In this document: positions 1 through 64,000 of the stretch, one piece after another | How positions within the stretch are numbered: position 1 is the first letter of the stretch | How the letters are laid out: each line of letters begins with the position of its first letter | Translations under genes and position numbers: made by a program | Assembly (NCBI GenBank): GCA_945860165.1 | Contig: CAMAPL010000004.1 | Span: forward strand, 1 to 64,000 | Length of the DNA: 64,000 nt | Source of the DNA: Rhizobium sp. Q54 | GTDB lineage: Bacteria > Pseudomonadota > Alphaproteobacteria > Micropepsales > Micropepsaceae | Direction of reading: 5' to 3' | The notes under the pieces: generated by a model | What the model was told of the DNA's origin: nothing | What the model saw: the letters and a program-made list of their open reading frames with translations, nothing else | Databases searched by the model: none

Positions 1-139
1 ACTTAGGCCTTTGTGCACAGTTATGCATGTTGCTCCCCAGCACGGATACCTTAGCTATCACATCTATTTATGATTGGACCTCGGAACCAACCCGCCCTTC
101 GCGCTTTTTCTCCGCAGCCGGAAAAATACGGAAATTCCC

Positions 140-306
140 ATGGCGGACAATAATGGCGGCAATCGCAAGACCTTGGCCCTGACCGCGGGCGTGGTGCTGG
201 TGGTGGTGGTGGTGGTGGGCCTGCTTGTGTTCGTCGGAGGCAACAATGACGGCCAGCCCCCCCCGGCGGCCCCGGCAACCCCACCCAGACCGACCAGGGC
301 CGTTGA
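140..306 (+). CDS. Small single-pass membrane protein, 3' end probably frameshifted
   Basis: A short protein starting MADNNGGNRKTLALT, followed by a very hydrophobic Val/Leu membrane segment (about residues 14-33) and a Gly/Asn/Pro-rich tail. As written the frame stays open to 760 and runs antisense across all of arsC, which is implausible. A run of eight C at 257-264 lies in the tail. One more C would move the frame onto a Gly/Pro/Gln tail ending at TGA 304-306, two bases before the arsC stop, giving about 55 residues. I therefore place the end at 306. Short membrane proteins of this shape are common in alphaproteobacteria, but I recognise no function. The start is only weakly supported (GGAAA a few bases upstream). 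Confidence 0.45.
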
Positions 307-307
307 T

Positions 308-652
308 CTAGAGCAGCCCCGCTACCGTCTCGCTAGGGCGACACAGCTTCGCCCCCTTCTCCGTCACCACAATGGGCCGGTTCATCAGGATGGGGTGCTG
401 GACCATGGCGTCCAGCAGGGCATCGTCGCCCTTGCCGTCCAGCCCCAGCTCGGCCACCAGATGCGCCTGCTTCCACCGCAAGACATCGCGCACCGATGCG
501 CCCATTTTGCCAAACAGCGCCACAAGCCCGTCGCGGCTCAACGGCGTTTTCAGATATTCGATCACCTCGGGCTCGATGCCACGTTCGCGCAGGAGCGCCA
601 GCACATTGCGCGACGTACCGCAGTTCGGATTGTGGTAAATAGTTACTTTCAT
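308..652 (-). CDS. arsC: Arsenate reductase, glutaredoxin-dependent ArsC family
   Basis: A 114-residue thioredoxin-fold protein of the ArsC/Spx-like family. It would reduce arsenate to arsenite in the cytoplasm using glutathione and glutaredoxin. The N-terminal YHNPNCGTSRN motif carries the catalytic Cys11. Arg55 or Arg59, Arg92 (in NRPIVV) and Arg105 (in LCRPSE) sit where the family has its arsenate-binding arginines. The length fits the chromosomal type (about 115-120 residues). There is no arsR, arsB or acr3 next to it, so it may be a stand-alone copy. A symmetrical palindrome at 713-736 lies upstream of its start. Confidence 0.9.
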   Translation of the reverse strand: MKVTIYHNPNCGTSRNVLALLRERGIEPEVIEYLKTPLSRDGLVALFGKMGASVRDVLRWKQAHLVAELGLDGKGDDALLDAMVQHPILMNRPIVVTEKGAKLCRPSETVAGLL

Positions 653-712
653 GATCTGCCAGTTGTAATTGGTGCCGCTGCCGCTCGCCTAAACTCGCGG
701 CGTTCGCCGCTC

Positions 713-736
713 AAAACGGTCCACTGGACCGTTTTT
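713..736 (+). terminator. Palindrome with T-run (terminator or operator)
   Basis: Arms AAAACGGTCC (713-722) and GGACCGTTTT (726-735) with a 3-nt loop, followed by T at 736. On the plus strand this has the form of a rho-independent terminator. It lies about 60-85 bases upstream of the arsC start and its symmetry would also suit a repressor site. Confidence 0.4.
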
Positions 737-852
737 CCCGCGTCCCTACGCTGTCACTAGGGACCCGTCGCGGCTCACTATCCTACGAAAGTTTGCCGCT
801 CGCCAGCAGGCCGAACTCGTCATGACGATAAATCATGGTGAGTTTTTGCGCG

Positions 853-875
853 GCGGGCCCACATCTTGGGCCCGC
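853..875. other. GC-rich perfect hairpin
   Basis: Arms GCGGGCCCA (853-861) and TGGGCCCGC (867-875) with a 5-nt loop. There is no T-run, so it is not a typical intrinsic terminator. It lies about 240 bases upstream of the cold-shock start codon and could belong to its leader RNA. Confidence 0.35.
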
Positions 876-1114
876 TTAGCCGTGCAGCTTTTGCAACTGC
901 GAACGCGCCGAGCAACGCCGCCGGGATTGCACGAAAGGCCCGGCAGGCGTATTGTCGCGGCACTTGGAGTTACGACCCGTCACAGTGAAGCGCACCTAAC
1001 TATCCTGCCGCCTTGAGTGCGCGCCTGGACGTGTTGACTTCCTTCCCTGCGACAACCGTAAGGCCAGTCCGTAACGGCATTCCGCCGCGCGGCCATTAAT
1101 GCAGGAATGTTACA

Positions 1115-1318
1115 ATGACTATCGGGACCGTGAAATTCTTCAACACCTCCAAGGGTTTTGGCTTCATCGCACCGGAAGACGGCGGCAAGGACGTGTTCGT
1201 TCACGCCACTGCTGTTGAAGCGGCTGGCTTGCGCTCGCTGAACGAAGGCCAGAAAGTTTCGTTCGACATCGTGCCGGACGCCCGTGGCGCCAAGGCCTCG
1301 AACCTCAAGGCCGTCTAA
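1115..1318 (+). CDS. Cold-shock domain protein (CspA family)
   Basis: A 67-residue single cold-shock domain, a five-strand OB fold that binds single-stranded RNA or DNA and prevents mRNA secondary structure. Both nucleic-acid-binding motifs are clear: RNP1 KGFGFI (about residues 13-18) and RNP2 VFVHA (about 27-31). Length is standard. It is monocistronic and ends in a very strong bidirectional terminator. The 5' untranslated part could be long, as for many cold-shock mRNAs, but nothing here proves temperature control. Several paralogues usually exist per genome, so no specific symbol is given. Confidence 0.95.
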
Positions 1319-1341
1319 ACACGGTCTGATGTTTTGAATGC

Positions 1342-1379
1342 AATAAGGCCCCGGTGGAGAAATCCACCGGGGCCTTATT
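1342..1379. terminator. Bidirectional terminator between converging genes
   Basis: A perfect 17-bp stem: arms 1342-1358 and 1363-1379 closed by a GAAA tetraloop (1359-1362). The stem starts AATAAGGCCCC and ends GGGGCCTTATT. It lies between the converging cold-shock gene and the exported hypothetical gene and can serve both. Confidence 0.85.
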
Positions 1380-1398
1380 CTTTAAATGAGTCGTGCCG

Positions 1399-1839
1399 CT
1401 ACTGCGAGGCCGCGGTATTCGAATGCCGTGCAAAAGTATTCGTGATTTCCTTCTGCGGGCCGCTGCCGGTGGTGGTGAAGTTCTGGCTGCTCGAACGGCC
1501 GCCGCCACCGATCAAGCTGGCAGTGGCGGTGTAGCTGCCGGCCTTGGGCTTGAACAGGATCCAGGGGGCATCGCAGTCCGTCCCGGCCACGTCCTTGCCG
1601 TTCTGGGAGAGCGAGACATGGGCATTGGCGAGGTTGGCGCCGCCCGTGGTGGCCAGCACGATCTTCACCGGATAGGCGGCCCAGCGCGGATCGTCCTTGG
1701 CCGAGCCGACGCCGGTGCAGACAACTTCCACGCCGTTGATGTTGGTGGGCATGCCCTGAACGGCCAGCGCCTCGCTGGCCAGCATGACGGTGGTGAGGGT
1801 GGAAAGGGCCGCGACCGCTGTCATCAGGAAAGCGCGCAT
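1399..1839 (-). CDS. Exported hypothetical protein, carboxypeptidase-regulatory-like fold
   Basis: About 146 residues from the chosen start MRAFLMTAVAALS. The first ~26 residues form a signal peptide ending ASEALA. An upstream in-frame ATG at 1890 would put 17 charged residues before the signal peptide, so I prefer the internal start. The mature part has a CTGVG segment, a TTGGANLANAHVSL strand pair and GSYTATASL, resembling exported proteobacterial proteins with a carboxypeptidase-regulatory-like beta-sandwich. Two cysteines in the mature part could pair. The function is unknown; location is probably periplasmic. Confidence 0.6.
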   Translation of the reverse strand: MRAFLMTAVAALSTLTTVMLASEALAVQGMPTNINGVEVVCTGVGSAKDDPRWAAYPVKIVLATTGGANLANAHVSLSQNGKDVAGTDCDAPWILFKPKAGSYTATASLIGGGGRSSSQNFTTTGSGPQKEITNTFARHSNTAASQ

Positions 1840-1929
1840 CTGAAATATCCTTTGACCCCTTCGTGCTGACAGAAGCGTACAAATCGCCATCGGGTTCCCA
1901 GATTTCCCGCGCTATGGCAGGCTGGGGCC

Positions 1930-2601
1930 ATGATCCGCGCCGTGTCGGGGCTGCCCCTCGCCCTTTTGCTGTTTCTTTTCCTTGCCCTACCTGGCGCCGC
2001 CCAGCCCCGGACCCAGGCCGTGGCCATGCTGTCCGGGCTGGACGGCAAGCCCGCGGGAACCGCCGATTTCCGCACCGTGAATGGCGGGGTCCTGATCGTG
2101 CTGGACCTGACGGGCCTCACCCCCGGCGCCCATGGCCTCCACCTGCATGCCAGCGGCCAGTGCGACGTCACGTCCGGCTTCACCAAGGCGGGGCCGATCC
2201 TGTCGCTGCGGCCTGGCCGCAAGCACGGCTATCTGGCCAAGGGCGGGCCGATGACCGGTGACCTGCCCAACCAGTTTGCGCAGCCCGACGGACGGCTGAA
2301 GGCCAGTATCGTCACCAACGCCTTCACCCTGGGCAACGGCAAGCGTTCGATCTTCGACCGCGACGGCGTCGCCCTGTTCGTCAACAAGCGCGGCGACGAT
2401 TACCGCACCCAGCCCATCGGCAATGCCGGCGACCGCATCGCCTGCGGCGTGGTGGTGCGGACCCGGGGCCCCGCCGCGCGACGCGCGGCAAATCCAATTA
2501 AGCCGCCCCGCCCTATCCTCAAACCGGCGCCAAAACCCGCAAAAAACGCAGGTCCGCAGAGGGCTTGGCCGAGTGGTAAGCCCTTGGGCCCCATGACATG
2601 A
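1930..2601 (+). CDS. Cu/Zn superoxide dismutase-like exported protein with lost metal ligands
   Basis: 223 residues with a signal peptide (about 1-24), then a SodC-type Greek-key domain (about 28-176) and a Pro/Ala/Lys-rich tail of about 45 residues. Recognisable SodC landmarks are HGLHLH (His71, His73), Cys78, KHG (His99), GDLP (Asp111) and GNAGDRIACGV with Cys172. By comparison with bacterial SodC, the bridging His is Ile90, one Zn His is Met108 and the last Cu His is Asn152. Three of the usual metal ligands are therefore missing, so normal dismutase activity is doubtful. It could be a copper-binding or structural homologue. The end overlaps the glnD start by ATGA. Confidence 0.75.
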   Translation: MIRAVSGLPLALLLFLFLALPGAAQPRTQAVAMLSGLDGKPAGTADFRTVNGGVLIVLDLTGLTPGAHGLHLHASGQCDVTSGFTKAGPILSLRPGRKHGYLAKGGPMTGDLPNQFAQPDGRLKASIVTNAFTLGNGKRSIFDRDGVALFVNKRGDDYRTQPIGNAGDRIACGVVVRTRGPAARRAANPIKPPRPILKPAPKPAKNAGPQRAWPSGKPLGPMT

Positions 2602-5390
2602 TCCACGCCGCCATGGGCCTGGAAAAACCACAGACACTTGCCGCGCGCGACGTGATTGACGCCGATGCCCTGCGCCTTGCCCTGACCGCGCTGGCCAAGG
2701 ACACGTCCGATCCCGGTTCCTTGCGCAAAGCTGGCTTGGTGCTGATCAAGCAGGGCTTCCTGCAGAGCCGCGAAACAGTCGCCCAGGCGGTGGAAAAAGA
2801 AGGGCTGTCCGGCCTGGCCGCCGCCCGCGCCCTGTCGGCGCTGCAGGATTCCATCATTCAGGTGATCTACGACTTCGCCACCAAGCATGTGTACTACGCG
2901 CAGAATCCGTCCAGCGCCGAACGCATTGCGATCGTGGCGACCGGCGGCTATGGCCGCGGCGAGCTGGCGCCCGGCTCGGACATCGACCTGTTATTCGTGC
3001 GCCCCTTCAAGCAGACCGCCTGGGGCGAGAGCGTCATCGAATTCATTCTCTACATGCTGTGGGACCTGGGGCTGAAGGTCGGCCACGCCACCCGCAGCTT
3101 GGCCGAATGCGTGCGCCTATCCAAGCTGGACGTCACCATCCGTACTGCCATTCTGGAGTCGCGCTATCTGTGGGGCGACCGCGGCCTCTATGACGACCTG
3201 CGCCAGAAATTCTGGAACGAGGTTGCCACCGGGAATGGCCGCGATTTCGTGGAGGCCAAGCTGGCAGAGCGCAAGGCCCGCCATACCCGCCAGGGCGAAA
3301 GCCGTTATCTGGTCGAGCCCAACGTCAAGGAAGGCAAGGGTGGCCTGCGCGACCTGCAGACCCTCTACTGGATCGGCAAGTATCTTTATCACGTCGACGA
3401 TGCCGCCGACCTGGTTGAGCATGGCGTCTTCACCCGCGAGGAATACCGCACCTTCCAGAAGGCCGAAGCCTTTCTGTGGAATGTGCGCGTGCATCTGCAT
3501 TACCTGATCGGCCGCGCCGAGGATCGCCTCTCCTTCGATGTCCAGCCTGCACTGGCGACGCAGCTGGGTTACGTCGATGTGGAAAAGCCGCGCCGCGCCG
3601 TGGAAGCCTTCATGCGCGCTTACTTCCTCGTGGCCAAGGATGTCGGCGACCTGACCCGCATCTTCTGCGCCGCGCTGGAAGAGCAGCACAGGAAGCCGCG
3701 CCCCTCGCTGAGCCGGATGATGCCCGGATTTTTGAAGCCGCGCAGCCCCGATGACGATTTCTATGTCGCCAACAGCCGCCTGACCGCCAACCCTGCCATC
3801 TTCCTCCAGGAGCCGGCCAACATCCTGCGCATGTTCCACATCGCCGACATCAAGGGCGTGGATATCCACCCCGATGCGCTGCGCACCATCACCCGCTCAC
3901 TCGACCTGATCACCGATGCGGTGCGGGCCAATCCGGTGGCCAACCAGGCCTTCCTGGAAACCCTCACCTCGCGCCACGATCCCGAGCGGGCGCTGCGCCT
4001 GATGAACGAAGCGGGCGTGCTGGGCCGTTTCATTCCCGAATTCGGCCATGCCGTGGGGCTGATGCAGTTCAACATGTACCACCATTATACAGTGGACGAG
4101 CATCTGATCCGCGCCGTGGGCAATGTCGCCTCCATCGAGCGCGGCGAGCACAAGGAAGACAACCCCATCTCCAGCGACGTGGTCAAGCGCATCCAGTCGC
4201 GCAACGTGTTGTACTGCGCCATCCTGCTGCACGATATCGCGAAGGGCCTGCCGGGCGACCATAGCGAGGTCGGGGCCGAGATCGCGCGCAGCCTGTGCCC
4301 GCGCCTGGGACTTTCGCCCGCCGACACGACCGCAGTTGCCTGGCTGGTGAAGAACCATCTGGTGATGAGCGACACCGCCCAGCGCCGCGACGTCTCCGAC
4401 CCCAAGACGGTGCGCGATTTCGTCGACCTGGTGCAGTCGCCCGAGATGCTGCGCCTGCTGCTGGTACTGACCGTAGCCGACATCCGCGCCGTCGGGCCGG
4501 GCGTGTGGAACGGCTGGAAGGGCCAGCTGCTGCGCGAACTCTATTACGCGGCGGAAAACATGATGATGGGCGGCGACCAGGCGCCCGCGCGCGGCCAGCG
4601 CGTGTTGGCGGCCAAGGCGGCGCTGGAAGCGCGGCTGACGGATTTCACACTGGCGCAGCGCGAAAAGTCGCTGAGCCGTCATTACGACAATTACTGGCTG
4701 GCCTTCGACGAAAGCGAGCTGGAACGTCATGCCCGCCTAATCACCAAGGCAGATGCCGACGGCCACCTGCTGGCGCTGGAAGCCATCAGCAACGACTTCC
4801 GCGCCGTCACCGAGCTTATCCTTTACACCCCGGACCATGCCGGCCTGTTTTCACGTTTCGCCGGCGCCATCGCCATGGCGGGCGGCAGCATCGTGGACGC
4901 CAAGGCCTTCACCACCGGCGACGGTTTCGCACTGGACGTATTTTCAGTGCAGGACGCGGAAGGCGAAGCCTTTGGCGACAAGGAACGGCTGGGGCGCCTG
5001 GCCAAGTCCATTGAAAAGACCCTGCGCGGCGAACTCAGACCCGGCCAGCTTCTGGCCCGCAAGGCGCCCAAGTCCCGCGCCAGCGCCTTCAGCATCAAGC
5101 CCAAGCTTCATTTCGACAATGAAGCCTCCCGCATCGCCACCGTGATCGAGGTGGAATGCCTCGACCGGCCCGGCCTGCTGTATGACGTCACCCAGGCGAT
5201 CTTCGAATCCGGCCTGTCCATTTCCACCTCCATGGTGGCAACCTATGGTGAGCGGGCGATCGACGTTTTCTATGTCCGCGACGGTTTCGGCCACAAAATC
5301 ATACATCCCGCGCGGCTGGAGGCGGTGGAACAACGGCTGAAAAAGGCGCTGACGCCAACACCCCTTGAAGCCGCCGCGTCCAAGGCATAA
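2598..5390 (+). CDS. glnD: PII uridylyltransferase / uridylyl-removing enzyme
   Basis: A 930-residue nitrogen sensor. It adds UMP to PII proteins when glutamine is low and removes it when glutamine is high, setting glutamine synthetase activity and nitrogen-gene expression. Domains in order: nucleotidyltransferase with [16 protein letters not shown] (about 116-131, catalytic Asp128 and Asp130), a helical linker, an HD hydrolase domain with LLHDIAKG (about 543-550) for deuridylylation, and two C-terminal ACT domains (about 735-790 and 845-905) that bind glutamine. Length is normal for alphaproteobacteria. The ATG at 2598 overlaps the previous stop; an alternative Met six codons in is possible. 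trpS follows 8 bases later. Confidence 0.97.
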
Positions 5391-5398
5391 ACCGGCCC

Positions 5399-6415
5399 AT
5401 GACACATAAACCGCTGGTTCTTTCGGGCATGCAGCCCACCAACACGCTGCATCTGGGCAATTATCTGGGCGCGCTCAAGAACTGGGTGCGGATGCAAGAA
5501 GAGATGCCCTGCCTGTTCTGCGTGGTGGACATGCACGCCCTGACCCAGGATTCAGGCTACGCCCTGCCCGAGGCGCTGACGCGTGCCACCCGCGAGGTCG
5601 CCGCCGCCTATATCGCGGCGGGCGTCGACCCGGCGCACACGCCCATTTTCAACCAGTCGCGGGTGCCCGAACATGGCGAGCTGGCCTGGATATTCAACTG
5701 CGTGGCGCGGCTGGGCTGGCTGGACCGCATGACCCAGTTCAAGGAGAAATCGGGCAAGCACAAGGAACGCGCCAGCGTCGGGCTCTACACCTATCCCGTG
5801 CTGATGGCCGCCGACATCCTGGTCTACAAAGCGACGCATGTGCCGGTGGGCGAGGACCAGAAGCAGCATCTGGAACTGGCGCGCGACATCGCCGCCAAAT
5901 TCAACAATGATTTCGGCGCACCGGATTTCTTTCCCCAGCCTGAGCCGGTGATCACCGGCACGGCGACACGGGTAATGAGCCTGCGAGATGGCGCCAAGAA
6001 AATGTCCAAGACGGACGAAAGCGACGCCAGCCGCATCAACCTGACCGACGATGCCGATGCCATTGCCGGTAAGATCAAGCGCGCCAAAAGTGACTCGTTT
6101 CCCCTGCCCGCCAGCAAGGAAGACTTGAAAGACCGGCCCGAGGCGGAGAACCTGTTCAATATCTATGCCGCCCTGGCCGAGCAGGACCGCGATTCTGTGA
6201 TTGCCCAATTCGCGGGCCAGCAATTCTCCGGCTTCAAGACGGCGCTGGCCGACCTGACCGTGGCCAAGCTGGGTCCGATCACCGCCGAGATGCGCCGCCT
6301 GCTGGCCGATCCGGCGGAGATTGACCGCATCCTGAAGAACGGCGCCGACAAGGCGCGCGCCCTCGCCGCGCCCATCATGGACGAAGTGAAGAAGCGCGTC
6401 GGGTTTATCGTTTGA
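5399..6415 (+). CDS. trpS: Tryptophanyl-tRNA synthetase
   Basis: A 338-residue class Ic aminoacyl-tRNA synthetase that charges tRNA-Trp. The HIGH-type signature is TLHLGN (about 16-21) and the KMSKS-type loop is KKMSKTD (about 200-206). The family segments [19 protein letters not shown] and [15 protein letters not shown] are intact. Length is standard for bacterial TrpRS. It lies 8 bases after glnD and its stop codon overlaps the TTG start of the next gene, so it is probably translated from the same message. Confidence 0.97.
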
Positions 6416-7161
6416 AGAACGCTCTGGTTACAGGCGCGGCCAAGCGGCTAGGACGGGCTATCGCCCTGGACCTTGCCGCCCATGGCTGGAACGTGGCGAT
6501 CCATTACAAAGCTTCCGAAGAAGAAGCCGACAGTGCAGCGCAGGCTGCCCGCGCCTTCGGCGCCGACGCCGCGATCCTGAAATGCGATCTTTCCAAAGAG
6601 GCGCAGACCGCCACTCTGGTGGCGCGCGCCGCCGCGGAAATCGGGCCGCTGACGGCGCTGATCAACTCGGCCTCACTGTTCGAGAATGACGACTGGCAAA
6701 GCGCCACGCGCAAGAGCTGGGACGATCACATGGAAACCAATCTGCGCGCGCCGTTGCTGCTGTCGCAGAGCTTCGCTCAGCAATTGCCGGAAAATGCCAT
6801 GGGCAGCATCGTCAACATCATCGACCAGCGGGTGCTGAAGCCGACGCCGCAATTCCTTTCCTACAGCGTCAGCAAGGCCGGACTGTACTGGCTCACCACC
6901 ACCCTAGCCCAGGGCATGGGCCCGCGCATCCGGGTCAATGCCGTCGGTCCCGGCCCTACCCTGAAAAACTCCCGCCAGTCGGATGCCGATTTCGACCGCC
7001 AGCGCGACGCCACCATCCTGGGGCGCGGCGCCGAACCCGCCGACATTTGCGGCGCGGTGCGCTATCTTCTGGAAGCTGAGGCGGTCACCGGCCAGATGAT
7101 CGCGGTGGATGGCGGCCAGCATCTGATCTGGCAAACGCCGGATGTCGGGGTGAAGGAATGA
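6412..7161 (+). CDS. Short-chain dehydrogenase, pteridine reductase / FolM-like
   Basis: 249 residues, Rossmann-fold SDR. The cofactor motif reads TGAAKRLG, the TGxxxRxG variant typical of pteridine reductases and FolM (dihydromonapterin/dihydrofolate reductase) rather than the usual TGxxxGxG. The active-site YSVSK and the NSAS and GPTL segments are present. Translation most likely starts at TTG 6412 overlapping the trpS stop (TTGA), and the gene ends in an ATGA overlap with folB. That coupling to dihydroneopterin aldolase supports a role in reduced pterin or folate metabolism. The exact substrate is inferred; a general SDR is the alternative. Confidence 0.8.
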
Positions 7162-7550
7162 GCAAGATAGAAGCTCCCCGCATCGCCAGTGCCGCCCGCG
7201 GGCTGCGCCATGTCTTCATCCGTAACCTGGAACTGCTGGCCCATATCGGCGTCTATCGCCACGAGGAGGGGCGGATGCAGCCGGTCCGCATCAATGTTGA
7301 CCTTGCCACCGACGATATAGCCGATGCCCAGGACATGCTGGAAAACGTGGTCGATTACCATGTGATCGAGAAGCGCATCCGCACCATCATCGCCGAAGGC
7401 CATGTCAAACTGGCGGAAACCCTGGCGGAACACATCGCCGCAGCCTGTTTCGAGGACGCCCGGGTACGCACCGTGCGGGTGCGGGTGGAAAAGCTGCATG
7501 CCCTGACCGGCGCGGAAAGCGTCGGTATAGAGATTGAGCGCGCCCGCTAA
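7158..7550 (+). CDS. folB: Dihydroneopterin aldolase
   Basis: A 130-residue FolB/FolX-family protein that cleaves 7,8-dihydroneopterin to 6-hydroxymethyl-dihydropterin and glycolaldehyde in folate synthesis. Family features are an N-terminal segment with HIGVYRHEEG, the DYHVIEKRI helix (equivalent of the conserved DY), LAETLAEHIAAACF, and VRVEKLHALTGAESVGIEI at the C-terminus with the catalytic Lys. The start overlaps the FolM-like gene by ATGA, so the two are almost certainly co-translated. There are about 20 extra residues at the N-terminus before the aldolase fold. Confidence 0.92.
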   Translation: MSKIEAPRIASAARGLRHVFIRNLELLAHIGVYRHEEGRMQPVRINVDLATDDIADAQDMLENVVDYHVIEKRIRTIIAEGHVKLAETLAEHIAAACFEDARVRTVRVRVEKLHALTGAESVGIEIERAR

Positions 7551-7562
7551 TATATTGGCCGC

Positions 7563-9452
7563 ATGACTTCCCCCGAAGCGCCGCCCCCAAAAAATCCAAT
7601 GAGCGGCGCCGAGCGCATCGCCGCCTATCTCAAGACCCTGCCCGACTCGCCGGGCGTCTATCGCATGATGAATGCGGCAGGCGATGTGCTGTATGTCGGC
7701 AAGGCCAAGAGCCTGAAGAAACGCGTCAGCTCCTATGCCCTGCGCGGCGCCCATAACGAACGCATCAGCCACATGATCGCCGAAACGACCGAGATGCTGT
7801 TCGTCACCACCGCCAGCGAGACCGATGCCTTGTTGCTGGAATCCAACCTGATCAAGCGGCTGAAGCCGCGCTACAATGTTTCCTATCGCGACGACAAGAG
7901 CTTTCCCAACATCCTGCTGCGCGAGGATCATCCCTTCCCGCAACTGCTGAAGCATCGCGGCGCCAAGACCATCAAGGGTATCTATTTCGGCCCCTTTGCC
8001 AATGCCGGCGCGGTCAACCGCACCCTCAACACCTTGCAGCGCGCCTTCCTGCTGCGCTCATGTTCGGATTCGGTGTTCGAAAGCCGGACCCGCCCCTGCC
8101 TGTTGTTCCAGATCAAGCGTTGCAGCGCACCCTGCGTGAACCGCATCGACCTGGCCGGCTATCACGAACTGGCGGAGGAGGCCGAAAGCTTCCTGAAGGG
8201 CAAGAGCCAGTCGGTGCAGGACGAACTGAAAACCGAAATGACGACGGCGTCCGACGCCATGGATTTCGAGGCGGCGGCGAAACTGCGCGACCGGCTGAAG
8301 GCGATGAGCCACATCCAGTCCTCGCAGGGCGTTAATCCCTCCACCTTCGACGAGGCCGACCTGTTCGCTGCTCATGCAGAAGGAGGCCAAACTTGCATAC
8401 AAGTGTTCTTCTTCCGCGCCGGACAGAATTGGGGCAACTGGCCCTACTTCCCGCGTCACGACCGCGACCTGCCGCTGGCCGAAGTGCTGGAAAGTTTTGT
8501 CGGCCAGTTCTACGACGAGCGCACCGCGCCGGGCCTGATCCTGACCAGCGAGGAATTGCCCGGCCGCGTTTTGCTGGCCGAAGCACTCGGTACCCGCGCC
8601 CAGCAGAAGGTCGAGATCGCCATGCCCCAGCGCGGCGAAAAGCGCGACATCATGGAGCGCGCCTTGACCAATGCGCGCGAACAATTGGGCCGCCGTATGG
8701 CAGAGAACAGCGCCCAGACCCAGCTGCTGGAAGGCGTCGCCGATGTGTTCGCCCTGGAAGCTCCCCCGCGCCGCATCGAGGTCTATGACAATTCCCACAT
8801 CCAGGGCGCGCACGCCCTGGGCGCCTTCATCGTGGCGGGACCGGAAGGCTTCGAGAAAGGCCAGTACCGCAAGTTCAACATCAAGAACGAAGAACTCACC
8901 CCGGGCGACGACTATGCCATGATGCGCGAGGTGCTGACCCGCCGCTTCGCCCGCATGGTCAAGGAAGATGCCTCATCAGCGGAAGACACCACGCACTGGC
9001 GGCGCCCAGACCTGGTGCTGATAGATGGCGGGCCGGGACAATTGTCGATCGCCTCCCAGGTCTTTGCCGATCTGGGGGTCGAGGATGTGGCACTGGTGGG
9101 TATTTCCAAAGGCCCCGACCGCGACGCCGGCCGCGAGCATTTCTATATGCCGGGCAAGGAGCCCTTCCGCCTCGATCCCAAAAGTCCGATTCTGTACTAT
9201 CTGCAGCGGCTGCGGGACGAAGCCCACCGCTTTGTCATCGGCGGCCATCGCAAGAAGCGCAGCGCCGCCATCGGCGCCAACCCGCTGGACGAAATTGCCG
9301 GGGTGGGCGCAGGCCGCAAGCGGGCTTTGTTGCAGCACTTCGGCTCGGCCCGGGCGGTGGCAGGGGCCAGCCTGACCGACCTCGCCTCGGTCGGCGGCGT
9401 CAGCGAGATCCTGGCCAGAAAAATCTTCGATTTCTTTCATTCGGGCGGGTGA
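7563..9452 (+). CDS. uvrC: Excinuclease ABC subunit C
   Basis: A 629-residue nucleotide-excision-repair endonuclease that cuts damaged DNA on both sides once UvrAB has located the lesion. Domains in order: GIY-YIG nuclease (about 25-105, with GVYRM and [14 protein letters not shown]), a UVR UvrB-binding motif (about 230-260, [17 protein letters not shown]), the RNase-H-like C-terminal nuclease (about 380-540, with [14 protein letters not shown] and [11 protein letters not shown]), and tandem helix-hairpin-helix motifs at the end (about 570-625). Length is normal. It sits 12 bases after folB and 31 bases before pgsA. No SOS box was noticed at its start, consistent with internal transcription. 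Confidence 0.97.
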
Positions 9453-9483
9453 CCTCTTCATAGAGGGCTTCTACAGTGACGCC

Positions 9484-10098
9484 ATGTTTGCGCTTCCCAA
9501 TGCCCTGACCGTGCTGCGTATCGTGCTGGTGCCGCTCTTCGTTATCGCCTTCGCGATCCCGGGCGATGCGGCGCGGCTTATGGCCTTCGGCATTTTCGTG
9601 ATCGCCGGCGTCAGCGACTGGCTGGACGGCTTTGCCGCCCGCAAGCTCAAGGCCGGGTCGGATTTCGGCCGCATGCTGGACCCCATCGCCGACAAGGTGC
9701 TGGTGGCGGTGGCGCTGATGATGCTGGTGGCGGAAGGCCTTTTCACCCAGATCAAGCCCAACGGCATGCTGAGCCTGCTCAAGCTGGTGCCGGCCCTGAT
9801 CATCCTGTCGCGCGAGATACTTGTATCCGGCCTGCGCGAATTCTTGGCCGGCGCCCGCGTCAGCGTGCCGGTGACGGCGGTCGCCAAATTCAAGACCGCA
9901 GTGCAGATGGTAGCGATCGGCGCCATGATCCTCACGCCCCTGGCCGATATCTATCTGCCCGGTGCGCCGTCTCTGACCTATGCCTTCATCGCTTACGTCA
10001 TGCTGTGGGTGGCAGCGGCGCTGACCGTTTATACCGGCGTGATCTATTTCCGCAGCGGCATGGCGCATCTGCGCCCGGGCACGACCCCGGAGCGTTAA
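9484..10098 (+). CDS. pgsA: CDP-diacylglycerol-glycerol-3-phosphate 3-phosphatidyltransferase
   Basis: A 204-residue inner-membrane enzyme that makes phosphatidylglycerophosphate, the committed step to phosphatidylglycerol and cardiolipin. The CDP-alcohol phosphotransferase signature DG(x2)AR(x8)G(x3)D(x3)D is present as SDWLDGFAARK then GSDFGRMLDPIADKV (about 55-80). Four or five hydrophobic membrane segments follow the family pattern. It is the last gene of the plus-strand run from glnD and converges on ilvE, only 13 bases away. No obvious hairpin lies between them. Confidence 0.94.
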   Translation: MFALPNALTVLRIVLVPLFVIAFAIPGDAARLMAFGIFVIAGVSDWLDGFAARKLKAGSDFGRMLDPIADKVLVAVALMMLVAEGLFTQIKPNGMLSLLKLVPALIILSREILVSGLREFLAGARVSVPVTAVAKFKTAVQMVAIGAMILTPLADIYLPGAPSLTYAFIAYVMLWVAAALTVYTGVIYFRSGMAHLRPGTTPER

Positions 10099-10111
10099 GT
10101 ACCAAAAAAAT

Positions 10112-11005
10112 CTAGGCCGAGACCTTGGTCAGGCCGCGCACTTCATCCGAATACGCGTTCATCAGGCTTTCGGTCAGCGCGCCGGGCTTGAACGTATACG
10201 GCCCGATTTCCGACACCGGCGTCACTTCGGCTGCCGAACCGGTGAGAAAACATTCCGTAAATCCGCTCAACTCATCCGGCATGATGTGGCGCTCGATCAC
10301 CTTGATCCCGCGCGCCCTGGCGATGGCGATCACCGACTGGCGGGTGAGGCCGTTGAGAAAACAGTCCGGCGTCGGCGTGTGCAACTCGCCATCCTTCACA
10401 AAGAAGACATTGGCGCCGGTCGCTTCGGCGACATAGCCGCGATAGTCGTACATCAACGCATCGGCATAGCCCTTAGCTTCCGCCTCATGCTTGGAGATGG
10501 TGCAGATCATGTAGAGGCCCGCCGCCTTGGCATGGACCGGTTCGGTTTCCGCCGAAGGACGCTTCCAGCGCGAGATGTCCAGACGAATGCCTTTCAGCTT
10601 TTCCGCCGGGCTGAAATAAGACGGCCAGGGCCAGCAGGCGATGGCGACATGGATGGTGGTGGCTTGCGCCGACACTGCCATCATCTCGCTGCCGCGAAAC
10701 GCCACGGGGCGCAGGTAACCGTCAGTGATGCCCTGGGCGGCGGCGACATTGATGCAAGCCTGATTGATCTCGCCCTGGGTGAAGGGAATTTTCATCCCCA
10801 GGGTTTCGGCCGAGAAGAACAGCCGCGCGGTATGTTCCTTCAGCTTGTAGATCGTGCCGTTATAGATGCGCTGACCCTCGAACACACTCGAGCCGTAATG
10901 CAGCCCGTGCGTCAGCACGTGAGTCTTGGCGTCCTTCCAGGGCACCAGCTTGCCGTCATACCAAAGCGAGCCATCGCGCTGGTCAAAGGGGATCACGTCT
11001 GCCAT
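10112..11005 (-). CDS. ilvE: Branched-chain amino acid aminotransferase
   Basis: A 297-residue fold-type IV PLP enzyme that transaminates the 2-keto acids of valine, leucine and isoleucine with glutamate. The PLP lysine is Lys160 in PVHAKAAGLYM. The family segments THGLHYGSSVFEG, ALMYDYRGYVAEATGANVFF and FLTGSAAEVTPV are intact. It is monocistronic and divergent from the two-component genes, with about 170 bases between start codons. This adjacency of ilvE to an OmpR-type regulator recurs in alphaproteobacteria. Confidence 0.95.
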   Translation of the reverse strand: MADVIPFDQRDGSLWYDGKLVPWKDAKTHVLTHGLHYGSSVFEGQRIYNGTIYKLKEHTARLFFSAETLGMKIPFTQGEINQACINVAAAQGITDGYLRPVAFRGSEMMAVSAQATTIHVAIACWPWPSYFSPAEKLKGIRLDISRWKRPSAETEPVHAKAAGLYMICTISKHEAEAKGYADALMYDYRGYVAEATGANVFFVKDGELHTPTPDCFLNGLTRQSVIAIARARGIKVIERHIMPDELSGFTECFLTGSAAEVTPVSEIGPYTFKPGALTESLMNAYSDEVRGLTKVSA

Positions 11006-11173
11006 CGGTTCTGTTCCTGAAAAAGCCCGCAGCCCTTGTTGGATGACCAGGGGCGGGCTTGCCCCCTATCCGGTGAGGGCCTAGTTTTTCTGAATGTATT
11101 GCAGCATGGCCAACGCAAAAATCGCAAGGGTTCCCCTCGGCATGGCAGCCATGATTTTGCCCAAGAGTGCACA

Positions 11174-11869
11174 ATGAGCACCCCCGGCGACGAGCCACAT
11201 CTGCTGGTGGTGGATGATGACGAGCGGCTGCGCGCGCTGCTACAGCGCTATCTGTCGTCCAACGGCTATCGGGTGACCGCCGCGGCCGGTGCCGCCGTGG
11301 CTCGCGCCCTGATGAAAAGCATAGAATTCGACCTGCTGATCCTGGACGTGATGATGCCGGGGGAATCCGGCCTGGACCTGACCAAGAGCGTCCGTACCGA
11401 GTCCAGCATCCCGATCCTGATGCTGACGGCTCGCGGTGACCCGGCGGACCGCATCGCCGGCCTGGAACTCGGCGCCGACGACTACCTGCCCAAGCCCTTC
11501 GAGCCGCGCGAATTGCTGCTGCGGGTCAATTCTCTGCTGCGCCGCGCCGCGCCGCCGGAACCCCCGCCCGTCGGGCCGGTGCGGATGGGAACGGCGCTGT
11601 TCGACCCCGCCACCTCGCGGCTGACGCGGGCCAGCAAGCCGGTCAAGCTGACCTGCGCGGAGGCCGCCCTGTTGCAGCTTTTAGCCGTCAATGCCGGCCG
11701 GCCCTTCAGCCGGGGCGAGCTGTGCAAGCGGCTGAATGTGACCCTGGAACGCTCCATCGACGTGCAGGTGACTCGCCTGCGCCGCAAGATCGAGGAAGAC
11801 CAAAAGCTCCCGGTGCACCTGCAAACGGTCCGTGGGGTTGGGTACATGTTGGTTCCAGACCGTGCCTGA
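11174..11869 (+). CDS. OmpR-family two-component response regulator
   Basis: 231 residues from ATG 11174 (MSTPGDEPHLLVVDDDE). An open frame extends 46 codons upstream, but the extension is not receiver-like and starts inside the ilvE upstream region. The receiver domain (about 8-120) has the acidic pair DDD, phosphoacceptor Asp58 in LLILDVMMPG, the MLTARGD switch and the KPF lysine. The C-terminal winged-helix DNA-binding domain (about 130-228) ends QTVRGVGYMLV. The overlapping histidine kinase is its partner. The layout resembles PetR or OmpR of alphaproteobacteria; the target genes are unknown. Confidence 0.9.
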   Translation: MSTPGDEPHLLVVDDDERLRALLQRYLSSNGYRVTAAAGAAVARALMKSIEFDLLILDVMMPGESGLDLTKSVRTESSIPILMLTARGDPADRIAGLELGADDYLPKPFEPRELLLRVNSLLRRAAPPEPPPVGPVRMGTALFDPATSRLTRASKPVKLTCAEAALLQLLAVNAGRPFSRGELCKRLNVTLERSIDVQVTRLRRKIEEDQKLPVHLQTVRGVGYMLVPDRA

Positions 11870-13190
11870 CACCCCCACCTTCTCCGTCAAGCGCCTGCTA
11901 CCGCACGGACTGTTCAGCCGTGCGCTGATCATCATTATCGCGCCGATCGTACTGCTGCAGGCGATCATCGCCTATGGCTTTTTCGAACACGATCTCGACA
12001 GCACCACGCGCCGCCTGGCGCGCGATGTCGCCGCCGACATCGCCCTGCTGGTGGCGCTGGAGGACAATTACGCGGGAGACGAAAGACTGCGCCTGCGCGC
12101 CTTGTCGGCGCGGCAGCTGGAGTATGGCATCACTTTCACGCCGGGCGCGCGGATTGCGCCACCCAGCGAGCCGCCCATCAGCACCATCGACGTGGCGCTG
12201 GACGATATCCTGGACGAGCGCATCAGCGACAACCGCCACTTCTTCACCAAGCGCATCGGCAATGATTTCGAGATTCGTGCCGAAGTGCGTGACGGGGTGC
12301 TGGCGGTGCTGGTGCCGCGCGACCGCATCACCGTTTCCAAGCCCGACCTGTTCATCCTCTGGATGGTGGGATCGGCGCTGCTGCTGATCGGTGTGGCGAT
12401 CGTCTTCCTGCGTAACCAAGTGCGGCCCATCGAGCGGCTGGCGCGCGCCGCCGAAAATTTCGGCAAGGGCCGCGCCGTGCCGGATTTCAAACCCTATGGC
12501 GCCACCGAAGTGCGCCGCGCCGCCCAGGCTTTCATCACCATGCGCGAACGCATCGAGCGCCATGTCACCCAGCGCACCGAAATGCTGGCGGGCGTCAGCC
12601 ACGATCTAAAGACCCCGCTCACTCGGCTCAAGCTGGCGCTGGTGATGATGCCGGACGATGCCGATGTCCGGTCCATGCATGGCGACATCGCCGAGATGGA
12701 GCATATGCTGGACGAATATCTGGCCTTCGCGCGCGGCGAAGGTGGCGAAGACTCGGAAGTGACAGACTTGGGCGAACTCGTGCGCGATGCCGCGACCGCC
12801 GCCGCCAAGGCGCGGCAGCGCGGCGATGTCACCGTCACCGCGCCGGATCACATTCATGTCAGCGTCAAGCGCGCCGGGCTGCGCCGCTGCCTGACCAACC
12901 TGATCGACAATGCCCTCAAGCATGGCGCTCAGGTCGCGGTGAACCTCAAGCAGGGCGCGCGGCTGGTGGAAATCAGCGTGGAAGACAACGGCCCCGGCAT
13001 TCCCGAAACACGGCGTGAAGAAGCCTTCCGGCCATTTCACCGCCTGGATCAGGGACGAAATCTGCAAAGCGGTGGTTCGGGACTAGGTCTGGCCATCGCC
13101 CGCGATGTCGCCCGCGCCCATGGTGGCGATGTTCTTTTGGAAAACAGCGCACTGGGCGGATTGAAGGCGACTATCCGGTTGCCGGTCTAG
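11862..13190 (+). CDS. EnvZ-type sensor histidine kinase
   Basis: About 442 residues. I choose GTG 11862 (VPDTPTFSVKRLL), which overlaps the regulator stop by 8 bases; an ATG at 11832 would add ten residues. Layout: TM1 (about 18-42), a periplasmic sensor region of about 115 residues, TM2 (about 160-185), HAMP linker, dimerisation domain with H-box SHDLKTPLTRLKL (His near 247), and an ATPase domain with N-box NLIDNALKHG, G1 DNGPGIP and G2 GGSGLGLAIA. It phosphorylates the adjacent regulator. The signal is unknown. A palindromic repeat follows the stop codon. Confidence 0.92.
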   Translation: MPDTPTFSVKRLLPHGLFSRALIIIIAPIVLLQAIIAYGFFEHDLDSTTRRLARDVAADIALLVALEDNYAGDERLRLRALSARQLEYGITFTPGARIAPPSEPPISTIDVALDDILDERISDNRHFFTKRIGNDFEIRAEVRDGVLAVLVPRDRITVSKPDLFILWMVGSALLLIGVAIVFLRNQVRPIERLARAAENFGKGRAVPDFKPYGATEVRRAAQAFITMRERIERHVTQRTEMLAGVSHDLKTPLTRLKLALVMMPDDADVRSMHGDIAEMEHMLDEYLAFARGEGGEDSEVTDLGELVRDAATAAAKARQRGDVTVTAPDHIHVSVKRAGLRRCLTNLIDNALKHGAQVAVNLKQGARLVEISVEDNGPGIPETRREEAFRPFHRLDQGRNLQSGGSGLGLAIARDVARAHGGDVLLENSALGGLKATIRLPV

Positions 13191-13196
13191 CGATCC

Positions 13197-13330
13197 TGTC
13201 ATTCCCGGCGAGGATCGCGCGTCAGCGCGAGTTGAGGGAAGGGAGCCCAGCCGGATAGGTTATTCCCGGTCGTTCGACCTGGGTCCCCTTCCCTCACGCT
13301 CACTTTCGTTCGCGCTCGCCGGGGATGACA
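13197..13330. repeat. Dispersed palindromic repeat family A, copy 1
   Basis: Begins TGTCATTCCCGGCGAGG and ends CTCGCCGGGGATGACA, so the ends are inverted copies. Inside are a GGGAAGGGAG block and its complement CCCCTTCCCTC. The same ends and inner blocks recur at 25873-26002, and a short version at 56459-56525. All are intergenic. It resembles the REP/MITE-like palindromes common in alphaproteobacterial genomes. Confidence 0.75.
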
Positions 13331-13361
13331 AGCCAGCTAACCTCGGCTTGCATACCTTGGA

Positions 13362-14159
13362 TCAGCGAAGCTCTTCCGCCCGCTTGCGTGCCGCTTTCAC
13401 GGCACGCTTCATCAATGCAGTCAGCCCATCATCGGCCATCAGCACCGACAGCGCCGCCGCCGTGGTGCCGCCCGGACTGGTGACGGCTTCCCGCAAGGCG
13501 CCAGCCGGCGACTTGTCCGCCGCCAGAAGCGCGCCTGCGCCGGCCACGGTGGCGCGGGCGAATTTTTCTGCCTGGGCGCGCGGCAGCCCTTCCGCCACCC
13601 CTGCTTCGGTCAGCGCCTCGGCCATCAGGAACAGATAGGCAGGGCCGGAACCCGACACCGCCGTGACGCTGTCGATCAGCTCTTCCCGGCTTACCCATTC
13701 CGTCGCGCCCAGGGCCGACAACAGCGCGGCGGCGCGCTTTCTGTCCGCCGCTGTCGCGCCTTTGGCAGCAAAGAGTCCGGTGATGCCGGCGCCGATGGCG
13801 CCCGGCGTGTTGGGCATGGCGCGGATGATGCGCGCCTTCTTGCCCCAGGCTTTGGACATCGCCGCCACCGACGTGCCGGCGGCGATGGAAATCATCAGCG
13901 CCCCGCCCTGCGCGAACCCGGCCAGGGTGGAGGCTTCGCCTTTCAGCACCTGTGGCTTGACCGCCACCACGCAGACCGACGGCTTCGTCTTGACCGAAGA
14001 GGTCGCGGCAGTCAGCAAGATATTTTTCGCCTTGGCAAGCTTGCGTAACCCCGCCGACGGCTTGGGCTCGACAACGGTGATGGATTTGACGTCCTTGGCC
14101 AGCCAGCCCTTTAAAAGGGCGAAGCCCATTCTGCCCGCACCGACCAGAAGAACACTCAC
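13362..14159 (-). CDS. proC: Pyrroline-5-carboxylate reductase
   Basis: About 265 residues. It reduces pyrroline-5-carboxylate to proline with NAD(P)H. The Rossmann motif LLVGAGRMG lies at the N-terminus, followed by VVAVKPQVL, RAMPNTPGAIGAG and the C-terminal proC signature around SGSGPAYLFLMAEALTEAG and SPGGTTAAAL. I set the start at GTG 14159, which overlaps the upstream gene's stop as GTGA and places the Rossmann strand at once. The frame is open further upstream but that part is the YbjN-like gene read in another frame. Confidence 0.95.
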   Translation of the reverse strand: MSVLLVGAGRMGFALLKGWLAKDVKSITVVEPKPSAGLRKLAKAKNILLTAATSSVKTKPSVCVVAVKPQVLKGEASTLAGFAQGGALMISIAAGTSVAAMSKAWGKKARIIRAMPNTPGAIGAGITGLFAAKGATAADRKRAAALLSALGATEWVSREELIDSVTAVSGSGPAYLFLMAEALTEAGVAEGLPRAQAEKFARATVAGAGALLAADKSPAGALREAVTSPGGTTAAALSVLMADDGLTALMKRAVKAARKRAEELR

Positions 14160-14662
14160 GCTTGGCCGGCGCACTCCAGCACCGCCGATGCGATCGCATC
14201 TTCCGCCGTCTTGCCGCCCCACAGCACGAACTGGAAGGCGGGGTAGTAATGTTCGCAGGCTTCCAGCGCCAGGTTGAGCAGCGCTTCGCATTGCGAGGCG
14301 CTGGCTTCCGCATCCGGGAAGATCATGGCGTGACGGAAGATGATGGTGCCGTCCTGGGGCCAGAGGTCGAAATGACCGATCCACAGCTTGGCATTCACAT
14401 GCATCAGCAGGTCAGCGACATTCTGGCGGCGCACCCCTTCGCTGATGCGCATATCGAAGGCGCTGGACAGGTGCAGCGACTGCAGGTCTTCCCGCCAGGA
14501 GAAATTGAAATGGTGGTCGCTCCACTTGCCCGCCACCGACAGGTTCAGCTCGTCCCGGCCCGCCCGCTCGAAAGCCCAGCCGTTGGCCTCCACCGCCCGC
14601 TCTAGCAGGTCCAGCGGGTGCAAGGTCCCGACCGGCTCATCATCCAGGTGCATGATACTCAT
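14156..14662 (-). CDS. YbjN-domain protein
   Basis: About 168 residues from MSIMHLDDEPVGT; an open extension of 17 residues upstream is less likely. The sequence matches the YbjN family, type III-secretion-chaperone-like fold: an N-terminal LLERAVEANGW helix, then WSDHHFNFSWREDLQSLHL strands, a central NVADLLMHVNAKLWIGHFDLW and a C-terminal VLWGGKTAEDAI. E. coli YbjN is linked to stress and motility, but the molecular role is not established. It is coupled to proC by GTGA, an arrangement shared by other alphaproteobacteria. Confidence 0.8.
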   Translation of the reverse strand: MSIMHLDDEPVGTLHPLDLLERAVEANGWAFERAGRDELNLSVAGKWSDHHFNFSWREDLQSLHLSSAFDMRISEGVRRQNVADLLMHVNAKLWIGHFDLWPQDGTIIFRHAMIFPDAEASASQCEALLNLALEACEHYYPAFQFVLWGGKTAEDAIASAVLECAGQA

Positions 14663-14831
14663 AGGGCGCGCTCCAGCGACTAAACGAAGCAGTTGCGATC
14701 CAAACTGGCACAAGATTTAGAGAAAACAAGAGACTGGGACTCCCCATCCACGCTGCGGAAAAAGATTCCACAGCTTTGAATCGGCTCACAGTTTTGTGGT
14801 CACGGGGTCGGGGATGACACCACAACTCGCC

Positions 14832-15083
14832 CTAAGTGGTTGATTTGGATTCCAAAGCCGCGATCCGGGCGGCCAGCGCCTCATTCTCGGTGCGGGCCTT
14901 GGCGGCCATTGCCTTGACCGCTTCGAATTCCTCGCGAGGGACAAAATCCATGTCTGCTACCAGCCGCTCCAGTCGCTGGCGCATGAAGGTGTCGATCTCG
15001 GTGCGCACGCTCTGGGCCATGCCGGCGGCGTCGGTAAAAGCCTTCGCCACGCCGTCCAGAAAGGGATTGTCGGTCTGCGCCAT
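14832..15083 (-). CDS. ubiK: Ubiquinone biosynthesis accessory factor, BMFP family
   Basis: 83 residues, coiled-coil. It matches the UbiK/BMFP family (formerly DUF526): an N-terminal amphipathic helix NPFLDGVAKAFTDAAGMAQ that can bind membranes, then FMRQRLERLVADMDFVPREEFEAVKAMA and a C-terminal leucine-zipper-like coil ENEALAARIAALE. UbiK assists the Ubi enzyme complex in E. coli; BMFP proteins also fuse membranes in vitro. It is divergent from lgt, with about 77 bases between start codons. Confidence 0.85.
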   Translation of the reverse strand: MAQTDNPFLDGVAKAFTDAAGMAQSVRTEIDTFMRQRLERLVADMDFVPREEFEAVKAMAAKARTENEALAARIAALESKSTT

Positions 15084-15160
15084 GAGAGCCTCCGTTACCA
15101 GCGTCTATATGGCCGCCACCTTCACTTGACACAAGCGGCGAAGCATCGCGTTTTACTGCC

Positions 15161-16045
15161 ATGATCGAAGCCTTGGCCGTTCTTCCCTTCCCCAATATCG
15201 ATCCGGTCGCGCTGCAACTGGGGCCGCTGGCCATCCGCTGGTACGCCCTGGCCTATATCGCCGGCATCACGCTGGGCTGGTGGGGGATGGTGCGGGTCCT
15301 GCGCCGGAAGGCGCTTTGGGCCGCCCCCCCTTTCAACGCCCGCCCCCCCGCCACCGAGGACCAGATCAGCGATCTGGCGGTGTGGATCATCTTCGGCGTC
15401 ATTCTGGGCGGCAGGCTGGGCTGGGTGCTGATCTATGGCACCGTGTTGTGCGGCGTCACCCCCGATTACGCCGCCTTCTGCGACGGCCTGCCGATGGGCT
15501 TCCTCACCGATCCAGTGCGCATCATCGCCGCCTGGGAAGGCGGCATGTCCTTCCATGGCGGCCTTCTGGGCGCGGTGATCGCGGTCTGGCTGTTCAGCCG
15601 GCGCAACAAGCTAAACATGCTGTCCATCGCGGACCTGACCTGCGCCTTCGCGCCCATCGCCATCTTCATTGTGCGCATCGCCAACTTCATCAATGACGAA
15701 TTGTGGGGACGGGTCACCAATGTGCCCTGGGCGATAGTCTTCCCGCGCGGCGGGCCGCTGCCGCGCCATCCCAGCCAGCTGTACGAAGCTGCGCTGGAAG
15801 GCGCAGTGCTGCTGGTGATCCTGCAGATCGCACTTCGTGTGTTCCGCACCCATCGCAAACCCGGCCTGATCTCGGCGTTGTTCCTGCTGGGTTACGGCAC
15901 CTTCCGCTTCATCTGCGAATTCTTCCGCGAACCCGACACCCAGTTCATCGGCCACGTCAGCATTGGCATGGCGCTGTCCATCCCGATCTGGCTGGGCGCA
16001 GGCGTTCTGTTCTGGATAGCCCTGAAAAGGCCGCAGCGTCCATGA
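15161..16045 (+). CDS. lgt: Prolipoprotein diacylglyceryl transferase
   Basis: A 294-residue inner-membrane enzyme that moves diacylglycerol from phosphatidylglycerol to the lipobox cysteine of prolipoproteins. About seven membrane segments are visible. The signature region is AWEGGMSFHGGLLG followed by RIANFINDELWGRVT, and further on PRHPSQLYEA, GTFRFICEFFREPD, all with the conserved His, Arg, Asn and Glu residues. Length is standard. Its stop overlaps the next gene's ATG (ATGA). Confidence 0.96.
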   Translation: MIEALAVLPFPNIDPVALQLGPLAIRWYALAYIAGITLGWWGMVRVLRRKALWAAPPFNARPPATEDQISDLAVWIIFGVILGGRLGWVLIYGTVLCGVTPDYAAFCDGLPMGFLTDPVRIIAAWEGGMSFHGGLLGAVIAVWLFSRRNKLNMLSIADLTCAFAPIAIFIVRIANFINDELWGRVTNVPWAIVFPRGGPLPRHPSQLYEAALEGAVLLVILQIALRVFRTHRKPGLISALFLLGYGTFRFICEFFREPDTQFIGHVSIGMALSIPIWLGAGVLFWIALKRPQRP

Positions 16046-17124
16046 GTCTCAAAGCGCGCATCGCCGCCCTGATAGAGGCACAGGGCCCGATGTCGGTGGC
16101 GCACTTCATGACCATCGCGCTGCTCGATCCAAAAGACGGCTATTACGCCACCCGCGATCCGTTCGGCGCTGGCGGCGATTTCGTCACCGCCCCGGAAGTC
16201 AGCCAGATGTTCGGCGAGATGCTGGGGCTGTGGGTGCTGCAGGCCTGGGCCGACCAGGGCTGTCCGAAAAATCCCCGGCTGGTGGAATTGGGTCCGGGGC
16301 GCGGCACCCTGATGGTGGACATGCTGCGCGCCGCGTCCGTCGAGCCCGACTTCATCGCCGATCTCGATGTCGTGCTGGTCGAGGCCAGCCCGGTGCTGCA
16401 GGCCCTGCAGGCGGAAAAATTGCGCGGCTGCGGCGCGGACGTCTCCTGGCAGGCGCAGTTCGACAACAGCCTGTCCGACCGGCCTTTGTTTTTGGTCGCC
16501 AATGAATTCTTCGATGCGCTGCCGGTCCGCCAGTATGTCCGCACCCCGCGCGGCTGGAACGAGCGCATGGTGACCACGCTGGACGGCGAACTGAATTTCA
16601 CGCTGGCGCCGGTGCCGGTGCCACTTCCCGCAATTCCGGCCAGCCGCGAAGCCGCGCCCGAAGGGGGCGTCTATGAACACTCGCCCGCCGCCCTGGCGCT
16701 GGCCGAAGACATTGCCGGCATCATCGCAGCGCGTGGCGGTGCCGCGCTGATCATTGACTATGGCTATGACGCGATCACCGGGTTCGCCGAAACCCTGCAG
16801 GCCGTGGGCGGGCACCGCTTTGTCGATGCGCTGGACACGCCAGGCGAGGACGATCTCTCCGCCCATGTGGATTTCGTGGCGCTGGCGCAGGCCGGGCGGC
16901 GCGGCGGCGCCTGCGTGTCCGGCCCGGTGACCCAGGGCGCGTTTCTGGCCACCATCGGGCTTGTTGAGCGGGCCGAACAATTGATGAAGTCGCATCCCGA
17001 AAGCGCCAAGGATATTTTGTCTGCCACCGAGCGGCTGATCGGCGCGCCGCAGATGGGCACACTGTTCAAGGCGCTGGCCTTCACGCCGCCCAGCGTCACC
17101 GATGTCGCTGGCTTTGCGGCATGA
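16042..17124 (+). CDS. SAM-dependent methyltransferase, MidA/NDUFAF7 family
   Basis: 360 residues from ATG 16042. The SAM-binding motif LVELGPGRGTLM lies near residue 78, preceded by the N-terminal GGDFVTAPEVSQMFGE that marks the MidA/NDUFAF7 group. VANEFFDALPVRQY and IIDYGY follow in order. The mitochondrial member dimethylates an arginine of complex I subunit NDUFS2 and is needed for complex I assembly; the bacterial role is inferred to be similar. It overlaps lgt and pgeF by ATGA on both sides, so the three genes form a coupled unit. Confidence 0.88.
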   Translation: MSLKARIAALIEAQGPMSVAHFMTIALLDPKDGYYATRDPFGAGGDFVTAPEVSQMFGEMLGLWVLQAWADQGCPKNPRLVELGPGRGTLMVDMLRAASVEPDFIADLDVVLVEASPVLQALQAEKLRGCGADVSWQAQFDNSLSDRPLFLVANEFFDALPVRQYVRTPRGWNERMVTTLDGELNFTLAPVPVPLPAIPASREAAPEGGVYEHSPAALALAEDIAGIIAARGGAALIIDYGYDAITGFAETLQAVGGHRFVDALDTPGEDDLSAHVDFVALAQAGRRGGACVSGPVTQGAFLATIGLVERAEQLMKSHPESAKDILSATERLIGAPQMGTLFKALAFTPPSVTDVAGFAA

Positions 17125-17894
17125 AACGCCTTCAGGCCGCCAGCCTGGCGGCGCCGGGAATTGCGCATGGTTTTTTCGGGCGTGACGGCGGGGTTTCCAC
17201 CGGCCTTTATGCCTCGCTGAATTGCGGGCAGGGTTCGCACGACGATGCGGCATCGATCTTTGAAAATCGCCACCTTGTCGCCGCCGCACTAGCGCCAGGC
17301 GTGGATCTGATCAGCCTATCGCAGATTCACAGTCCTATCGTGCATGCCCTGACGGATGCGCCCGCCCAGCGGCTGGAAGGCGATGCCATGGTCACCGCCA
17401 CCCCAAACCTGGCGCTGGGAATCCTCACCGCCGACTGCGCCCCGGTGCTGCTGGCCGATGCGCAAGCGCGGGTGATCGGCGCGGCCCATGCCGGCTGGAA
17501 GGGCGCCCTTGGAATAGAGGGGCGCGGCGTGCTGGAAGCGGCGCTGGAGGCGATGGAAAAACTGGGCGCCAGCCGCACACGGATCGCCGCCGCCATCGGC
17601 CCCTGCATCAGCCAGGCGAACTATGAAGTCGGCTGGGAGTTTCGCGACCGTTTCCTGGAAGGGGGGCTGCGTAACCGCAAATTCTTCACCCCATCGTACA
17701 AGGAAGGCCATTACCGTTTCGACCTGGAAGGCTTTGCCGCCCTGCGCCTGAGTGCCGCCGGATTAACCTCGGTGGAAAAATTGGGCATCTGTACTTACCC
17801 GCCGCAAAACGACTTTTTCAGCTTTCGCCGCACCACCCATGCCGGCCAGCCCGATTATGGCCGCCAGATCTCGGCGATCCTGCTGGCGCCCTGA
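17121..17894 (+). CDS. pgeF: Peptidoglycan editing factor PgeF (YfiH/DUF152 family)
   Basis: 257 residues. The family was long annotated as polyphenol oxidase; in E. coli PgeF removes wrongly added L-serine from UDP-MurNAc precursors. The metal-site residues are in SLSQIHSP, TADCAPVLL (Cys) and GAAHAGWKG (His). The N-terminal HGFFGRDGGVS and C-terminal TYPPQNDFFSFRR also match. It overlaps the MidA-like gene by ATGA. It ends 95 bases before prs. Confidence 0.9.
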   Translation: MKRLQAASLAAPGIAHGFFGRDGGVSTGLYASLNCGQGSHDDAASIFENRHLVAAALAPGVDLISLSQIHSPIVHALTDAPAQRLEGDAMVTATPNLALGILTADCAPVLLADAQARVIGAAHAGWKGALGIEGRGVLEAALEAMEKLGASRTRIAAAIGPCISQANYEVGWEFRDRFLEGGLRNRKFFTPSYKEGHYRFDLEGFAALRLSAAGLTSVEKLGICTYPPQNDFFSFRRTTHAGQPDYGRQISAILLAP

Positions 17895-17989
17895 AAAACC
17901 GCGACAAATAAACAACATGCCACGGTTGCGACTCTGCGGGCCAGCCGCTACAAGCCCGTCATCAAACTTTCATGGGGTCAGGGCGCGCA

Positions 17990-18949
17990 ATGACGGATCT
18001 GAACGGATCGCGGGGCATGCGTCTCATTGCCGGCAATTCCAACCGTCCCCTGGTAGACGCGATCAGCGCCTATCTCGGCCTCACCCCCGTCAAGGCCGAT
18101 GTTCGCCGCTTCTCCGACGACGAAATTTTCGTCGAAGTGCAAGAAAATGTCCGCGGCGAGGACATGTTCGTAATGCAATCCACCAGCGCGCCCGCCAATG
18201 ACAATCTGATGGAACTTCTCATCATGATTGACGCGCTGCGCCGCGCCAGCGCCCGGCGCATCACCGCCGTGATCCCCTATTTCGGCTACGCACGGCAGGA
18301 CCGCAAGATCGGCCCGCGCACGCCCATCTCCGCCAAGCTGGTGGCCAACATGATCACCGAGGCCGGCGCCAACCGGGTGCTGACCGTGGATCTTCATGCC
18401 GGCCAGATTCAGGGCTTTTTCGACATTCCCACCGACAACCTGTTCGCCCAGCCGGTGATCGTGCGCGACATTCTGGAACATCTGAAAGGCAAGGCGCCGA
18501 TGGTGGTGTCGCCCGATGTCGGGGGCGTGGTGCGCGCCCGCGCCCTGGCGCGGCGGCTGAACACCGATCTGGCTATTGTCGACAAGCGCCGCAAAAAAGC
18601 CGGCCAGTCGGAAGTGATGAACATCATCGGCGATGTCGAAGGCCAGTCCTGCATCCTGATCGACGACATAGTCGATTCCGGCGGCACGCTATGCAACGCC
18701 GCCGAGGCGCTGCTCGCCAATGGCGCCACCGAGGTCTATGCCTACACCACCCATGGCGTGTTGTCGGGCACGGCGGTGGAGCGCATCAAGGCCTCCAAGC
18801 TCAAATCCATGGTGGTCACCGATTCCATTGCGGCGACCGACGCCATGAAATCCTGCGCCAATATCCGCACCATCTCCATCGCGCCCCTGCTGGGTGAAGC
18901 GATGCGGCGCATCAACAACGAAGCCTCCGTCTCCAGTCTGTTCGATTGA
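17990..18949 (+). CDS. prs: Ribose-phosphate pyrophosphokinase (PRPP synthase)
   Basis: About 319 residues. It makes PRPP from ribose 5-phosphate and ATP for nucleotides, histidine and tryptophan. The family begins at [11 protein letters not shown], so ATG 18017 is the minimal start. ATG 17990 (MTDLNGSRG) and 17972 are alternatives, and I take 17990. Visible motifs are [17 protein letters not shown], the regulatory [10 protein letters not shown] loop, and the PRPP loop [12 protein letters not shown]. Its stop overlaps the following GST start by one base. Confidence 0.95.
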
Positions 18950-19584
18950 TGCTCAAACTGTTCTATGCCCCCAACGCCTGCTCGCTGGCACCACATATCG
19001 CCCTGGCGGAAGCGGGCGCCAGCTTCGAGGCGGCGCGCCTGGACCTCAGGGCAGGCGACCAGCGCAAGCCAGACTATCTTGCCGTCAATCCCAAGGGCCG
19101 CGTCCCTGCGTTAGTGATACCGCGCGGCATTTTAACGGAAAATCCCGTCATCCTGGGTTGGATAGCGCAGACCTATCCTGATGCCCGCCTCAAGCCCGAT
19201 GGCGATTTTTTCGCCTTCAGCGAGATGCAATCCTTCAACCTGTATCTGGCAACCACAGTGCATGTCGCCTTCGCGCATTTGTTCCGCGCGGAACGCTGGG
19301 CCGATAGCGATGTGGCCAAGGATGAAATGAGGGCGAAAGTCCCCGCCGCCCTGGCGCAGGTGTTCCGGCTGATCGAGGAACGTTTAAGCGACGGACGCCG
19401 GTGGGTTTGCGGCAGCCAGTACACCGTGGCCGATCCTTATCTATACGTCTTCGCCCGCTGGCTGGAGCGCGACGGCGCCGGAGGCTCGTCCGCCATGCCC
19501 CTGACTCGCGCCCACTGCGCCCGCATGCAGGAACGTTCCGCCGTAAAGCAGATCCTCGCCGCCGAAGGAATTGAACCGGTCTAG
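18949..19584 (+). CDS. Glutathione S-transferase family protein
   Basis: About 211 residues from ATG 18949, whose A is the last base of the prs stop codon. N-terminal thioredoxin-like domain: LKLFYAPNACSLAPHIAL has the Cys-Ser pair of bacterial beta-class GSTs, then NPKGRVPALVIP with the cis-Pro, and TENPVILGWIAQ. A helical C-terminal domain follows with YTVADPYLYVFARWL. It likely conjugates or reduces electrophiles with glutathione; the substrate is unknown. It converges on and overlaps the last bases of the DUF1761 gene. Confidence 0.88.
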   Translation: MLKLFYAPNACSLAPHIALAEAGASFEAARLDLRAGDQRKPDYLAVNPKGRVPALVIPRGILTENPVILGWIAQTYPDARLKPDGDFFAFSEMQSFNLYLATTVHVAFAHLFRAERWADSDVAKDEMRAKVPAALAQVFRLIEERLSDGRRWVCGSQYTVADPYLYVFARWLERDGAGGSSAMPLTRAHCARMQERSAVKQILAAEGIEPV

Positions 19585-19978
19585 GCCAGCGCCATGATCA
19601 CCATGGCTTCGATCACCAGCACCAGGATCCAGTGACCGCCGTCGATCAGGGTGGACATCCAGCTTTGCCCTGGAATTGGTTGTTGACCAGCGTGGCGGTC
19701 TGCATGAAGCCCACCCCCAGGGTCAGGCCCGCGATGGCGCCATGGCCGATCTCCATCACCCCCAGACCGGTCAGAAGCTGGTACAGCACCGCCGCCATCA
19801 CGATCGCGCCCAGCAGCGCCACCGCCATCGGCGTCATGGGCATCTTCTTGTCCTTGCAGTCATCGGGATTCATCCCGTGCGCCCGCTGCCAGGGCTTGCC
19901 CAGGACCGTGTACCAGGCCGCCCCGAACAGCCACCCGGCCAGCCCTGCGGAGCTGATCGCAATGAGTGCACTTTGCAT
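19581..19978 (-). pseudogene. DUF1761 membrane protein, frameshifted
   Basis: The first frame gives MQSALIAISSAGLAGWLFG then AAWYTVLGKPW and two more membrane segments, typical of DUF1761. It then stops early at QFQGKAGCPP. One base further, the other frame continues the family perfectly: SWMSTLIDGGHWILVLVIEA and a short hydrophobic end, stopping at TAG 19583-19581. Adding one A to the run at 19664-19666 (TTT on the plus strand) joins both halves into about 132 residues with four membrane helices. Either a sequencing error or a recent inactivation. The function of DUF1761 is unknown. The 3' end overlaps the GST stop codon. Confidence 0.75.
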
Positions 19979-20120
19979 GGGTTCCCTCCCTATTTTCGGG
20001 CAGGCTAGCACGGCGCAAATCTACGCCAAGCGGCCCGGTTGCAGGCCGGAGCGCCTTCCGCTAAAAGCTCGCTTTTCCGGAAGGCCTAGCGCTTTTTCCG
20101 GGCTGTGAAGGATCAGGAAA

Positions 20121-20864
20121 ATGTTTCAAGTTCAAGAACTTAAGGTGGAAACGCGTGATGGCACGGGCAAGGGACCGGCTTATCAGGCGCGCCTCAAGGG
20201 CCTGATCCCGGCCATCGTCTATGGCGGCACCGGTACGCCCGAGAATGTCAGCGTCGACAGCCGCACCCTAGAGCGCCATGTCGAGGCCGGCCATTTCCTC
20301 ACCACCCTCTTCCTGCTGGACATCGCCGGCAAGAAGACCCGCGTGATCCCGCGCGACGTGCAGCTGGACCCGGTCAGCGACCGCCCCGTGCATGTCGACT
20401 TCCTGCGCCTGGCCGAAGGCACCACCGTGAAGCTCGACATCCCCGTGCATTTCCACGGCCAGGACGTTTCGCCAGGCCTGAAGAAGGGCGGCGTGCTGAA
20501 CATCGTGCGCCACACCATGCCGCTGTCCTGCCCCGCCGAAAAAATTCCCAACACCATCGAAGTCGATGTCTCCAAGCTGGACATCAACGAGTCGATCCAC
20601 ATCGACAATCTCAACCTACCGGAAGGCGTGAAGGTGTTGCTGCGCGGACGTGACTTCACGATCTGCTCCATCGTCGCGCCGACCAGCGTGATCGAAGAGC
20701 AGCGCGCTGCCGCGGCTGCCGCCTCAGGGCCCGCCGCCGAAGCCGCGCCCGCCGAAGGCGCGCCTGCTGCTGGTGCCGCTGCTGCCGCACCTGCCGCTGG
20801 CGCCAAGCCAGCTGCCGGCGCCAAGCCGGCTGCTGGTGCCAAGCCCACCCCGGCCAAGAAGTAA
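20121..20864 (+). CDS. rplY: 50S ribosomal protein L25 / Ctc family
   Basis: 247 residues. The N-terminal L25 domain binds 5S rRNA (about 1-95, with YQARLKGLIPAIVYGG), and a C-terminal beta domain follows (about 100-195), as in the long Ctc/TL5 form. After that comes a low-complexity tail of about 50 residues rich in Ala, Pro and Lys, including tandem GAKPAA repeats. Such tails are usual in alphaproteobacterial L25. pth follows after 21 bases, a conserved neighbour pair with ychF. Confidence 0.95.
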   Translation: MFQVQELKVETRDGTGKGPAYQARLKGLIPAIVYGGTGTPENVSVDSRTLERHVEAGHFLTTLFLLDIAGKKTRVIPRDVQLDPVSDRPVHVDFLRLAEGTTVKLDIPVHFHGQDVSPGLKKGGVLNIVRHTMPLSCPAEKIPNTIEVDVSKLDINESIHIDNLNLPEGVKVLLRGRDFTICSIVAPTSVIEEQRAAAAAASGPAAEAAPAEGAPAAGAAAAAPAAGAKPAAGAKPAAGAKPTPAKK

Positions 20865-20885
20865 CCGCTGCCGAAAGGGGGCGGC

Positions 20886-21494
20886 ATGGATACGCCGCTT
20901 CTTATCGCCGGCCTCGGCAATCCAGGTTCGCAGTATGCGAAGAACCGGCACAATGCCGGTTTCATCGTCGCGGATGAACTGCACGCGCATTACAGGTTCG
21001 GTCCCTGGAAGACGAAGTTCGAAGGGCTTTTGTCGGAAGGTTCGCTGGCGGGCCGCAAGACCTGGCTACTGAAACCCCAGACCTTCATGAATCTCAGCGG
21101 CGACAGCGTCGGCCCGGCGCTGCGCTTCTTCAAGCTGCCGCTGGAATCGCTGGTGGTGGTCCATGACGAGATCGACCTGGCCGCCGGCAAGCTGAAGGTT
21201 AAGACCGGCGGCGGCGATGCCGGACAGAATGGGTTGCGCTCCATCAGCGCCACCTGCGGCGCCAACTATCGCCGGGTGCGGCTGGGCATCGGCCATCCCG
21301 GCGACAAGGAACGGGTCACCGGCCATGTGCTGCAAAATTTCAGCAAGGACGACATCGCCTGGCTGAAGCCGTTGGTGGACGCGATGGTCGAGGCGGCGCC
21401 GCTGCTGGCCAAGAACGACGATGCCGGCTTCATGAGCAGGGTGGCGCTGCAGCTCGCGCCGCCCAAAGATCCAAAGAAGAAAGACACAGAGTAA
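20886..21494 (+). CDS. pth: Peptidyl-tRNA hydrolase
   Basis: A 202-residue enzyme that frees tRNA from drop-off peptidyl-tRNAs. Conserved N-terminal AGLGNPGSQYAKNRHNAGF carries the catalytic His20-equivalent. KPQTFMNLSGDSV, VVHDEIDLAAG and GGGDAGQNGLRS are intact. Length is normal. The start ATG follows a GGGGGC stretch. The stop codon TAA shares its last base with the ychF start (TAATG), so the two are coupled. Confidence 0.97.
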   Translation: MDTPLLIAGLGNPGSQYAKNRHNAGFIVADELHAHYRFGPWKTKFEGLLSEGSLAGRKTWLLKPQTFMNLSGDSVGPALRFFKLPLESLVVVHDEIDLAAGKLKVKTGGGDAGQNGLRSISATCGANYRRVRLGIGHPGDKERVTGHVLQNFSKDDIAWLKPLVDAMVEAAPLLAKNDDAGFMSRVALQLAPPKDPKKKDTE

Positions 21495-22591
21495 TGGGTT
21501 TCAAATGCGGCATCGTCGGCCTGCCCAATGTCGGCAAGTCGACTCTATTCAACGCCCTGACGCAGACCGCGGCGGCACAGGCAGCCAACTATCCCTTCTG
21601 CACCATCGAGCCCAATGTCGGCGACGTGGCGGTGCCCGATCCGCGCCTGGAAACTCTGGCCGCCATCGCCGGCTCGCAGGAGATCATTCCCACCCGCATC
21701 ACCTTTGTCGACATTGCCGGCCTGGTGCGCGGCGCCTCCAAGGGCGAAGGGCTGGGCAACCAGTTCCTCGCCAACATCCGCGAAGTCGATGCCGTGGCCC
21801 ATGTTCTGCGCTGCTTTGAGGACGACGACATCACCCATGTTGAAGGCAAGATCGATCCGGTGTCCGACGCCGAAACGGTGGAAACCGAGCTGATGCTGGC
21901 AGACTTGGAAAGCCTGGAAAAACGTATCAAGCCGCTGGAGAAGAAAGCCAATAGCGGCGAGAAGGAAGCCAAGGAACAACTGGCGCTGATGATGAAGGCC
22001 GTGGTGCTGCTGCGCGAAGGCAAGCCCGCCCGGAGAGCCGAACTGGTACCGGAAGAACGCGGCCCCTATAGCCAGCTCGGCCTGATGACCGCCAAGCCGG
22101 TGCTGTATGTCTGCAATGTCGAGGAAGCTTCAGCGGCAACCGGCAACGCGATTTCCGCCAAGGTCGAAGCCATGGCGAAAGCCGAAGGCGCGCGCAGTGT
22201 GGTGATCTCGGCCAAGATCGAGGAAGATATCGCGCAAATGCCCAGCACCGACCGTCCCGACTTCCTGGAAAGCCTCGGACTGAAAGAGCCCGGCCTCAAC
22301 CGCCTGATCCGCACTGGTTACGAATTACTGGGGCTTCTCACCTTCTTCACGGTGGGGCCGAAGGAAGCCCGCGCCTGGACCGTGACCAAGGGCTCGAAGG
22401 GGCCGCAGGCCGCCGGCGTGATCCATACCGATTTCGAGCAGGGCTATATCCGCGCCGAAACCATCGCCTATCCCGACTATATTGCGGGCAAGGGCGAATC
22501 CGGTGCGCGCGAGGCCGGCAAGTTCCGGCTGGAAGGCAAGGAGTATGTCGTCGCCGATGGCGACGTGATGCACTTCCGGTTCAACAATTAG
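21494..22591 (+). CDS. ychF: Redox/ribosome-associated ATPase YchF (Obg superfamily)
   Basis: A 365-residue OLA1/YchF P-loop protein. G1 reads GLPNVGKST (about 8-16) and G3 DIAGLV. The G4 position differs from the GTP-specific NKxD, consistent with the known ATP preference of YchF. A coiled-coil insert (about 130-200) and a C-terminal TGS domain (about 280-362) are present. It binds ribosomes and affects oxidative-stress responses in model bacteria. It is translated together with pth. Confidence 0.96.
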   Translation: MGFKCGIVGLPNVGKSTLFNALTQTAAAQAANYPFCTIEPNVGDVAVPDPRLETLAAIAGSQEIIPTRITFVDIAGLVRGASKGEGLGNQFLANIREVDAVAHVLRCFEDDDITHVEGKIDPVSDAETVETELMLADLESLEKRIKPLEKKANSGEKEAKEQLALMMKAVVLLREGKPARRAELVPEERGPYSQLGLMTAKPVLYVCNVEEASAATGNAISAKVEAMAKAEGARSVVISAKIEEDIAQMPSTDRPDFLESLGLKEPGLNRLIRTGYELLGLLTFFTVGPKEARAWTVTKGSKGPQAAGVIHTDFEQGYIRAETIAYPDYIAGKGESGAREAGKFRLEGKEYVVADGDVMHFRFNN

Positions 22592-22594
22592 CCA

Positions 22595-22702
22595 CTCACC
22601 ATGGGCGGCCTTGAGCCGCCCATCCAGTGCGCACAGCACGGCATAAAAATGGCACGAAGCACGCGGCTCTGGATGGCCGGGCCAAGCCCGGCCATGGAGA
22701 GA
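22595..22702. repeat. Dispersed palindromic repeat family B, copy 1
   Basis: Begins CTCACCATGGGCGGCC, has GAGCCGCCCATCCAG, then CTCTGGATGGCCGGG and CCGGCCATGGAGAG. Inverted arms are therefore nested: CCATGGGCGG/CCGCCCAT and CATCCAG/CTGGATG. Related copies are at 49915-50056 and 61967-62086. It lies between the converging ends of ychF and the aldolase/SDR gene and probably forms a terminator-like stem. Confidence 0.7.
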
Positions 22703-22705
22703 TAG

Positions 22706-24763
22706 TTACCGCATACTCGCTTCGATATTGCCGCCGTCCACGGTGACAACCGCTGCCGTAGTCTTGGAGGCCGTGGCGAGATAGACGAACGCATCGGCCA
22801 CGTCTTCCGCCGTCACTTCGCGCTTCAAGAGATTGCCACTCATATAGTCGGTCTCGGAAACACCGCGCGCCTTGGAGCGCACCGCCACCATCTCGTCGGT
22901 GAGCAGGCCGGAACGGATACGGTCGGCATTGACCGCATTGGCGCGAATGCCGTCCTTGCCGTGATCTAGCGCATATTGCTTGACTAGGAACAGGGTCGCC
23001 GCCTTGGGCAGGCCATAGGGGCCGAAATCCTTGCCAGGATTGACCGCCTGCTTTGAGGTGTTGAACAAAAGGCAGCCGAAGGTGCCTTGGGCCAGCATGA
23101 TGCGCGTGGCGTTCTGGGCCACCGCCTGATGGGCCCAGAAATTCAGCTCAAAGCTTTTGCGCAGGACCTCGTCATCGACATGACCGATGGCGCCCTGCCA
23201 GGCCGCACCCGCATTCGACACCACGATATCGACGCCGCCAAAAGCCGAAACCACGGCGTCAAACGCCGCGCGCACGCTTTTGGGATCGGTGACATCGCAC
23301 GCAACCGCCAGCGACTTGGCGCCGATCTTCTTGACCACGGCTTTGGCCGCGTCCAGGTCGCGGTCAAGGATGGCGACTTCCGCGCCTTCCTTGGCCATGG
23401 CGCGCGCCGTAGCCGCGCCAATGCCAGAACCGCCGCCGGTGATCACCGCCACCTGGCGGGCCAGAGACTTCTCGTTCGACTTGCCCAGCTTGGCCTGTTC
23501 CAGCGACCAGTATTCCACTTCGAACATGTCGAATTCGCTGATGCTGCGATATTCACCCATCGCCTCGGCGTCGGTGATGACGGCCACGGCATTCTCGGCA
23601 ATGTCGGCGGCGATGGCGGCATCCTTGGCGGTGGCGCCAATGCCGAACATGCCCACACCTGGCACCAGAATCACGCGCGGCAGCGGGTCCAGCTCCTTTT
23701 TCTTCACCGGGCTTTTTTCATTGTTCACTTCGAAATAGCGGTGATAGTGGGTGACATAGGCGTCGACCGCCGCGTGCACGTCCTTGGACCATTGCTCCAG
23801 CTTGCCGATTTCCGGCACCGGCACGATCACCGGCCAGTTCTTGGTGCGGATGGTATGGTCCGGCGTCACCACACCGACCTGGCTGTAGCGCGCCAGCTCC
23901 GCGCCGTTCACATAGGCGAGGATCTGCGGATTGGTGCGGAAGTCCAGGATCTGGCGCTTGGCGGTTCCGGCCAGCGCATTCTTTTCAATCGCCACCGCGC
24001 CACGCAGGATCGGCGCGATTTCTGGCAGCGAGGCAAGATTGGACGGCAGCTTGGCGGGAACCAGCGTCTTGCGACGCAGCTTCAACCGCTCTTCGGCCAT
24101 GGTGACGAACTCGATCATCCGCTCATAGGCCTGCGTCGCCGTCTCGCCCATGGTGAAGATGCCATGCTGCAGCAGGATCAGACCTTCCGCCTTGGGATGC
24201 TTGTCGAACACTTCGGCGACAGCCTTGGCCAACGCGAATCCCGGAATCGTGTAGGGCACATAGGCGACGCGGTCGCCATAGACTTCTTGCACCAGCGCCT
24301 TGTTGTCGGGCTGGTCGGTCAGCGCCAGCACGGCGGTGGAATGGACATGGTCGATGAACTTGTGCGGTAGGAAGGCGTGCAGCAGCGTTTCCACCGACGG
24401 ATTGGGCGAGGAGGAGTCCAGCAGGTTGATGCGCTGGAAGTTCACCATGTCCTCGTCGGACAGCTTGTCAAGCTTGCGCAGCTTGCGTAGCGGTTCCAGC
24501 CGCACGGCGGGCAGGCCCACCGGCTCGATCACGCCCATGTCCCAGCCCGAGCCCTTGATGCAGATCACACCCACATCTTCGCCCAGCATATCCTTCATCG
24601 TGGTCTTGACAGAAGTGTTGCCGCCGCCATGCAGCACCATCCTGGGGTCACTGCCCAGAAGGCGCGTGGTGTAGGTGCGCACCGCCAGATCCGCGTTGAC
24701 GCCTTTGGGCGCGTAACGGGTGATGAAATCCTGCGCGTCTTTGTCGGACCAGCTCGACTTCAT
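22706..24763 (-). CDS. Bifunctional class II aldolase / short-chain dehydrogenase
   Basis: 685 residues, two fused enzymes. The class II aldolase (about 1-420) has HGGGNTSVK, a glutamate in PSVETLLHA (Glu125) and the zinc ligands HVH (His139, His141) and QHG (His200). The SDR (about 440-685) has TGGGSGIG, DVTDP, NAGAAW and catalytic YGLPK. This architecture is usually named rhamnulose-1-phosphate aldolase/lactaldehyde dehydrogenase (RhaD of rhizobia). Here it lies 7 bases after mtnA in a set with mtnP and apt, and no rhamnose genes are near. A 5-methylthioribulose- or 5-deoxyribulose-1-phosphate substrate is therefore plausible (inference). Length and domains are intact. Confidence 0.88.
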   Translation of the reverse strand: MKSSWSDKDAQDFITRYAPKGVNADLAVRTYTTRLLGSDPRMVLHGGGNTSVKTTMKDMLGEDVGVICIKGSGWDMGVIEPVGLPAVRLEPLRKLRKLDKLSDEDMVNFQRINLLDSSSPNPSVETLLHAFLPHKFIDHVHSTAVLALTDQPDNKALVQEVYGDRVAYVPYTIPGFALAKAVAEVFDKHPKAEGLILLQHGIFTMGETATQAYERMIEFVTMAEERLKLRRKTLVPAKLPSNLASLPEIAPILRGAVAIEKNALAGTAKRQILDFRTNPQILAYVNGAELARYSQVGVVTPDHTIRTKNWPVIVPVPEIGKLEQWSKDVHAAVDAYVTHYHRYFEVNNEKSPVKKKELDPLPRVILVPGVGMFGIGATAKDAAIAADIAENAVAVITDAEAMGEYRSISEFDMFEVEYWSLEQAKLGKSNEKSLARQVAVITGGGSGIGAATARAMAKEGAEVAILDRDLDAAKAVVKKIGAKSLAVACDVTDPKSVRAAFDAVVSAFGGVDIVVSNAGAAWQGAIGHVDDEVLRKSFELNFWAHQAVAQNATRIMLAQGTFGCLLFNTSKQAVNPGKDFGPYGLPKAATLFLVKQYALDHGKDGIRANAVNADRIRSGLLTDEMVAVRSKARGVSETDYMSGNLLKREVTAEDVADAFVYLATASKTTAAVVTVDGGNIEASMR

Positions 24764-24769
24764 GGAACT

Positions 24770-25852
24770 TTATTCCTTGGGAAAAAGGCTGCGTAAGCCT
24801 TCGGGGGTGGCGGCACAAGTGCCGCGTTCGGTGATCAGGCCCGTAACCAACCGCGCCGGGGTGACGTCGAAGCCCGGATTGGCGGCGCCGCTGCCGGGGG
24901 CGGCGATGTCCATAATGGCCACGGTTCCATCGGCCATGCGGCCGGTCATTTTCAGCACTTCGTCGGCGCTGCGTTCCTCGATCGGAATGTCACGCCCCTC
25001 CGCAATGGTCCAGTCGATGGTTGAACTGGGCAGTGCCACATAGAAGGGAACATCATTGTCCTTCGCCGCCAGCGCCTTGAGATAGGTGCCGATCTTGTTG
25101 GCGACATCGCCATTGGCGGTGACGCGGTCGGTGCCGACGATCACCATATCGACCTCGCCCTGCTGCATGTAATGGCCGCCGGCATTGTCGGCCAGGATGG
25201 TGTGCGCGACGCCATGGCCGCCCAGCTCGAAAGCGGTCAGCGAGGCACCCTGGTTGCGCGGCCGGGTCTCGTCGACCCAGACATGCAGTTCAGTGCCTTC
25301 GTCATGCGCCAGATAGATCGGCGCCAGGGCAGTGCCGTAGTCCACTGTCGCCAGCCAGCCGGCATTGCAATGGGTGAGGATATTGAGCTTCTGCCCCAGC
25401 TTCCTGGCCGCGATTTCGCGAATGATCTTCAACCCGTTCATGCCGATGGCCTGGCTCATCGCCACATCCTCGTCGGCGATGGCGGCTGCTTCCCGCCAGG
25501 CCAGGGCAGCGCGTTCGGCGCGCGGGCGGTTTCGCAGGGCGTCGCACATGCGTTTCAGGGCCCAGCGCAGGTTGATCGCGGTGGGCCGGGTTTCCGCCAG
25601 CATGTCATGAATCTTGGACAGGCTCTCGTCCGACCCATCCTCGCGCATCGCCAGCGCTAGGCCATAGGCCGCCACCGCGCCGATCAACGGCGCGCCGCGG
25701 GTCTGCATGGTGACAATCGCGTGCGCGGCCGCTTCCGCATTGCGCAAGGTCAAGGTGGCGAATTCGTGCGGCAGCTTGGTCTGGTCGATGATACCGAAGG
25801 CATCCTCGCCGATGGGCCAGACGGATCGGTAATGCTTGCCGTGGATTTTCAT
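24770..25852 (-). CDS. mtnA: Methylthioribose-1-phosphate isomerase
   Basis: 360 residues from [13 protein letters not shown]; an extension of 17 residues to 25903 falls in a repeat and is rejected. The eIF2B-alpha-like fold shows [14 protein letters not shown], catalytic Cys in [11 protein letters not shown] and catalytic Asp in [18 protein letters not shown]. It converts methylthioribose 1-phosphate (or 5-deoxyribose 1-phosphate) to the ribulose form. None of the standard mtnB, mtnC or mtnD salvage genes lies next to it; the aldolase/SDR gene follows instead. Between it and the upstream GST-like gene is a 160-base gap with a family A repeat. Confidence 0.95.
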
Positions 25853-25872
25853 TTTTTCTTCTTGACCTTTCC

Positions 25873-26002
25873 TGTCATTCCCGGCCGAGCGTTGCTCTGG
25901 CAACGCGAGGGGAAGGGAAAGCAGGTCTTAAAACAGAACTGCTTATGCCGCCGCCCCCTTCCCTCGCGTGAAGCTGACACTTCTCGCTCGCCGGGGATGA
26001 CA
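25873..26002. repeat. Dispersed palindromic repeat family A, copy 2
   Basis: Starts TGTCATTCCCGGCCGAG and ends CTCGCCGGGGATGACA. Inner blocks GGGGAAGGGAAAGC and CCCCCTTCCCTCGCG match copy 1 at 13197-13330. It sits between the GST-like gene and mtnA inside a co-directional gene set and may reduce or process the message there. Confidence 0.75.
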
Positions 26003-26012
26003 AGCTGCATTC

Positions 26013-26609
26013 TTATGGCTGCGCTGGCCCGGTGGCCTTCATGGACGGGTACTCGCAGAATTTCGCGTACCAACCTGCCAATCTGGGACGAGAACTCTTC
26101 CAATCAAGATCGAGCATGCGGAAATCGAGATAACCCAAGGCGCAGCCCACCGCGATTTCGCCGATTGAGGGATCCTCGGCGTAGGTGGCGCGCTCCAGAA
26201 CGTCCAATGTCGCCATTACCGCCGCCATGTGCCGAGCCCGCATCGCTTCATTTATCGGCTGCTGGCGGCCTTCGATCATCCAGGCCACTGCCGCATCGGC
26301 CAGGCCATCGCCCAGCGCCTGCAGCCCCAGCGTCTTCCAGCGCCGGCTGTCTTCTTTCCAGATGCTGTTGTTGGGAAAGAATTTCCCGCCGCCGGCATGG
26401 TTGAGATATTCGCAGATCACCGGACTGTCGATCAGCACCGAGCCGTCATCCAGGATCAGCGCCGGTATCTTGCCCAACGGATTGATGCGGCGGAATTCCG
26501 GGTCCTGCATCGGCAGGGTAAGGATTTCTTCCAGCTTCAACGACAGCTCATGCGCGATCACCCGGCATTTGCGCGCGAAGGGTGAAGCGACATTGGTGTA
26601 AAGCTTCAC
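26013..26609 (-). CDS. Glutathione S-transferase-like protein
   Basis: 198 residues. The N-terminal thioredoxin-like domain is YTNVASPFARKCRVIAHEL, then NPLGKIPALILDDGSVLIDS with the cis-Pro and the Asp-Ser glutathione-binding pair. The helical C-terminal domain contains SIGEIAVGCALGYLDFR. SPFARK resembles the Ser-Pro-Phe active site of zeta/omega-like bacterial GSTs (YfcF/YibF type). It begins 2 bases after the apt stop, so it is likely co-transcribed with mtnP and apt. A role in handling reactive aldehydes of that pathway is speculation. Confidence 0.85.
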   Translation of the reverse strand: MKLYTNVASPFARKCRVIAHELSLKLEEILTLPMQDPEFRRINPLGKIPALILDDGSVLIDSPVICEYLNHAGGGKFFPNNSIWKEDSRRWKTLGLQALGDGLADAAVAWMIEGRQQPINEAMRARHMAAVMATLDVLERATYAEDPSIGEIAVGCALGYLDFRMLDLDWKSSRPRLAGWYAKFCEYPSMKATGPAQP

Positions 26610-26611
26610 GC

Positions 26612-27139
26612 TCAGTGTCCTTCAAACGCGACCAGCGCCGTCACCGGCTTGCCGATGGCGCGCAGCTTGTCGGCGCCGCCCAGTTCGGGCAAGTCGATGA
26701 CAAAGGAACAGCCGATGATATTGGCCCCGGCCCGCTCCAGCAGGCGGATGCCGGCAAAGGCGGTGCCGCCGGTGGCGATCAGGTCGTCCACCAGAAGAAC
26801 CCGCTCGCCCTTTTCCAGGGCGTCGACATGAATCTCAATCCGGTCCCGGCCATATTCCAGGTCGTAATCCTCGCCGATCACGGTATGGGGCAGCTTGCCC
26901 TTCTTCCGCAGCGGAATGAATCCGACCGAAAGCTGATGCGCCACCGCGCCGCCCAGGATGAAGCCGCGCGCTTCCAGGCCGGCGACCTTGTCGATCTTCA
27001 GGCCCGCATAGGGCTGCACCATCTGGTCCACCGCGCTGCGGAAGGCGCGCGGATTGCCCAGAAGGGTGGTGATGTCACGGAACATGATTCCGGGCTTGGG
27101 ATAGTCAGGGATAGTGCGAATCGCAGCTTTGAAATCCAT
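26612..27139 (-). CDS. apt: Adenine phosphoribosyltransferase
   Basis: 175 residues from [17 protein letters not shown]; the longer frame adds 18 non-conserved residues. It joins adenine and PRPP to give AMP. Family segments are [22 protein letters not shown], and the PRPP loop [14 protein letters not shown] (about 114-127). It follows mtnP by 4 bases. MtnP releases adenine from methylthioadenosine, so this enzyme would recover it directly. Confidence 0.96.
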
Positions 27140-27143
27140 GGTC

Positions 27144-28028
27144 TTAAGCCTTCTTGAGTACGCGGCCGGCCACCGCATCCAGTTTCGCCGCAAGCGCGCC
27201 GTCGCGCTTGTCGGGCGCGGTGATCAGCGCGAAATCCAGCACCGTTTCCGGATGGTCCGGACAGGTCGAAGGCTGGCGCTGCGGTCCCAGCTTGGGCGCC
27301 ACCGCCATGATCAGTTTCCTGGCATTAGCGGCATTATGGTGCATCACCTTGATCACCGCGTCCACGGTCACATTCTCGTGCGCGTCGTGCCAGCAATCGA
27401 AATCGGTCACCATCGAGACGATGGCGTAAGGCAGCTCGGCCTCGCGCGCCAGCTTGGCTTCCGGCATCGCGGTCATGCCGATCACGCTGCAGCCCCAGCT
27501 GCGATAGAGGAAGCTTTCGGCGCGGGTGGAGAATTGCGGGCCTTCCATGCAGATATAGGTACCGCCTTCGCTGTGCGCGATCTTCTCCTCGCGCGCCACC
27601 TCGACCAATGCGCCTGACAGGCGCGGACACACTGGGTGGGCCATGGGGACATGGGCGACAAAGCCGGGACCGAAGAAGCTCTTTTCGCGGGCGAAGGTGC
27701 GGTCGATGAACTGGTCCGCCATCACGAAGGTGCCGGGCGGCAGTTCCTCTTTCAGCGAACCGCAGGCCGAGACCGAAATCACATCGGTGACGCCGATCCG
27801 CTTCAGGGCGTCGACATTGGCGCGGTAGTTGATCGAGCTGGGGGTCTGGATATGGCCACGGCCGTGGCGCGGCAGGAACACAAGGTCCACGCCATGGAAG
27901 GTGCCGGTCAGAAGCTGGTCGGACGGCTCGCCCCACGGGCTTTTGACCGTCTGCCACTTGGCGTTTTCCAGCCCGGGAATCTCGTAAACGCCGGAACCAC
28001 CAATGATGCCGAGAACCGTTTTGGCCAT
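27144..28028 (-). CDS. mtnP: S-methyl-5'-thioadenosine phosphorylase
   Basis: 294 residues from [16 protein letters not shown]. It cleaves 5'-methylthioadenosine with phosphate to adenine and methylthioribose 1-phosphate. Family motifs are the phosphate loop [34 protein letters not shown], and [16 protein letters not shown] with [17 protein letters not shown]. Two in-frame ATGs exist (28043 and 28028). Both are within or just after the U-tract of a strong hairpin that ends the pet message, and neither has a clear Shine-Dalgarno. The conserved N-terminus favours 28028. Confidence 0.94.
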
Positions 28029-28029
28029 G

Positions 28030-28059
28030 AAAAAAGGCGCCATCTTTAAAGACGGCGCC
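28030..28059 (-). terminator. Terminator after petC, abutting the mtnP start
   Basis: On the minus strand the RNA folds as GGCGCCGUCUU/AAGAUGGCGCC with one G-U pair, followed by six U (28035-28030) and C, then the mtnP AUG at 28028. This is a textbook intrinsic terminator for petABC, with an unusual position one nucleotide before the next start codon. Confidence 0.8.
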
Positions 28060-28106
28060 CTTTTAGCATTTCAGGTCCCGGGGGCAATGCCTCCGAAATA
28101 TGACGT

Positions 28107-28922
28107 TTAGTGGGCATCCTTCCAGACGCGGCGATAGGCGGCGAAAAGAATGCCTGCCAGGGCCAGCAGGAAGATCAGCACGCCAAAACCCATCCGCTTG
28201 CGGTCTTCCATCTTGGGCTCGGCCGTCCAGGACAGGAAGGTCACCACATCATGAGCCTGCTGCTCGATGGTCGCCTTGGTGCCGTCGGAATAAGTGACGC
28301 CATTGTTGCTGAGCGGTTTGGGCATACCGATAGCCCAACCCTCGAAATAGGGGTTGTAATACTTGCCGTCAGGAACATGGAAGCTGCCCGGCGCTTTCTC
28401 GTCATAGCCGGTCAGGAGCGAATAGACATAATGCGGGCCGTCCATGCGCGCCTTGGCAATCAGCGACAGGTCTGGCGGCAGCGCGCCGCCATTGTTGGCG
28501 CGGGCGGCATTGTCGTTCGGGAAGGGCGAAGGCAGCTTGTCCGCCAGCACCGCCGGACGGGTCAGCGGCGCGCCAGCGTCGTCGGTGGTTTCGCCCTTGT
28601 CATTGGGTTCAGCCTGCACCTTCACGGCCGCCGCCAGCGCGCGGGCCTGGGCTTCGGAAAATTCCGGGCCGCCCTTGTCCGCCAGGTTGCGGAAGGCGAT
28701 GTAGCTCAGGCTGTGGCAGGCGGCGCAGACTTCCTTATAGACCTGATAGCCGCGCTGCAGGGCGCCGCGGTCATAGGTGCCGAACGGCCCCTCGAACTCG
28801 AACTCGACTTCCTTGACGTGATGACGCGCGGTGGCGCCCTCTGCCGCCATGGCGGCGGTGGACGCCAGCAGCCCAAGACCCAGAGCGATCGCCAGATTAC
28901 GTGAGAGTTTGGTCAGACGCAT
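28107..28922 (-). CDS. petC: Cytochrome c1 of the bc1 complex
   Basis: 271 residues from MRLTKLSRNLAIALG; a longer open frame upstream is only petB read in another frame. Signal peptide about 1-27. The covalent haem site is CAACH (Cys66, Cys69, His70). The axial Met region reads IGMPKPL, and a C-terminal anchor (about 247-266) ends in a basic tail. It passes electrons from the Rieske protein to soluble or membrane cytochromes in the periplasm. It is the last gene of petABC, 8 bases after petB. Confidence 0.95.
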   Translation of the reverse strand: MRLTKLSRNLAIALGLGLLASTAAMAAEGATARHHVKEVEFEFEGPFGTYDRGALQRGYQVYKEVCAACHSLSYIAFRNLADKGGPEFSEAQARALAAAVKVQAEPNDKGETTDDAGAPLTRPAVLADKLPSPFPNDNAARANNGGALPPDLSLIAKARMDGPHYVYSLLTGYDEKAPGSFHVPDGKYYNPYFEGWAIGMPKPLSNNGVTYSDGTKATIEQQAHDVVTFLSWTAEPKMEDRKRMGFGVLIFLLALAGILFAAYRRVWKDAH

Positions 28923-28930
28923 GGTGGTTC

Positions 28931-30187
28931 TCACTCGGCGGACGTGACGGCGGAATCGCCGAGCACGGATTGCGCGATCGATGGCGGAAGCTTCTTGGGC
29001 GTTTCGATCAGTCCGATAATCGGCATGATCAGCCAGAAGTAGGCGAAGTAGTAGAGCGTCGCGATACGGGCGACCCACACCAGCGGGACGCCGAAGGCGG
29101 TGGCTTCCACGCTCTGCGCGCCGCAATAGCCCAGGATCACGCAGACCACAGCGAAGGCCCAGAAGAACTGCTTCATCAGCGGGCGGAAGCGGCAGGAGCG
29201 CACCCGGCTGGTGTCCAGCCAGGGGATGAACACCAGGGTGACGATGGCGCCGGCCATCACGATCACGCCCAGTAGCTTGTCCGGGATGGACCGCAGCATG
29301 GCGTAGAAGGGCAGCAGGTACCATTCCGGCACGATCTCCGGCGGCGTCACCAGCGGATTGGCCGGCTGGTAATTGTCGGGATTGCCGAAAAAGTCCGGCT
29401 CGAAGAACACGAAGCCCGCGAACAGGATCACGAAGCAGACCAGATAGAAGGCGTCCTTCACCGTGTAATAGGGGTGGAAGGGCACCGTGTCCTGCGGGCT
29501 CTTCACGTCGATGCCCAGCGGGTTGTTGTTGCCCGGCACATGCAGCGCCCAGATATGCAGGCCAACCACGCCGGCGATAATGAAGGGCAGCAGATAGTGC
29601 AGCGAGAAGAAGCGGTTCAGGGTGGCGTCGCCCACCGCGAAGTCGCCCCACAGCCAGGTGGCGATGGCCTGGCCCACAACCGGGACGGCGCTGAACATGT
29701 TGGTGATGACAGTGGCGCCCCAGAAGGACATCTGGCCCCAGGGCAGCACATAGCCGAAGAAGGCCGTGGCCATCAACAGCAGATAGATCAGCACGCCGAT
29801 GATCCAGATCAGTTCGCGCGGCGCTTTGTAGGAACCGTAATAGAGACCGCGGAACATGTGGATATAGACGGCCAGGAAGAACATGGACGCGCCGTTGGCG
29901 TGAACATAGCGGATCAGCCAGCCGTAATTGACGTCGCGCATGATGGCTTCAACCGAGTTGAAGGCCAGGTTCGCGCTGGCGACATAATGCATGGCCAGCA
30001 CGATGCCGGTGACGATCTGGACCGCCAGGCAGAAAGTGAGGATGCCGCCGAAGGTGTACCAGATGTTCAGGTTGCGCGGCGTCGGGAAAGTGCTGATCGT
30101 ATCGTGCATCAGCCGCGGCAGCGGCAGGCGCGAATCGATCCACTTCTCGAGACCGGATTTGGGATTGTAGGTCGAAGGGCCAGACAT
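28931..30187 (-). CDS. petB: Cytochrome b of the bc1 complex
   Basis: 418 residues from [15 protein letters not shown]. Eight membrane helices carry two haems b. Haem ligands are seen in [25 protein letters not shown] and VGLHIWALH. The Qo-site PEWY motif is VPEWYLLPF. It oxidises ubiquinol and drives the Q cycle. Length fits the long mitochondrial-type cytochrome b rather than the split b6/subunit IV. It starts 11 bases after petA. Confidence 0.97.
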
Positions 30188-30198
30188 TCTTATTCTCC

Positions 30199-30768
30199 TC
30201 AACCGACCTTGATACGGGTGTCAGACATGAACGTGTAAGCCGGCACCGCCAGATTGGACGGCGCCGGTCCTTTGCGGATGCGGCCCGCAGTATCATAGGC
30301 CGAGCCATGGCAATGGCAGAGCCAGCCGCCATACTCGCCCTGCGGCTGCTGTGCGGCCGAAACGGTCGGGGTGCAGCCCAGATGGGTGCAGACGCCGATC
30401 AGCACCAGCCATTCCGGCTTGACCGCGCGGCTGGCGTCGGTGGCGGGCGTGTTGTCCGGCAGCGCGGCATTGCGTGCCAAAGGATCGGGCAGCGAATTCA
30501 CATCCACCGCCTTGGCGCTGGCGATCTCGGCCGGGGTGCGGCGGCGCACGAACAGCGGCAGGCCGCGATGCTTGAACACGATCTGCTGGCCGGACTGGAT
30601 CGAGGCGATCTCGATCTCGGATGTGCCCAGCGCCAGCGCGGCGGCCGACGGGTTCATCTGGTCGATCAGTGGCCAGGCCACTGCCGCCACGCCAACGGCG
30701 CCCATGGCGCCCGACGCCACATAAAGGAAATCGCGTCGCGTGCCCGCGTCACTCGTCGTAGCTGCCAC
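30199..30768 (-). CDS. petA: Rieske iron-sulfur subunit of the bc1 complex
   Basis: About 189 residues from GTG 30768 ([18 protein letters not shown]), which has AGGGTGA upstream; an ATG 54 bases earlier is less likely. The TRRDFL segment with the following hydrophobic stretch is a Tat-type signal anchor. The [2Fe-2S] ligands are in CTHLGC and CHCHGS, and the closing loop is GPAPSNL. It takes an electron from ubiquinol at the Qo site and moves to cytochrome c1. First gene of petABC, divergent from trmL. Confidence 0.95.
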
Positions 30769-31002
30769 TGGCTTCACCCTTGAAAAACTTTGGCGGAAGA
30801 AAACGCCGAACTCTTGCCACAAACAAGCGCCGAAACGGTACTGACGGGGTGACGCGGCCTGAGCCCCAATCCCCCCGGTGGCTTATTCGTTGGGCGGTAA
30901 AGTAGAGAGTCGGTTTTCGAGGGTCTTGCGGCACGATGACGCAGAAAATGCCTTGTTCTGCCACGACTTACACCCCCAGGGTGCCAAAAATGGAGGTTTG
31001 CG

Positions 31003-31467
31003 GTGCGACTGGCGCTATATGAGCCCGATATCCCGCAAAATGCGGGCAGCCTGATGCGGCTGGGGGCCTGTCTGGGGGTGGGAGTCGATCTGATCGAGCC
31101 CTGTGGATTTCTTCTGTCCGACCGGGGCTTGAAGCGGGCGGGCATGGATTATCTCAAAAGCGCCGATATTCGCCGGCATGAGTCCTGGGCGCGATTCCAG
31201 GACGAACTAGGGCCGCAGCAACGTCTGGTGCTTCTGACCACGCAGGGGGACATGGCCTATACCGAGTTTGCCTTCGCGCCAGGGGACACCCTTATGGTGG
31301 GCCGGGAGAGCGCCGGCGTGCCCGATGCCGTCCACGCCTGCGCCGACGCAAGACTGACAATCCCCCTGCTTGCCGACCTCAGGTCCTTGAATGTGGCGCA
31401 GGCTGCCGCGATGGTGCTGGGGGAAGCACTTCGCCAAACCGGTCTCTTCCCCAAAAAGGAGCAATAG
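31003..31467 (+). CDS. trmL: tRNA (cytidine(34)-2'-O)-methyltransferase
   Basis: 154 residues, a minimal SPOUT (trefoil-knot) methyltransferase that modifies the wobble position of tRNA-Leu. Start is GTG 31003 with a good GGAGG eight bases upstream. Family segments are LYEPDIPQNAGSLMRLGACLG, DTLMVGRESAGVPD and the knot LRSLNVAQAAAMVLGEALRQ. Its stop is directly followed by the GTG of the TerC-family gene. Confidence 0.92.
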   Translation: MRLALYEPDIPQNAGSLMRLGACLGVGVDLIEPCGFLLSDRGLKRAGMDYLKSADIRRHESWARFQDELGPQQRLVLLTTQGDMAYTEFAFAPGDTLMVGRESAGVPDAVHACADARLTIPLLADLRSLNVAQAAAMVLGEALRQTGLFPKKEQ

Positions 31468-32070
31468 GTGGAACTTACTCTCTTCCAGGAGGGCGGCCTC
31501 TGGGCGCTCGGCCAGGTTCTGATGATCGACGTCGTGCTGGCGGGCGATAACGCGATTGTGATCGGCCTGGCCGCCGCCCGCGTGCCGCTGGTCATGCGCA
31601 AGAAAGTCATTCTCTGGGGCCTGATCGCCGCCGTCCTGATGCGAATTGCCATGGCCGCCGTTGCCGTGCAGCTGCTGGCCATCATCGGCCTGATGCTGGC
31701 GGGCGGCATCCTGCTGCTGTGGGTCTGCTGGCGGATGTGGCGCGACATTTCGGGCGACAAGACGCACATCGTCCCCGAGATCGAAACCGGCGCCTCGGTC
31801 AAGAAAGCCATCACGCAAATTCTGATCGCCGACGTGTCCATGTCGCTGGACAATGTCCTGGCGGTGGCCGGCGCAGCGCGCGATCATATGGACGTGATGA
31901 TCATCGGCCTTTTGATGTCCGTGGCGCTGATGGGGGCTGCGGCGGGTTACATCGCCAAGCTGCTCGAGCGCTATCGCTGGGTCGCCTATATCGGCCTGGC
32001 GATTGTGGTCTATGTCGCGCTGTCGATGATCTGGCACGGCTATTTCGAGGTAGCGAAGGCGCTCCTCTAA
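31468..32070 (+). CDS. TerC/YjbE-family integral membrane protein
   Basis: 200 residues with about six to seven membrane helices. The TerC hallmark is a duplicated acidic motif: LMIDVVLAGDNAIVIGLA near the N-terminus and IADVSMSLDNVLAVAGAA in the second half. YjbE/YkoY relatives export manganese and help metallate secreted enzymes. The start is GTG 31468 immediately after the trmL stop. No yybP-ykoY-like riboswitch is possible in this tight spacing. The transported ion is inferred only from the family. Confidence 0.85.
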   Translation: MELTLFQEGGLWALGQVLMIDVVLAGDNAIVIGLAAARVPLVMRKKVILWGLIAAVLMRIAMAAVAVQLLAIIGLMLAGGILLLWVCWRMWRDISGDKTHIVPEIETGASVKKAITQILIADVSMSLDNVLAVAGAARDHMDVMIIGLLMSVALMGAAAGYIAKLLERYRWVAYIGLAIVVYVALSMIWHGYFEVAKALL

Positions 32071-32111
32071 GCCGTGACTTAAGCAAGGCGCAGCAGAGGC
32101 GCCCACCGCGC

Positions 32112-32157
32112 CTTATCATGTCTGTTCTGACGCTGCCGCTAGAACAGACATGATAAG
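32112..32157. terminator. Perfect 17-bp inverted repeat between converging genes
   Basis: Arms CTTATCATGTCTGTTCT (32112-32128) and the exact complement (32141-32157) around a 12-nt loop. There is no T-run. Its position between the converging TerC-family and phosphatase genes suggests a bidirectional terminator. The arms are AT-richer than the surroundings. Confidence 0.55.
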
Positions 32158-32168
32158 TGCAATTGGGC

Positions 32169-33014
32169 CTATTTCAGCTTCAATAGAAGCGCGGTGGCAT
32201 CGTCAGATTTTTTGAATCGGGCGAACCGGTCACCGCCGGGGTCGCCCGCTTCGATGGCGCGCAATTCCTCGCCCAGCGCCGCTAGGCCCTTTGACTGCGC
32301 CGCCGCCATCAAGCTGTCCGCGCTGTAGGCGCCATAGTCGCTGGCCAGCGCCAGGAAACCGTCCGACACCAGCAGCAACAACGCGCCGGGCGCCAGCTTG
32401 ATCACCCGGCGCGCGGCATGCGCCGCGGCCTTCGGCTCCGGGCTGAACAGCCAGGCATCGCCGCTGTTGATGCGGCCCCGCGATGCGCGCAGCGTTTCGA
32501 TGAATTCCGGCCGGCTGAGGCCCGAGGCGGGGGAAAGGTTTTTCTCCTTGCCGAGCTTCTGCGCCCGCAGCGCCTCAGCGGCGCGCTTGTCGAAGGTCTC
32601 GCCCACCACCGTCACTCCCGCATCGCCCTGCTGCACCAGTGCGGCGCAGTCGCCGAACGACAAGAACTCCACGCCGTCTTTGCCGGGCACCACCAGCATC
32701 ATCGAAGCACACGGCGTCTGCCATACATGCTGCGGCGGCATCCGGCCCAGGGCTTCAAAACTTTTCTGGGTGTCGGCCAGCGCCCCGCGCAGCGCCTTGC
32801 GCGCGCCATCGCCATCACGCAGATGCGCCAGCAGCCGCCGCGCCCCGAACTGGGCGATCCAGGCGGCATCGCTGGGGCCCGGCATCAATCCGTCGCCCAG
32901 CGGCGTGGCGCCGTCCAGCACCACTGCCGCATTCGGATCATGCCCAAAGGAATCCTCGTTGGCCTTGGCCGGATCGCCGGGCAGCGACAGCGACTGCAGA
33001 AGCTCAAGCGCCAT
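32169..33014 (-). CDS. PP2C-type protein serine/threonine phosphatase
   Basis: 281 residues from MALELLQSLSLPGD. PP2C (PPM) signatures are KANEDSFG, VVLDGATPLG (metal-binding Asp), ASMMLVV, EFLSFGDCAALV, LLVSDGFLAL and KSDDATALLL at the end. A Mn/Mg-dependent phosphatase acting on phosphoproteins is expected. It overlaps the cca gene by 11 bases, and the cca and Nudix genes upstream overlap too, so they form one transcript. The substrate is unknown. Confidence 0.8.
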   Translation of the reverse strand: MALELLQSLSLPGDPAKANEDSFGHDPNAAVVLDGATPLGDGLMPGPSDAAWIAQFGARRLLAHLRDGDGARKALRGALADTQKSFEALGRMPPQHVWQTPCASMMLVVPGKDGVEFLSFGDCAALVQQGDAGVTVVGETFDKRAAEALRAQKLGKEKNLSPASGLSRPEFIETLRASRGRINSGDAWLFSPEPKAAAHAARRVIKLAPGALLLLVSDGFLALASDYGAYSADSLMAAAQSKGLAALGEELRAIEAGDPGGDRFARFKKSDDATALLLKLK

Positions 33015-34224
33015 GGATCGCGGCCCGCAGCCTGTCGCGCAACGCGCCTTCGTCGGAGGCAAAATCGCCGCCCACCCACCAGTCCTCAACCTGTGCCAGC
33101 ACCCGACCGACCTCCGGTCCCTCCGGCACGCCGGCCTGCATCACGTCCAGCCCTGTCAGCGGAAAACGAGGCCGCTGCCAGTTGTCGGCCATGGTCAGCA
33201 ACATGCGCCACTGGATGGCATTGGCCCCCTTGGGTGCGCCGGCCCAGGCCAGCCATATTTTGTCGCGGAAGCGCGCCACCCCGATCCGGTAGAGCAGCCG
33301 CCGCGCATCCTTTGCCGACAGATGCGCCGCGATGCGTTCGCCGCTAAGCGCCTGTTCCAGCCGGGTGCGGTCGGCATTGGAGAGTTTGAGCGCATCGGCG
33401 GCGGCATGGGCCGCCTCGCCGTCTTCCGGCAACAGCGCCGCCAGGCGCAACACCCGGTCGCGGGGCGAGAAATTGTCGGCGTCGATTTCCAACAGCCGCT
33501 CTAGCCGCGGCAATTGCAGCGCGCCCGGCAAAAGCTCCGAAAGGATGCCGGTCGCCGCCATCACACGCAGCACCGGGGTGGGATTTCCCGCTTCCAGCAG
33601 GCGCAGCATTTCCTTGGCGATGCGCTCCGCCGACAGGCTTTTCAACTTGTCTTTCGCTTCGGCGGCGGCGCGCAGGCCTTCCGCATCGACATCGCCCTTG
33701 CCGTACCAGGCATGAAAACGAAAGAGCCGCAGCACGCGCAGATAATCTTCCGCGATTCGCAGCCGCGCATCACCCATGAAGCGCACCTTGCCAGCGATCA
33801 GGTCTTCCACGCCGGTGGCGTAGTCGAAAATCTCGCCGCTGGCCGAGGCATAGAGCGCATTGATGGTGAAGTCTCGCCGCGCCGCATCCTCTGCCCAGTC
33901 GTCGGTGAAGGCGATCACGGCATGACGGCCGTCGGCCTCGACATCGCGGCGCAGGGAGGTGATTTCGAAGGCATGGGTTCCGGCGATGGCGGTGACGGTA
34001 CCATGGTCCATGCCGGTCTCGATCACCTTGATATTCTGGGCGACCAGGCGCGCCAGCACTTCGCTGGGCGGCATGGGCACGGCGATGTCGATATCCGCCA
34101 CGCTTGCGCCCAGCAGCGCGTCCCGCACGGCACCGCCGACAAAGCGCGATTCGCCTAGCGCCGCCATAACCTGAACGGTTTCCGGCGCGGTCATCCAGCC
34201 ATGCTGTGACGGGTCAATTCTCAT
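33004..34224 (-). CDS. cca: CCA-adding / tRNA nucleotidyltransferase
   Basis: 406 residues, class II. The catalytic motif reads FVGGAVRDALLG with VADIDIAVPM (metal-binding Asp pair), followed by TVTAIAGTHAFEITSLRRD, RRDFTINALYAS and DLIAGKVRFMGDARLRIAEDYLR. It adds or repairs the 3' CCA of tRNAs. The tRNA at 44028-44102 in this window has CCA encoded, so repair may be its role for that tRNA. The start overlaps the Nudix stop by ATGA. Confidence 0.93.
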   Translation of the reverse strand: MRIDPSQHGWMTAPETVQVMAALGESRFVGGAVRDALLGASVADIDIAVPMPPSEVLARLVAQNIKVIETGMDHGTVTAIAGTHAFEITSLRRDVEADGRHAVIAFTDDWAEDAARRDFTINALYASASGEIFDYATGVEDLIAGKVRFMGDARLRIAEDYLRVLRLFRFHAWYGKGDVDAEGLRAAAEAKDKLKSLSAERIAKEMLRLLEAGNPTPVLRVMAATGILSELLPGALQLPRLERLLEIDADNFSPRDRVLRLAALLPEDGEAAHAAADALKLSNADRTRLEQALSGERIAAHLSAKDARRLLYRIGVARFRDKIWLAWAGAPKGANAIQWRMLLTMADNWQRPRFPLTGLDVMQAGVPEGPEVGRVLAQVEDWWVGGDFASDEGALRDRLRAAIHGA

Positions 34225-34826
34225 GATGCTTTACTTATACCATTTAACCGCTGGGCCAGATCGACGATGATCGCCGCCGTGGCGCCCCAGATCTCATGCT
34301 CTTTATAAGTGAAGGCGTAAAAGCTCCGTTGCCGCCCCGCAATCTCGCGGCTTTCCCGGCGCAGGGTGGCCGGATTGCACAGATAGGCCAGCGGTACCTC
34401 GAAGATTTCGGCCACCTCGCGCGGATCGGGCGTCAGCGCGAAGCCCTCGGCCAGCTGCCCCACCACGGGCTGGATATCAAAGCCAGTGCCGGTGAGATAG
34501 CGACCCAGATAGCCCGCAACCGTGACAAAGGCGGGCGCGATTCCGGTTTCCTCAAAGGTTTCGCGCAGCGCGGTTTCAACCGGGGAAAGATCATCGGGCT
34601 CGCAGCGCCCGCCGGGAAAGGAGACTTGGCCGCTGTGCCGCGCCAGGCTTTCGGTGCGGCGGGTGAATAGCACCATGGGCTCATCGCGCAGCAGGATGGG
34701 CAGCAGGACAGAGGCTTTCACCGCGCCAAAGCCGGACGGGCGCTGTGCGGGATAGAACGGGTAATCGTCATAGGCCATAACATCGGGCAGCTGCTGCAGC
34801 AGTGATGCGCGCAACTGTTCGAGCAT
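34221..34826 (-). CDS. Nudix hydrolase, CoA pyrophosphatase type
   Basis: 201 residues from MLEQLRASLLQQLP, overlapping the DUF1285 stop (ATGA); a longer frame begins 13 codons upstream. The Nudix box is intact: GGRCEPDDLSPVETALRET then FEETGI. The preceding RHSGQVSFPGG is typical of NudL/CoA-ADP-ribose pyrophosphatases (UPF0035 signature). It would cleave CoA and related dinucleotides to 4'-phosphopantetheine and 3',5'-ADP. Substrate is inferred from the subfamily. Confidence 0.87.
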   Translation of the reverse strand: MLEQLRASLLQQLPDVMAYDDYPFYPAQRPSGFGAVKASVLLPILLRDEPMVLFTRRTESLARHSGQVSFPGGRCEPDDLSPVETALRETFEETGIAPAFVTVAGYLGRYLTGTGFDIQPVVGQLAEGFALTPDPREVAEIFEVPLAYLCNPATLRRESREIAGRQRSFYAFTYKEHEIWGATAAIIVDLAQRLNGISKAS

Positions 34827-35338
34827 CACGCCGCGCCAAGTTCGAAGAACGCGCCAGCGCTCCATACCCCCAGCACCGCGCCGCGCGCCACCGCGATGTC
34901 GGCCAGCTGGTAATAGACGTTGCGCACGACCTTGGCCTCGAGCCCGCGCCGGACATGGAGGTAGGGAATGACGTCCTGAAGGCGCAGCGCGTGTTCGGGG
35001 CCGAGTACTACGCGATCGCCGACATTGGTGGTGAAGGTGAGACGCTGGTCTTCACCGTCACCTGCTTTGTCGACCACGACGGCGAGGAACGGCGCATCTT
35101 CAACCACAATGGAAAGCTTCTCCACCGGCGTGACCAGCACATAACCCGCATCGTCCTTGCGCAGCAGTCCGGCGAACAGGCGCACCAGTTCGGGTCGCGC
35201 GATCCGCTCCCCCTGATGGAACCAACTGCCATCGGCGGCGATCCGCATCCCGCTGTCGCCGCAATCGCCGGGGTTCCAGCGTTCCACCGGCGGCAGCGGG
35301 ATGGCTGCAAGAGGCGCAGTGAAATCGGCTGCCGTCAT
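34826..35338 (-). CDS. DUF1285 domain protein
   Basis: 170 residues from MTAADFTAPLAAIPLPPV. It matches DUF1285: RWNPGDCGDSGMRIAADGSW, FHQGERIARPELVRLFAGLL, RKDDAGYVLVTPVEKL and VEDAPFLAVVV. No biochemical role is established for the family. It is the first gene of the DUF1285-Nudix-cca-PP2C unit, and each junction overlaps. It is divergent from moxR, with about 107 bases between the starts, which must hold both promoters. Confidence 0.85.
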   Translation of the reverse strand: MTAADFTAPLAAIPLPPVERWNPGDCGDSGMRIAADGSWFHQGERIARPELVRLFAGLLRKDDAGYVLVTPVEKLSIVVEDAPFLAVVVDKAGDGEDQRLTFTTNVGDRVVLGPEHALRLQDVIPYLHVRRGLEAKVVRNVYYQLADIAVARGAVLGVWSAGAFFELGAA

Positions 35339-35445
35339 GACGCCATAATTTGCGGTTTTCTGCTGGTCATTAAGGGTATTCTCGGGGTTGCACCGCGAAG
35401 GCCCAACGGTGCAACATAACACCCATCCCAGCAAGCTAGGACCAT

Positions 35446-36447
35446 ATGAACAGAGTGGACATTCTGGACGAGCGCGAAGCCCCGCAGCGGCTGTCCGCCG
35501 CCGCTGAAGTTTTCGGACGGGTGCGCGCCGGCTTGAATGACGTGATCTTCGGCCAGGACGAGGTGATCGAGCAGACCCTGGTGACCTTGCTGGCGGGCGG
35601 TCACGGCCTTCTGATCGGCGTGCCGGGCCTGGCCAAGACCAAGCTGGTGGACACGCTGGGCATCGTGATGGGGCTGGACACCAGCCGCGTCCAGTTCACC
35701 CCCGACTTGATGCCCGGCGACATCACCGGTTCGGAAGTGATGGAAGAAAGCGTCAGTGGCGAACGCGCCTTCCGCTTCATTCGCGGTCCCGTCTTCACCC
35801 AGTTGCTGATGGCCGACGAAATCAACCGCGCCTCCCCGCGCACCCAGTCGGCGCTGCTGCAGGCGATGCAGGAAAAGCATGTCACGGTGGCGGGCGCGCG
35901 CCACGACCTGCCGCACCTGTTCCATGTGCTGGCGACCCAGAATCCGCTGGAGCAGGAAGGTACCTATCCCCTGCCCGAAGCCCAGCTCGACCGATTCCTG
36001 CTACAGATCGATGTCGGCTATCCCGACCTCGACGCCGAGCGCCGCATGTTGCTGGCCACCACCATCGGCGAAGAGAAGAACGCCGTGCGGGTCTGCTCGC
36101 CCGACGATATGCTGGAAGCCCAGATATTGGTGCGCCGCATCCCAGTGGGCGAGCAGGTGATAGAATCCATCCTCACTTTGGTGCGCGCCGCGCGTCCCGA
36201 CAGCGACCATGATGGCGGCATCAAGGGCATGATTGCCTGGGGGCCGGGGCCCCGCGCCAGCCAGGCATTGATGCTGGCGGTGCGCGCCCGCGCCCTGCTG
36301 GACGGCCGCCTGGCGCCGTCCACCGACGATGTCGTGGCCCTGGCCGGGCCGGTGCTGCGCCATCGCATGGCACTGAATTTCTCCGCCCGCGCCGAAGGGG
36401 CGACCACCGCCAGCGTGATCGCGCGGCTCTGCGCCAGTCTGTTTTGA
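35446..36447 (+). CDS. MoxR-family AAA+ ATPase
   Basis: 333 residues. Walker A GVPGLAKTKL (about 63-72), Walker B LLMADEINRASPRTQSALLQ with the sensor segment VLATQNPLEQEGTYPLPEAQ, and the C-terminal lid. MoxR ATPases act as chaperones for complexes containing VWA-domain proteins. The following three genes (DUF58, BatA/DUF4159, VWA-like) are the standard partners. Start ATG 35446 follows TAGGACC. Confidence 0.92.
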   Translation: MNRVDILDEREAPQRLSAAAEVFGRVRAGLNDVIFGQDEVIEQTLVTLLAGGHGLLIGVPGLAKTKLVDTLGIVMGLDTSRVQFTPDLMPGDITGSEVMEESVSGERAFRFIRGPVFTQLLMADEINRASPRTQSALLQAMQEKHVTVAGARHDLPHLFHVLATQNPLEQEGTYPLPEAQLDRFLLQIDVGYPDLDAERRMLLATTIGEEKNAVRVCSPDDMLEAQILVRRIPVGEQVIESILTLVRAARPDSDHDGGIKGMIAWGPGPRASQALMLAVRARALLDGRLAPSTDDVVALAGPVLRHRMALNFSARAEGATTASVIARLCASLF

Positions 36448-36459
36448 GATGAGCCTGTT

Positions 36460-37311
36460 TTGAGCAATTTCTCCGCGCTTCAGCATGAAGCCGATGGCCT
36501 GTCCGCCGGGCTGCCGCCACTGATGGTGCAGGCCGATCACCTCGCCGCCTCCGTCAGCCTGGGCGTGCATGGCCGCCGCCGCGCCGGCATGGGCGAAAGC
36601 TTCTGGCAGTTCCGGCGCTATGCCAGTCCTGACTCCGCAGGCGCGATCGACTGGCGGCAATCGGCCAAGTCGCAGCATATCTTTGTGCGCGAACGCGAAT
36701 GGGAGGCCGCCCAGACCGTGTGGTTCTGGCGCGATGCCTCGGCCAATATGGCCTTCAAGTCGGGCGCGGTGTCCAAGCGGGCGCGCACCGATCTTCTGCT
36801 GATGGCCATGGCCTCGCTGCTGGTGCGCGGCGGCGAACGTGTGGGCTTTGTCGGCATGGACGGCGCACCGGCCTCGTCGCGCGTGGCGCTGACCCGCATC
36901 GGCCGCGCCTTGTTCTCAAAGGGCGATAACGCCTTGCCGCCGCGGGCGCCCTTCGCGCGCGGCAATCAGATGGTGTGGTTCAGCGATTTCCTCGACACGA
37001 GCGCGCTGGAGGCGATGAAGGACCTGTCGCGCCGCGGCATGGCGGGTCATCTGGTGCGGATCGTGGATCCGGCGGAGGACGATTTTCCCTACAATGGCCG
37101 CACCCGTTTTGAATCGCCGCTGGGCGAGAGCGACGAGATTTTCGGCCGCGCCGAACGGGTGCGCAGCGCCTATCGCAGCCGCTTCACCGCCCATGGCGAG
37201 CGCGTTACCGATGCCGCCCTGAAACTGGGCTGGACCTGTACCACGCACCGCACCGATCAAGCGCCGCAAAGCTCGCTGATCGCGCTGCATGCCGCCATCG
37301 GCGGCACTTGA
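36460..37311 (+). CDS. DUF58 domain protein of the MoxR cluster
   Basis: 283 residues. The DUF58 core is seen in RRAGMGESFWQFRRYASPDS, IDWRQSAKSQHIFVREREWE and VWFWRDASANMAF, a VWA-like fold. Translation apparently starts at TTG 36460. Just before it is a four-codon reading frame ATG AGC CTG TTT TGA (36449-36463) whose stop overlaps the TTG. One extra T in the T4 run 36458-36461 would instead give an ATG start in frame (MSLFLSNF). Either this is a coupled start or a sequencing indel. Confidence 0.85.
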   Translation: MSNFSALQHEADGLSAGLPPLMVQADHLAASVSLGVHGRRRAGMGESFWQFRRYASPDSAGAIDWRQSAKSQHIFVREREWEAAQTVWFWRDASANMAFKSGAVSKRARTDLLLMAMASLLVRGGERVGFVGMDGAPASSRVALTRIGRALFSKGDNALPPRAPFARGNQMVWFSDFLDTSALEAMKDLSRRGMAGHLVRIVDPAEDDFPYNGRTRFESPLGESDEIFGRAERVRSAYRSRFTAHGERVTDAALKLGWTCTTHRTDQAPQSSLIALHAAIGGT

Positions 37312-37315
37312 GCTC

Positions 37316-40015
37316 GTGCTGAATTTCCTGCCGCTCAGTTTTGGTGCGCCACTTGTATTGGTGGCGCTGCTTGCCTTGCCGGTGTTGTGGTGGCTGCTGA
37401 AGGTGACGCCGCCGCTGCCACGCCGCACTTTGTTCCCGCCGCTGCGGCTGCTGCGCGGATTGCAGGATGAAGAACAGACGCCCGCCGCAACGCCCTGGTG
37501 GCTGCTGCTGCTGCGCCTGCTGGCGGCGGCACTGCTGATCCTGGCTTTGGCCGATCCGCTGCTGGGCCGCCCGCCGCAACTGGCGGCGCCCGGCCCGCTG
37601 GTGCTGGTGGTGGACAATGGCTGGGCCGCGGCCAAGGACTGGACAGCAAGCCAGGAACTGATCGCCGATCTGCTGCACAGCGCACGCGGCCGCGCCATCG
37701 CGATCATTCCCACGGCGGGCGCTGCGCCCGCCGGCCTGCTCAACGAAGGCGAAGCGGCGCGCATCGCCAAGGAACTGAAACCGATGCCCTGGCCCGGCGA
37801 CCGCAAGGCTGCGGCTGCCGCGCTGGGCCGGTTCAAATTCACCGTCGCCCCGGCGCTTTATTGGTTGAGCGACGGCATCGAAGACAACAGCACACCATTG
37901 CGTGATGCCCTGCGCCGCTATGGCGGCGTCACGGTCTACGCACCCGAGCGCCTGCCGCTGGGACTGTTGCCAGTGACGCGCGACGCCAGCGGCTTTGCCG
38001 TCACCGCCCTGCGCGCCGGGACCAGTGCGGTTCAGGAAACCGAGGTCGCCGCCATCGGGGCGCGCGGCGAAACACTCGCCGCCACCAAGGTCCGCTTTAC
38101 CCGCGGCGAAACCCGGGCGCGCGGCCATATCGCCTTGCCCATGGAAGTGCGCAACGCCACCGCCCGTCTCGCCGTCAGCGGCGAGGAAAGCGCCGGCGCA
38201 CTGCAGCTTCTGGACAAGGGCGCCTCGCAGCACAGCGCCGGCATCGTTTCGGAAACCAGCGGCGAAGGCCAGCCGCTGCTGTCGGATGTCTATTATCTGG
38301 AGCGGGCGCTTTCGCCCTATGCGGAAATCGCCAAGGGCACCATCTCGGCCCTGCTCGACAAGAACGTGTCGGTGCTGCTGCTGGCCGATGTGGCAAAAAT
38401 TCCCGGCACTGACATGGAACGGGTGAAGGCGTTTGTCGCCAAGGGCGGCATGCTGATCCGTTTCGCCGGCCAGCGCATCACCAATGGCGCCGACGATCTG
38501 GTGCCGGTGCCGCTGCGCGTGGGCGGACGCTATCTGGGAAGCGCCATGGCCTGGTCGTCGCCCCAGCGCCTGGCGCCCTTCACCGCCACCAGCCCCTTCA
38601 ACGGGCTGGAGATCCCGGCCGAGGTGACGGTGACGCGCCAGGTCCTGGCCGAGCCGTCATCGGAAATCGACAATCGCGCCTGGGCACGCCTGACGGACGG
38701 CACGCCTTTGATTACCGCGCGTGCCGAAGGCCAGGGCTGGATCGTGATGTTCCACATCACCGCAAGTCCCACCTGGTCGTCGCTGCCGATATCGGGCCTG
38801 TATGTCGATATGCTCAAGCGGCTGCTGGCGCTGTCGGCGGGCACGCCGGCCCGCGATCTGGCCGGCCTGACCAGCCTGCCGCCGGTGTCGTTGCTGGATG
38901 GTTTCGGTCAGCCCGCCGCGCCAAGCGCCGATGCCGCGCCCATTCTGGCACGCGAATTCGCCCGCACCCGCGTTTCGCCGCGTCATCCGCCCGGTCTGTA
39001 TGGCGCGCATGAAGTGGAAAGCGCGCTCAACACCCTGGCCGCAAACGACGCGCTGACGCCACTCAGCGGCACGAATGCGCAGCCCTATGGCAATACCCAG
39101 GCCCAGGCGCTGGAACCCTATCTGTTGGCGGCGGCGATGCTGCTGCTTCTGATGGACGCCCTGCTGGCACTTGCCTTGCGCGGCTTCACCCCGCGCAAGC
39201 TGAAATGGATCGGCGCCGCCGCCGCTTTCCTTCTTATTGTGCCGCAAGCGAGGGCCGACGACGCCACCGCCATGAAGGCGGCACTGGACACGCGGCTTGC
39301 CTATGTGAAGACCGGACTTGCCGATGTCGACGCCACCAGCCAGGCGGGACTGACCGGCCTGGGCATGGGCTTGCGCGCCCGCACGTCGTATGAGCCGCTG
39401 GAGCCCATGGGCGTCGACCCGGAGCGCGACGACCTCTCTCTATATCCGTTGCTCTACTGGCCGATGGACCCGCGCGCCAAGAACCTCTCGCCCCGGGCGC
39501 AGTCGCGCATCGGCGACTTCATGCGCCAGGGCGGCACCATCATGTTCGACACCCGCGATCTTTCCCTCGGCGCAGTGCGCGGCGCGTCTTCACCAGGCGA
39601 ACAGACTTTGCGGCGGCTGACCGGCGGGCTGGACATGCCGCCGCTCGAACCGCTGCCCGCCGACCATGTTCTGACCAAAGCCTTTTACATCCTGCGCGAC
39701 TTTCCCGGCCGCTGGACGGGGGGACGGCTGTGGGTCGAGGCGCTGCCGCCCGCGCCCAAGAACGGCGCGCCGCCGGCGCGCGGCGGCGATGGCGTTTCGC
39801 CGATCATCATCGGGGGCAATGACTGGGCCGCCGCCTGGGCGGTGGACGGCAATGGGCGCTTCCTGTCCACACCGTCACCCGGCGGCGAACTCCAGCGTGA
39901 GATGGCGCTGCGGTTCGGTATCAATCTGGTGATCTATGCGCTGACCGGCAACTACAAGACCGATGTGGTGCACGCACCCGCCTTGCTCCAGCGACTGGGG
40001 AATGAGCGGCGATGA
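37316..40015 (+). CDS. BatA / DUF4159 membrane protein
   Basis: About 899 residues from GTG 37316; ATG 37289 is an alternative and overlaps the DUF58 gene. The N-terminus FLPLSFGAPLVLVALLALP then LWWLLKVTPPLPRR is the BatA two-helix domain (two membrane segments by about 85). A VWA-like region (about 90-240) lacks a clear MIDAS. A long periplasmic part follows, a membrane pair (about 610-655), and a C-terminal DUF4159 domain (about 660-890, with YPLLYWPMDPRAKNLSP and GGTIMFDTRD). It overlaps the next gene by ATGA. Probable role: membrane anchor of a MoxR-assisted complex; unknown process. Confidence 0.82.
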   Translation: MLNFLPLSFGAPLVLVALLALPVLWWLLKVTPPLPRRTLFPPLRLLRGLQDEEQTPAATPWWLLLLRLLAAALLILALADPLLGRPPQLAAPGPLVLVVDNGWAAAKDWTASQELIADLLHSARGRAIAIIPTAGAAPAGLLNEGEAARIAKELKPMPWPGDRKAAAAALGRFKFTVAPALYWLSDGIEDNSTPLRDALRRYGGVTVYAPERLPLGLLPVTRDASGFAVTALRAGTSAVQETEVAAIGARGETLAATKVRFTRGETRARGHIALPMEVRNATARLAVSGEESAGALQLLDKGASQHSAGIVSETSGEGQPLLSDVYYLERALSPYAEIAKGTISALLDKNVSVLLLADVAKIPGTDMERVKAFVAKGGMLIRFAGQRITNGADDLVPVPLRVGGRYLGSAMAWSSPQRLAPFTATSPFNGLEIPAEVTVTRQVLAEPSSEIDNRAWARLTDGTPLITARAEGQGWIVMFHITASPTWSSLPISGLYVDMLKRLLALSAGTPARDLAGLTSLPPVSLLDGFGQPAAPSADAAPILAREFARTRVSPRHPPGLYGAHEVESALNTLAANDALTPLSGTNAQPYGNTQAQALEPYLLAAAMLLLLMDALLALALRGFTPRKLKWIGAAAAFLLIVPQARADDATAMKAALDTRLAYVKTGLADVDATSQAGLTGLGMGLRARTSYEPLEPMGVDPERDDLSLYPLLYWPMDPRAKNLSPRAQSRIGDFMRQGGTIMFDTRDLSLGAVRGASSPGEQTLRRLTGGLDMPPLEPLPADHVLTKAFYILRDFPGRWTGGRLWVEALPPAPKNGAPPARGGDGVSPIIIGGNDWAAAWAVDGNGRFLSTPSPGGELQREMALRFGINLVIYALTGNYKTDVVHAPALLQRLGNERR

Positions 40016-42072
40016 CACGCCTGGCCTTTGCCCCGGTCATTCCGCTCAGCCTGCTCACCGCGCTGGCTGTGATCGCCTTGCTGATAACCCTGTACGGCAT
40101 TTTCGTGCGCGCGCGCGGCACTTGGGCGCGGGGCCTCGCCTTTGCCGTACTGCTGTTCGCCCTGGCGGGGCCGCTGCTGGTGCGCGAGCAGCGCGCCAGC
40201 CTGCCCGATGTCGCCGTCATCGTCACCGACCGTTCGCAAAGCATGGCGCTGGGCAAGCGTTCGGCGCAGGCCGAAGCCGCGCGTACCCAGATCAAACGCC
40301 TACTGGCGGCCCAGCCCGATCTGGTGGTGCGCGAAACCAGCATCACCACCACCGCCACCGGCGAGAATAACGGTACCCAGGCCTTCGCCGCCCTGAACGC
40401 GGCCCTGGCAGATGTGCCGCAGGGCAGGATCGCGGGCGCCATCCTGATCACCGATGGCCAGGTGCATGACGCGCCCTCGCCCGAGAACATATCGCTGAAG
40501 GCGACGCTGCAGGTGCTGGTGGCGGGCGGGCGCAGCGAAAAGGATCGCAAGCTGACGGTGCTGAACGCGGCGCGCTTCGCCATTGTCGGGCAACAGGCCA
40601 CCATGCGCCTGCGCATCGACGATCTCGGCAGCAGTGCTGAAACCAGCACCGTGCTGAACATCCGCATCGACGGCAAAACCTTTGGCAACCGCCTGGTGCC
40701 GGTGGGCAAGGACACCGACATACGCATTCCGGTGGCGCATGAAGGCGAAAACCTGATCGAGCTTTCGGCGGGACAAGGTCCGGCCGAACTGACGATGCAG
40801 AACAATCACGCTGTGGTCACCGTGTCGGGGGTGCGCGACCGGCTGCGGGTGCTGCTGGTGTCGGGCGAGCCCCATGCTGGCGAGCGCGTATGGCGCAATC
40901 TGCTGAAGGCCGATCCGTCGGTGGACCTGATCCATTTCACCATCCTGCGCCCGCCGGACAAGCAGGACACCACGCCGATCAACGAGCTTTCGCTGATCGC
41001 CTTTCCCTATCGCGAACTGTTTCTGGAAAAACTGGGCTCGTTCGACCTGGTGGTATTCGACCGCTATCGCGAACGCGGAATTTTGCCGCTGGCCTATTTC
41101 CAGAACATCGCCGGTTATGTGCAGGGTGGTGGCGCGCTGCTGATTTCCTCGGGGCCCGAATTCGCCGGACCGGAAAGCATCTACCGCACGCCATTGAGCC
41201 AGGTTCTTCCCGCCCAGCCCACCGGGCAGATCGTCACCGGCGGCTTTCGCCCGCGCGTCACCGAGGACGGCATGGCCCATCCGGTGACGCGCGAATTGCC
41301 CGGCCGCAATATGGACAAGGCGGCGCCGACCTGGGGCCGCTGGTTTCGTGTCATCAGCAGCAACAAGATCGCGGGCCAGACGGTGATGGCCAGCGACGGC
41401 GGACAGCCGCTGCTGGTGCTAGACCAGGTCGGCAAGGGCCGGGTCGCCGAACTGATGTCCGACCAGACCTGGCTGTGGGCGCGCGGCTTTGAAGGAGGCG
41501 GGCCGCAAGCCGAACTGCTGCGCCGACTGGCGCACTGGCTGATGAAGGAACCGGAGCTAGAAGCCGAGGCCTTGGCCATCAACATCATCAGCAATGATAT
41601 CCGCATCACCCGCCGCACGATGGCGAAAGCGACCCCGCCGGCGATCCTGACCATGCCATCGGGCCGGCAGGTGGCGCTGCCGCTGACCAGGGTGGAGCCG
41701 GGTATCTGGCGCGCCACCACCAAGGCTGGCGTGCTGGGACTGTACCGCGCCACCGACGGCATTCTGTCCGCCGTGACGGCGGCGGGACCGCTCAATCCCA
41801 AGGAAGTAGCCGACATGCGCGCCAGCGCCGAAGTGCTGCAACCGGTGGCGGGCGCCAGTGGCGGCAGCGTGCAGTGGCTGGAAGACGGCGTGCCGGAGGT
41901 GCGGCGGGTGGCGCCCGGCGACACGGCCAGCGGCGCGGGCTGGATCGGCCTGCGCAGCAATGGCGCCTATCGCGTCACCGCGCTGGAGCAGCAGAAGCTG
42001 CTGCCGCAATGGCTGGCGCTACTGCTGATAGTTGGGGCGCTGTTGCTGGCGTGGCGGCTCGAAGGACGATAA
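40012..42072 (+). CDS. VWA-like / glutamine-amidotransferase-like membrane protein
   Basis: 686 residues. Two N-terminal membrane helices (about 8-55), then a VWA-like domain with a DxSxS-type MIDAS DRSQSM (about 73-78) and ILITDGQVHDA. A class I glutamine-amidotransferase-like Rossmann region with RVLLVSGEPHAGERVWRNLL and GGALLISSGPEFAG lies about 280-410. A C-terminal membrane helix ends the protein. It is the last gene of the MoxR cluster. Alphaproteobacterial relatives have no proven function. An A/T-richer region begins right after its stop codon. Confidence 0.8.
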   Translation: MTRLAFAPVIPLSLLTALAVIALLITLYGIFVRARGTWARGLAFAVLLFALAGPLLVREQRASLPDVAVIVTDRSQSMALGKRSAQAEAARTQIKRLLAAQPDLVVRETSITTTATGENNGTQAFAALNAALADVPQGRIAGAILITDGQVHDAPSPENISLKATLQVLVAGGRSEKDRKLTVLNAARFAIVGQQATMRLRIDDLGSSAETSTVLNIRIDGKTFGNRLVPVGKDTDIRIPVAHEGENLIELSAGQGPAELTMQNNHAVVTVSGVRDRLRVLLVSGEPHAGERVWRNLLKADPSVDLIHFTILRPPDKQDTTPINELSLIAFPYRELFLEKLGSFDLVVFDRYRERGILPLAYFQNIAGYVQGGGALLISSGPEFAGPESIYRTPLSQVLPAQPTGQIVTGGFRPRVTEDGMAHPVTRELPGRNMDKAAPTWGRWFRVISSNKIAGQTVMASDGGQPLLVLDQVGKGRVAELMSDQTWLWARGFEGGGPQAELLRRLAHWLMKEPELEAEALAINIISNDIRITRRTMAKATPPAILTMPSGRQVALPLTRVEPGIWRATTKAGVLGLYRATDGILSAVTAAGPLNPKEVADMRASAEVLQPVAGASGGSVQWLEDGVPEVRRVAPGDTASGAGWIGLRSNGAYRVTALEQQKLLPQWLALLLIVGALLLAWRLEGR

Positions 42073-42077
42073 GTAAA

Positions 42078-42664
42078 CTAACTTCTAAAAGAAGTGGCCG
42101 CATAGCGACCTTTACCGAGATTTCCATCGCGCTTTAAAAGTCTGTTCCTCATCAAAATTCCGATGAGACTAAACGGCAAATAGTCTTTTGACCCTCCGCC
42201 GTAGTCACTTTGAAGACCGGTGTCTTTCGCGATATCCTCGTTTGTGACGCCTGTCTGGTTTGCTTTAGCCAATTGGATAATTCTGTCTTTCAAAAGTGCC
42301 AGATCAATCTGAGCCTTTTCCCGAACGCCACTAGGAACAATCACATCTTTGCGTAAACCGCGAACTACTCCTGTTGGCATCACAGAGTTTGTAAGAAGTC
42401 CGCTGGTTGCAGTTGTTCCAAAGGCAGAAATAAGTTCCGCTTCAACTTTAATCGCTTGGTCTTCAGTAAGATCATCAACCAAAACGATAACGGCAACTTC
42501 GGCACTAGCGTCTTGAACTTGCTTATGCGCTGACCTTTCAATGTTTCGTCAACATGCAAAACATGCTGCCAAGCCCGGCTGCCCGTGCCCTTTCCGATAT
42601 AAAAAGCTGTCGCTGGATTCTGTCGGGGATCTTTTAAAGCGTACACATAATAGGGACGACTCAT
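42078..42664 (-). pseudogene. GIY-YIG nuclease family protein, frameshifted
   Basis: The 5' half gives MSRPYYVYALKDPRQN then FYIGKGTGSRAWQHVLHVDE, a LEM-3-like GIY-YIG domain. The frame then degenerates and stops. A second frame continues it: ERSAHKQVQDASAEV, VLVDDLTEDQAIKVEAELIS and a C-terminal winged-helix-like part (LLKDRIIQLAKANQTG, NEDIAKDTGL). Adding one A at the run 42544-42546 (TTT on plus) restores one protein of about 196 residues. The region is visibly A/T-richer than its neighbours, suggesting transfer. Cargo or defence-linked roles are possible but not shown. Confidence 0.7.
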
Positions 42665-42688
42665 TCGCACCTCCAACGCTTTGAAAGG

Positions 42689-43243
42689 CTACCCAACGCC
42701 GGCACCATCGGCGCAGACAGGCTCGTCAATCTGCCCACGCCGCGCCTGGCCCGAAAGATTGAGCAGCTCGCCCGCCTTCAGCGACAGGCCGAGAATGCGG
42801 TTCTGGTCCACCGGCCCAGGAAATTTCACCCGTCCGGGCGGCAGGCGCGCAAAACCCACCTTGGTGTAATAGGGCTCGTCGCCGATCAAAAGAATCCCGC
42901 GCCACGGCCCCTGCTGCGCCGCCGCGATGCCGGCCTGCATCAGGGCGATGCCGATGCCGCAGCCGCGCTGGTCGCTCTGCACCGCTAGCGGACCCAGCAG
43001 CAATTCCTCATAGCCGCCAACACTGATCGGCCAGAAGCGCACCGAGCCGCGCAGCACGTCGCGCCCATTCGCATCCACATCCACCGCGACAAAAGACAGA
43101 GCGGCGATCGGCAACACGCCTTCGCGCAGCCGGTAGGCGGATTTGGCGAAACGGCCCGGACCGAAGCTGTCGGCGTTCAAGGCCTCAACCCCGTCGCCCG
43201 GCGCTTCCAGCCGGATCTGCCATTGTGGTACCGATGCGTTCAT
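42689..43243 (-). CDS. GNAT-family N-acetyltransferase
   Basis: 184 residues from MNASVPQWQIRLEAPGD; a start nine codons upstream is possible. The acetyl-CoA site appears as LGPLAVQSDQRGCGIGIALM (Q/RxxGxG/A as QRGCGIG), followed by LIGDEPYYTKVGFARLP, typical of the YhbS-like COG3153 group. Substrate unknown. It stands between the broken GIY-YIG gene and the broken Nudix gene, and is apparently intact. Confidence 0.85.
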   Translation of the reverse strand: MNASVPQWQIRLEAPGDGVEALNADSFGPGRFAKSAYRLREGVLPIAALSFVAVDVDANGRDVLRGSVRFWPISVGGYEELLLGPLAVQSDQRGCGIGIALMQAGIAAAQQGPWRGILLIGDEPYYTKVGFARLPPGRVKFPGPVDQNRILGLSLKAGELLNLSGQARRGQIDEPVCADGAGVG

Positions 43244-43297
43244 GCGGTTTTCGCTAAAGGCCGTGGCCATAAAAGGCAAGCGCCAGGAATTAAACAA

Positions 43298-43716
43298 CTA
43301 CCAGACAGGACTGGGCGCCACCGCGCCGGCCAGTTCCCGCAGCCGCCGCAAGGTGGCATCGCTGCATCCTGGTGGGGGATGGTGCGGATCGGAAAAACAG
43401 ATTTCGCGGACTTCCAGGTTGGGGCAAAAGTTCACACTGGCCCCGGTGACGCGATACAGCACCACCACATTGCTGGCCCAGCTGGCCCGCCGGTTATAAA
43501 GTCCGAAAATAATGGGCAGTCCCGCCGGTCAGGCTCACTTCTTCCTCGAGTTCCCGCAGCAGCCCGGCCTGGGGCGGCTCGCCCCGGTCGCCCCCCGCCC
43601 GGCAGCCGCCAGCCCGCCATATAGCGCTGGCGTACCAGCAGCACCTGCCCCTCGCCGTCAAACACGGCGCCTGCGACACCGAACACGCTGGGCGACAACA
43701 GCGCGCGCGCCGTCAT
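43298..43716 (-). pseudogene. Nudix hydrolase gene with two frameshifts
   Basis: Three frames together give one Nudix protein of about 139 residues. Frame 1: [38 protein letters not shown]. Frame 2: DRGEPPQAGLLRELEEEVSL, completing the Nudix box. Frame 3: IIFGLYNRRASWASNVVVLY, then CPNLEVREICFSDPHHPP and a stop at TAG 43300-43298. The shifts fall at the G6 run (C on plus, 43591-43596) and at GGG (43521-43523). Removing one base in each repairs the gene. It is a real pseudogene or carries two sequence errors. Confidence 0.72.
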
Positions 43717-43978
43717 GATAGGCAACGCCCTGGGCATGGTTGCCCGCGCTCATCGCCGCCACACCGCGTTTCTTTTCGCCGTCGGTCAGCGCCAGGATGC
43801 GGTTGAGCGCGCCGCGCTCCTTGAACGAGGCGGTGAATTGCCGGTTCACGAATTTCAGCCAGACCTCGCAGCCCGCGATGCCCGACAGAGTGCGTGAGTG
43901 GCGCGTCGGCGTGCGCACCAGCGCCGGCTGGATGGCGATTGCTGCGCGTTGAATATCGGCGAATGTCGGGGCGGTCAC
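43715..43978 (-). pseudogene. 5' fragment of a threonine ammonia-lyase
   Basis: About 88 residues from GTG 43978: [51 protein letters not shown] (with the PLP-binding Lys), and [15 protein letters not shown]. These are the first ~85 residues of IlvA-type threonine/serine dehydratases, which normally have about 320-420. After GVAYH the homology stops abruptly at the ATG of the Nudix gene, so the rest is deleted. KFVNRQFT replaces the usual KFENLQFT. The fragment cannot be active. Confidence 0.75.
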
Positions 43979-43992
43979 GAAATAGCTCTGAT

Positions 43993-44029
43993 CATTTCTT
44001 TGCCGCCCTTTTGGGACGGCAAAGAAATG
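43993..44029. terminator. Hairpin directly after the CAU tRNA
   Basis: Arms CATTTCTTTGCCG (43993-44005) and CGGCAAAGAAATG (44017-44029), extended by CCC/GGG with one bulged base. The right arm includes the last two bases of the tRNA CCA end. It probably ends tRNA transcription on the minus strand, although a T-run after the stem is lacking. Confidence 0.6.
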
Positions 44030-44102
44030 GTAGCAGCGGCAGGATTTGAACCTGCGACCAAAGGATTATGATTCCCCTACTCTACCACTGAGCTACGCTG
44101 CC
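44028..44102 (-). tRNA. tRNA with CAU anticodon (Met, possibly Ile2)
   Basis: 75 bases that fold as a full cloverleaf. Acceptor GGCAGCG pairs with CGCTGCT (first pair G-U), D-stem GCTC/GAGT, anticodon stem GGGGA/TCCTT, loop ATCATAA with anticodon CAT at 44070-44068, T-arm GCAGG-TTCAAAT-CCTGC, and an encoded CCA. The anticodon stem has two G-U pairs. A CAU anticodon with A/U-type loop can be elongator Met or the lysidine-modified Ile2; the normal-type initiator CAU with three G-C pairs is not seen, so it is not initiator. Met is the default call. Confidence 0.85.
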
Positions 44103-44205
44103 AAACCGGGGTTCGGACCGCCTGTTGGTCCGGGCGCGGGGTGTAAAATGGCCCCCTGCCGGTGTCAAGTTTCACAGGTTTCGCGCCGTTTTGCGGGCGA
44201 AAAGC

Positions 44206-45315
44206 TCACGCCGCTGCGGCCGCTTGCGCCGCGATCCAGCCGCCGCCGAGCACGCGGCTGCCACCCATTTCATAAAAGACGCAGGCCTGCCCCGGCGCGA
44301 TGGCGTCTTCGGGCGCCGCCAGTTCCACCCGCGCTGCCCCATTCGCCAGCGGCGTCACGGTGGCAGCCACCGGCGGGCGCATGGAGCGCACTTTCACACG
44401 CGCCTCGAACGGTCCCGCCTGCGGACCCAGCCAGTTCACTTCGCGCAAGACGATGCTGGAGGACCCCAGCGCCGCGCGCGGGCCAACCACCACCCGGGCA
44501 TTGACCGGATCGAGCCTCAGCACAAACAGCGGCTCTTCATTGCCCGACAGGCCGAGGCCCTTGCGCTGGCCGACAGTGAAATTGACCACGCCGTCATGGC
44601 GGCCCAGTACGACGCCTGTCAGGTCGACAATGTCGCCGGGCCGCGCCGCATCGGGCTTCACCCGATTGACGATGCTGGTGTAGCGGCCCTCCGGCACAAA
44701 GCAGATGTCCTGGCTGTCGGGCTTGGCGGCATTGACCAAGCCGAGATCGGCGGCGATGGCGCGCACCTCGGTCTTTTCCATGTCGCCCAGCGGAAAGCGC
44801 AGATAGTCGAGCTGCGCCTGGGTGGTGGCGAACAGAAAATAACTCTGATCGCGCGCCGCGTCGGCGGCGGCGTGCAGTTCCGCGCCGATTGCGCCATCCA
44901 CCCGGCGGACATAATGGCCGGTAGCCATGGCTTGCGCGCCCAGTTCGCGCGCCGTGTCCAGCAGGTCGGCGAACTTCACCCGCTCGTTGCAGCGCACGCA
45001 GGGGATCGGAGTCTCGCCGCGGGCATAACTTTCGGCGAAATCCTCGATCACGTTTTTTCGGAATCGGCTTTCGTAATCCAGAACATAATGGGGAATGTTC
45101 AGGGACTGCGCCACGCGCTTGGCGTCATAGATATCGGCCCCGGCGCAGCAGGCGCCCTTGCGCGCGGGCGCAGTGTCGGACGGATACAGCTGCAAGGTGA
45201 TGCCGATCACATCATAGCCCTGGCGCTTGAGCAGCGCGGCGGTGACGGAGGAATCGACGCCGCCACTCATGGCGGCAACGATGCGGCTCCCGGGCTTGAG
45301 GACAGCGGCAGTCAT
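44206..45315 (-). CDS. mnmA: tRNA-specific 2-thiouridylase
   Basis: 369 residues from [13 protein letters not shown]; 12 residues upstream are not conserved. The PP-loop motif is [11 protein letters not shown]. The catalytic cysteines are in [11 protein letters not shown] and [13 protein letters not shown] helices, GQRKGLGL and the C-terminal barrel are intact. It makes the 2-thio group at U34 of tRNAs for Lys, Glu and Gln. The tRNA gene lies about 100 bases after its stop. A CAGGAC-rich palindrome (ccggtcctatag...) near 45315-45335 is part of its upstream region. Confidence 0.96.
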
Positions 45316-45363
45316 GACCGGTCCTATAGGACCGGTCGCCTCCCATCGCAAGAATTAAGGCTT

Positions 45364-45550
45364 TTAACCGCCAGAACCCAGGTAATTCAGCATGGAAAGC
45401 TGGTGCAGCCCGGCGGTGACCTGCAAGGCCGCCGAGGCTGACAGCTCCCTTCGCACCCGTTACTTCCACCGCCAGACCCTCGATCCGGGCGCCGCGGCCG
45501 AAGCGGGTCAGGGTGGAAATGCCGTCTATTTCCTCCAGCAAAGCGCACAT
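45364..45550 (-). pseudogene. Possible remnant of a flagellar ATPase (FliI-like) start
   Basis: A frame opens at ATG 45550 with MCALLEEIDGISTLTRFGR then ARIEGLAVEVTGAKGAVSLG. This pattern (GR-x-x-x-I-x-GL-x-VEV-x-G) resembles the N-terminal barrel of FliI/YscN ATPases. After about 40 residues the likeness ends. In this frame it runs on into mnmA; one base shift gives ASAALQVTAGLHQLSMLNYL and a stop at 45364. It is far too short to work. It could be a genuine small protein instead. Lies between mnmA and ctrA. Confidence 0.35.
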
Positions 45551-45615
45551 AAAAATTCTTGGTTCAGACGACTTTCTGTCGTCCGTGAGGCCCCACCTTG
45601 AGGCCAAGGATGTAA

Positions 45616-45817
45616 ATGGCGGTAAACTTAACGAATCGAATCAAGGCCATGGCGGCGCTCCCCAAACCTTTCCCGGGCTTAATCCGGGATGAGGAAGGGC
45701 TGAAGCCGGCGGGTGAAGTTAAAGCTGCTGTTAACTATTTACGCTTACCGTTCGGAAACCGGTTAATCGTGCCTGCACCATTTTGGGCACATCCGAACGT
45801 TAATAGAGGGGCCTGAC
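45616..45817 (+). promoter_or_regulatory. ctrA upstream region with GANTC pair and TTAA sites
   Basis: Two tandem GAATC sites (45633-45637 and 45638-45642) are CcrM-type GANTC methylation sites. Further on, TTAA at 45719-45722 and 45731-45734 are spaced by 8 bases, close to the CtrA box TTAA-N7-TTAA. Single TTAA tetramers are at 45763 and 45800. GAGGGG at 45806-45811 is the ctrA ribosome-binding site. A 66-codon open frame over 45616-45816 has no domain and is not called. Confidence 0.55.
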
Positions 45818-46531
45818 ATGCGCGTATTGCTGATTGAAGACGACAGCGCGATGGCACGAAGCATCGAGCTGATGCTGCGAAACGAAGGGCTTAACGTCTA
45901 CACCACCGATCTCGGGGAAGAAGGGATCGATCTCGGTAAGCTTTACGATTACGACATTATCGTACTGGACCTGCAGCTGCCCGACATGTCGGGCTTCGAG
46001 GTTCTCAAGGCCCTCAGGGTCGCCAAGGTGCAGACCCCGGTCCTAGTCCTGTCAGGCAACCCCATTGTAGAAGCCAAGGTCAAGGCGCTGGGCTTCGGCG
46101 CCGACGATTACATGACCAAGCCCTTCCACAAGGACGAGCTGGTCGCCCGCATCCAGGCCGTCGTCCGCCGTTCCAAGGGCCACAGCCAGTCGGTCATCAC
46201 CACTGGCAAGCTCACCGTCAATCTGGACGCCAAGACCGTGGAAGTGGACGGCGCCCGCGTGCATCTGACCGGCAAAGAATATCAGATGCTGGAGCTGCTC
46301 ACCCTGCGCAAGGGCACCACCCTGACCAAGGAAATGTTCCTCAATCACCTTTACGGTGGCATGGACGAGCCGGAGCTGAAGATCATCGACGTCTTCATTT
46401 GCAAGTTGCGCAAGAAACTCGCGGCCGCCACCGAAGGCGCCAATTATATCGAAACCGTATGGGGCCGCGGCTATGTGCTGCGCGATCCTAATGGCGAGGA
46501 AATCATCGTCCCGGTTACCCAGGTCGCTTAA
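45818..46531 (+). CDS. ctrA: Cell-cycle master response regulator CtrA
   Basis: 237 residues. N-terminal receiver: [20 protein letters not shown], phosphoacceptor Asp51 in [18 protein letters not shown], and KPF lysine. C-terminal OmpR-type winged helix (about 125-230) with [17 protein letters not shown] and [12 protein letters not shown]. The near-identity of these segments to alphaproteobacterial CtrA is distinctive. In Caulobacter it controls origin silencing, division, flagella and pili. Here it is monocistronic with a strong terminator. rcdA, encoding an adaptor for its degradation, lies 3.5 kb downstream. Confidence 0.97.
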
Positions 46532-46554
46532 GCGATCTGGCAACAAAAGAAAAA

Positions 46555-46580
46555 GGCCCGCAGGTGTTGCGGGCCTTTTT
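46555..46580 (+). terminator. Rho-independent terminator of ctrA
   Basis: Stem GGCCCGCA/TGCGGGCC with a 5-nt loop (46563-46567), followed by TTTTT at 46576-46580. The A-run before the stem also makes it usable for the converging gene. Confidence 0.9.
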
Positions 46581-46608
46581 ATTGGTCGCTCCGTATTCGC
46601 GGCCGCTC

Positions 46609-47658
46609 CTATTGCAGCGTGCAATCCAGCAGCTTGCCTTCCAGCGACGAGCCGATCAAGAGGCGCTTGCCCGCTGACGCCGCAACGCCGGCGGCGGCGA
46701 TCTCCCCGCCGCCATTGCCATAGACAAGCTGCGCTGATTGCGGCGCGCCGCCCGACAGGCTGACACGGAAGACCTGCGACGGCGGGTGATGGTCCGGGTC
46801 AGTGGAAAAATCACGCCACTGGAACAGATTGGCATGGCCCGCCACCCAGACCTCGCCCCTTCTATCCAGGCTGATCTTCTCGGGCGCGATATCCAGGGTC
46901 AGGGATTCGCCCTCGGTCAGGTTACCGGTCAGCATTTCGCGGCTGAAGGATTTGAGGCTGCGGGTGGTCAGGCTGGCCACCAGCAGGTGATTGCCGTCGG
47001 GGGCAAGCAGCAGGCCCTGCGCGCCATAAACATCCTCGGCTGCGGTGCGCAGCATCATGCCGTTGAAATACAGGATACTGGAACCCGGCACCGCGCCCAG
47101 ATCCGCCAGCCACTGCATCGTGGCCTGGGCGGCCGTGTTGTTGCTGACATAGAAGGTGCCGGGACCGGCCGCCACGATATCCTGCGGATCGGTGAGAAGG
47201 CCGCTGCCGATCGTGCCCTGCGCCACCAGCGCCGCACCGGCCTTGGGATTGGTGACTTCAAATGAGTCGATGCTGAATTTTCCGCTCGAGCGCCGATTAA
47301 CCGCCAGCAGCAGAACAGCGCTGCCGTCGGGCACGCGATACAGGGCAATGCCGCGCGGATGAAAATCCCTCGGCGTACCGGAAAGCCGGGTCAGCCTGCC
47401 CCCTGACAAGGGCAGCGTGTAAATGCCGTCCGCGCTGCTGAGCCCGCGCGCATTGGCGACCGCGACAAAGGCCGTGCCGCCCGCGATCTCAATGTCCGTC
47501 ACGCCTGGCAGGCTGGACAAAGCGCGGCAGCTACCGAAAAAACCCGTCTGCACCGAAGAGAACAGGCCATTGGCCCACAAGATGCGGCCGATAAAGAATA
47601 CCAGTCCCAGCACCAGCATGATGGCAGTCATCCGCCAGGCGCGCGCGAAGCTTTTCAT
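46609..47658 (-). CDS. Paraoxonase/arylesterase-like beta-propeller protein
   Basis: 349 residues with an N-terminal membrane anchor or signal (about 10-30). The rest resembles the PON family six-blade propeller: SCRALSSLPGVTDIEIAGGTAFVAV (PON: C...GxEDI), TDPQDIVAAGPGTFYVSNN, YGAQGLLLAPDGNHLLVA and ISLDRRGEVWVAGHAN correspond to the calcium-binding turns. The acidic ED is TD here. It could be a lactonase or esterase, but activity is not certain. It overlaps the ABC transporter gene start region by ATGA. Confidence 0.65.
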   Translation of the reverse strand: MKSFARAWRMTAIMLVLGLVFFIGRILWANGLFSSVQTGFFGSCRALSSLPGVTDIEIAGGTAFVAVANARGLSSADGIYTLPLSGGRLTRLSGTPRDFHPRGIALYRVPDGSAVLLLAVNRRSSGKFSIDSFEVTNPKAGAALVAQGTIGSGLLTDPQDIVAAGPGTFYVSNNTAAQATMQWLADLGAVPGSSILYFNGMMLRTAAEDVYGAQGLLLAPDGNHLLVASLTTRSLKSFSREMLTGNLTEGESLTLDIAPEKISLDRRGEVWVAGHANLFQWRDFSTDPDHHPPSQVFRVSLSGGAPQSAQLVYGNGGGEIAAAGVAASAGKRLLIGSSLEGKLLDCTLQ

Positions 47659-49475
47659 CCCGGGACGTCCGAGAATTGCAGGCTTGCCAGCCGCGCATAC
47701 AGCCCGCCACCGGCCATCAGGTCACCATGGCTGCCTTCCGCCACCGCCCGGCCCTCGTCCATCACCACAATGCGCTTCAGACGCTGGATGGTGGAAAAAC
47801 GGTGCGCAATCACGATGGTGGTGCGGCCCACCATCAGGTTGGCCAGCGCGGCCTGCACCAGCCGCTCATTCTCCGCATCCAGCGCGCTGGTGGCTTCGTC
47901 CAGCAGCAGCAGCGGCGCATCGCGCAGGATGGCGCGGGCAATCGCCAGGCGCTGACGCTGGCCGCCCGAAAGCGTCACGCCGCGCTCCCCCACCAGCGTG
48001 TCGAAACCGTCCGGCAGCTTGTCGATGAATTCCGAAGCCGCGGCGGCATCGGCGGCGGCGCGCACTTCTGCATCGCTCGCCTCTTCCCGGCCATAGCGGA
48101 TATTGGCGGCGATGCTGCCGGAAAATATCACCGGCTCCTGCGACACCACAGCGATTTTCTGGCGCAGGGCGATGGGATCGAGCTGAGTAATGTCCAGGCC
48201 ATCGAACCGGATACTGCCGGTCTGGGCATCGAAGAAGCGCAACATCAGCTGGAAGACGGTCGACTTGCCCGCGCCGCTGGGGCCGACCAAAGCCACCGCC
48301 TCGCCGCTGGCCACGTCCAGCGAGAAATTGTTCAGCGCCTTGAAGCCGGGCCGCGAGGGATACTGGAAGGTGACGTTTTCGAACCGCACCGCGCCGCCCG
48401 ATTTTTGCGGCAGAGCCAGCGGATGGGTGGGCGCCGCGATAGCCGGCACTTCATAAAGCAATTCCATCAGCCGTTCGGACGCGCCGGCAGCGCGTTGCAG
48501 GTCGCCCCAGGTTTCGCTCAACGCACCGACGCCGCCGCCGGTCAGAAAGCCATAAATGATGAAGGCCACCAGGTCGCCGCCGGTGAGGCTTCCGCCGAGC
48601 ATGTCGTGCAGGCCGACCAGTCCCACCGTCGCAAGACTGGCAAAGGCGGTGAAGATCGCCACTGCCGTCAGCACGGCGCGCGCCATGGTGCGGCGGCGCG
48701 CAAAATCAAAGGCGCGCTCCACCGCCGCGGCAAAGGCGCGGCGCTCGTAATTTTCCTGGGTGAAGGCCTGCACGGTGGGAACGGCATTGAGGGTTTCGGT
48801 GCCGCGCGCGGCGGTGTCGGCAATGGAGTCTTGGCTGGCGCGGGAGAGTTTGCGCACCCAGCGCCCGAACAGCAGCATCGGCACCATCACCAGCAGCACC
48901 GCGCCCACCACCAGCAGCGCCAGCTTGGCGCTGGTGACGAACATCAAGGTCAGCCCGCCCGTCAGGGTGACCAGGTTGCGCAGCGCCAGCGAGGCCGAAG
49001 ACCCCACCACGGTCTGGATCAGGGTCGTGTCGGCGGTCATGCGCGACAGGACTTCGCCGGTACGGGTGACTTCAAAGAATTGCGGCGACAGGCCCAGCAC
49101 ATTGCTGAACACCGCCTTGCGGATGTCGGCCACCACTCGCTCGCCCAGCCAGGTGACCATGTAGAAGCGGATTGCCGAGGCCAGCCCCAGCACGCCCGCG
49201 GCCACCACAAAGGCGAAATAGAAATCGGCCAGGCCATGCGCTTGGGCGGCGGAAAGGCCGCGGGCGTCTATCAAGCCCCGGGCGAACTGGGGCAGGGCCA
49301 GGGTCGCGGCGGAGGAAGCCAGCAGGGCCAGCACCGCCAGGGTGATCCGCCCCCGGTAAGGCCTCAGAAACGGCAGGATTCCCCGCAAAGGGCCCATGGA
49401 GCGGCCTTTGGGCCGCCCCGCCGCCACCCGGGCGGCTTCCTTCGCAAAATCATCGCCGGCCAAGGGTTCGCCCAT
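47655..49475 (-). CDS. ABC exporter, fused permease and ATPase (MsbA-like)
   Basis: 606 residues. Transmembrane domain with six helices (about 35-330), then the nucleotide-binding domain (about 365-600): Walker [11 protein letters not shown]-loop VVSQEP, signature [10 protein letters not shown], Walker [13 protein letters not shown] and H-loop IAHRFST. It is a half-transporter that would work as a homodimer. ABCB/MsbA-like exporters move lipids, peptides or drugs; the substrate is unknown. It shares a transcript with the PON-like gene downstream and is divergent from rpmE. Confidence 0.92.
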
Positions 49476-49615
49476 TCGTTAAACCACGGCTGTATATAGG
49501 CAATGGCCGGGCGACCAAAGCCCACTATTGCCGCCTTGCGAGGCCGCTTGCCCTCCCGTATAAGCCCCGCCTCGCGCCCGTCGGAAATGGGCGCCATCGA
49601 AAGGTCATTTGGATC

Positions 49616-49846
49616 ATGAAAAAGGGCATCCACCCCGATTATCACTTTGTCGACGTTCAGCTTAACGACGGCACGACCTACAAGACCCGCACCACCCATG
49701 GCACAGCGGGCCAGAAGATCACCTTGGACATCGATCCTTCGACCCACCCGGCCTGGACTGGCGGCGACGCCAAGCTGATGGACCGCGGCGGCCGTCTGAC
49801 CCGCTTCAACAAAAAGTTCGCCAGCTTCGTGAAGGCCCCGACGTAA
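49616..49846 (+). CDS. rpmE: 50S ribosomal protein L31
   Basis: 76 residues: [39 protein letters not shown] and [12 protein letters not shown]. The zinc-binding cysteines of the C+ form are absent, so this is a C-minus type L31 as in many alphaproteobacteria. It lacks zinc dependence. A strong terminator follows 23 bases after the stop. Confidence 0.95.
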
Positions 49847-49869
49847 GGGTCTTTACCTGCGAAAATGCA

Positions 49870-49898
49870 AACGCCGCCAGTCACCCGGCGGCGTTTTT
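49870..49898 (+). terminator. Rho-independent terminator of rpmE
   Basis: Stem AACGCCGCC/GGCGGCGTT (49870-49878 and 49887-49895) with an 8-nt loop and five T at 49894-49898. Confidence 0.9.
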
Positions 49899-49914
49899 GT
49901 TTCTCAGCCTTCAG

Positions 49915-50056
49915 TCACCATGGGCGGGCGTCGCTACGCTGACGCTAGCGACCCCAGCCCATCCAGAGTCCATCCGCACCAAAGTTGGATGGCCGGCTCG
50001 AGAAGTTTACCCTCCGACCGCGCTCCGCGCGGTGCGGGGGGGCCGGCCATGGTGAG
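49915..50056. repeat. Dispersed palindromic repeat family B, copy 2
   Basis: Starts TCACCATGGGCGGGCG, contains CATCCAGAGTCCATCC, GTTGGATGGCCGG, and ends GGCCGGCCATGGTGAG, so its ends are inverted copies. It is the longest copy of the family (others 22595-22702, 61967-62086) and includes an inner CCGCGCTCCGCGCGG hairpin. It lies between the converging ends of rpmE and rcdA. Confidence 0.7.
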
Positions 50057-50066
50057 TAGATTTGGA

Positions 50067-50549
50067 TTATTTTGACGCGAAGGCCTGGGCCAGCATATCG
50101 AGCTGGCCGCGCGCGCCCGGCGACGGCATCTCGCCTTCGCCGAACAGGATGTCGTCCAGCCGGGCGATGCGCCGATACAGGCTGTCGCTGCGCACCAGCA
50201 GGTCCTTCAGTTCGCGCGGCAGCGGTTCGGTATCCTCGGCGCATTGACCCAGGCAGATTTCCCGGCTGCCGAGCCGATAGCGGCCATTCATCGCATCGTC
50301 GCGTTCCATGTCGCCGTCGCGCACCGCACGCTGCACCAACAGCCAGCTGGCAGCCTGCATCAGGCGGGTGGTGACGCGCATGCTTTCGCCGGCATAGAGC
50401 ATGGCGGCCTTGCGCGGCAGCACGCGCGCTTCCTCGCGCCCCTTGCCGTCGAGATAACGTGCGGTTTCTTCCACCAGGGCCATGCCTTCATCGAAGGTGC
50501 GGTCGAACATGGCGGACTCGGTGAAATTCTCGTTCTCGGTGATCTGCAT
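50067..50549 (-). CDS. rcdA: RcdA-like protein (DUF1465), CtrA degradation adaptor
   Basis: 160 residues. DUF1465, the Pfam family of Caulobacter RcdA: FDEGMALVEETARYLDGKG, MRVTTRLMQAASWLLVQRAV, YRLGSREICLGQ and LVRSDSLYRRIARLDDILFG. It is helical throughout. In Caulobacter, RcdA with CpdR and PopA delivers CtrA to ClpXP at the swarmer-to-stalk transition. CtrA is encoded 3.5 kb upstream in this window. GGGAC precedes the ATG at 50549. Confidence 0.85.
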   Translation of the reverse strand: MQITENENFTESAMFDRTFDEGMALVEETARYLDGKGREEARVLPRKAAMLYAGESMRVTTRLMQAASWLLVQRAVRDGDMERDDAMNGRYRLGSREICLGQCAEDTEPLPRELKDLLVRSDSLYRRIARLDDILFGEGEMPSPGARGQLDMLAQAFASK

Positions 50550-50710
50550 TCTCGTCCCCGTTTATGGACCGGACGCTAACAAGACGCGCACGAAGCGCAA
50601 GGCCCATCGGTTGGTAAATAGCGAGAAATGGGGACCGCGCCGCGCCCGCGCAACATTCTTAGTGTGCGTATTAACATTGATACTTCACGCATTTACTTCT
50701 TGATGAAGTG

Positions 50711-50884
50711 TTACACCGCGGATTTTGTGGCGCTGCGGGCCGCAATGGCCTGGCGGCAATGCGCGATTTCCGCTTCCAGCCGCGCGATGCGCAGTTCTAG
50801 TTCATGCGCCGAAAAGGCCGAGATGTCTTCGCTCAGAACGATGTCGGGAAGTTTCTTGCGCGGCTGAAAATCGTCCAAGTCCAT
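50711..50884 (-). CDS. DUF1192 family small protein
   Basis: 57 residues: MDLDDFQPRKKLPDIVLSED, then SAFSAHELELRIARLEAEIA and a short tail. The N-terminal DD-x-x-P and the LxxRIxxLexEIxRC coil match DUF1192, an alphaproteobacterial family of about 60 residues without a known function. It is divergent from the quinone oxidoreductase gene, with 55 bases between their starts, and such pairing is frequent. Start ATG 50884. Confidence 0.82.
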   Translation of the reverse strand: MDLDDFQPRKKLPDIVLSEDISAFSAHELELRIARLEAEIAHCRQAIAARSATKSAV

Positions 50885-50939
50885 CGCCTTGCTCCTGTTT
50901 TTCGTTTAGTCTGTGCCCGCGAAAAGCAGCGCGCAAGCC

Positions 50940-51917
50940 ATGAAAACCATCCATATTTCCAGTCCGGGCAAGGAATATCGTTTGCTCCTAGGCGAGGAAC
51001 CTTGTCCCGTGCCGGGGCGCGGCGAAGTCCTGATCCGGGTCGCCGCCGCAGGCCTGAACAATGCCGACCTGCTGCAAGCGCAAGGGGCTTATCCGCCGCC
51101 GCCCGGCGCATCGCAGATTCTGGGGCTGGAAGTCTCCGGAACTATCGCTGCGCTGGGCGATGGCGTTAACGGTTTGGCGGTGGGCGCGCGTATCTGCGCC
51201 CTGCTCAGTGGCGGTGGCTATGCGGAATATGCCTTGGCCGATGCCGGGTCCGTGCTGCCGGTGCCCAGCGATGTCGACCTGATCCACGCGGCGGCGCTGC
51301 CCGAGGCCGCCTTCACCGCCTGGACCAATATCATCGACACGGCGCGCCTGAAGGCCGGCGAAACATTGCTGGTGCATGGCGGCACCAGCGGCATCGGCAG
51401 CCTAGCGATCCAGATGTTTGCTGCTCGCGGGCACCGCGCCTTCACCACCGCCGGCTCCGATGAAAAATGCGCCGCGGCCGAAGCGCTCGGCGCGGCGCGG
51501 GCGATCAATTATCGCCGCGAGGATTTTGTCGCCATGGCCAAGGCAGAAACCGGTGGCAAAGGCGTGGACGTCATCCTGGACATGGTCGGCGGCGATTACA
51601 TCCAGCGCAACATCGAAGCCGCCGCCCCCTGGGGCCGGATCGTCAACATCGCCTATCAGCAAGGCTTCAGGGCGGAGGTGAATTTCGCGCCCGTTCTTTC
51701 CAAGCGCCTGACCCTGGCGGCCACCACCCTGCGGGCCCGCACGGCTTCCGAAAAACAGGCTATCCGCGATGCCCTGCGCCAAGAGGTTTGGCCCCTGCTC
51801 GGCAACCGCATCCACCCCGTGGTGGCGCGGGTGTTCCCGCTGGACCACGCGCAAAAAGCCCATGAAACCATGGCCAAAACCGGCCATATCGGCAAAATAT
51901 TGCTATCTCTGACCTGA
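50940..51917 (+). CDS. NAD(P)H-quinone oxidoreductase, PIG3-type
   Basis: 325 residues from MKTIHISSPGKEYRLL; an earlier in-frame start (50913) adds nine. Medium-chain dehydrogenase/reductase without catalytic zinc: GRGEVLIRVAAAGLNNADLL, the NADPH motif LLVHGGTSGIGSLAIQM, and LDMVGGDYIQRNIEAA. Typical of the PIG3/quinone oxidoreductase group. Reduces quinones with NADPH. Divergent from the DUF1192 gene. Confidence 0.9.
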   Translation: MKTIHISSPGKEYRLLLGEEPCPVPGRGEVLIRVAAAGLNNADLLQAQGAYPPPPGASQILGLEVSGTIAALGDGVNGLAVGARICALLSGGGYAEYALADAGSVLPVPSDVDLIHAAALPEAAFTAWTNIIDTARLKAGETLLVHGGTSGIGSLAIQMFAARGHRAFTTAGSDEKCAAAEALGAARAINYRREDFVAMAKAETGGKGVDVILDMVGGDYIQRNIEAAAPWGRIVNIAYQQGFRAEVNFAPVLSKRLTLAATTLRARTASEKQAIRDALRQEVWPLLGNRIHPVVARVFPLDHAQKAHETMAKTGHIGKILLSLT

Positions 51918-52030
51918 AAGTCTTTGCGCTGGCCTTGCCGTGTGGCTAAAAGACCGCATTCCTCGAAAGGATTAGCCTGACGAGGGGCGGTGGGCCCGGA
52001 TACGGCCCCCGCTCAACGGGAGAAAATACC

Positions 52031-52735
52031 ATGGCCGTCGAACAGAAGCCCCTGATGCCCAAAGCCACCGCCGTCTGGCTGGTGGACAATACCGGTCTGT
52101 CCTTCGAGCAGATCGCCGATTTCTGCGGGTTGCATCCGCTGGAAGTCAAAGGCATCGCCGACGAAGACGTCGCCAAGGGCATCAAGGGCCAGGACCCAGT
52201 CGCCACCGGCCAGCTCACCCGCGAGCAGATCGCCGACGCCGAAAAAGATCCCAAGAAGCGCCTGAAGATGGCGGCGCCCAAGCACAAGATGCCGAATGTG
52301 CGCCAGAAGCGCGCCCCGCGTTACACCCCGGTCAGCAAGCGCCAGGACAAGCCAGACGCGGTCTATTGGCTGATCCGCAACCATCCTGAATTCACCGACA
52401 GCGACATCATCAAGCTGATCGGCACCACCAAGGCGACCATCGCCAAGATCCGCGAGCGTTCGCACTGGAATGCGGCCAACATCAAGGCGGTGGACCCGGT
52501 CACGCTGGGCATGTGCTCGCAGCTGGAACTGGATTTGGCCGTGACCCGCGCCAGCGTCAAGTTCGAGCGCGCCCAGAAGCGCGCCGCCAAGAAGGGCGCG
52601 GCGCTGAAATCCATCGCCGAAACCACTGCCCGGGCTGCCGCGGTGACGGAGCTGCCGGCGCGCGAGGAAGAACCGTCGGAAGGCGCGCCTGCGCCGGACG
52701 ACTCCGCTTTGTCCAGCGAGATGGAACAGGACTAG
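52031..52735 (+). CDS. DUF1013 family protein (predicted transcription regulator)
   Basis: 234 residues: PLMPKATAVWLVDNTGLSFE, then QIADFCGLHPLEVKGIAD, and WLIRNHPEFTDSDIIKLIGT with TIAKIRERSHWN. The two segments look like helix-turn-helix units. DUF1013 is conserved across Alphaproteobacteria and usually annotated as a cell-cycle transcriptional regulator; I know of no defined binding site. The last ~40 residues are Ala/Glu-rich and disordered. A GGGAG ribosome-binding site precedes ATG 52031. Confidence 0.85.
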   Translation: MAVEQKPLMPKATAVWLVDNTGLSFEQIADFCGLHPLEVKGIADEDVAKGIKGQDPVATGQLTREQIADAEKDPKKRLKMAAPKHKMPNVRQKRAPRYTPVSKRQDKPDAVYWLIRNHPEFTDSDIIKLIGTTKATIAKIRERSHWNAANIKAVDPVTLGMCSQLELDLAVTRASVKFERAQKRAAKKGAALKSIAETTARAAAVTELPAREEEPSEGAPAPDDSALSSEMEQD

Positions 52736-52754
52736 CTGCTGCCGCCGTCGGATA

Positions 52755-53372
52755 TCAGAAGAGATATTTGACGGCGACGAAGCCCGAAACGATTACCAGC
52801 AGGAACACGAACAGCGTGGCCTCCAGCCGCTTTTCGATGAAGCGGCGCGCCACGTCGCCTTTCCAGTAGAGCAGGCCCGCGACCAGAAAATAGCGGCCGC
52901 CGCGGGTGAGAACCGACAGGACCATGAACATCGCAAAGCTGTATTGGGCAAAGCCCGATGCGATGGTGACCAGCTTGTAGGGCAGCGGGCTGAACCCCTT
53001 GCCGATGATCACCCAAGCGCCGTAGGTCGCATACCATTGCTGGAACTGCACCAGATCGTCGCCCATGCCATAGATGCTGATCAGCCATTGGCCCAGGGAA
53101 TCAAACAGGAAGACGCCGATGGCGTAGCCCGCCGCGCCGCCCAGCACCGACCAGAGGGTGCACCAGGCTGCCAGCGCCCAGGCCCGCTGGCGGTCGGCGA
53201 TCACCATCGGGATCAGCATGATGTCGGTGGGAATAGGAAAGAAGGAGGCCTCGGCAAACGTCAGGCCGCCCAGCGTAGCCCAAGCGTAGCGGCCCTTGGC
53301 GTTGCGCATCATCCAGTCATACAGCGCGCGCACAATGCCAGCTTTGGCCGCCGGCGGATCGGTAAAAGTCAT
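52755..53372 (-). CDS. YqaA/DedA-family membrane protein
   Basis: 205 residues from MTFTDPPAAKAGIVRALYD, with AGGAGTG just upstream; the frame opens 39 codons earlier but that part looks non-coding. VTT (SNARE-associated) domain: FAEASFFPIPTDIMLIPMV, GYAIGVFLFDS, VIIGKGFSPLPYKLVTIASG and LTRGGRYFLVAGLLY. Four to five membrane helices with re-entrant loops. DedA-type proteins flip lipid carriers or affect membrane potential; the YqaA subgroup is less studied. Confidence 0.85.
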   Translation of the reverse strand: MTFTDPPAAKAGIVRALYDWMMRNAKGRYAWATLGGLTFAEASFFPIPTDIMLIPMVIADRQRAWALAAWCTLWSVLGGAAGYAIGVFLFDSLGQWLISIYGMGDDLVQFQQWYATYGAWVIIGKGFSPLPYKLVTIASGFAQYSFAMFMVLSVLTRGGRYFLVAGLLYWKGDVARRFIEKRLEATLFVFLLVIVSGFVAVKYLF

Positions 53373-53470
53373 GTCACACTCCTGAACGGCCTTCCTAACA
53401 TCGCCGCGTCTTTCGTCAAACTGGACGTCAACCTTGCCGTCAAATGCGACTTTCTTTAGCGTGCTGGGCG

Positions 53471-55153
53471 ATGGCGACCAGAAAAACAAACGCTAAAAGC
53501 GTCACAAAGCGTGCGGGTAAACCGCGGCGCGCCAAGGTGTTTGAAAGCGGGCTTGACCGTGCGGCCGCCAACCACCAGCCACTGACCCCGCTGACATTCC
53601 TGGAGCGGGCCGCAGGTACTTTTCCCGATCACACCGCGATCATTCATGGCCGCCAGCACATCCGCTATGCCGATTTCTATGCCCGCAGCCTTCGCCTGGC
53701 ATCGGCGCTGGCGAAGCAGGGCATAAAGAAGGGCGACACGGTGGCGGTGATGCTGGCCAACACCCCGCCAATGCTGGAAGCCCATTATGGCGTGCCCATG
53801 CTGGGGGCGGTTCTGAATGCGCTCAACACGCGATTGGATGCCGCGGCCATCGCCTTCATGCTGGAACATGGCGGCGCCAAGATCCTGATCACCGACCGAG
53901 AATTTTCCGCCACCATCGCCGGTGCCCTAAAGCTGCTGAAAAAGAAGCCGTTGGTGATAGATTATGACGATCCCGAATTTCCCCAAAGCGGCGCGCGACT
54001 AGGCAAGATCGACTATGAGAAATTTCTAAAAGGCGGTGATCCGACGTTTGCCTGGAAGATGCCGGACGATGAATGGGACGCCATCGCTCTGAACTATACC
54101 TCCGGCACCACCGGCAATCCCAAGGGCGTGGTCTATCATCATCGCGGCGCGGCGCTGATGTGTTACGGCAATGCCCTGGCTGGCAGCATGATCGAGCATC
54201 CGGTGCTGCTGTGGACCCTGCCTATGTTTCACTGCAACGGCTGGTGCATGCCCTGGTCGCTATCGGCGGTGGCAGGCACCCATGTCTGCCTGCGCTGGGT
54301 GCGGGCGGGTCCGATCTTCCAGGCGCTGGCTGCGCACGGCGTCACCCATCTGTGCGGCGCCCCTGTCGTGATGTCGGCGCTGGTCAATGCCTCAGACGCC
54401 GAGCGCAAAAGCTTTCCGCAAAAAGTGCGCTTCATGGCCGCCGCCGCGCCGCCGCCCGAAAGCGTGCTGGTGGCAATGGCAGAGGCTGGTTTCGAAGTGG
54501 TGCATGTCTATGGCCTGACCGAGGTCTACGGCCCGGCGGTGGTCAATGAATGGCACGCGCAATGGGATGCGCTGGACAGTGCCGGACGGGCCTCGAAGAA
54601 AGCGCGCCAGGGCGTGCGCTATGCGCCGCTGGAAGAGTTAGCGGTACTCAATCCCATGACGATGAAGCCGGTACCCGCCGACGGCATGACCATCGGCGAG
54701 GTGATGTTCCGCGGCAATATCGTGATGCGCGGCTATCTGAAGAATCCCAGGGCAACGCGCGAGGCCTTTGCCGGCGGCTGGTTTCATTCCGGCGATCTGG
54801 GGGTGATGTATCCGGACGGCTATATCCAGCTGAAGGACCGTTCCAAGGACATCATCATTTCCGGCGGCGAGAATATCTCCTCCATCGAAGTAGAAGACGC
54901 CATCGCCGGGCATCCCGCCGTGCTGTTTGTGGCGGTGGTGGCACGGCCCGATGCCAAGTGGGGCGAAAGCCCCTGCGCCTTCGTGGAGCTGCGGCCGGGG
55001 AAAACGGTTTCGGAAAGCGAAATCCTGAATTTCACGAAGCTGCGGCTGGCCAAGTTCAAGATGCCGCGCTGGATCGTGTTTTGCGAACTGCCCAAAACCT
55101 CCACGGGCAAGATTCAGAAATTCGTCCTGCGGGACATGGCGAAAAGCCTATGA
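53471..55153 (+). CDS. Medium/long-chain acyl-CoA synthetase (AMP-binding)
   Basis: 560 residues from MATRKTNAKSVTKRAGK. ANL superfamily: P-loop YTSGTTGNPKGVVYHHRGA, the A5 motif VYGLTEVYGP, A7 GGWFHSGDLGVMYPDGYIQL, A8 DRSKDIIISGGENISSIEVE and A10 PKTSTGKIQKF with the catalytic Lys. It activates a carboxylic acid to acyl-AMP and then acyl-CoA. The sequence is close to the group annotated as FadD3- or dicarboxylate/medium-chain ligases (LCFA). The chain length is inferred. Ends with an ATG overlapping its stop (TATGA), but the frame that opens there lacks a domain. Confidence 0.9.
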   Translation: MATRKTNAKSVTKRAGKPRRAKVFESGLDRAAANHQPLTPLTFLERAAGTFPDHTAIIHGRQHIRYADFYARSLRLASALAKQGIKKGDTVAVMLANTPPMLEAHYGVPMLGAVLNALNTRLDAAAIAFMLEHGGAKILITDREFSATIAGALKLLKKKPLVIDYDDPEFPQSGARLGKIDYEKFLKGGDPTFAWKMPDDEWDAIALNYTSGTTGNPKGVVYHHRGAALMCYGNALAGSMIEHPVLLWTLPMFHCNGWCMPWSLSAVAGTHVCLRWVRAGPIFQALAAHGVTHLCGAPVVMSALVNASDAERKSFPQKVRFMAAAAPPPESVLVAMAEAGFEVVHVYGLTEVYGPAVVNEWHAQWDALDSAGRASKKARQGVRYAPLEELAVLNPMTMKPVPADGMTIGEVMFRGNIVMRGYLKNPRATREAFAGGWFHSGDLGVMYPDGYIQLKDRSKDIIISGGENISSIEVEDAIAGHPAVLFVAVVARPDAKWGESPCAFVELRPGKTVSESEILNFTKLRLAKFKMPRWIVFCELPKTSTGKIQKFVLRDMAKSL

Positions 55154-55286
55154 AAATTCTTGAGCTGAATATTTCCCGCGGCCGCAGCGGCCCTCGCCTG
55201 CTGCGCAGGCTCGAAGCGGCGCTCAATTTTCCTGACCTCGCTTCGCTCGCTAAGGAAAACTGGCGCGCGCCGCCGGGGAAGAAGGC

Positions 55287-55457
55287 TCAGTTACCGGCGC
55301 GAAGCTGCTCGAGCTCATCCTTAATTCGGAGTTTTTGCTTTTTCAGAGCTGCGACCCGGATTTCATCCCAATCGGGATTGGCCATCTCGCTCTCGATTAT
55401 ATGCTCGATTTTCTTGTGCTGGTTGGACAGATGGTTGATGTGTCCTTGTATCGCCAT
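55287..55457 (-). CDS. DUF465 (YdcH-like) small protein
   Basis: 56 residues: MAIQGHINHLSNQHKKIEHI, then PDWDEIRVAALKKQKLRIKD and ELEQLRAGN. It matches DUF465/YdcH, a short antiparallel helical hairpin: N-terminal helix with the L-x-x-x-H-x-x-x-x-x-x-I motif and a basic C-terminal helix. Function unknown. A second member is found at 56235-56450. It reads away from ubiX on the minus strand. Confidence 0.85.
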   Translation of the reverse strand: MAIQGHINHLSNQHKKIEHIIESEMANPDWDEIRVAALKKQKLRIKDELEQLRAGN

Positions 55458-55614
55458 GCATTCACCTCATCGTTAGATTTCGGCTGACGCGCAACACAAA
55501 GGTGGTACGCACCTGGCCCGAAAATTCAACCACCAAATCCGCGCGCTGTCATCCCAAAAAATTGCAATAACGGAACTCTTTGAGCCAGCCTTAAGAAGTG
55601 CTAACCGGAGAGCC

Positions 55615-56238
55615 ATGAAGCGGCAGGAAACAGCGAAAAGCGAAGCGGAACGGCTGGTTATCGGCCTGTCCGGGGCGTCGGGCGTGGCCTATGGCATTCG
55701 CATGCTGGAAGCGTTGCGCGACTTGGGGGTAGAATCACATCTGGTTATGACCAAGCCGGCGGAAATGACCATCGGTTATGAAACTGAGCTTTCACCAAAA
55801 CAGGTTGCCGCGAAAGCGGACTACACCTACGCGGTCACCGATATCGCCGCACCCATCGCCAGCGGCAGTTTCCGGACGCGCGGCATGATCGTCGCGCCCT
55901 GCTCGGTGCGCACCATGAGCGAGATCGCCACCGGCGTAACCACCAACTGCCTGACCCGCGCCGCCGACGTGATGCTGAAGGAACGCCGCCCGCTTGTGCT
56001 GATGGTGCGCGAGACGCCACTGCATCTGGGGCACCTGCGCACCATGACGGCGCTGGCGGAAATGGGCGCGATCATCCTGCCGCCGGTTCCGGCCTTTTAT
56101 GCCGAGCCCAAGACATTGTCCGACCTGGTGGACCAGATGGTGGGCCGCGCCCTGGACCTGTTCGGCTATGACTGGCCCGACATGAAACGCTGGGGCGAGA
56201 CCATCGCCAAAAGCCGCCGCAAGAAGAGTGTGAAATGA
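55615..56238 (+). CDS. ubiX: Flavin prenyltransferase UbiX
   Basis: 207 residues. It adds a dimethylallyl group to FMN to make the prenyl-FMN cofactor that UbiD decarboxylases need in ubiquinone synthesis. Family segments are VIGLSGASGVAYGIRMLEAL, ITSDIAAPIASGSF-like (DIAAPIASGSF), VAPCSVRTMSEIATG and LVLMVRETPLHLGHLR. Length is normal. No ubiD is adjacent. Its stop overlaps the ATG of the following DUF465 gene. Confidence 0.95.
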   Translation: MKRQETAKSEAERLVIGLSGASGVAYGIRMLEALRDLGVESHLVMTKPAEMTIGYETELSPKQVAAKADYTYAVTDIAAPIASGSFRTRGMIVAPCSVRTMSEIATGVTTNCLTRAADVMLKERRPLVLMVRETPLHLGHLRTMTALAEMGAIILPPVPAFYAEPKTLSDLVDQMVGRALDLFGYDWPDMKRWGETIAKSRRKKSVK

Positions 56239-56450
56239 GCCGCGTGGTTGGTCCCGACGAAGTTGACGCCCGCGCCAAGCTGACCCAGCTGACGCAGGAG
56301 CACCGCGACCTGGACCAGGCCATCGATGCGATGACGCAATCGGGCAATACCGATCTGATGACGATGGCGCGGCTGAAAAAACGCAAGCTTCAGCTGAAGG
56401 ACGAGATCACCGAGATCAACAACGACTTGCTGCCGGATATTATTGCTTAA
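56235..56450 (+). CDS. DUF465 (YdcH-like) protein
   Basis: 71 residues: DEVDARAKLTQLTQEHRDLD, QAIDAMTQSGNTDLMTMARL, KKRKLQLKDEITEIN. The same helical-hairpin family as the gene at 55287-55457, with a longer N-terminus. It is translated from an ATG that overlaps the ubiX stop (ATGA). Function unknown. The two DUF465 genes flanking ubiX may be an old duplication. Confidence 0.85.
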   Translation: MSRVVGPDEVDARAKLTQLTQEHRDLDQAIDAMTQSGNTDLMTMARLKKRKLQLKDEITEINNDLLPDIIA

Positions 56451-56458
56451 ACTCTTAC

Positions 56459-56525
56459 TGTCATTCCCGCGCAAGCGGGAATCCATCTTTCGTGAAGTTG
56501 GACTCCCGCTTTCGCGGGAGTGACA
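56459..56525. repeat. Dispersed palindromic repeat family A, short copy 3
   Basis: TGTCATTCCCGCGCAAGCGG then AATCC at one end, and GGACTCCCGCTTTCGCGGG then AGTGACA at the other. Shorter than copies 1 and 2 and without the GGGAAGGG block; two nested hairpins are visible. It lies between the DUF465 gene and the end of alaS and may act as terminator. Confidence 0.6.
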
Positions 56526-56535
56526 AACGTGGGGG

Positions 56536-59190
<2,655 letters not shown>

Positions 59191-59276
59191 AGGTTAAGGG
59201 TTGTAACGGCCCTCAAAAGCCTTGTCACGCCTGGGTTTTTCGGGGAAGCCATGCCCATTTCCGCCCGATCCGCCGC

Positions 59277-59322
59277 ATAAAAACAAAAACTAAGGGCGCC
59301 CCGCATTCACACGGGGCGCCCT
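59277..59322 (-). terminator. Terminator of recA
   Basis: On the minus strand: stem AGGGCGCCCCG/CGGGGCGCCCT (59322-59312 and 59303-59293) with an 8-nt loop, followed by TTAGTTTTTGTTTTT (59292-59278). It separates recA from alaS, so alaS needs its own promoter in 59191-59277. Confidence 0.85.
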
Positions 59323-59417
59323 CTGCCGAGGAGCTGATGGCCCCCATGGCTAGGGACGTATCAGCGTTTGATAGGGGCGCAGGCGCGAGCCGGAGCCCCA
59401 TTCCAAGACCTTGCGGC

Positions 59418-60497
<1,080 letters not shown>

Positions 60498-60851
60498 GTG
60501 ATGTCTCCCGGTTATTCCACAGCACCCGCTGATCCCCAAGTGAATCCAGCGTCGCGGGGAAGACCTGAAAGTACACGGTTTGTTCTCTTAGGCAAGACAC
60601 TGCCTAAAGCATTGATTTTGAGCATTAATACTACATCTTGTTCTAGATACGTTCCCATATCCTTGGGGGGGCCCTTTCAAGGCCCTCCTCCCCCGGATAG
60701 ATTCGCCGCCAATCCGGGAAAAAACGGGACGGGACATGGGCGGGATCAGGCTATTGGCTACGGCTTTGACGACGACGGTGTGGACCGCCTCGCTGGCCAT
60801 AGCGGCGCCGCGCCTATGAATAGAAAACAAGAATCAACAGGGGGATATAGA
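60498..60851. other. Divergent region between recA and the aldose epimerase
   Basis: 354 bases with no gene of its own. It holds an SOS box at 60640-60654, a G7/C3 stretch around 60664-60672 and inverted segments CCAAGGGG-like around it, and the start region of the epimerase gene (ribosome-binding AGGGGGATA before 60852). The plus-strand frame is open from 60498 but the part before 60852 has no family likeness. Confidence 0.6.
60640..60654. promoter_or_regulatory. SOS (LexA) box GTTC-N7-GTTC
   Basis: GTTC (60640-60643), seven bases TAGATAC, GTTC (60651-60654). This direct repeat is the LexA operator of alphaproteobacteria. It lies 143 bases upstream of the recA ATG, reading as GAAC-N7-GAAC in recA orientation, and marks the likely recA promoter. 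Confidence 0.75.
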
Positions 60852-61964
60852 ATGAAGAAGATCGCACTTGCTGTGGCGTGCCTGTCGGCGCTGGCCCTGC
60901 CTGCGGAAGCCAAGGTCGAGCGCGCGCCCTGGGGCGAAAGTCCCGACGGCCAGAAGGTTGAGCTCTATACTCTGACCAATGCGCGCGGCGCCCGCTTGCG
61001 CATTTCCACCTATGGCGCCACCTGGGTGGGTCTGGAAGTGCCGGGTAAGGACGGCAAGATGGCCGAGGTGGTGCAAGGCTTCGACAATGCCATGGGCTAC
61101 AAACAGTATGGCGCCATGAACGGCGCCGTGGTCGGGCGCTATGCCAACCGCATCGGCGGCGCCAAGTTCACGCTCGACGGCAAGACCTATCAGCTCACCG
61201 CCAATGGCGGGCCCAACAACATCCATGGCGGCCCCGCCGGCTTCAACACCCGCGTCTACAGCGCCACGGCGGTGGACGGCACCAATCCCAGCGTGATCCT
61301 GAACATGGTCAGCCCCGATGGCGACCAGGGCTTTCCCGGCCGGATGGATTTCACCGTCAGCTACACGCTGAAAGCCGACAACACGGTGCGGATCGAATAT
61401 CGCGCCACCGCCGACAAGCCGACGGTGCTGAACATCACCAACCATGCCTATTTCAATCTCAAGGGCGCGGGCAATAGCGATGTGCTGAACCACCAGCTGC
61501 AGATCTTCTCCGACGCCGTGACACCGACCGACGCCAATCACATGGCGACCGGCGCGGTAATGAAAGTGTCAGGCACGGGCTTTGATTTCACCAAGCCCAA
61601 GACCATCGGCAAGGACATTGACGGTCCCGATCCTGCGATCATTGCCACGCCCGGCTGGGACATCAACTTCATCGTGCGCGGCGCGATAGGCACATTGCGC
61701 CCCGCCGCCCGCGTGACCGAGCCGGAAACCGGCCGGGTGATGAGCGTGTGGACCACCCAGCCCGGCGTGCAGCTGTATGTGCCCAATGGCGGGCGCACGG
61801 TGCCGGGCAGGCACGGCCAGCAATATGGCCCACGCCAGTCCTTCTGCCTGGAGACCCAGCATTTCGCCAATTCACCCAATATCCCGAGCTTTCCCAGCAC
61901 CGAACTGCGCCCCGGGAAGATCTTTTACGAAGTGACGGAGTTCAGGTTCTCGACGGCGAAATAA
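60852..61964 (+). CDS. Exported aldose 1-epimerase (galactose mutarotase)
   Basis: 370 residues from MKKIALAVACLSALALPAEA, a signal peptide cut after about residue 20. GalM-type beta-sandwich: NGAVVGRYANRIGGAKF, NGGPNNIHGGPAGF, the catalytic His in ITNHAYFNLKG, and the general base Glu near CLETQHFANSPN. It interconverts alpha and beta aldoses. Being exported, it likely acts on periplasmic sugars released from polymers. A second exported family member starts at 63686. Confidence 0.93.
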   Translation: MKKIALAVACLSALALPAEAKVERAPWGESPDGQKVELYTLTNARGARLRISTYGATWVGLEVPGKDGKMAEVVQGFDNAMGYKQYGAMNGAVVGRYANRIGGAKFTLDGKTYQLTANGGPNNIHGGPAGFNTRVYSATAVDGTNPSVILNMVSPDGDQGFPGRMDFTVSYTLKADNTVRIEYRATADKPTVLNITNHAYFNLKGAGNSDVLNHQLQIFSDAVTPTDANHMATGAVMKVSGTGFDFTKPKTIGKDIDGPDPAIIATPGWDINFIVRGAIGTLRPAARVTEPETGRVMSVWTTQPGVQLYVPNGGRTVPGRHGQQYGPRQSFCLETQHFANSPNIPSFPSTELRPGKIFYEVTEFRFSTAK

Positions 61965-61966
61965 CA

Positions 61967-62086
61967 CCTCTCCATGGGCGGCCATCGAGCCGCCCATCCA
62001 GGGCCGTATGCTGTGGACAAGAAATCTGTTGCTCTGGATGGCCAGCCCCTCTTTTCATGAGAAGTGGGCCCGGCAATGGTGAGTGG
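61967..62086. repeat. Dispersed palindromic repeat family B, copy 3
   Basis: CCTCTCCATGGGCGGCC, GAGCCGCCCATCCAG, CTCTGGATGGCCAGCC and GGGCCCGGCAATGGTGAGTG follow the order of copies at 22595-22702 and 49915-50056. The right end has diverged more. Its end overlaps the region just before the next gene's ATG, so its GTGAGTGGG may double as ribosome-binding sequence. Confidence 0.6.
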
Positions 62087-62087
62087 G

Positions 62088-62432
62088 ATGGAGACAGAAC
62101 TGCTTTTTTCCTACGGCACCTTGCAGCAGGAAGACGTGCAGCTGGCGTCGTTCGGCCGCCGTTTGAGCGGCAGGGCGGACGCGCTGGTGGGCTGGCGGCA
62201 GGAGATGGTGGAGATCACCGATCCCGACGTGCTGACCAAGAGCGGCAAGGCGCTGCATCCGATTCTGATACCGGGGCGCAAGGACGATAGCGTTGCGGGC
62301 ACGGTGTTCGAGATTACCGCCGAAGAACTCACTGCCGCCGACCGCTATGAAGTATCGGACTACAAGCGGGTGGCGGCTTCGCTGAAGTCCGGCCTCACCG
62401 CCTGGGTTTACGTCGGAAGCCGAAAAGAATAA
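62088..62432 (+). CDS. Gamma-glutamylcyclotransferase-like (AIG2) protein
   Basis: 114 residues from METELLFSYGTLQQEDVQLA; ATG 62064 is an alternative. The AIG2/GGCT fold has its FSYGTLQ motif at the N-terminus, LVGWRQEMVEI, the catalytic-type Glu in VAGTVFEITAEELTAADRYE and VSDYKRV. It likely cyclises a gamma-glutamyl amine or peptide. Substrate unknown. A strong terminator follows. Confidence 0.83.
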   Translation: METELLFSYGTLQQEDVQLASFGRRLSGRADALVGWRQEMVEITDPDVLTKSGKALHPILIPGRKDDSVAGTVFEITAEELTAADRYEVSDYKRVAASLKSGLTAWVYVGSRKE

Positions 62433-62466
62433 GGGCGCCGCGGTTCCCGCGGCGCCCCTGTTCTTT
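62433..62466. terminator. Terminator between converging genes
   Basis: Stem GGGCGCCGCGG/CCGCGGCGCCC (62433-62443 and 62447-62457) with a TTC loop, followed by CTGTTCTTTT on the plus strand. It separates the AIG2-like gene from the converging aldolase homologue. Confidence 0.8.
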
Positions 62467-62474
62467 TGATACAG

Positions 62475-63509
62475 CTACTTCTTGGCGAACGGCCCGACTT
62501 CCGGGACCGGCTGGGTATCGAGCAGCGGACCCAGTTCCTGCTTCACGCCAGTGGCGATGGCCGCCATCTCGCTGCCCGCCTGGAAGCAGGTGAAGTCGGG
62601 ACGGTCGCGCCAGGCCAGCGGCCCGCACAGCCGCACCCCCGCCTTTATCGCGGCATCATGGACGATGTTGATGTTGCGCTCATAGTCCGGCTCGCCCGGG
62701 CGATAGCCGGTGTGGTTGGCCAGGTCGCCCGAAGCGGCAAAGATGGCGGTCACGCCCGGAATCTTGGCGATGCGGTCGGCATCCTTCAGGCCGTCCAGTG
62801 TCTCGATCATCAGGATCAGGACCGCATTGTCGTTCCAGGTCTGGCGATAGCCGCCCGGCACGCCGCCCCAGAAGGCGCCGCTAAAGGCCTGGCCGCCGCC
62901 CTGGCTGCGCTTGCCCAATGGCGGGAAGAAGGTGTAGTCGCGCGCCCGGATCGCTTCCTCATAGGAACGGATGGTCGGGACCACGATCACCAGCGCGCCG
63001 GAATCAGTGGCGGTCTGGATCTCGCGCTCGTCCGCCAGGGCGACGCGCACGCCCGGCACCGCCTTGGCATGGGGACAGGCCGCCCACATGCGCGCGGTGG
63101 CGGCCCAGTCGCGCGCGGTGTGCTGGTGCTCGACCCAGATGAAGTCGTAACCGGCATTGGCCATGGCGCAGTAGGTGGACGGATCCTGAGAGGAGTTCAT
63201 AGTGCCGCCGGTGACCTTGCCGCCCTGCATCATCTTGAGCTTGACCGGATTCCAGATCTTGGCGGGGGTGGCCATGTCGTACGCCGTTCCGTATTTCCAG
63301 GTCTTGTCGTTGAACTTGCCCTGGTTGACGGCTTTGGGCGGCGCGCGGTCGATGGACCTGGTGTCGTAGCCCTGGGGCGCGGCCAGCGGAAATTGCATCG
63401 TGCCGGCGGCGGCATTGTTGGCATAAGGATCGGCGCTCTGCGAAAGTGCCGCAACCGTGCCAAGACCGACAGCCCCGACCAACGCGGCTGAAAACAACAT
63501 ACGTTTCAT
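62475..63509 (-). CDS. Exported HpcH/HpaI aldolase family protein
   Basis: 344 residues from MKRMLFSAALVGAVGLGTVA, with GAGAGAGGG upstream; signal peptide about 1-24. The TIM-barrel matches HpcH/HpaI: VEHQHTARDW (catalytic His region), VRVALADEREIQTATDSGAL, ILMIETLDGLKDA with the metal-binding Glu, and FAASGDLANHTGY with the metal-binding Asp. Such enzymes normally cleave 4-hydroxy-2-oxo acids in the cytoplasm. An export signal is unusual. Two exported GalM genes flank it at some distance. Confidence 0.82.
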   Translation of the reverse strand: MKRMLFSAALVGAVGLGTVAALSQSADPYANNAAAGTMQFPLAAPQGYDTRSIDRAPPKAVNQGKFNDKTWKYGTAYDMATPAKIWNPVKLKMMQGGKVTGGTMNSSQDPSTYCAMANAGYDFIWVEHQHTARDWAATARMWAACPHAKAVPGVRVALADEREIQTATDSGALVIVVPTIRSYEEAIRARDYTFFPPLGKRSQGGGQAFSGAFWGGVPGGYRQTWNDNAVLILMIETLDGLKDADRIAKIPGVTAIFAASGDLANHTGYRPGEPDYERNINIVHDAAIKAGVRLCGPLAWRDRPDFTCFQAGSEMAAIATGVKQELGPLLDTQPVPEVGPFAKK

Positions 63510-63685
63510 GAAATTCCCTCTCTCGGCCGGCATCTCATGGCCGGTTGTGAGAGCTAATCAGGCATGGCGGGGCCGGTCAAACGCCACGAGCCAAACTTCG
63601 CGCTTGCACAACGCGTCAGATGGCGCGGCAGGATGGCGCAGCTGCTGGGCGAATTGCTAGGGTGCCTGCCTGTCGGGAGAGCCAC

Positions 63686-64000
63686 ATGAAAATCCGTTTC
63701 GTTATCGCCGCGCTGACGGCGCTCGCCTTTTCGCCGCCGGCGCATGCCGCCACCACCGTCCAGGCCTGGGGCGGCGTGGACAATAAGGGTGTGGACCTTT
63801 TCACCCTGACCAATGCGCGTGGCATGGAAGTCAAAATCTCGAATTACGGGGGTATCATCACGTCCATCCGGGTGCCCGACAGAAACGGCAAGCTGGAGAG
63901 TGTGACCCTGGGTTTCGACCGGCTGGAAGACTATACCAGCCCGCGCTATGCTGGGCGCTATGGCGCGCTGATCGGGCGCTTCGCCAACCGGATCAAGAAC
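63686..64000 (+). CDS. Exported aldose 1-epimerase, cut by the window end
   Basis: The first 105 residues: MKIRFVIAALTALAFSPPAHA is a signal peptide, then VDLFTLTNARGMEVKISNYG, VTLGFDRLEDYTS and GRYGALIGRFANRI, the same family blocks as the gene at 60852. GGGAGA precedes the ATG. The gene runs past base 64000. It is more like standard bacterial GalM than the first copy, which points to two distinct exported enzymes. Confidence 0.9.
   Translation, partial: MKIRFVIAALTALAFSPPAHAATTVQAWGGVDNKGVDLFTLTNARGMEVKISNYGGIITSIRVPDRNGKLESVTLGFDRLEDYTSPRYAGRYGALIGRFANRIKN

Follow-up and report, generated by a model that had tools for sequence, protein, structure and literature searches.

As judged by its conservation across related loci, the regulatory block upstream of ctrA in the window (the whole 64-kb stretch of DNA that was analysed) is real and constitutes a clade-specific version of a ctrA control region that is already known. 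On the same comparison, the signal in this region is in the single second GANTC and its adjoining half-sites, rather than in the doubling of GANTC or the N8 spacing of a TTAA pair, the two traits that the initial annotation had called unusual. On balance, we favor a two-module control of ctrA, in which a distal input through CcrM and GcrA, with feedback by CtrA next to it, would be combined with a proximal CtrA-controlled module (Table 1). A total of 85 ctrA upstream regions were read, comprising 65 from the window's genus, 4 from genus g26 that carry the block, and 16 others, among them two g26 loci (G062 and G063). A ctrA match at E <= 1e-95 was obtained in 83 genomes of the order, of which 81 were used, with G088 and G110 left out because the gene start was missing. 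The genome G026 contributes two loci, and G004, G080, and G084, which had no ctrA match, entered only via the block pattern; their inclusion favors the block, and the count of the conserved GANTC in register is 57/62 without them. The class-wide comparison covered the ctrA loci of 79 named Alphaproteobacteria.

Table 1. Features in and around the ctrA upstream region, with positions in the window and their occurrence in related loci.
Feature	Position	Strand	Observation
fliI remnant, divergent from ctrA	45342..45578	-	~80 aa at 51% identity
CACCTTG, diverged copy of the conserved CATCTTG element	45594..45600	+	ANNTTG in 58/69 loci
Distal block, CtrA-type half-sites GTAA-N7-TAAA-C-TTAA	45612..45631	+	core in 65/65 genus loci
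Extra GAATC, this species only	45633..45637	.	1/65 genus loci; loci most alike in flanks read AAATC
Conserved predicted CcrM site GAATC, context CGAATCA	45638..45642	.	in register in 60/65 genus loci; CGAATCA in 49/60
TTAA-N8-TTAA	45719..45734	+	N8 in 34/65 genus loci; only the 3' TTAAC (45731) kept genus-wide
Proximal module: TTAAC and second TTAA starting 32 bp downstream (45763)	45731..45766	+	second TTAA in 54/65 genus loci
ctrA, 237-aa response regulator	45818..46531	+	NCBIfam NF045991, 417.7 bits, cut-off 350

The gene downstream of the flagged sites is a genuine ctrA. G000, the 2.48-Mb genome of the window (42 contigs), encodes a CcrM-type methylase, recognized by N6_N4_Mtase (PF01555) and RAMA (PF18755) domains in one 366-aa frame, which is the domain make-up of CcrM, together with GcrA (PF07750, 161 bits); a search for ccrM and gcrA, which the initial annotation had proposed, thus located both. 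The RAMA profile matched Caulobacter vibrioides alone among the control genomes searched, and a RAMA-domain protein was present in 83/96 genomes of the order and in 60/60 of the good-quality ones. In three closed genomes of the genus only, ctrA was placed 0.38–0.47 Mb from the best ParB match, taken as the origin mark, and this distance fits a replication-coupled or hemi-methylation timer in those relatives. Two copies of ctrA (L022 and L167) were observed in G026, each with a complete distal block and a CGAATCA site.

The GTAAA-N-TTAA core of the distal block is invariant in all 65 loci of the genus, and a GANTC stands exactly 6 bp after the core of this TTAA-N7-TAAA-N-TTAA block in 60 of them. 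The in-register site is missing from G009, G019, G077, G079, and G089 (shifted by 1 bp in the last), and these five genomes all encode a RAMA-domain protein, indicating that the site is not indispensable. The third base of the site, which is free for CcrM, is A in that column in 65/65 loci, and the base directly after the site is A in 64/65. Read on the minus strand, CGAATCA becomes TGATTCG, an extended motif that has been tied to activation by GcrA in Caulobacter (YGAKTCK; PMC7987155), and 50 of the 60 in-register loci fit YGAKTCK; the same paper describes Brevundimonas GcrA as having no preference for the extended motif. Among the other GANTC sites in upstream regions of the genus, only 1/41 reads TGATTCG, and among the 102 GANTC sites of the window the conserved one is the sole example. 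The first half-site of the block is TTAA in 66/69 loci of the genus and g26 and is degenerate (GTAA) in the window, and TTAA-N7-TAAA, a near match to the CtrA box, is common in the genus. The CATCTTG element is found ~20 bp upstream of the half-site block and often reads TTG-N4-CAA. Positions 45608–45817 contain six TTAA, where 0.13 would be expected, and no other 210-bp stretch of the window is as dense in this motif. Visual inspection of the surroundings of the distal site for -35/-10 elements, in either direction, revealed no consistent -10, and we therefore place no promoter there. The conserved GANTC beside half-sites, together with the encoded CcrM-type methylase and GcrA, makes a CcrM/GcrA/CtrA input into ctrA likely. 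The initial annotation's proposal of CcrM-tied ctrA control was accordingly supported as far as one of the two GANTC is concerned, which is strongly conserved beside CtrA-type half-sites in a genome with methylase and GcrA, and fell with respect to a position equivalent to that in the Caulobacter P1 promoter.

In Caulobacter, ctrA P1 carries a GANTC at -29/-28 and a TTAA at -14, and P2 carries a TTAA-N7-TTAA (PMC4287350). The equivalence with the P1 site implied by the initial annotation is contradicted by position, as 93 bp separate the conserved GAATC from the proximal TTAAC downstream of it, whereas the gap between GANTC and the TTAAC half-site, which at P1 overlaps the -10, is 13–15 bp in Caulobacter and many Rhizobiales. 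The P1-like module CTTG-N-GANTC-N-TTAAC, which matches the mapped P1 in Caulobacter, occurs in 29/79 named loci (for the most part Rhizobiales, together with Caulobacter and Phenylobacterium) and in 0/65 loci of the window's genus. The region resembles the P1/P2 region of Caulobacter crescentus in having a predicted CcrM site and several CtrA half-sites before ctrA, a genome that encodes both a CcrM-type methylase and GcrA, and a site that fits the GcrA extended motif; it differs in that a distinct cluster of half-sites ends 6 bp before the GANTC and in that there is no exact N7 pair. The ctrA regions of Rhizobiales likewise contain several GANTC and TTAAC half-sites, with TTAA-N7-TAAA near -280 in many loci, but the CTTGC-N5-GANTC-N8-TTAAC ~110 bp from ctrA and the GANTC-N4-GANTC near -230 that many of them carry are both absent here. 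The occurrence of several GANTC upstream of ctrA has already been published (PMC8116508). Among the sister genera, g28 (1 locus) keeps the P1-like GANTC; g29 (5 loci) lacks that GANTC but has kept the CTTGC and TTAACC frame, with a GANTC further upstream in 4/5; g30 has a GATTC downstream of the TTAA pair in 7/7 loci; and g27 (1 locus) has a GATTC just downstream of its TTAACC. Within a single family, the position of the CcrM site thus seems to have shifted, in an order of events that we infer. In Caulobacter, the promoter was as active after mutation of the P1 GANTC as before it (PMC3667746), and making the ctrA promoter unmethylatable produced no abnormal phenotype (PMC3973325).

The letters and coordinates given in the initial annotation for the doubled GANTC (GAATCGAATC at 45633–45642, two adjoining sites upstream of ctrA) and for the TTAA-N8-TTAA pair were both exact. 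The term unusual was apt for the former, which is found in 1/65 genus loci, namely the window's own, and misplaced for the N8 spacing, which is shared by 34/65. Within the window, GANTCGANTC occurs once against 0.99 expected from dinucleotide shuffles, and the whole genome contains doubled GANTC at 2 places versus 5 for a reversed-pattern control, so that doubling is at chance level in both. Single GANTC sites are depleted in the window (102 seen versus 228 +/- 15 expected), with a mean spacing of ~630 bp and one 5.5-kb stretch (37116–42615) devoid of any GANTC. The loci closest in flanking sequence (G035, G101, and G107) read AAATCGAATC, and one A-to-G change makes the extra site; with the doubling confined to one locus at a single change from its nearest relatives, the extra GANTC of this species is probably an incidental point change. 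The claim that the doubling is a functional feature, acting through higher GcrA occupancy or altered methylation timing as at Caulobacter mipZ, could not be sustained on these counts, and we find it doubtful even though the mipZ promoter has two juxtaposed GAnTC (PMC3667746), GANTC-N4-GANTC pairs lie upstream of ctrA in 29/79 named loci, and the extra GAATC also fits YGAKTCK on the minus strand. The likeness to mipZ is limited in that mipZ is another gene and its CGACTC motif, tested there by mutation, shows conservation among related species (PMC3708114), whereas the doubling here is not conserved. For TC combined with a G at the second spacer position, Fisher's test gave p 0.049 among sequences that are related, a hint of possible avoidance of doubled sites. 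The N8 pair, for its part, is found once in the window against 0.04 expected (4/100 shuffles reach this count). A full CtrA box, TTAA-N7-TTAA, is present in 0/65 genus loci within 330 bp, and exact TTAA pairs in the genome (35 places) are distributed as N5 2, N6 8, N7 8, N8 7, N9 7, and N10 3; N7 is not enriched relative to the other spacings, revealing no N7 preference in this genome. The candidate explanation of the N8 pair as a degenerate or slipped N7 box was ruled out by the 0/65 count. The motif TTAAC[CT]ANT occupies the proximal position in 65/65 genus loci, a second TTAA lies downstream of TTAAC in 54/65 (at 32 bp in 46), and TTAAC[CT] is found within 200 bp of ctrA in 71/79 named Alphaproteobacteria. 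Because TTAAC[CT] is class-wide, while its N8 partner is limited to 34/65 loci and N7 occurs in none, the view that the pair stands one base from a CtrA box gave way to one in which the pair would join a conserved 3' half-site with a clade-limited 5' half-site. A single CtrA box of relaxed spacing, serving autoregulation, is compatible with the two-module reading and is possible, if not the interpretation we would choose: the N8 pair recurs in those 34 loci, 16 of them as TTAAAGCTGCTGTTAA, a 6-bp spacing is reported to be functional in R. sphaeroides (PMC6180460), and TTAA-N6-TTAA occurs at podJ (PMC4287350), but the pair is missing from 31/65 loci in which TTAAC[CT]ANT is kept, and single half-sites can suffice for CtrA action (PMC4287350).

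The conservation of the distal block must also be weighed against the neighboring flagellar genes. In most loci of the genus, fliI and ctrA are divergent, and fliI lies within 3 kb upstream of ctrA in 27/79 other named loci; Rhodobacter sphaeroides is known to have divergent fliI promoters that CtrA activates (PMC6180460); the block could thus mainly be a CtrA-activated promoter of the divergent fliI/fliJ, with its place upstream of ctrA incidental, which we consider unlikely. In the window, a decayed fliI remnant sits between mnmA and ctrA. Sorted by fliI, the 69 core-bearing loci comprised 51 with a continuous match as far as read, 13 with an interrupted match (G105 on weak grounds, its match stopping 115 bp short of where the sequence read ends), and 5 with none, and the GANTC was in register in 48/51, 12/13, and 4/5, respectively. 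The five loci without fliI keep CGAATCA plus a divergent FliJ-like frame (in the one tested, a weak PF02050 match of 26.8 bits versus a cut-off of 28.4), which speaks for the flagellar reading to the extent that these loci alone do not show a block independent of the flagellar operon. In these loci (L030, L115, L141, L164, and L166), the frame measures 141–142 aa and no FlhA was found in the genomes concerned, and the small FliJ-like protein perhaps has a non-flagellar role there. No FlhA was found in 31/96 genomes of the order, some of them incomplete, including that of the window (G000), which suggests that flagella were lost repeatedly in the order; as the lack of FlhA counts for little in a genome that is not complete, the loci were sorted by the state of fliI beside ctrA. 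A more telling group is formed by G000 (window), G001, G006, G017, G103, and G107, in which fliI is a remnant or carries a frameshift and the flank read shows no FliJ-like match; 6/6 of these loci retain the GTAAA-N-TTAA core as well as the GANTC, and the whole 64-kb window likewise contains no FliJ-like match. Identity in the fliI remnants has dropped to 51% (window), 63% (G006), and 68% (G103), and the pieces in G001, G017, and G107 are still 67–95% identical, such that inertia after recent fliI loss may explain the latter three. The survival of site and core in these six fliI-decayed loci makes ctrA the likelier client of the conserved site than the divergent fliI. The half-site nearest fliI is degenerate in 2/6 of the same loci (GTAA in the window, TCAA in G103) versus 1/51 with continuous fliI, which favors a flagellar role for that half-site and fits shared use; on the simplest reading, the outer half-site would have served the flagellar operon, and the core and GANTC would serve ctrA. 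Conservation through a leader peptide encoded by the ORF at 45616–45816, open for 66 codons in the window, was rejected as extremely improbable, given that the frame in relatives is mostly short, with a stop inside the block in several loci and the start codon often absent, and that the ORF has no NCBIfam match.

Under the two-module control that we favor, the distal module (45612–45642) would consist of a cluster of CtrA-type half-sites and one CcrM site in a GcrA-preferred context, and the proximal module (45731–45766) of two TTAA-type half-sites 32 bp apart. We infer the promoter positions, methylation, binding, and order of events as follows. Passage of the replication fork would change the methylation state of the distal site, upon which GcrA would act there and ctrA transcription would start; CtrA~P would then bind both the half-sites 6 bp from the GANTC and the proximal module, shutting this first input and sustaining the second. 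The conservation, spacing, and motif context of the site, the presence of the methylase and gcrA, and the persistence of the site where fliI has decayed are direct observations. Against this mechanism count the absence of a recognizable -10, the five loci without an in-register site, the orientation of the GcrA motif, which is on the minus strand and faces fliI, and the Caulobacter P1 GANTC data. More tentatively still, and as a history we would not yet back, the replication-coupled ctrA input may in this Micropepsaceae lineage have moved from the ancestral P1 to an upstream module in which the GcrA/CcrM site and the CtrA half-sites are fused 6 bp apart, with the logic kept, the place and orientation changed, and the module outliving the flagellar gene in some species. 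If the distal site drives ctrA, it would clearly exemplify cis-regulatory turnover at the core of the cell-cycle circuitry: the methylation input to ctrA would be kept and its position would shift between genera of one family. This would open the question of where in a promoter a methylation switch coupled to replication can be accommodated. Few loci stand behind the contrast between genera, with the P1-like GANTC seen in 1 locus, the P1 frame without GANTC in 5 loci, and the new conserved block in the window's genus.

The full block pattern was found in 61/96 genomes of the order, which fall within just 2 of the 7 genera, and in 5/385 genomes sampled from the class; three of these five belong to the same genus, and the remaining 2 (of 380 outside the genus) have quite different letters. 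In genus g26, the block occurs in 4/6 loci and was not seen in G062 or G063, whose flanks of 293 and 226 bp are both short. Owing to the GTAA at the first half-site, the window's genome fails to match the strict pattern, and the looser core TAAA-N-TTAA-N3..9-GANTC occurs once in that genome, at this locus. We found no published description of the distal block in the open-licence literature searched. A TTAA-N7-TAAA at about -280 from ctrA was observed in Rhizobiales loci including L046, L049 (TTAAGGGTCGGTAAATG), L061, and L080, in a similar relative place. These four loci showed no fliI match within the flank, and three of them carry a frame that by eye resembles FliJ. The Rhizobiales TTAA-N7-TAAA near -280 is perhaps the same ancestral half-site pair.
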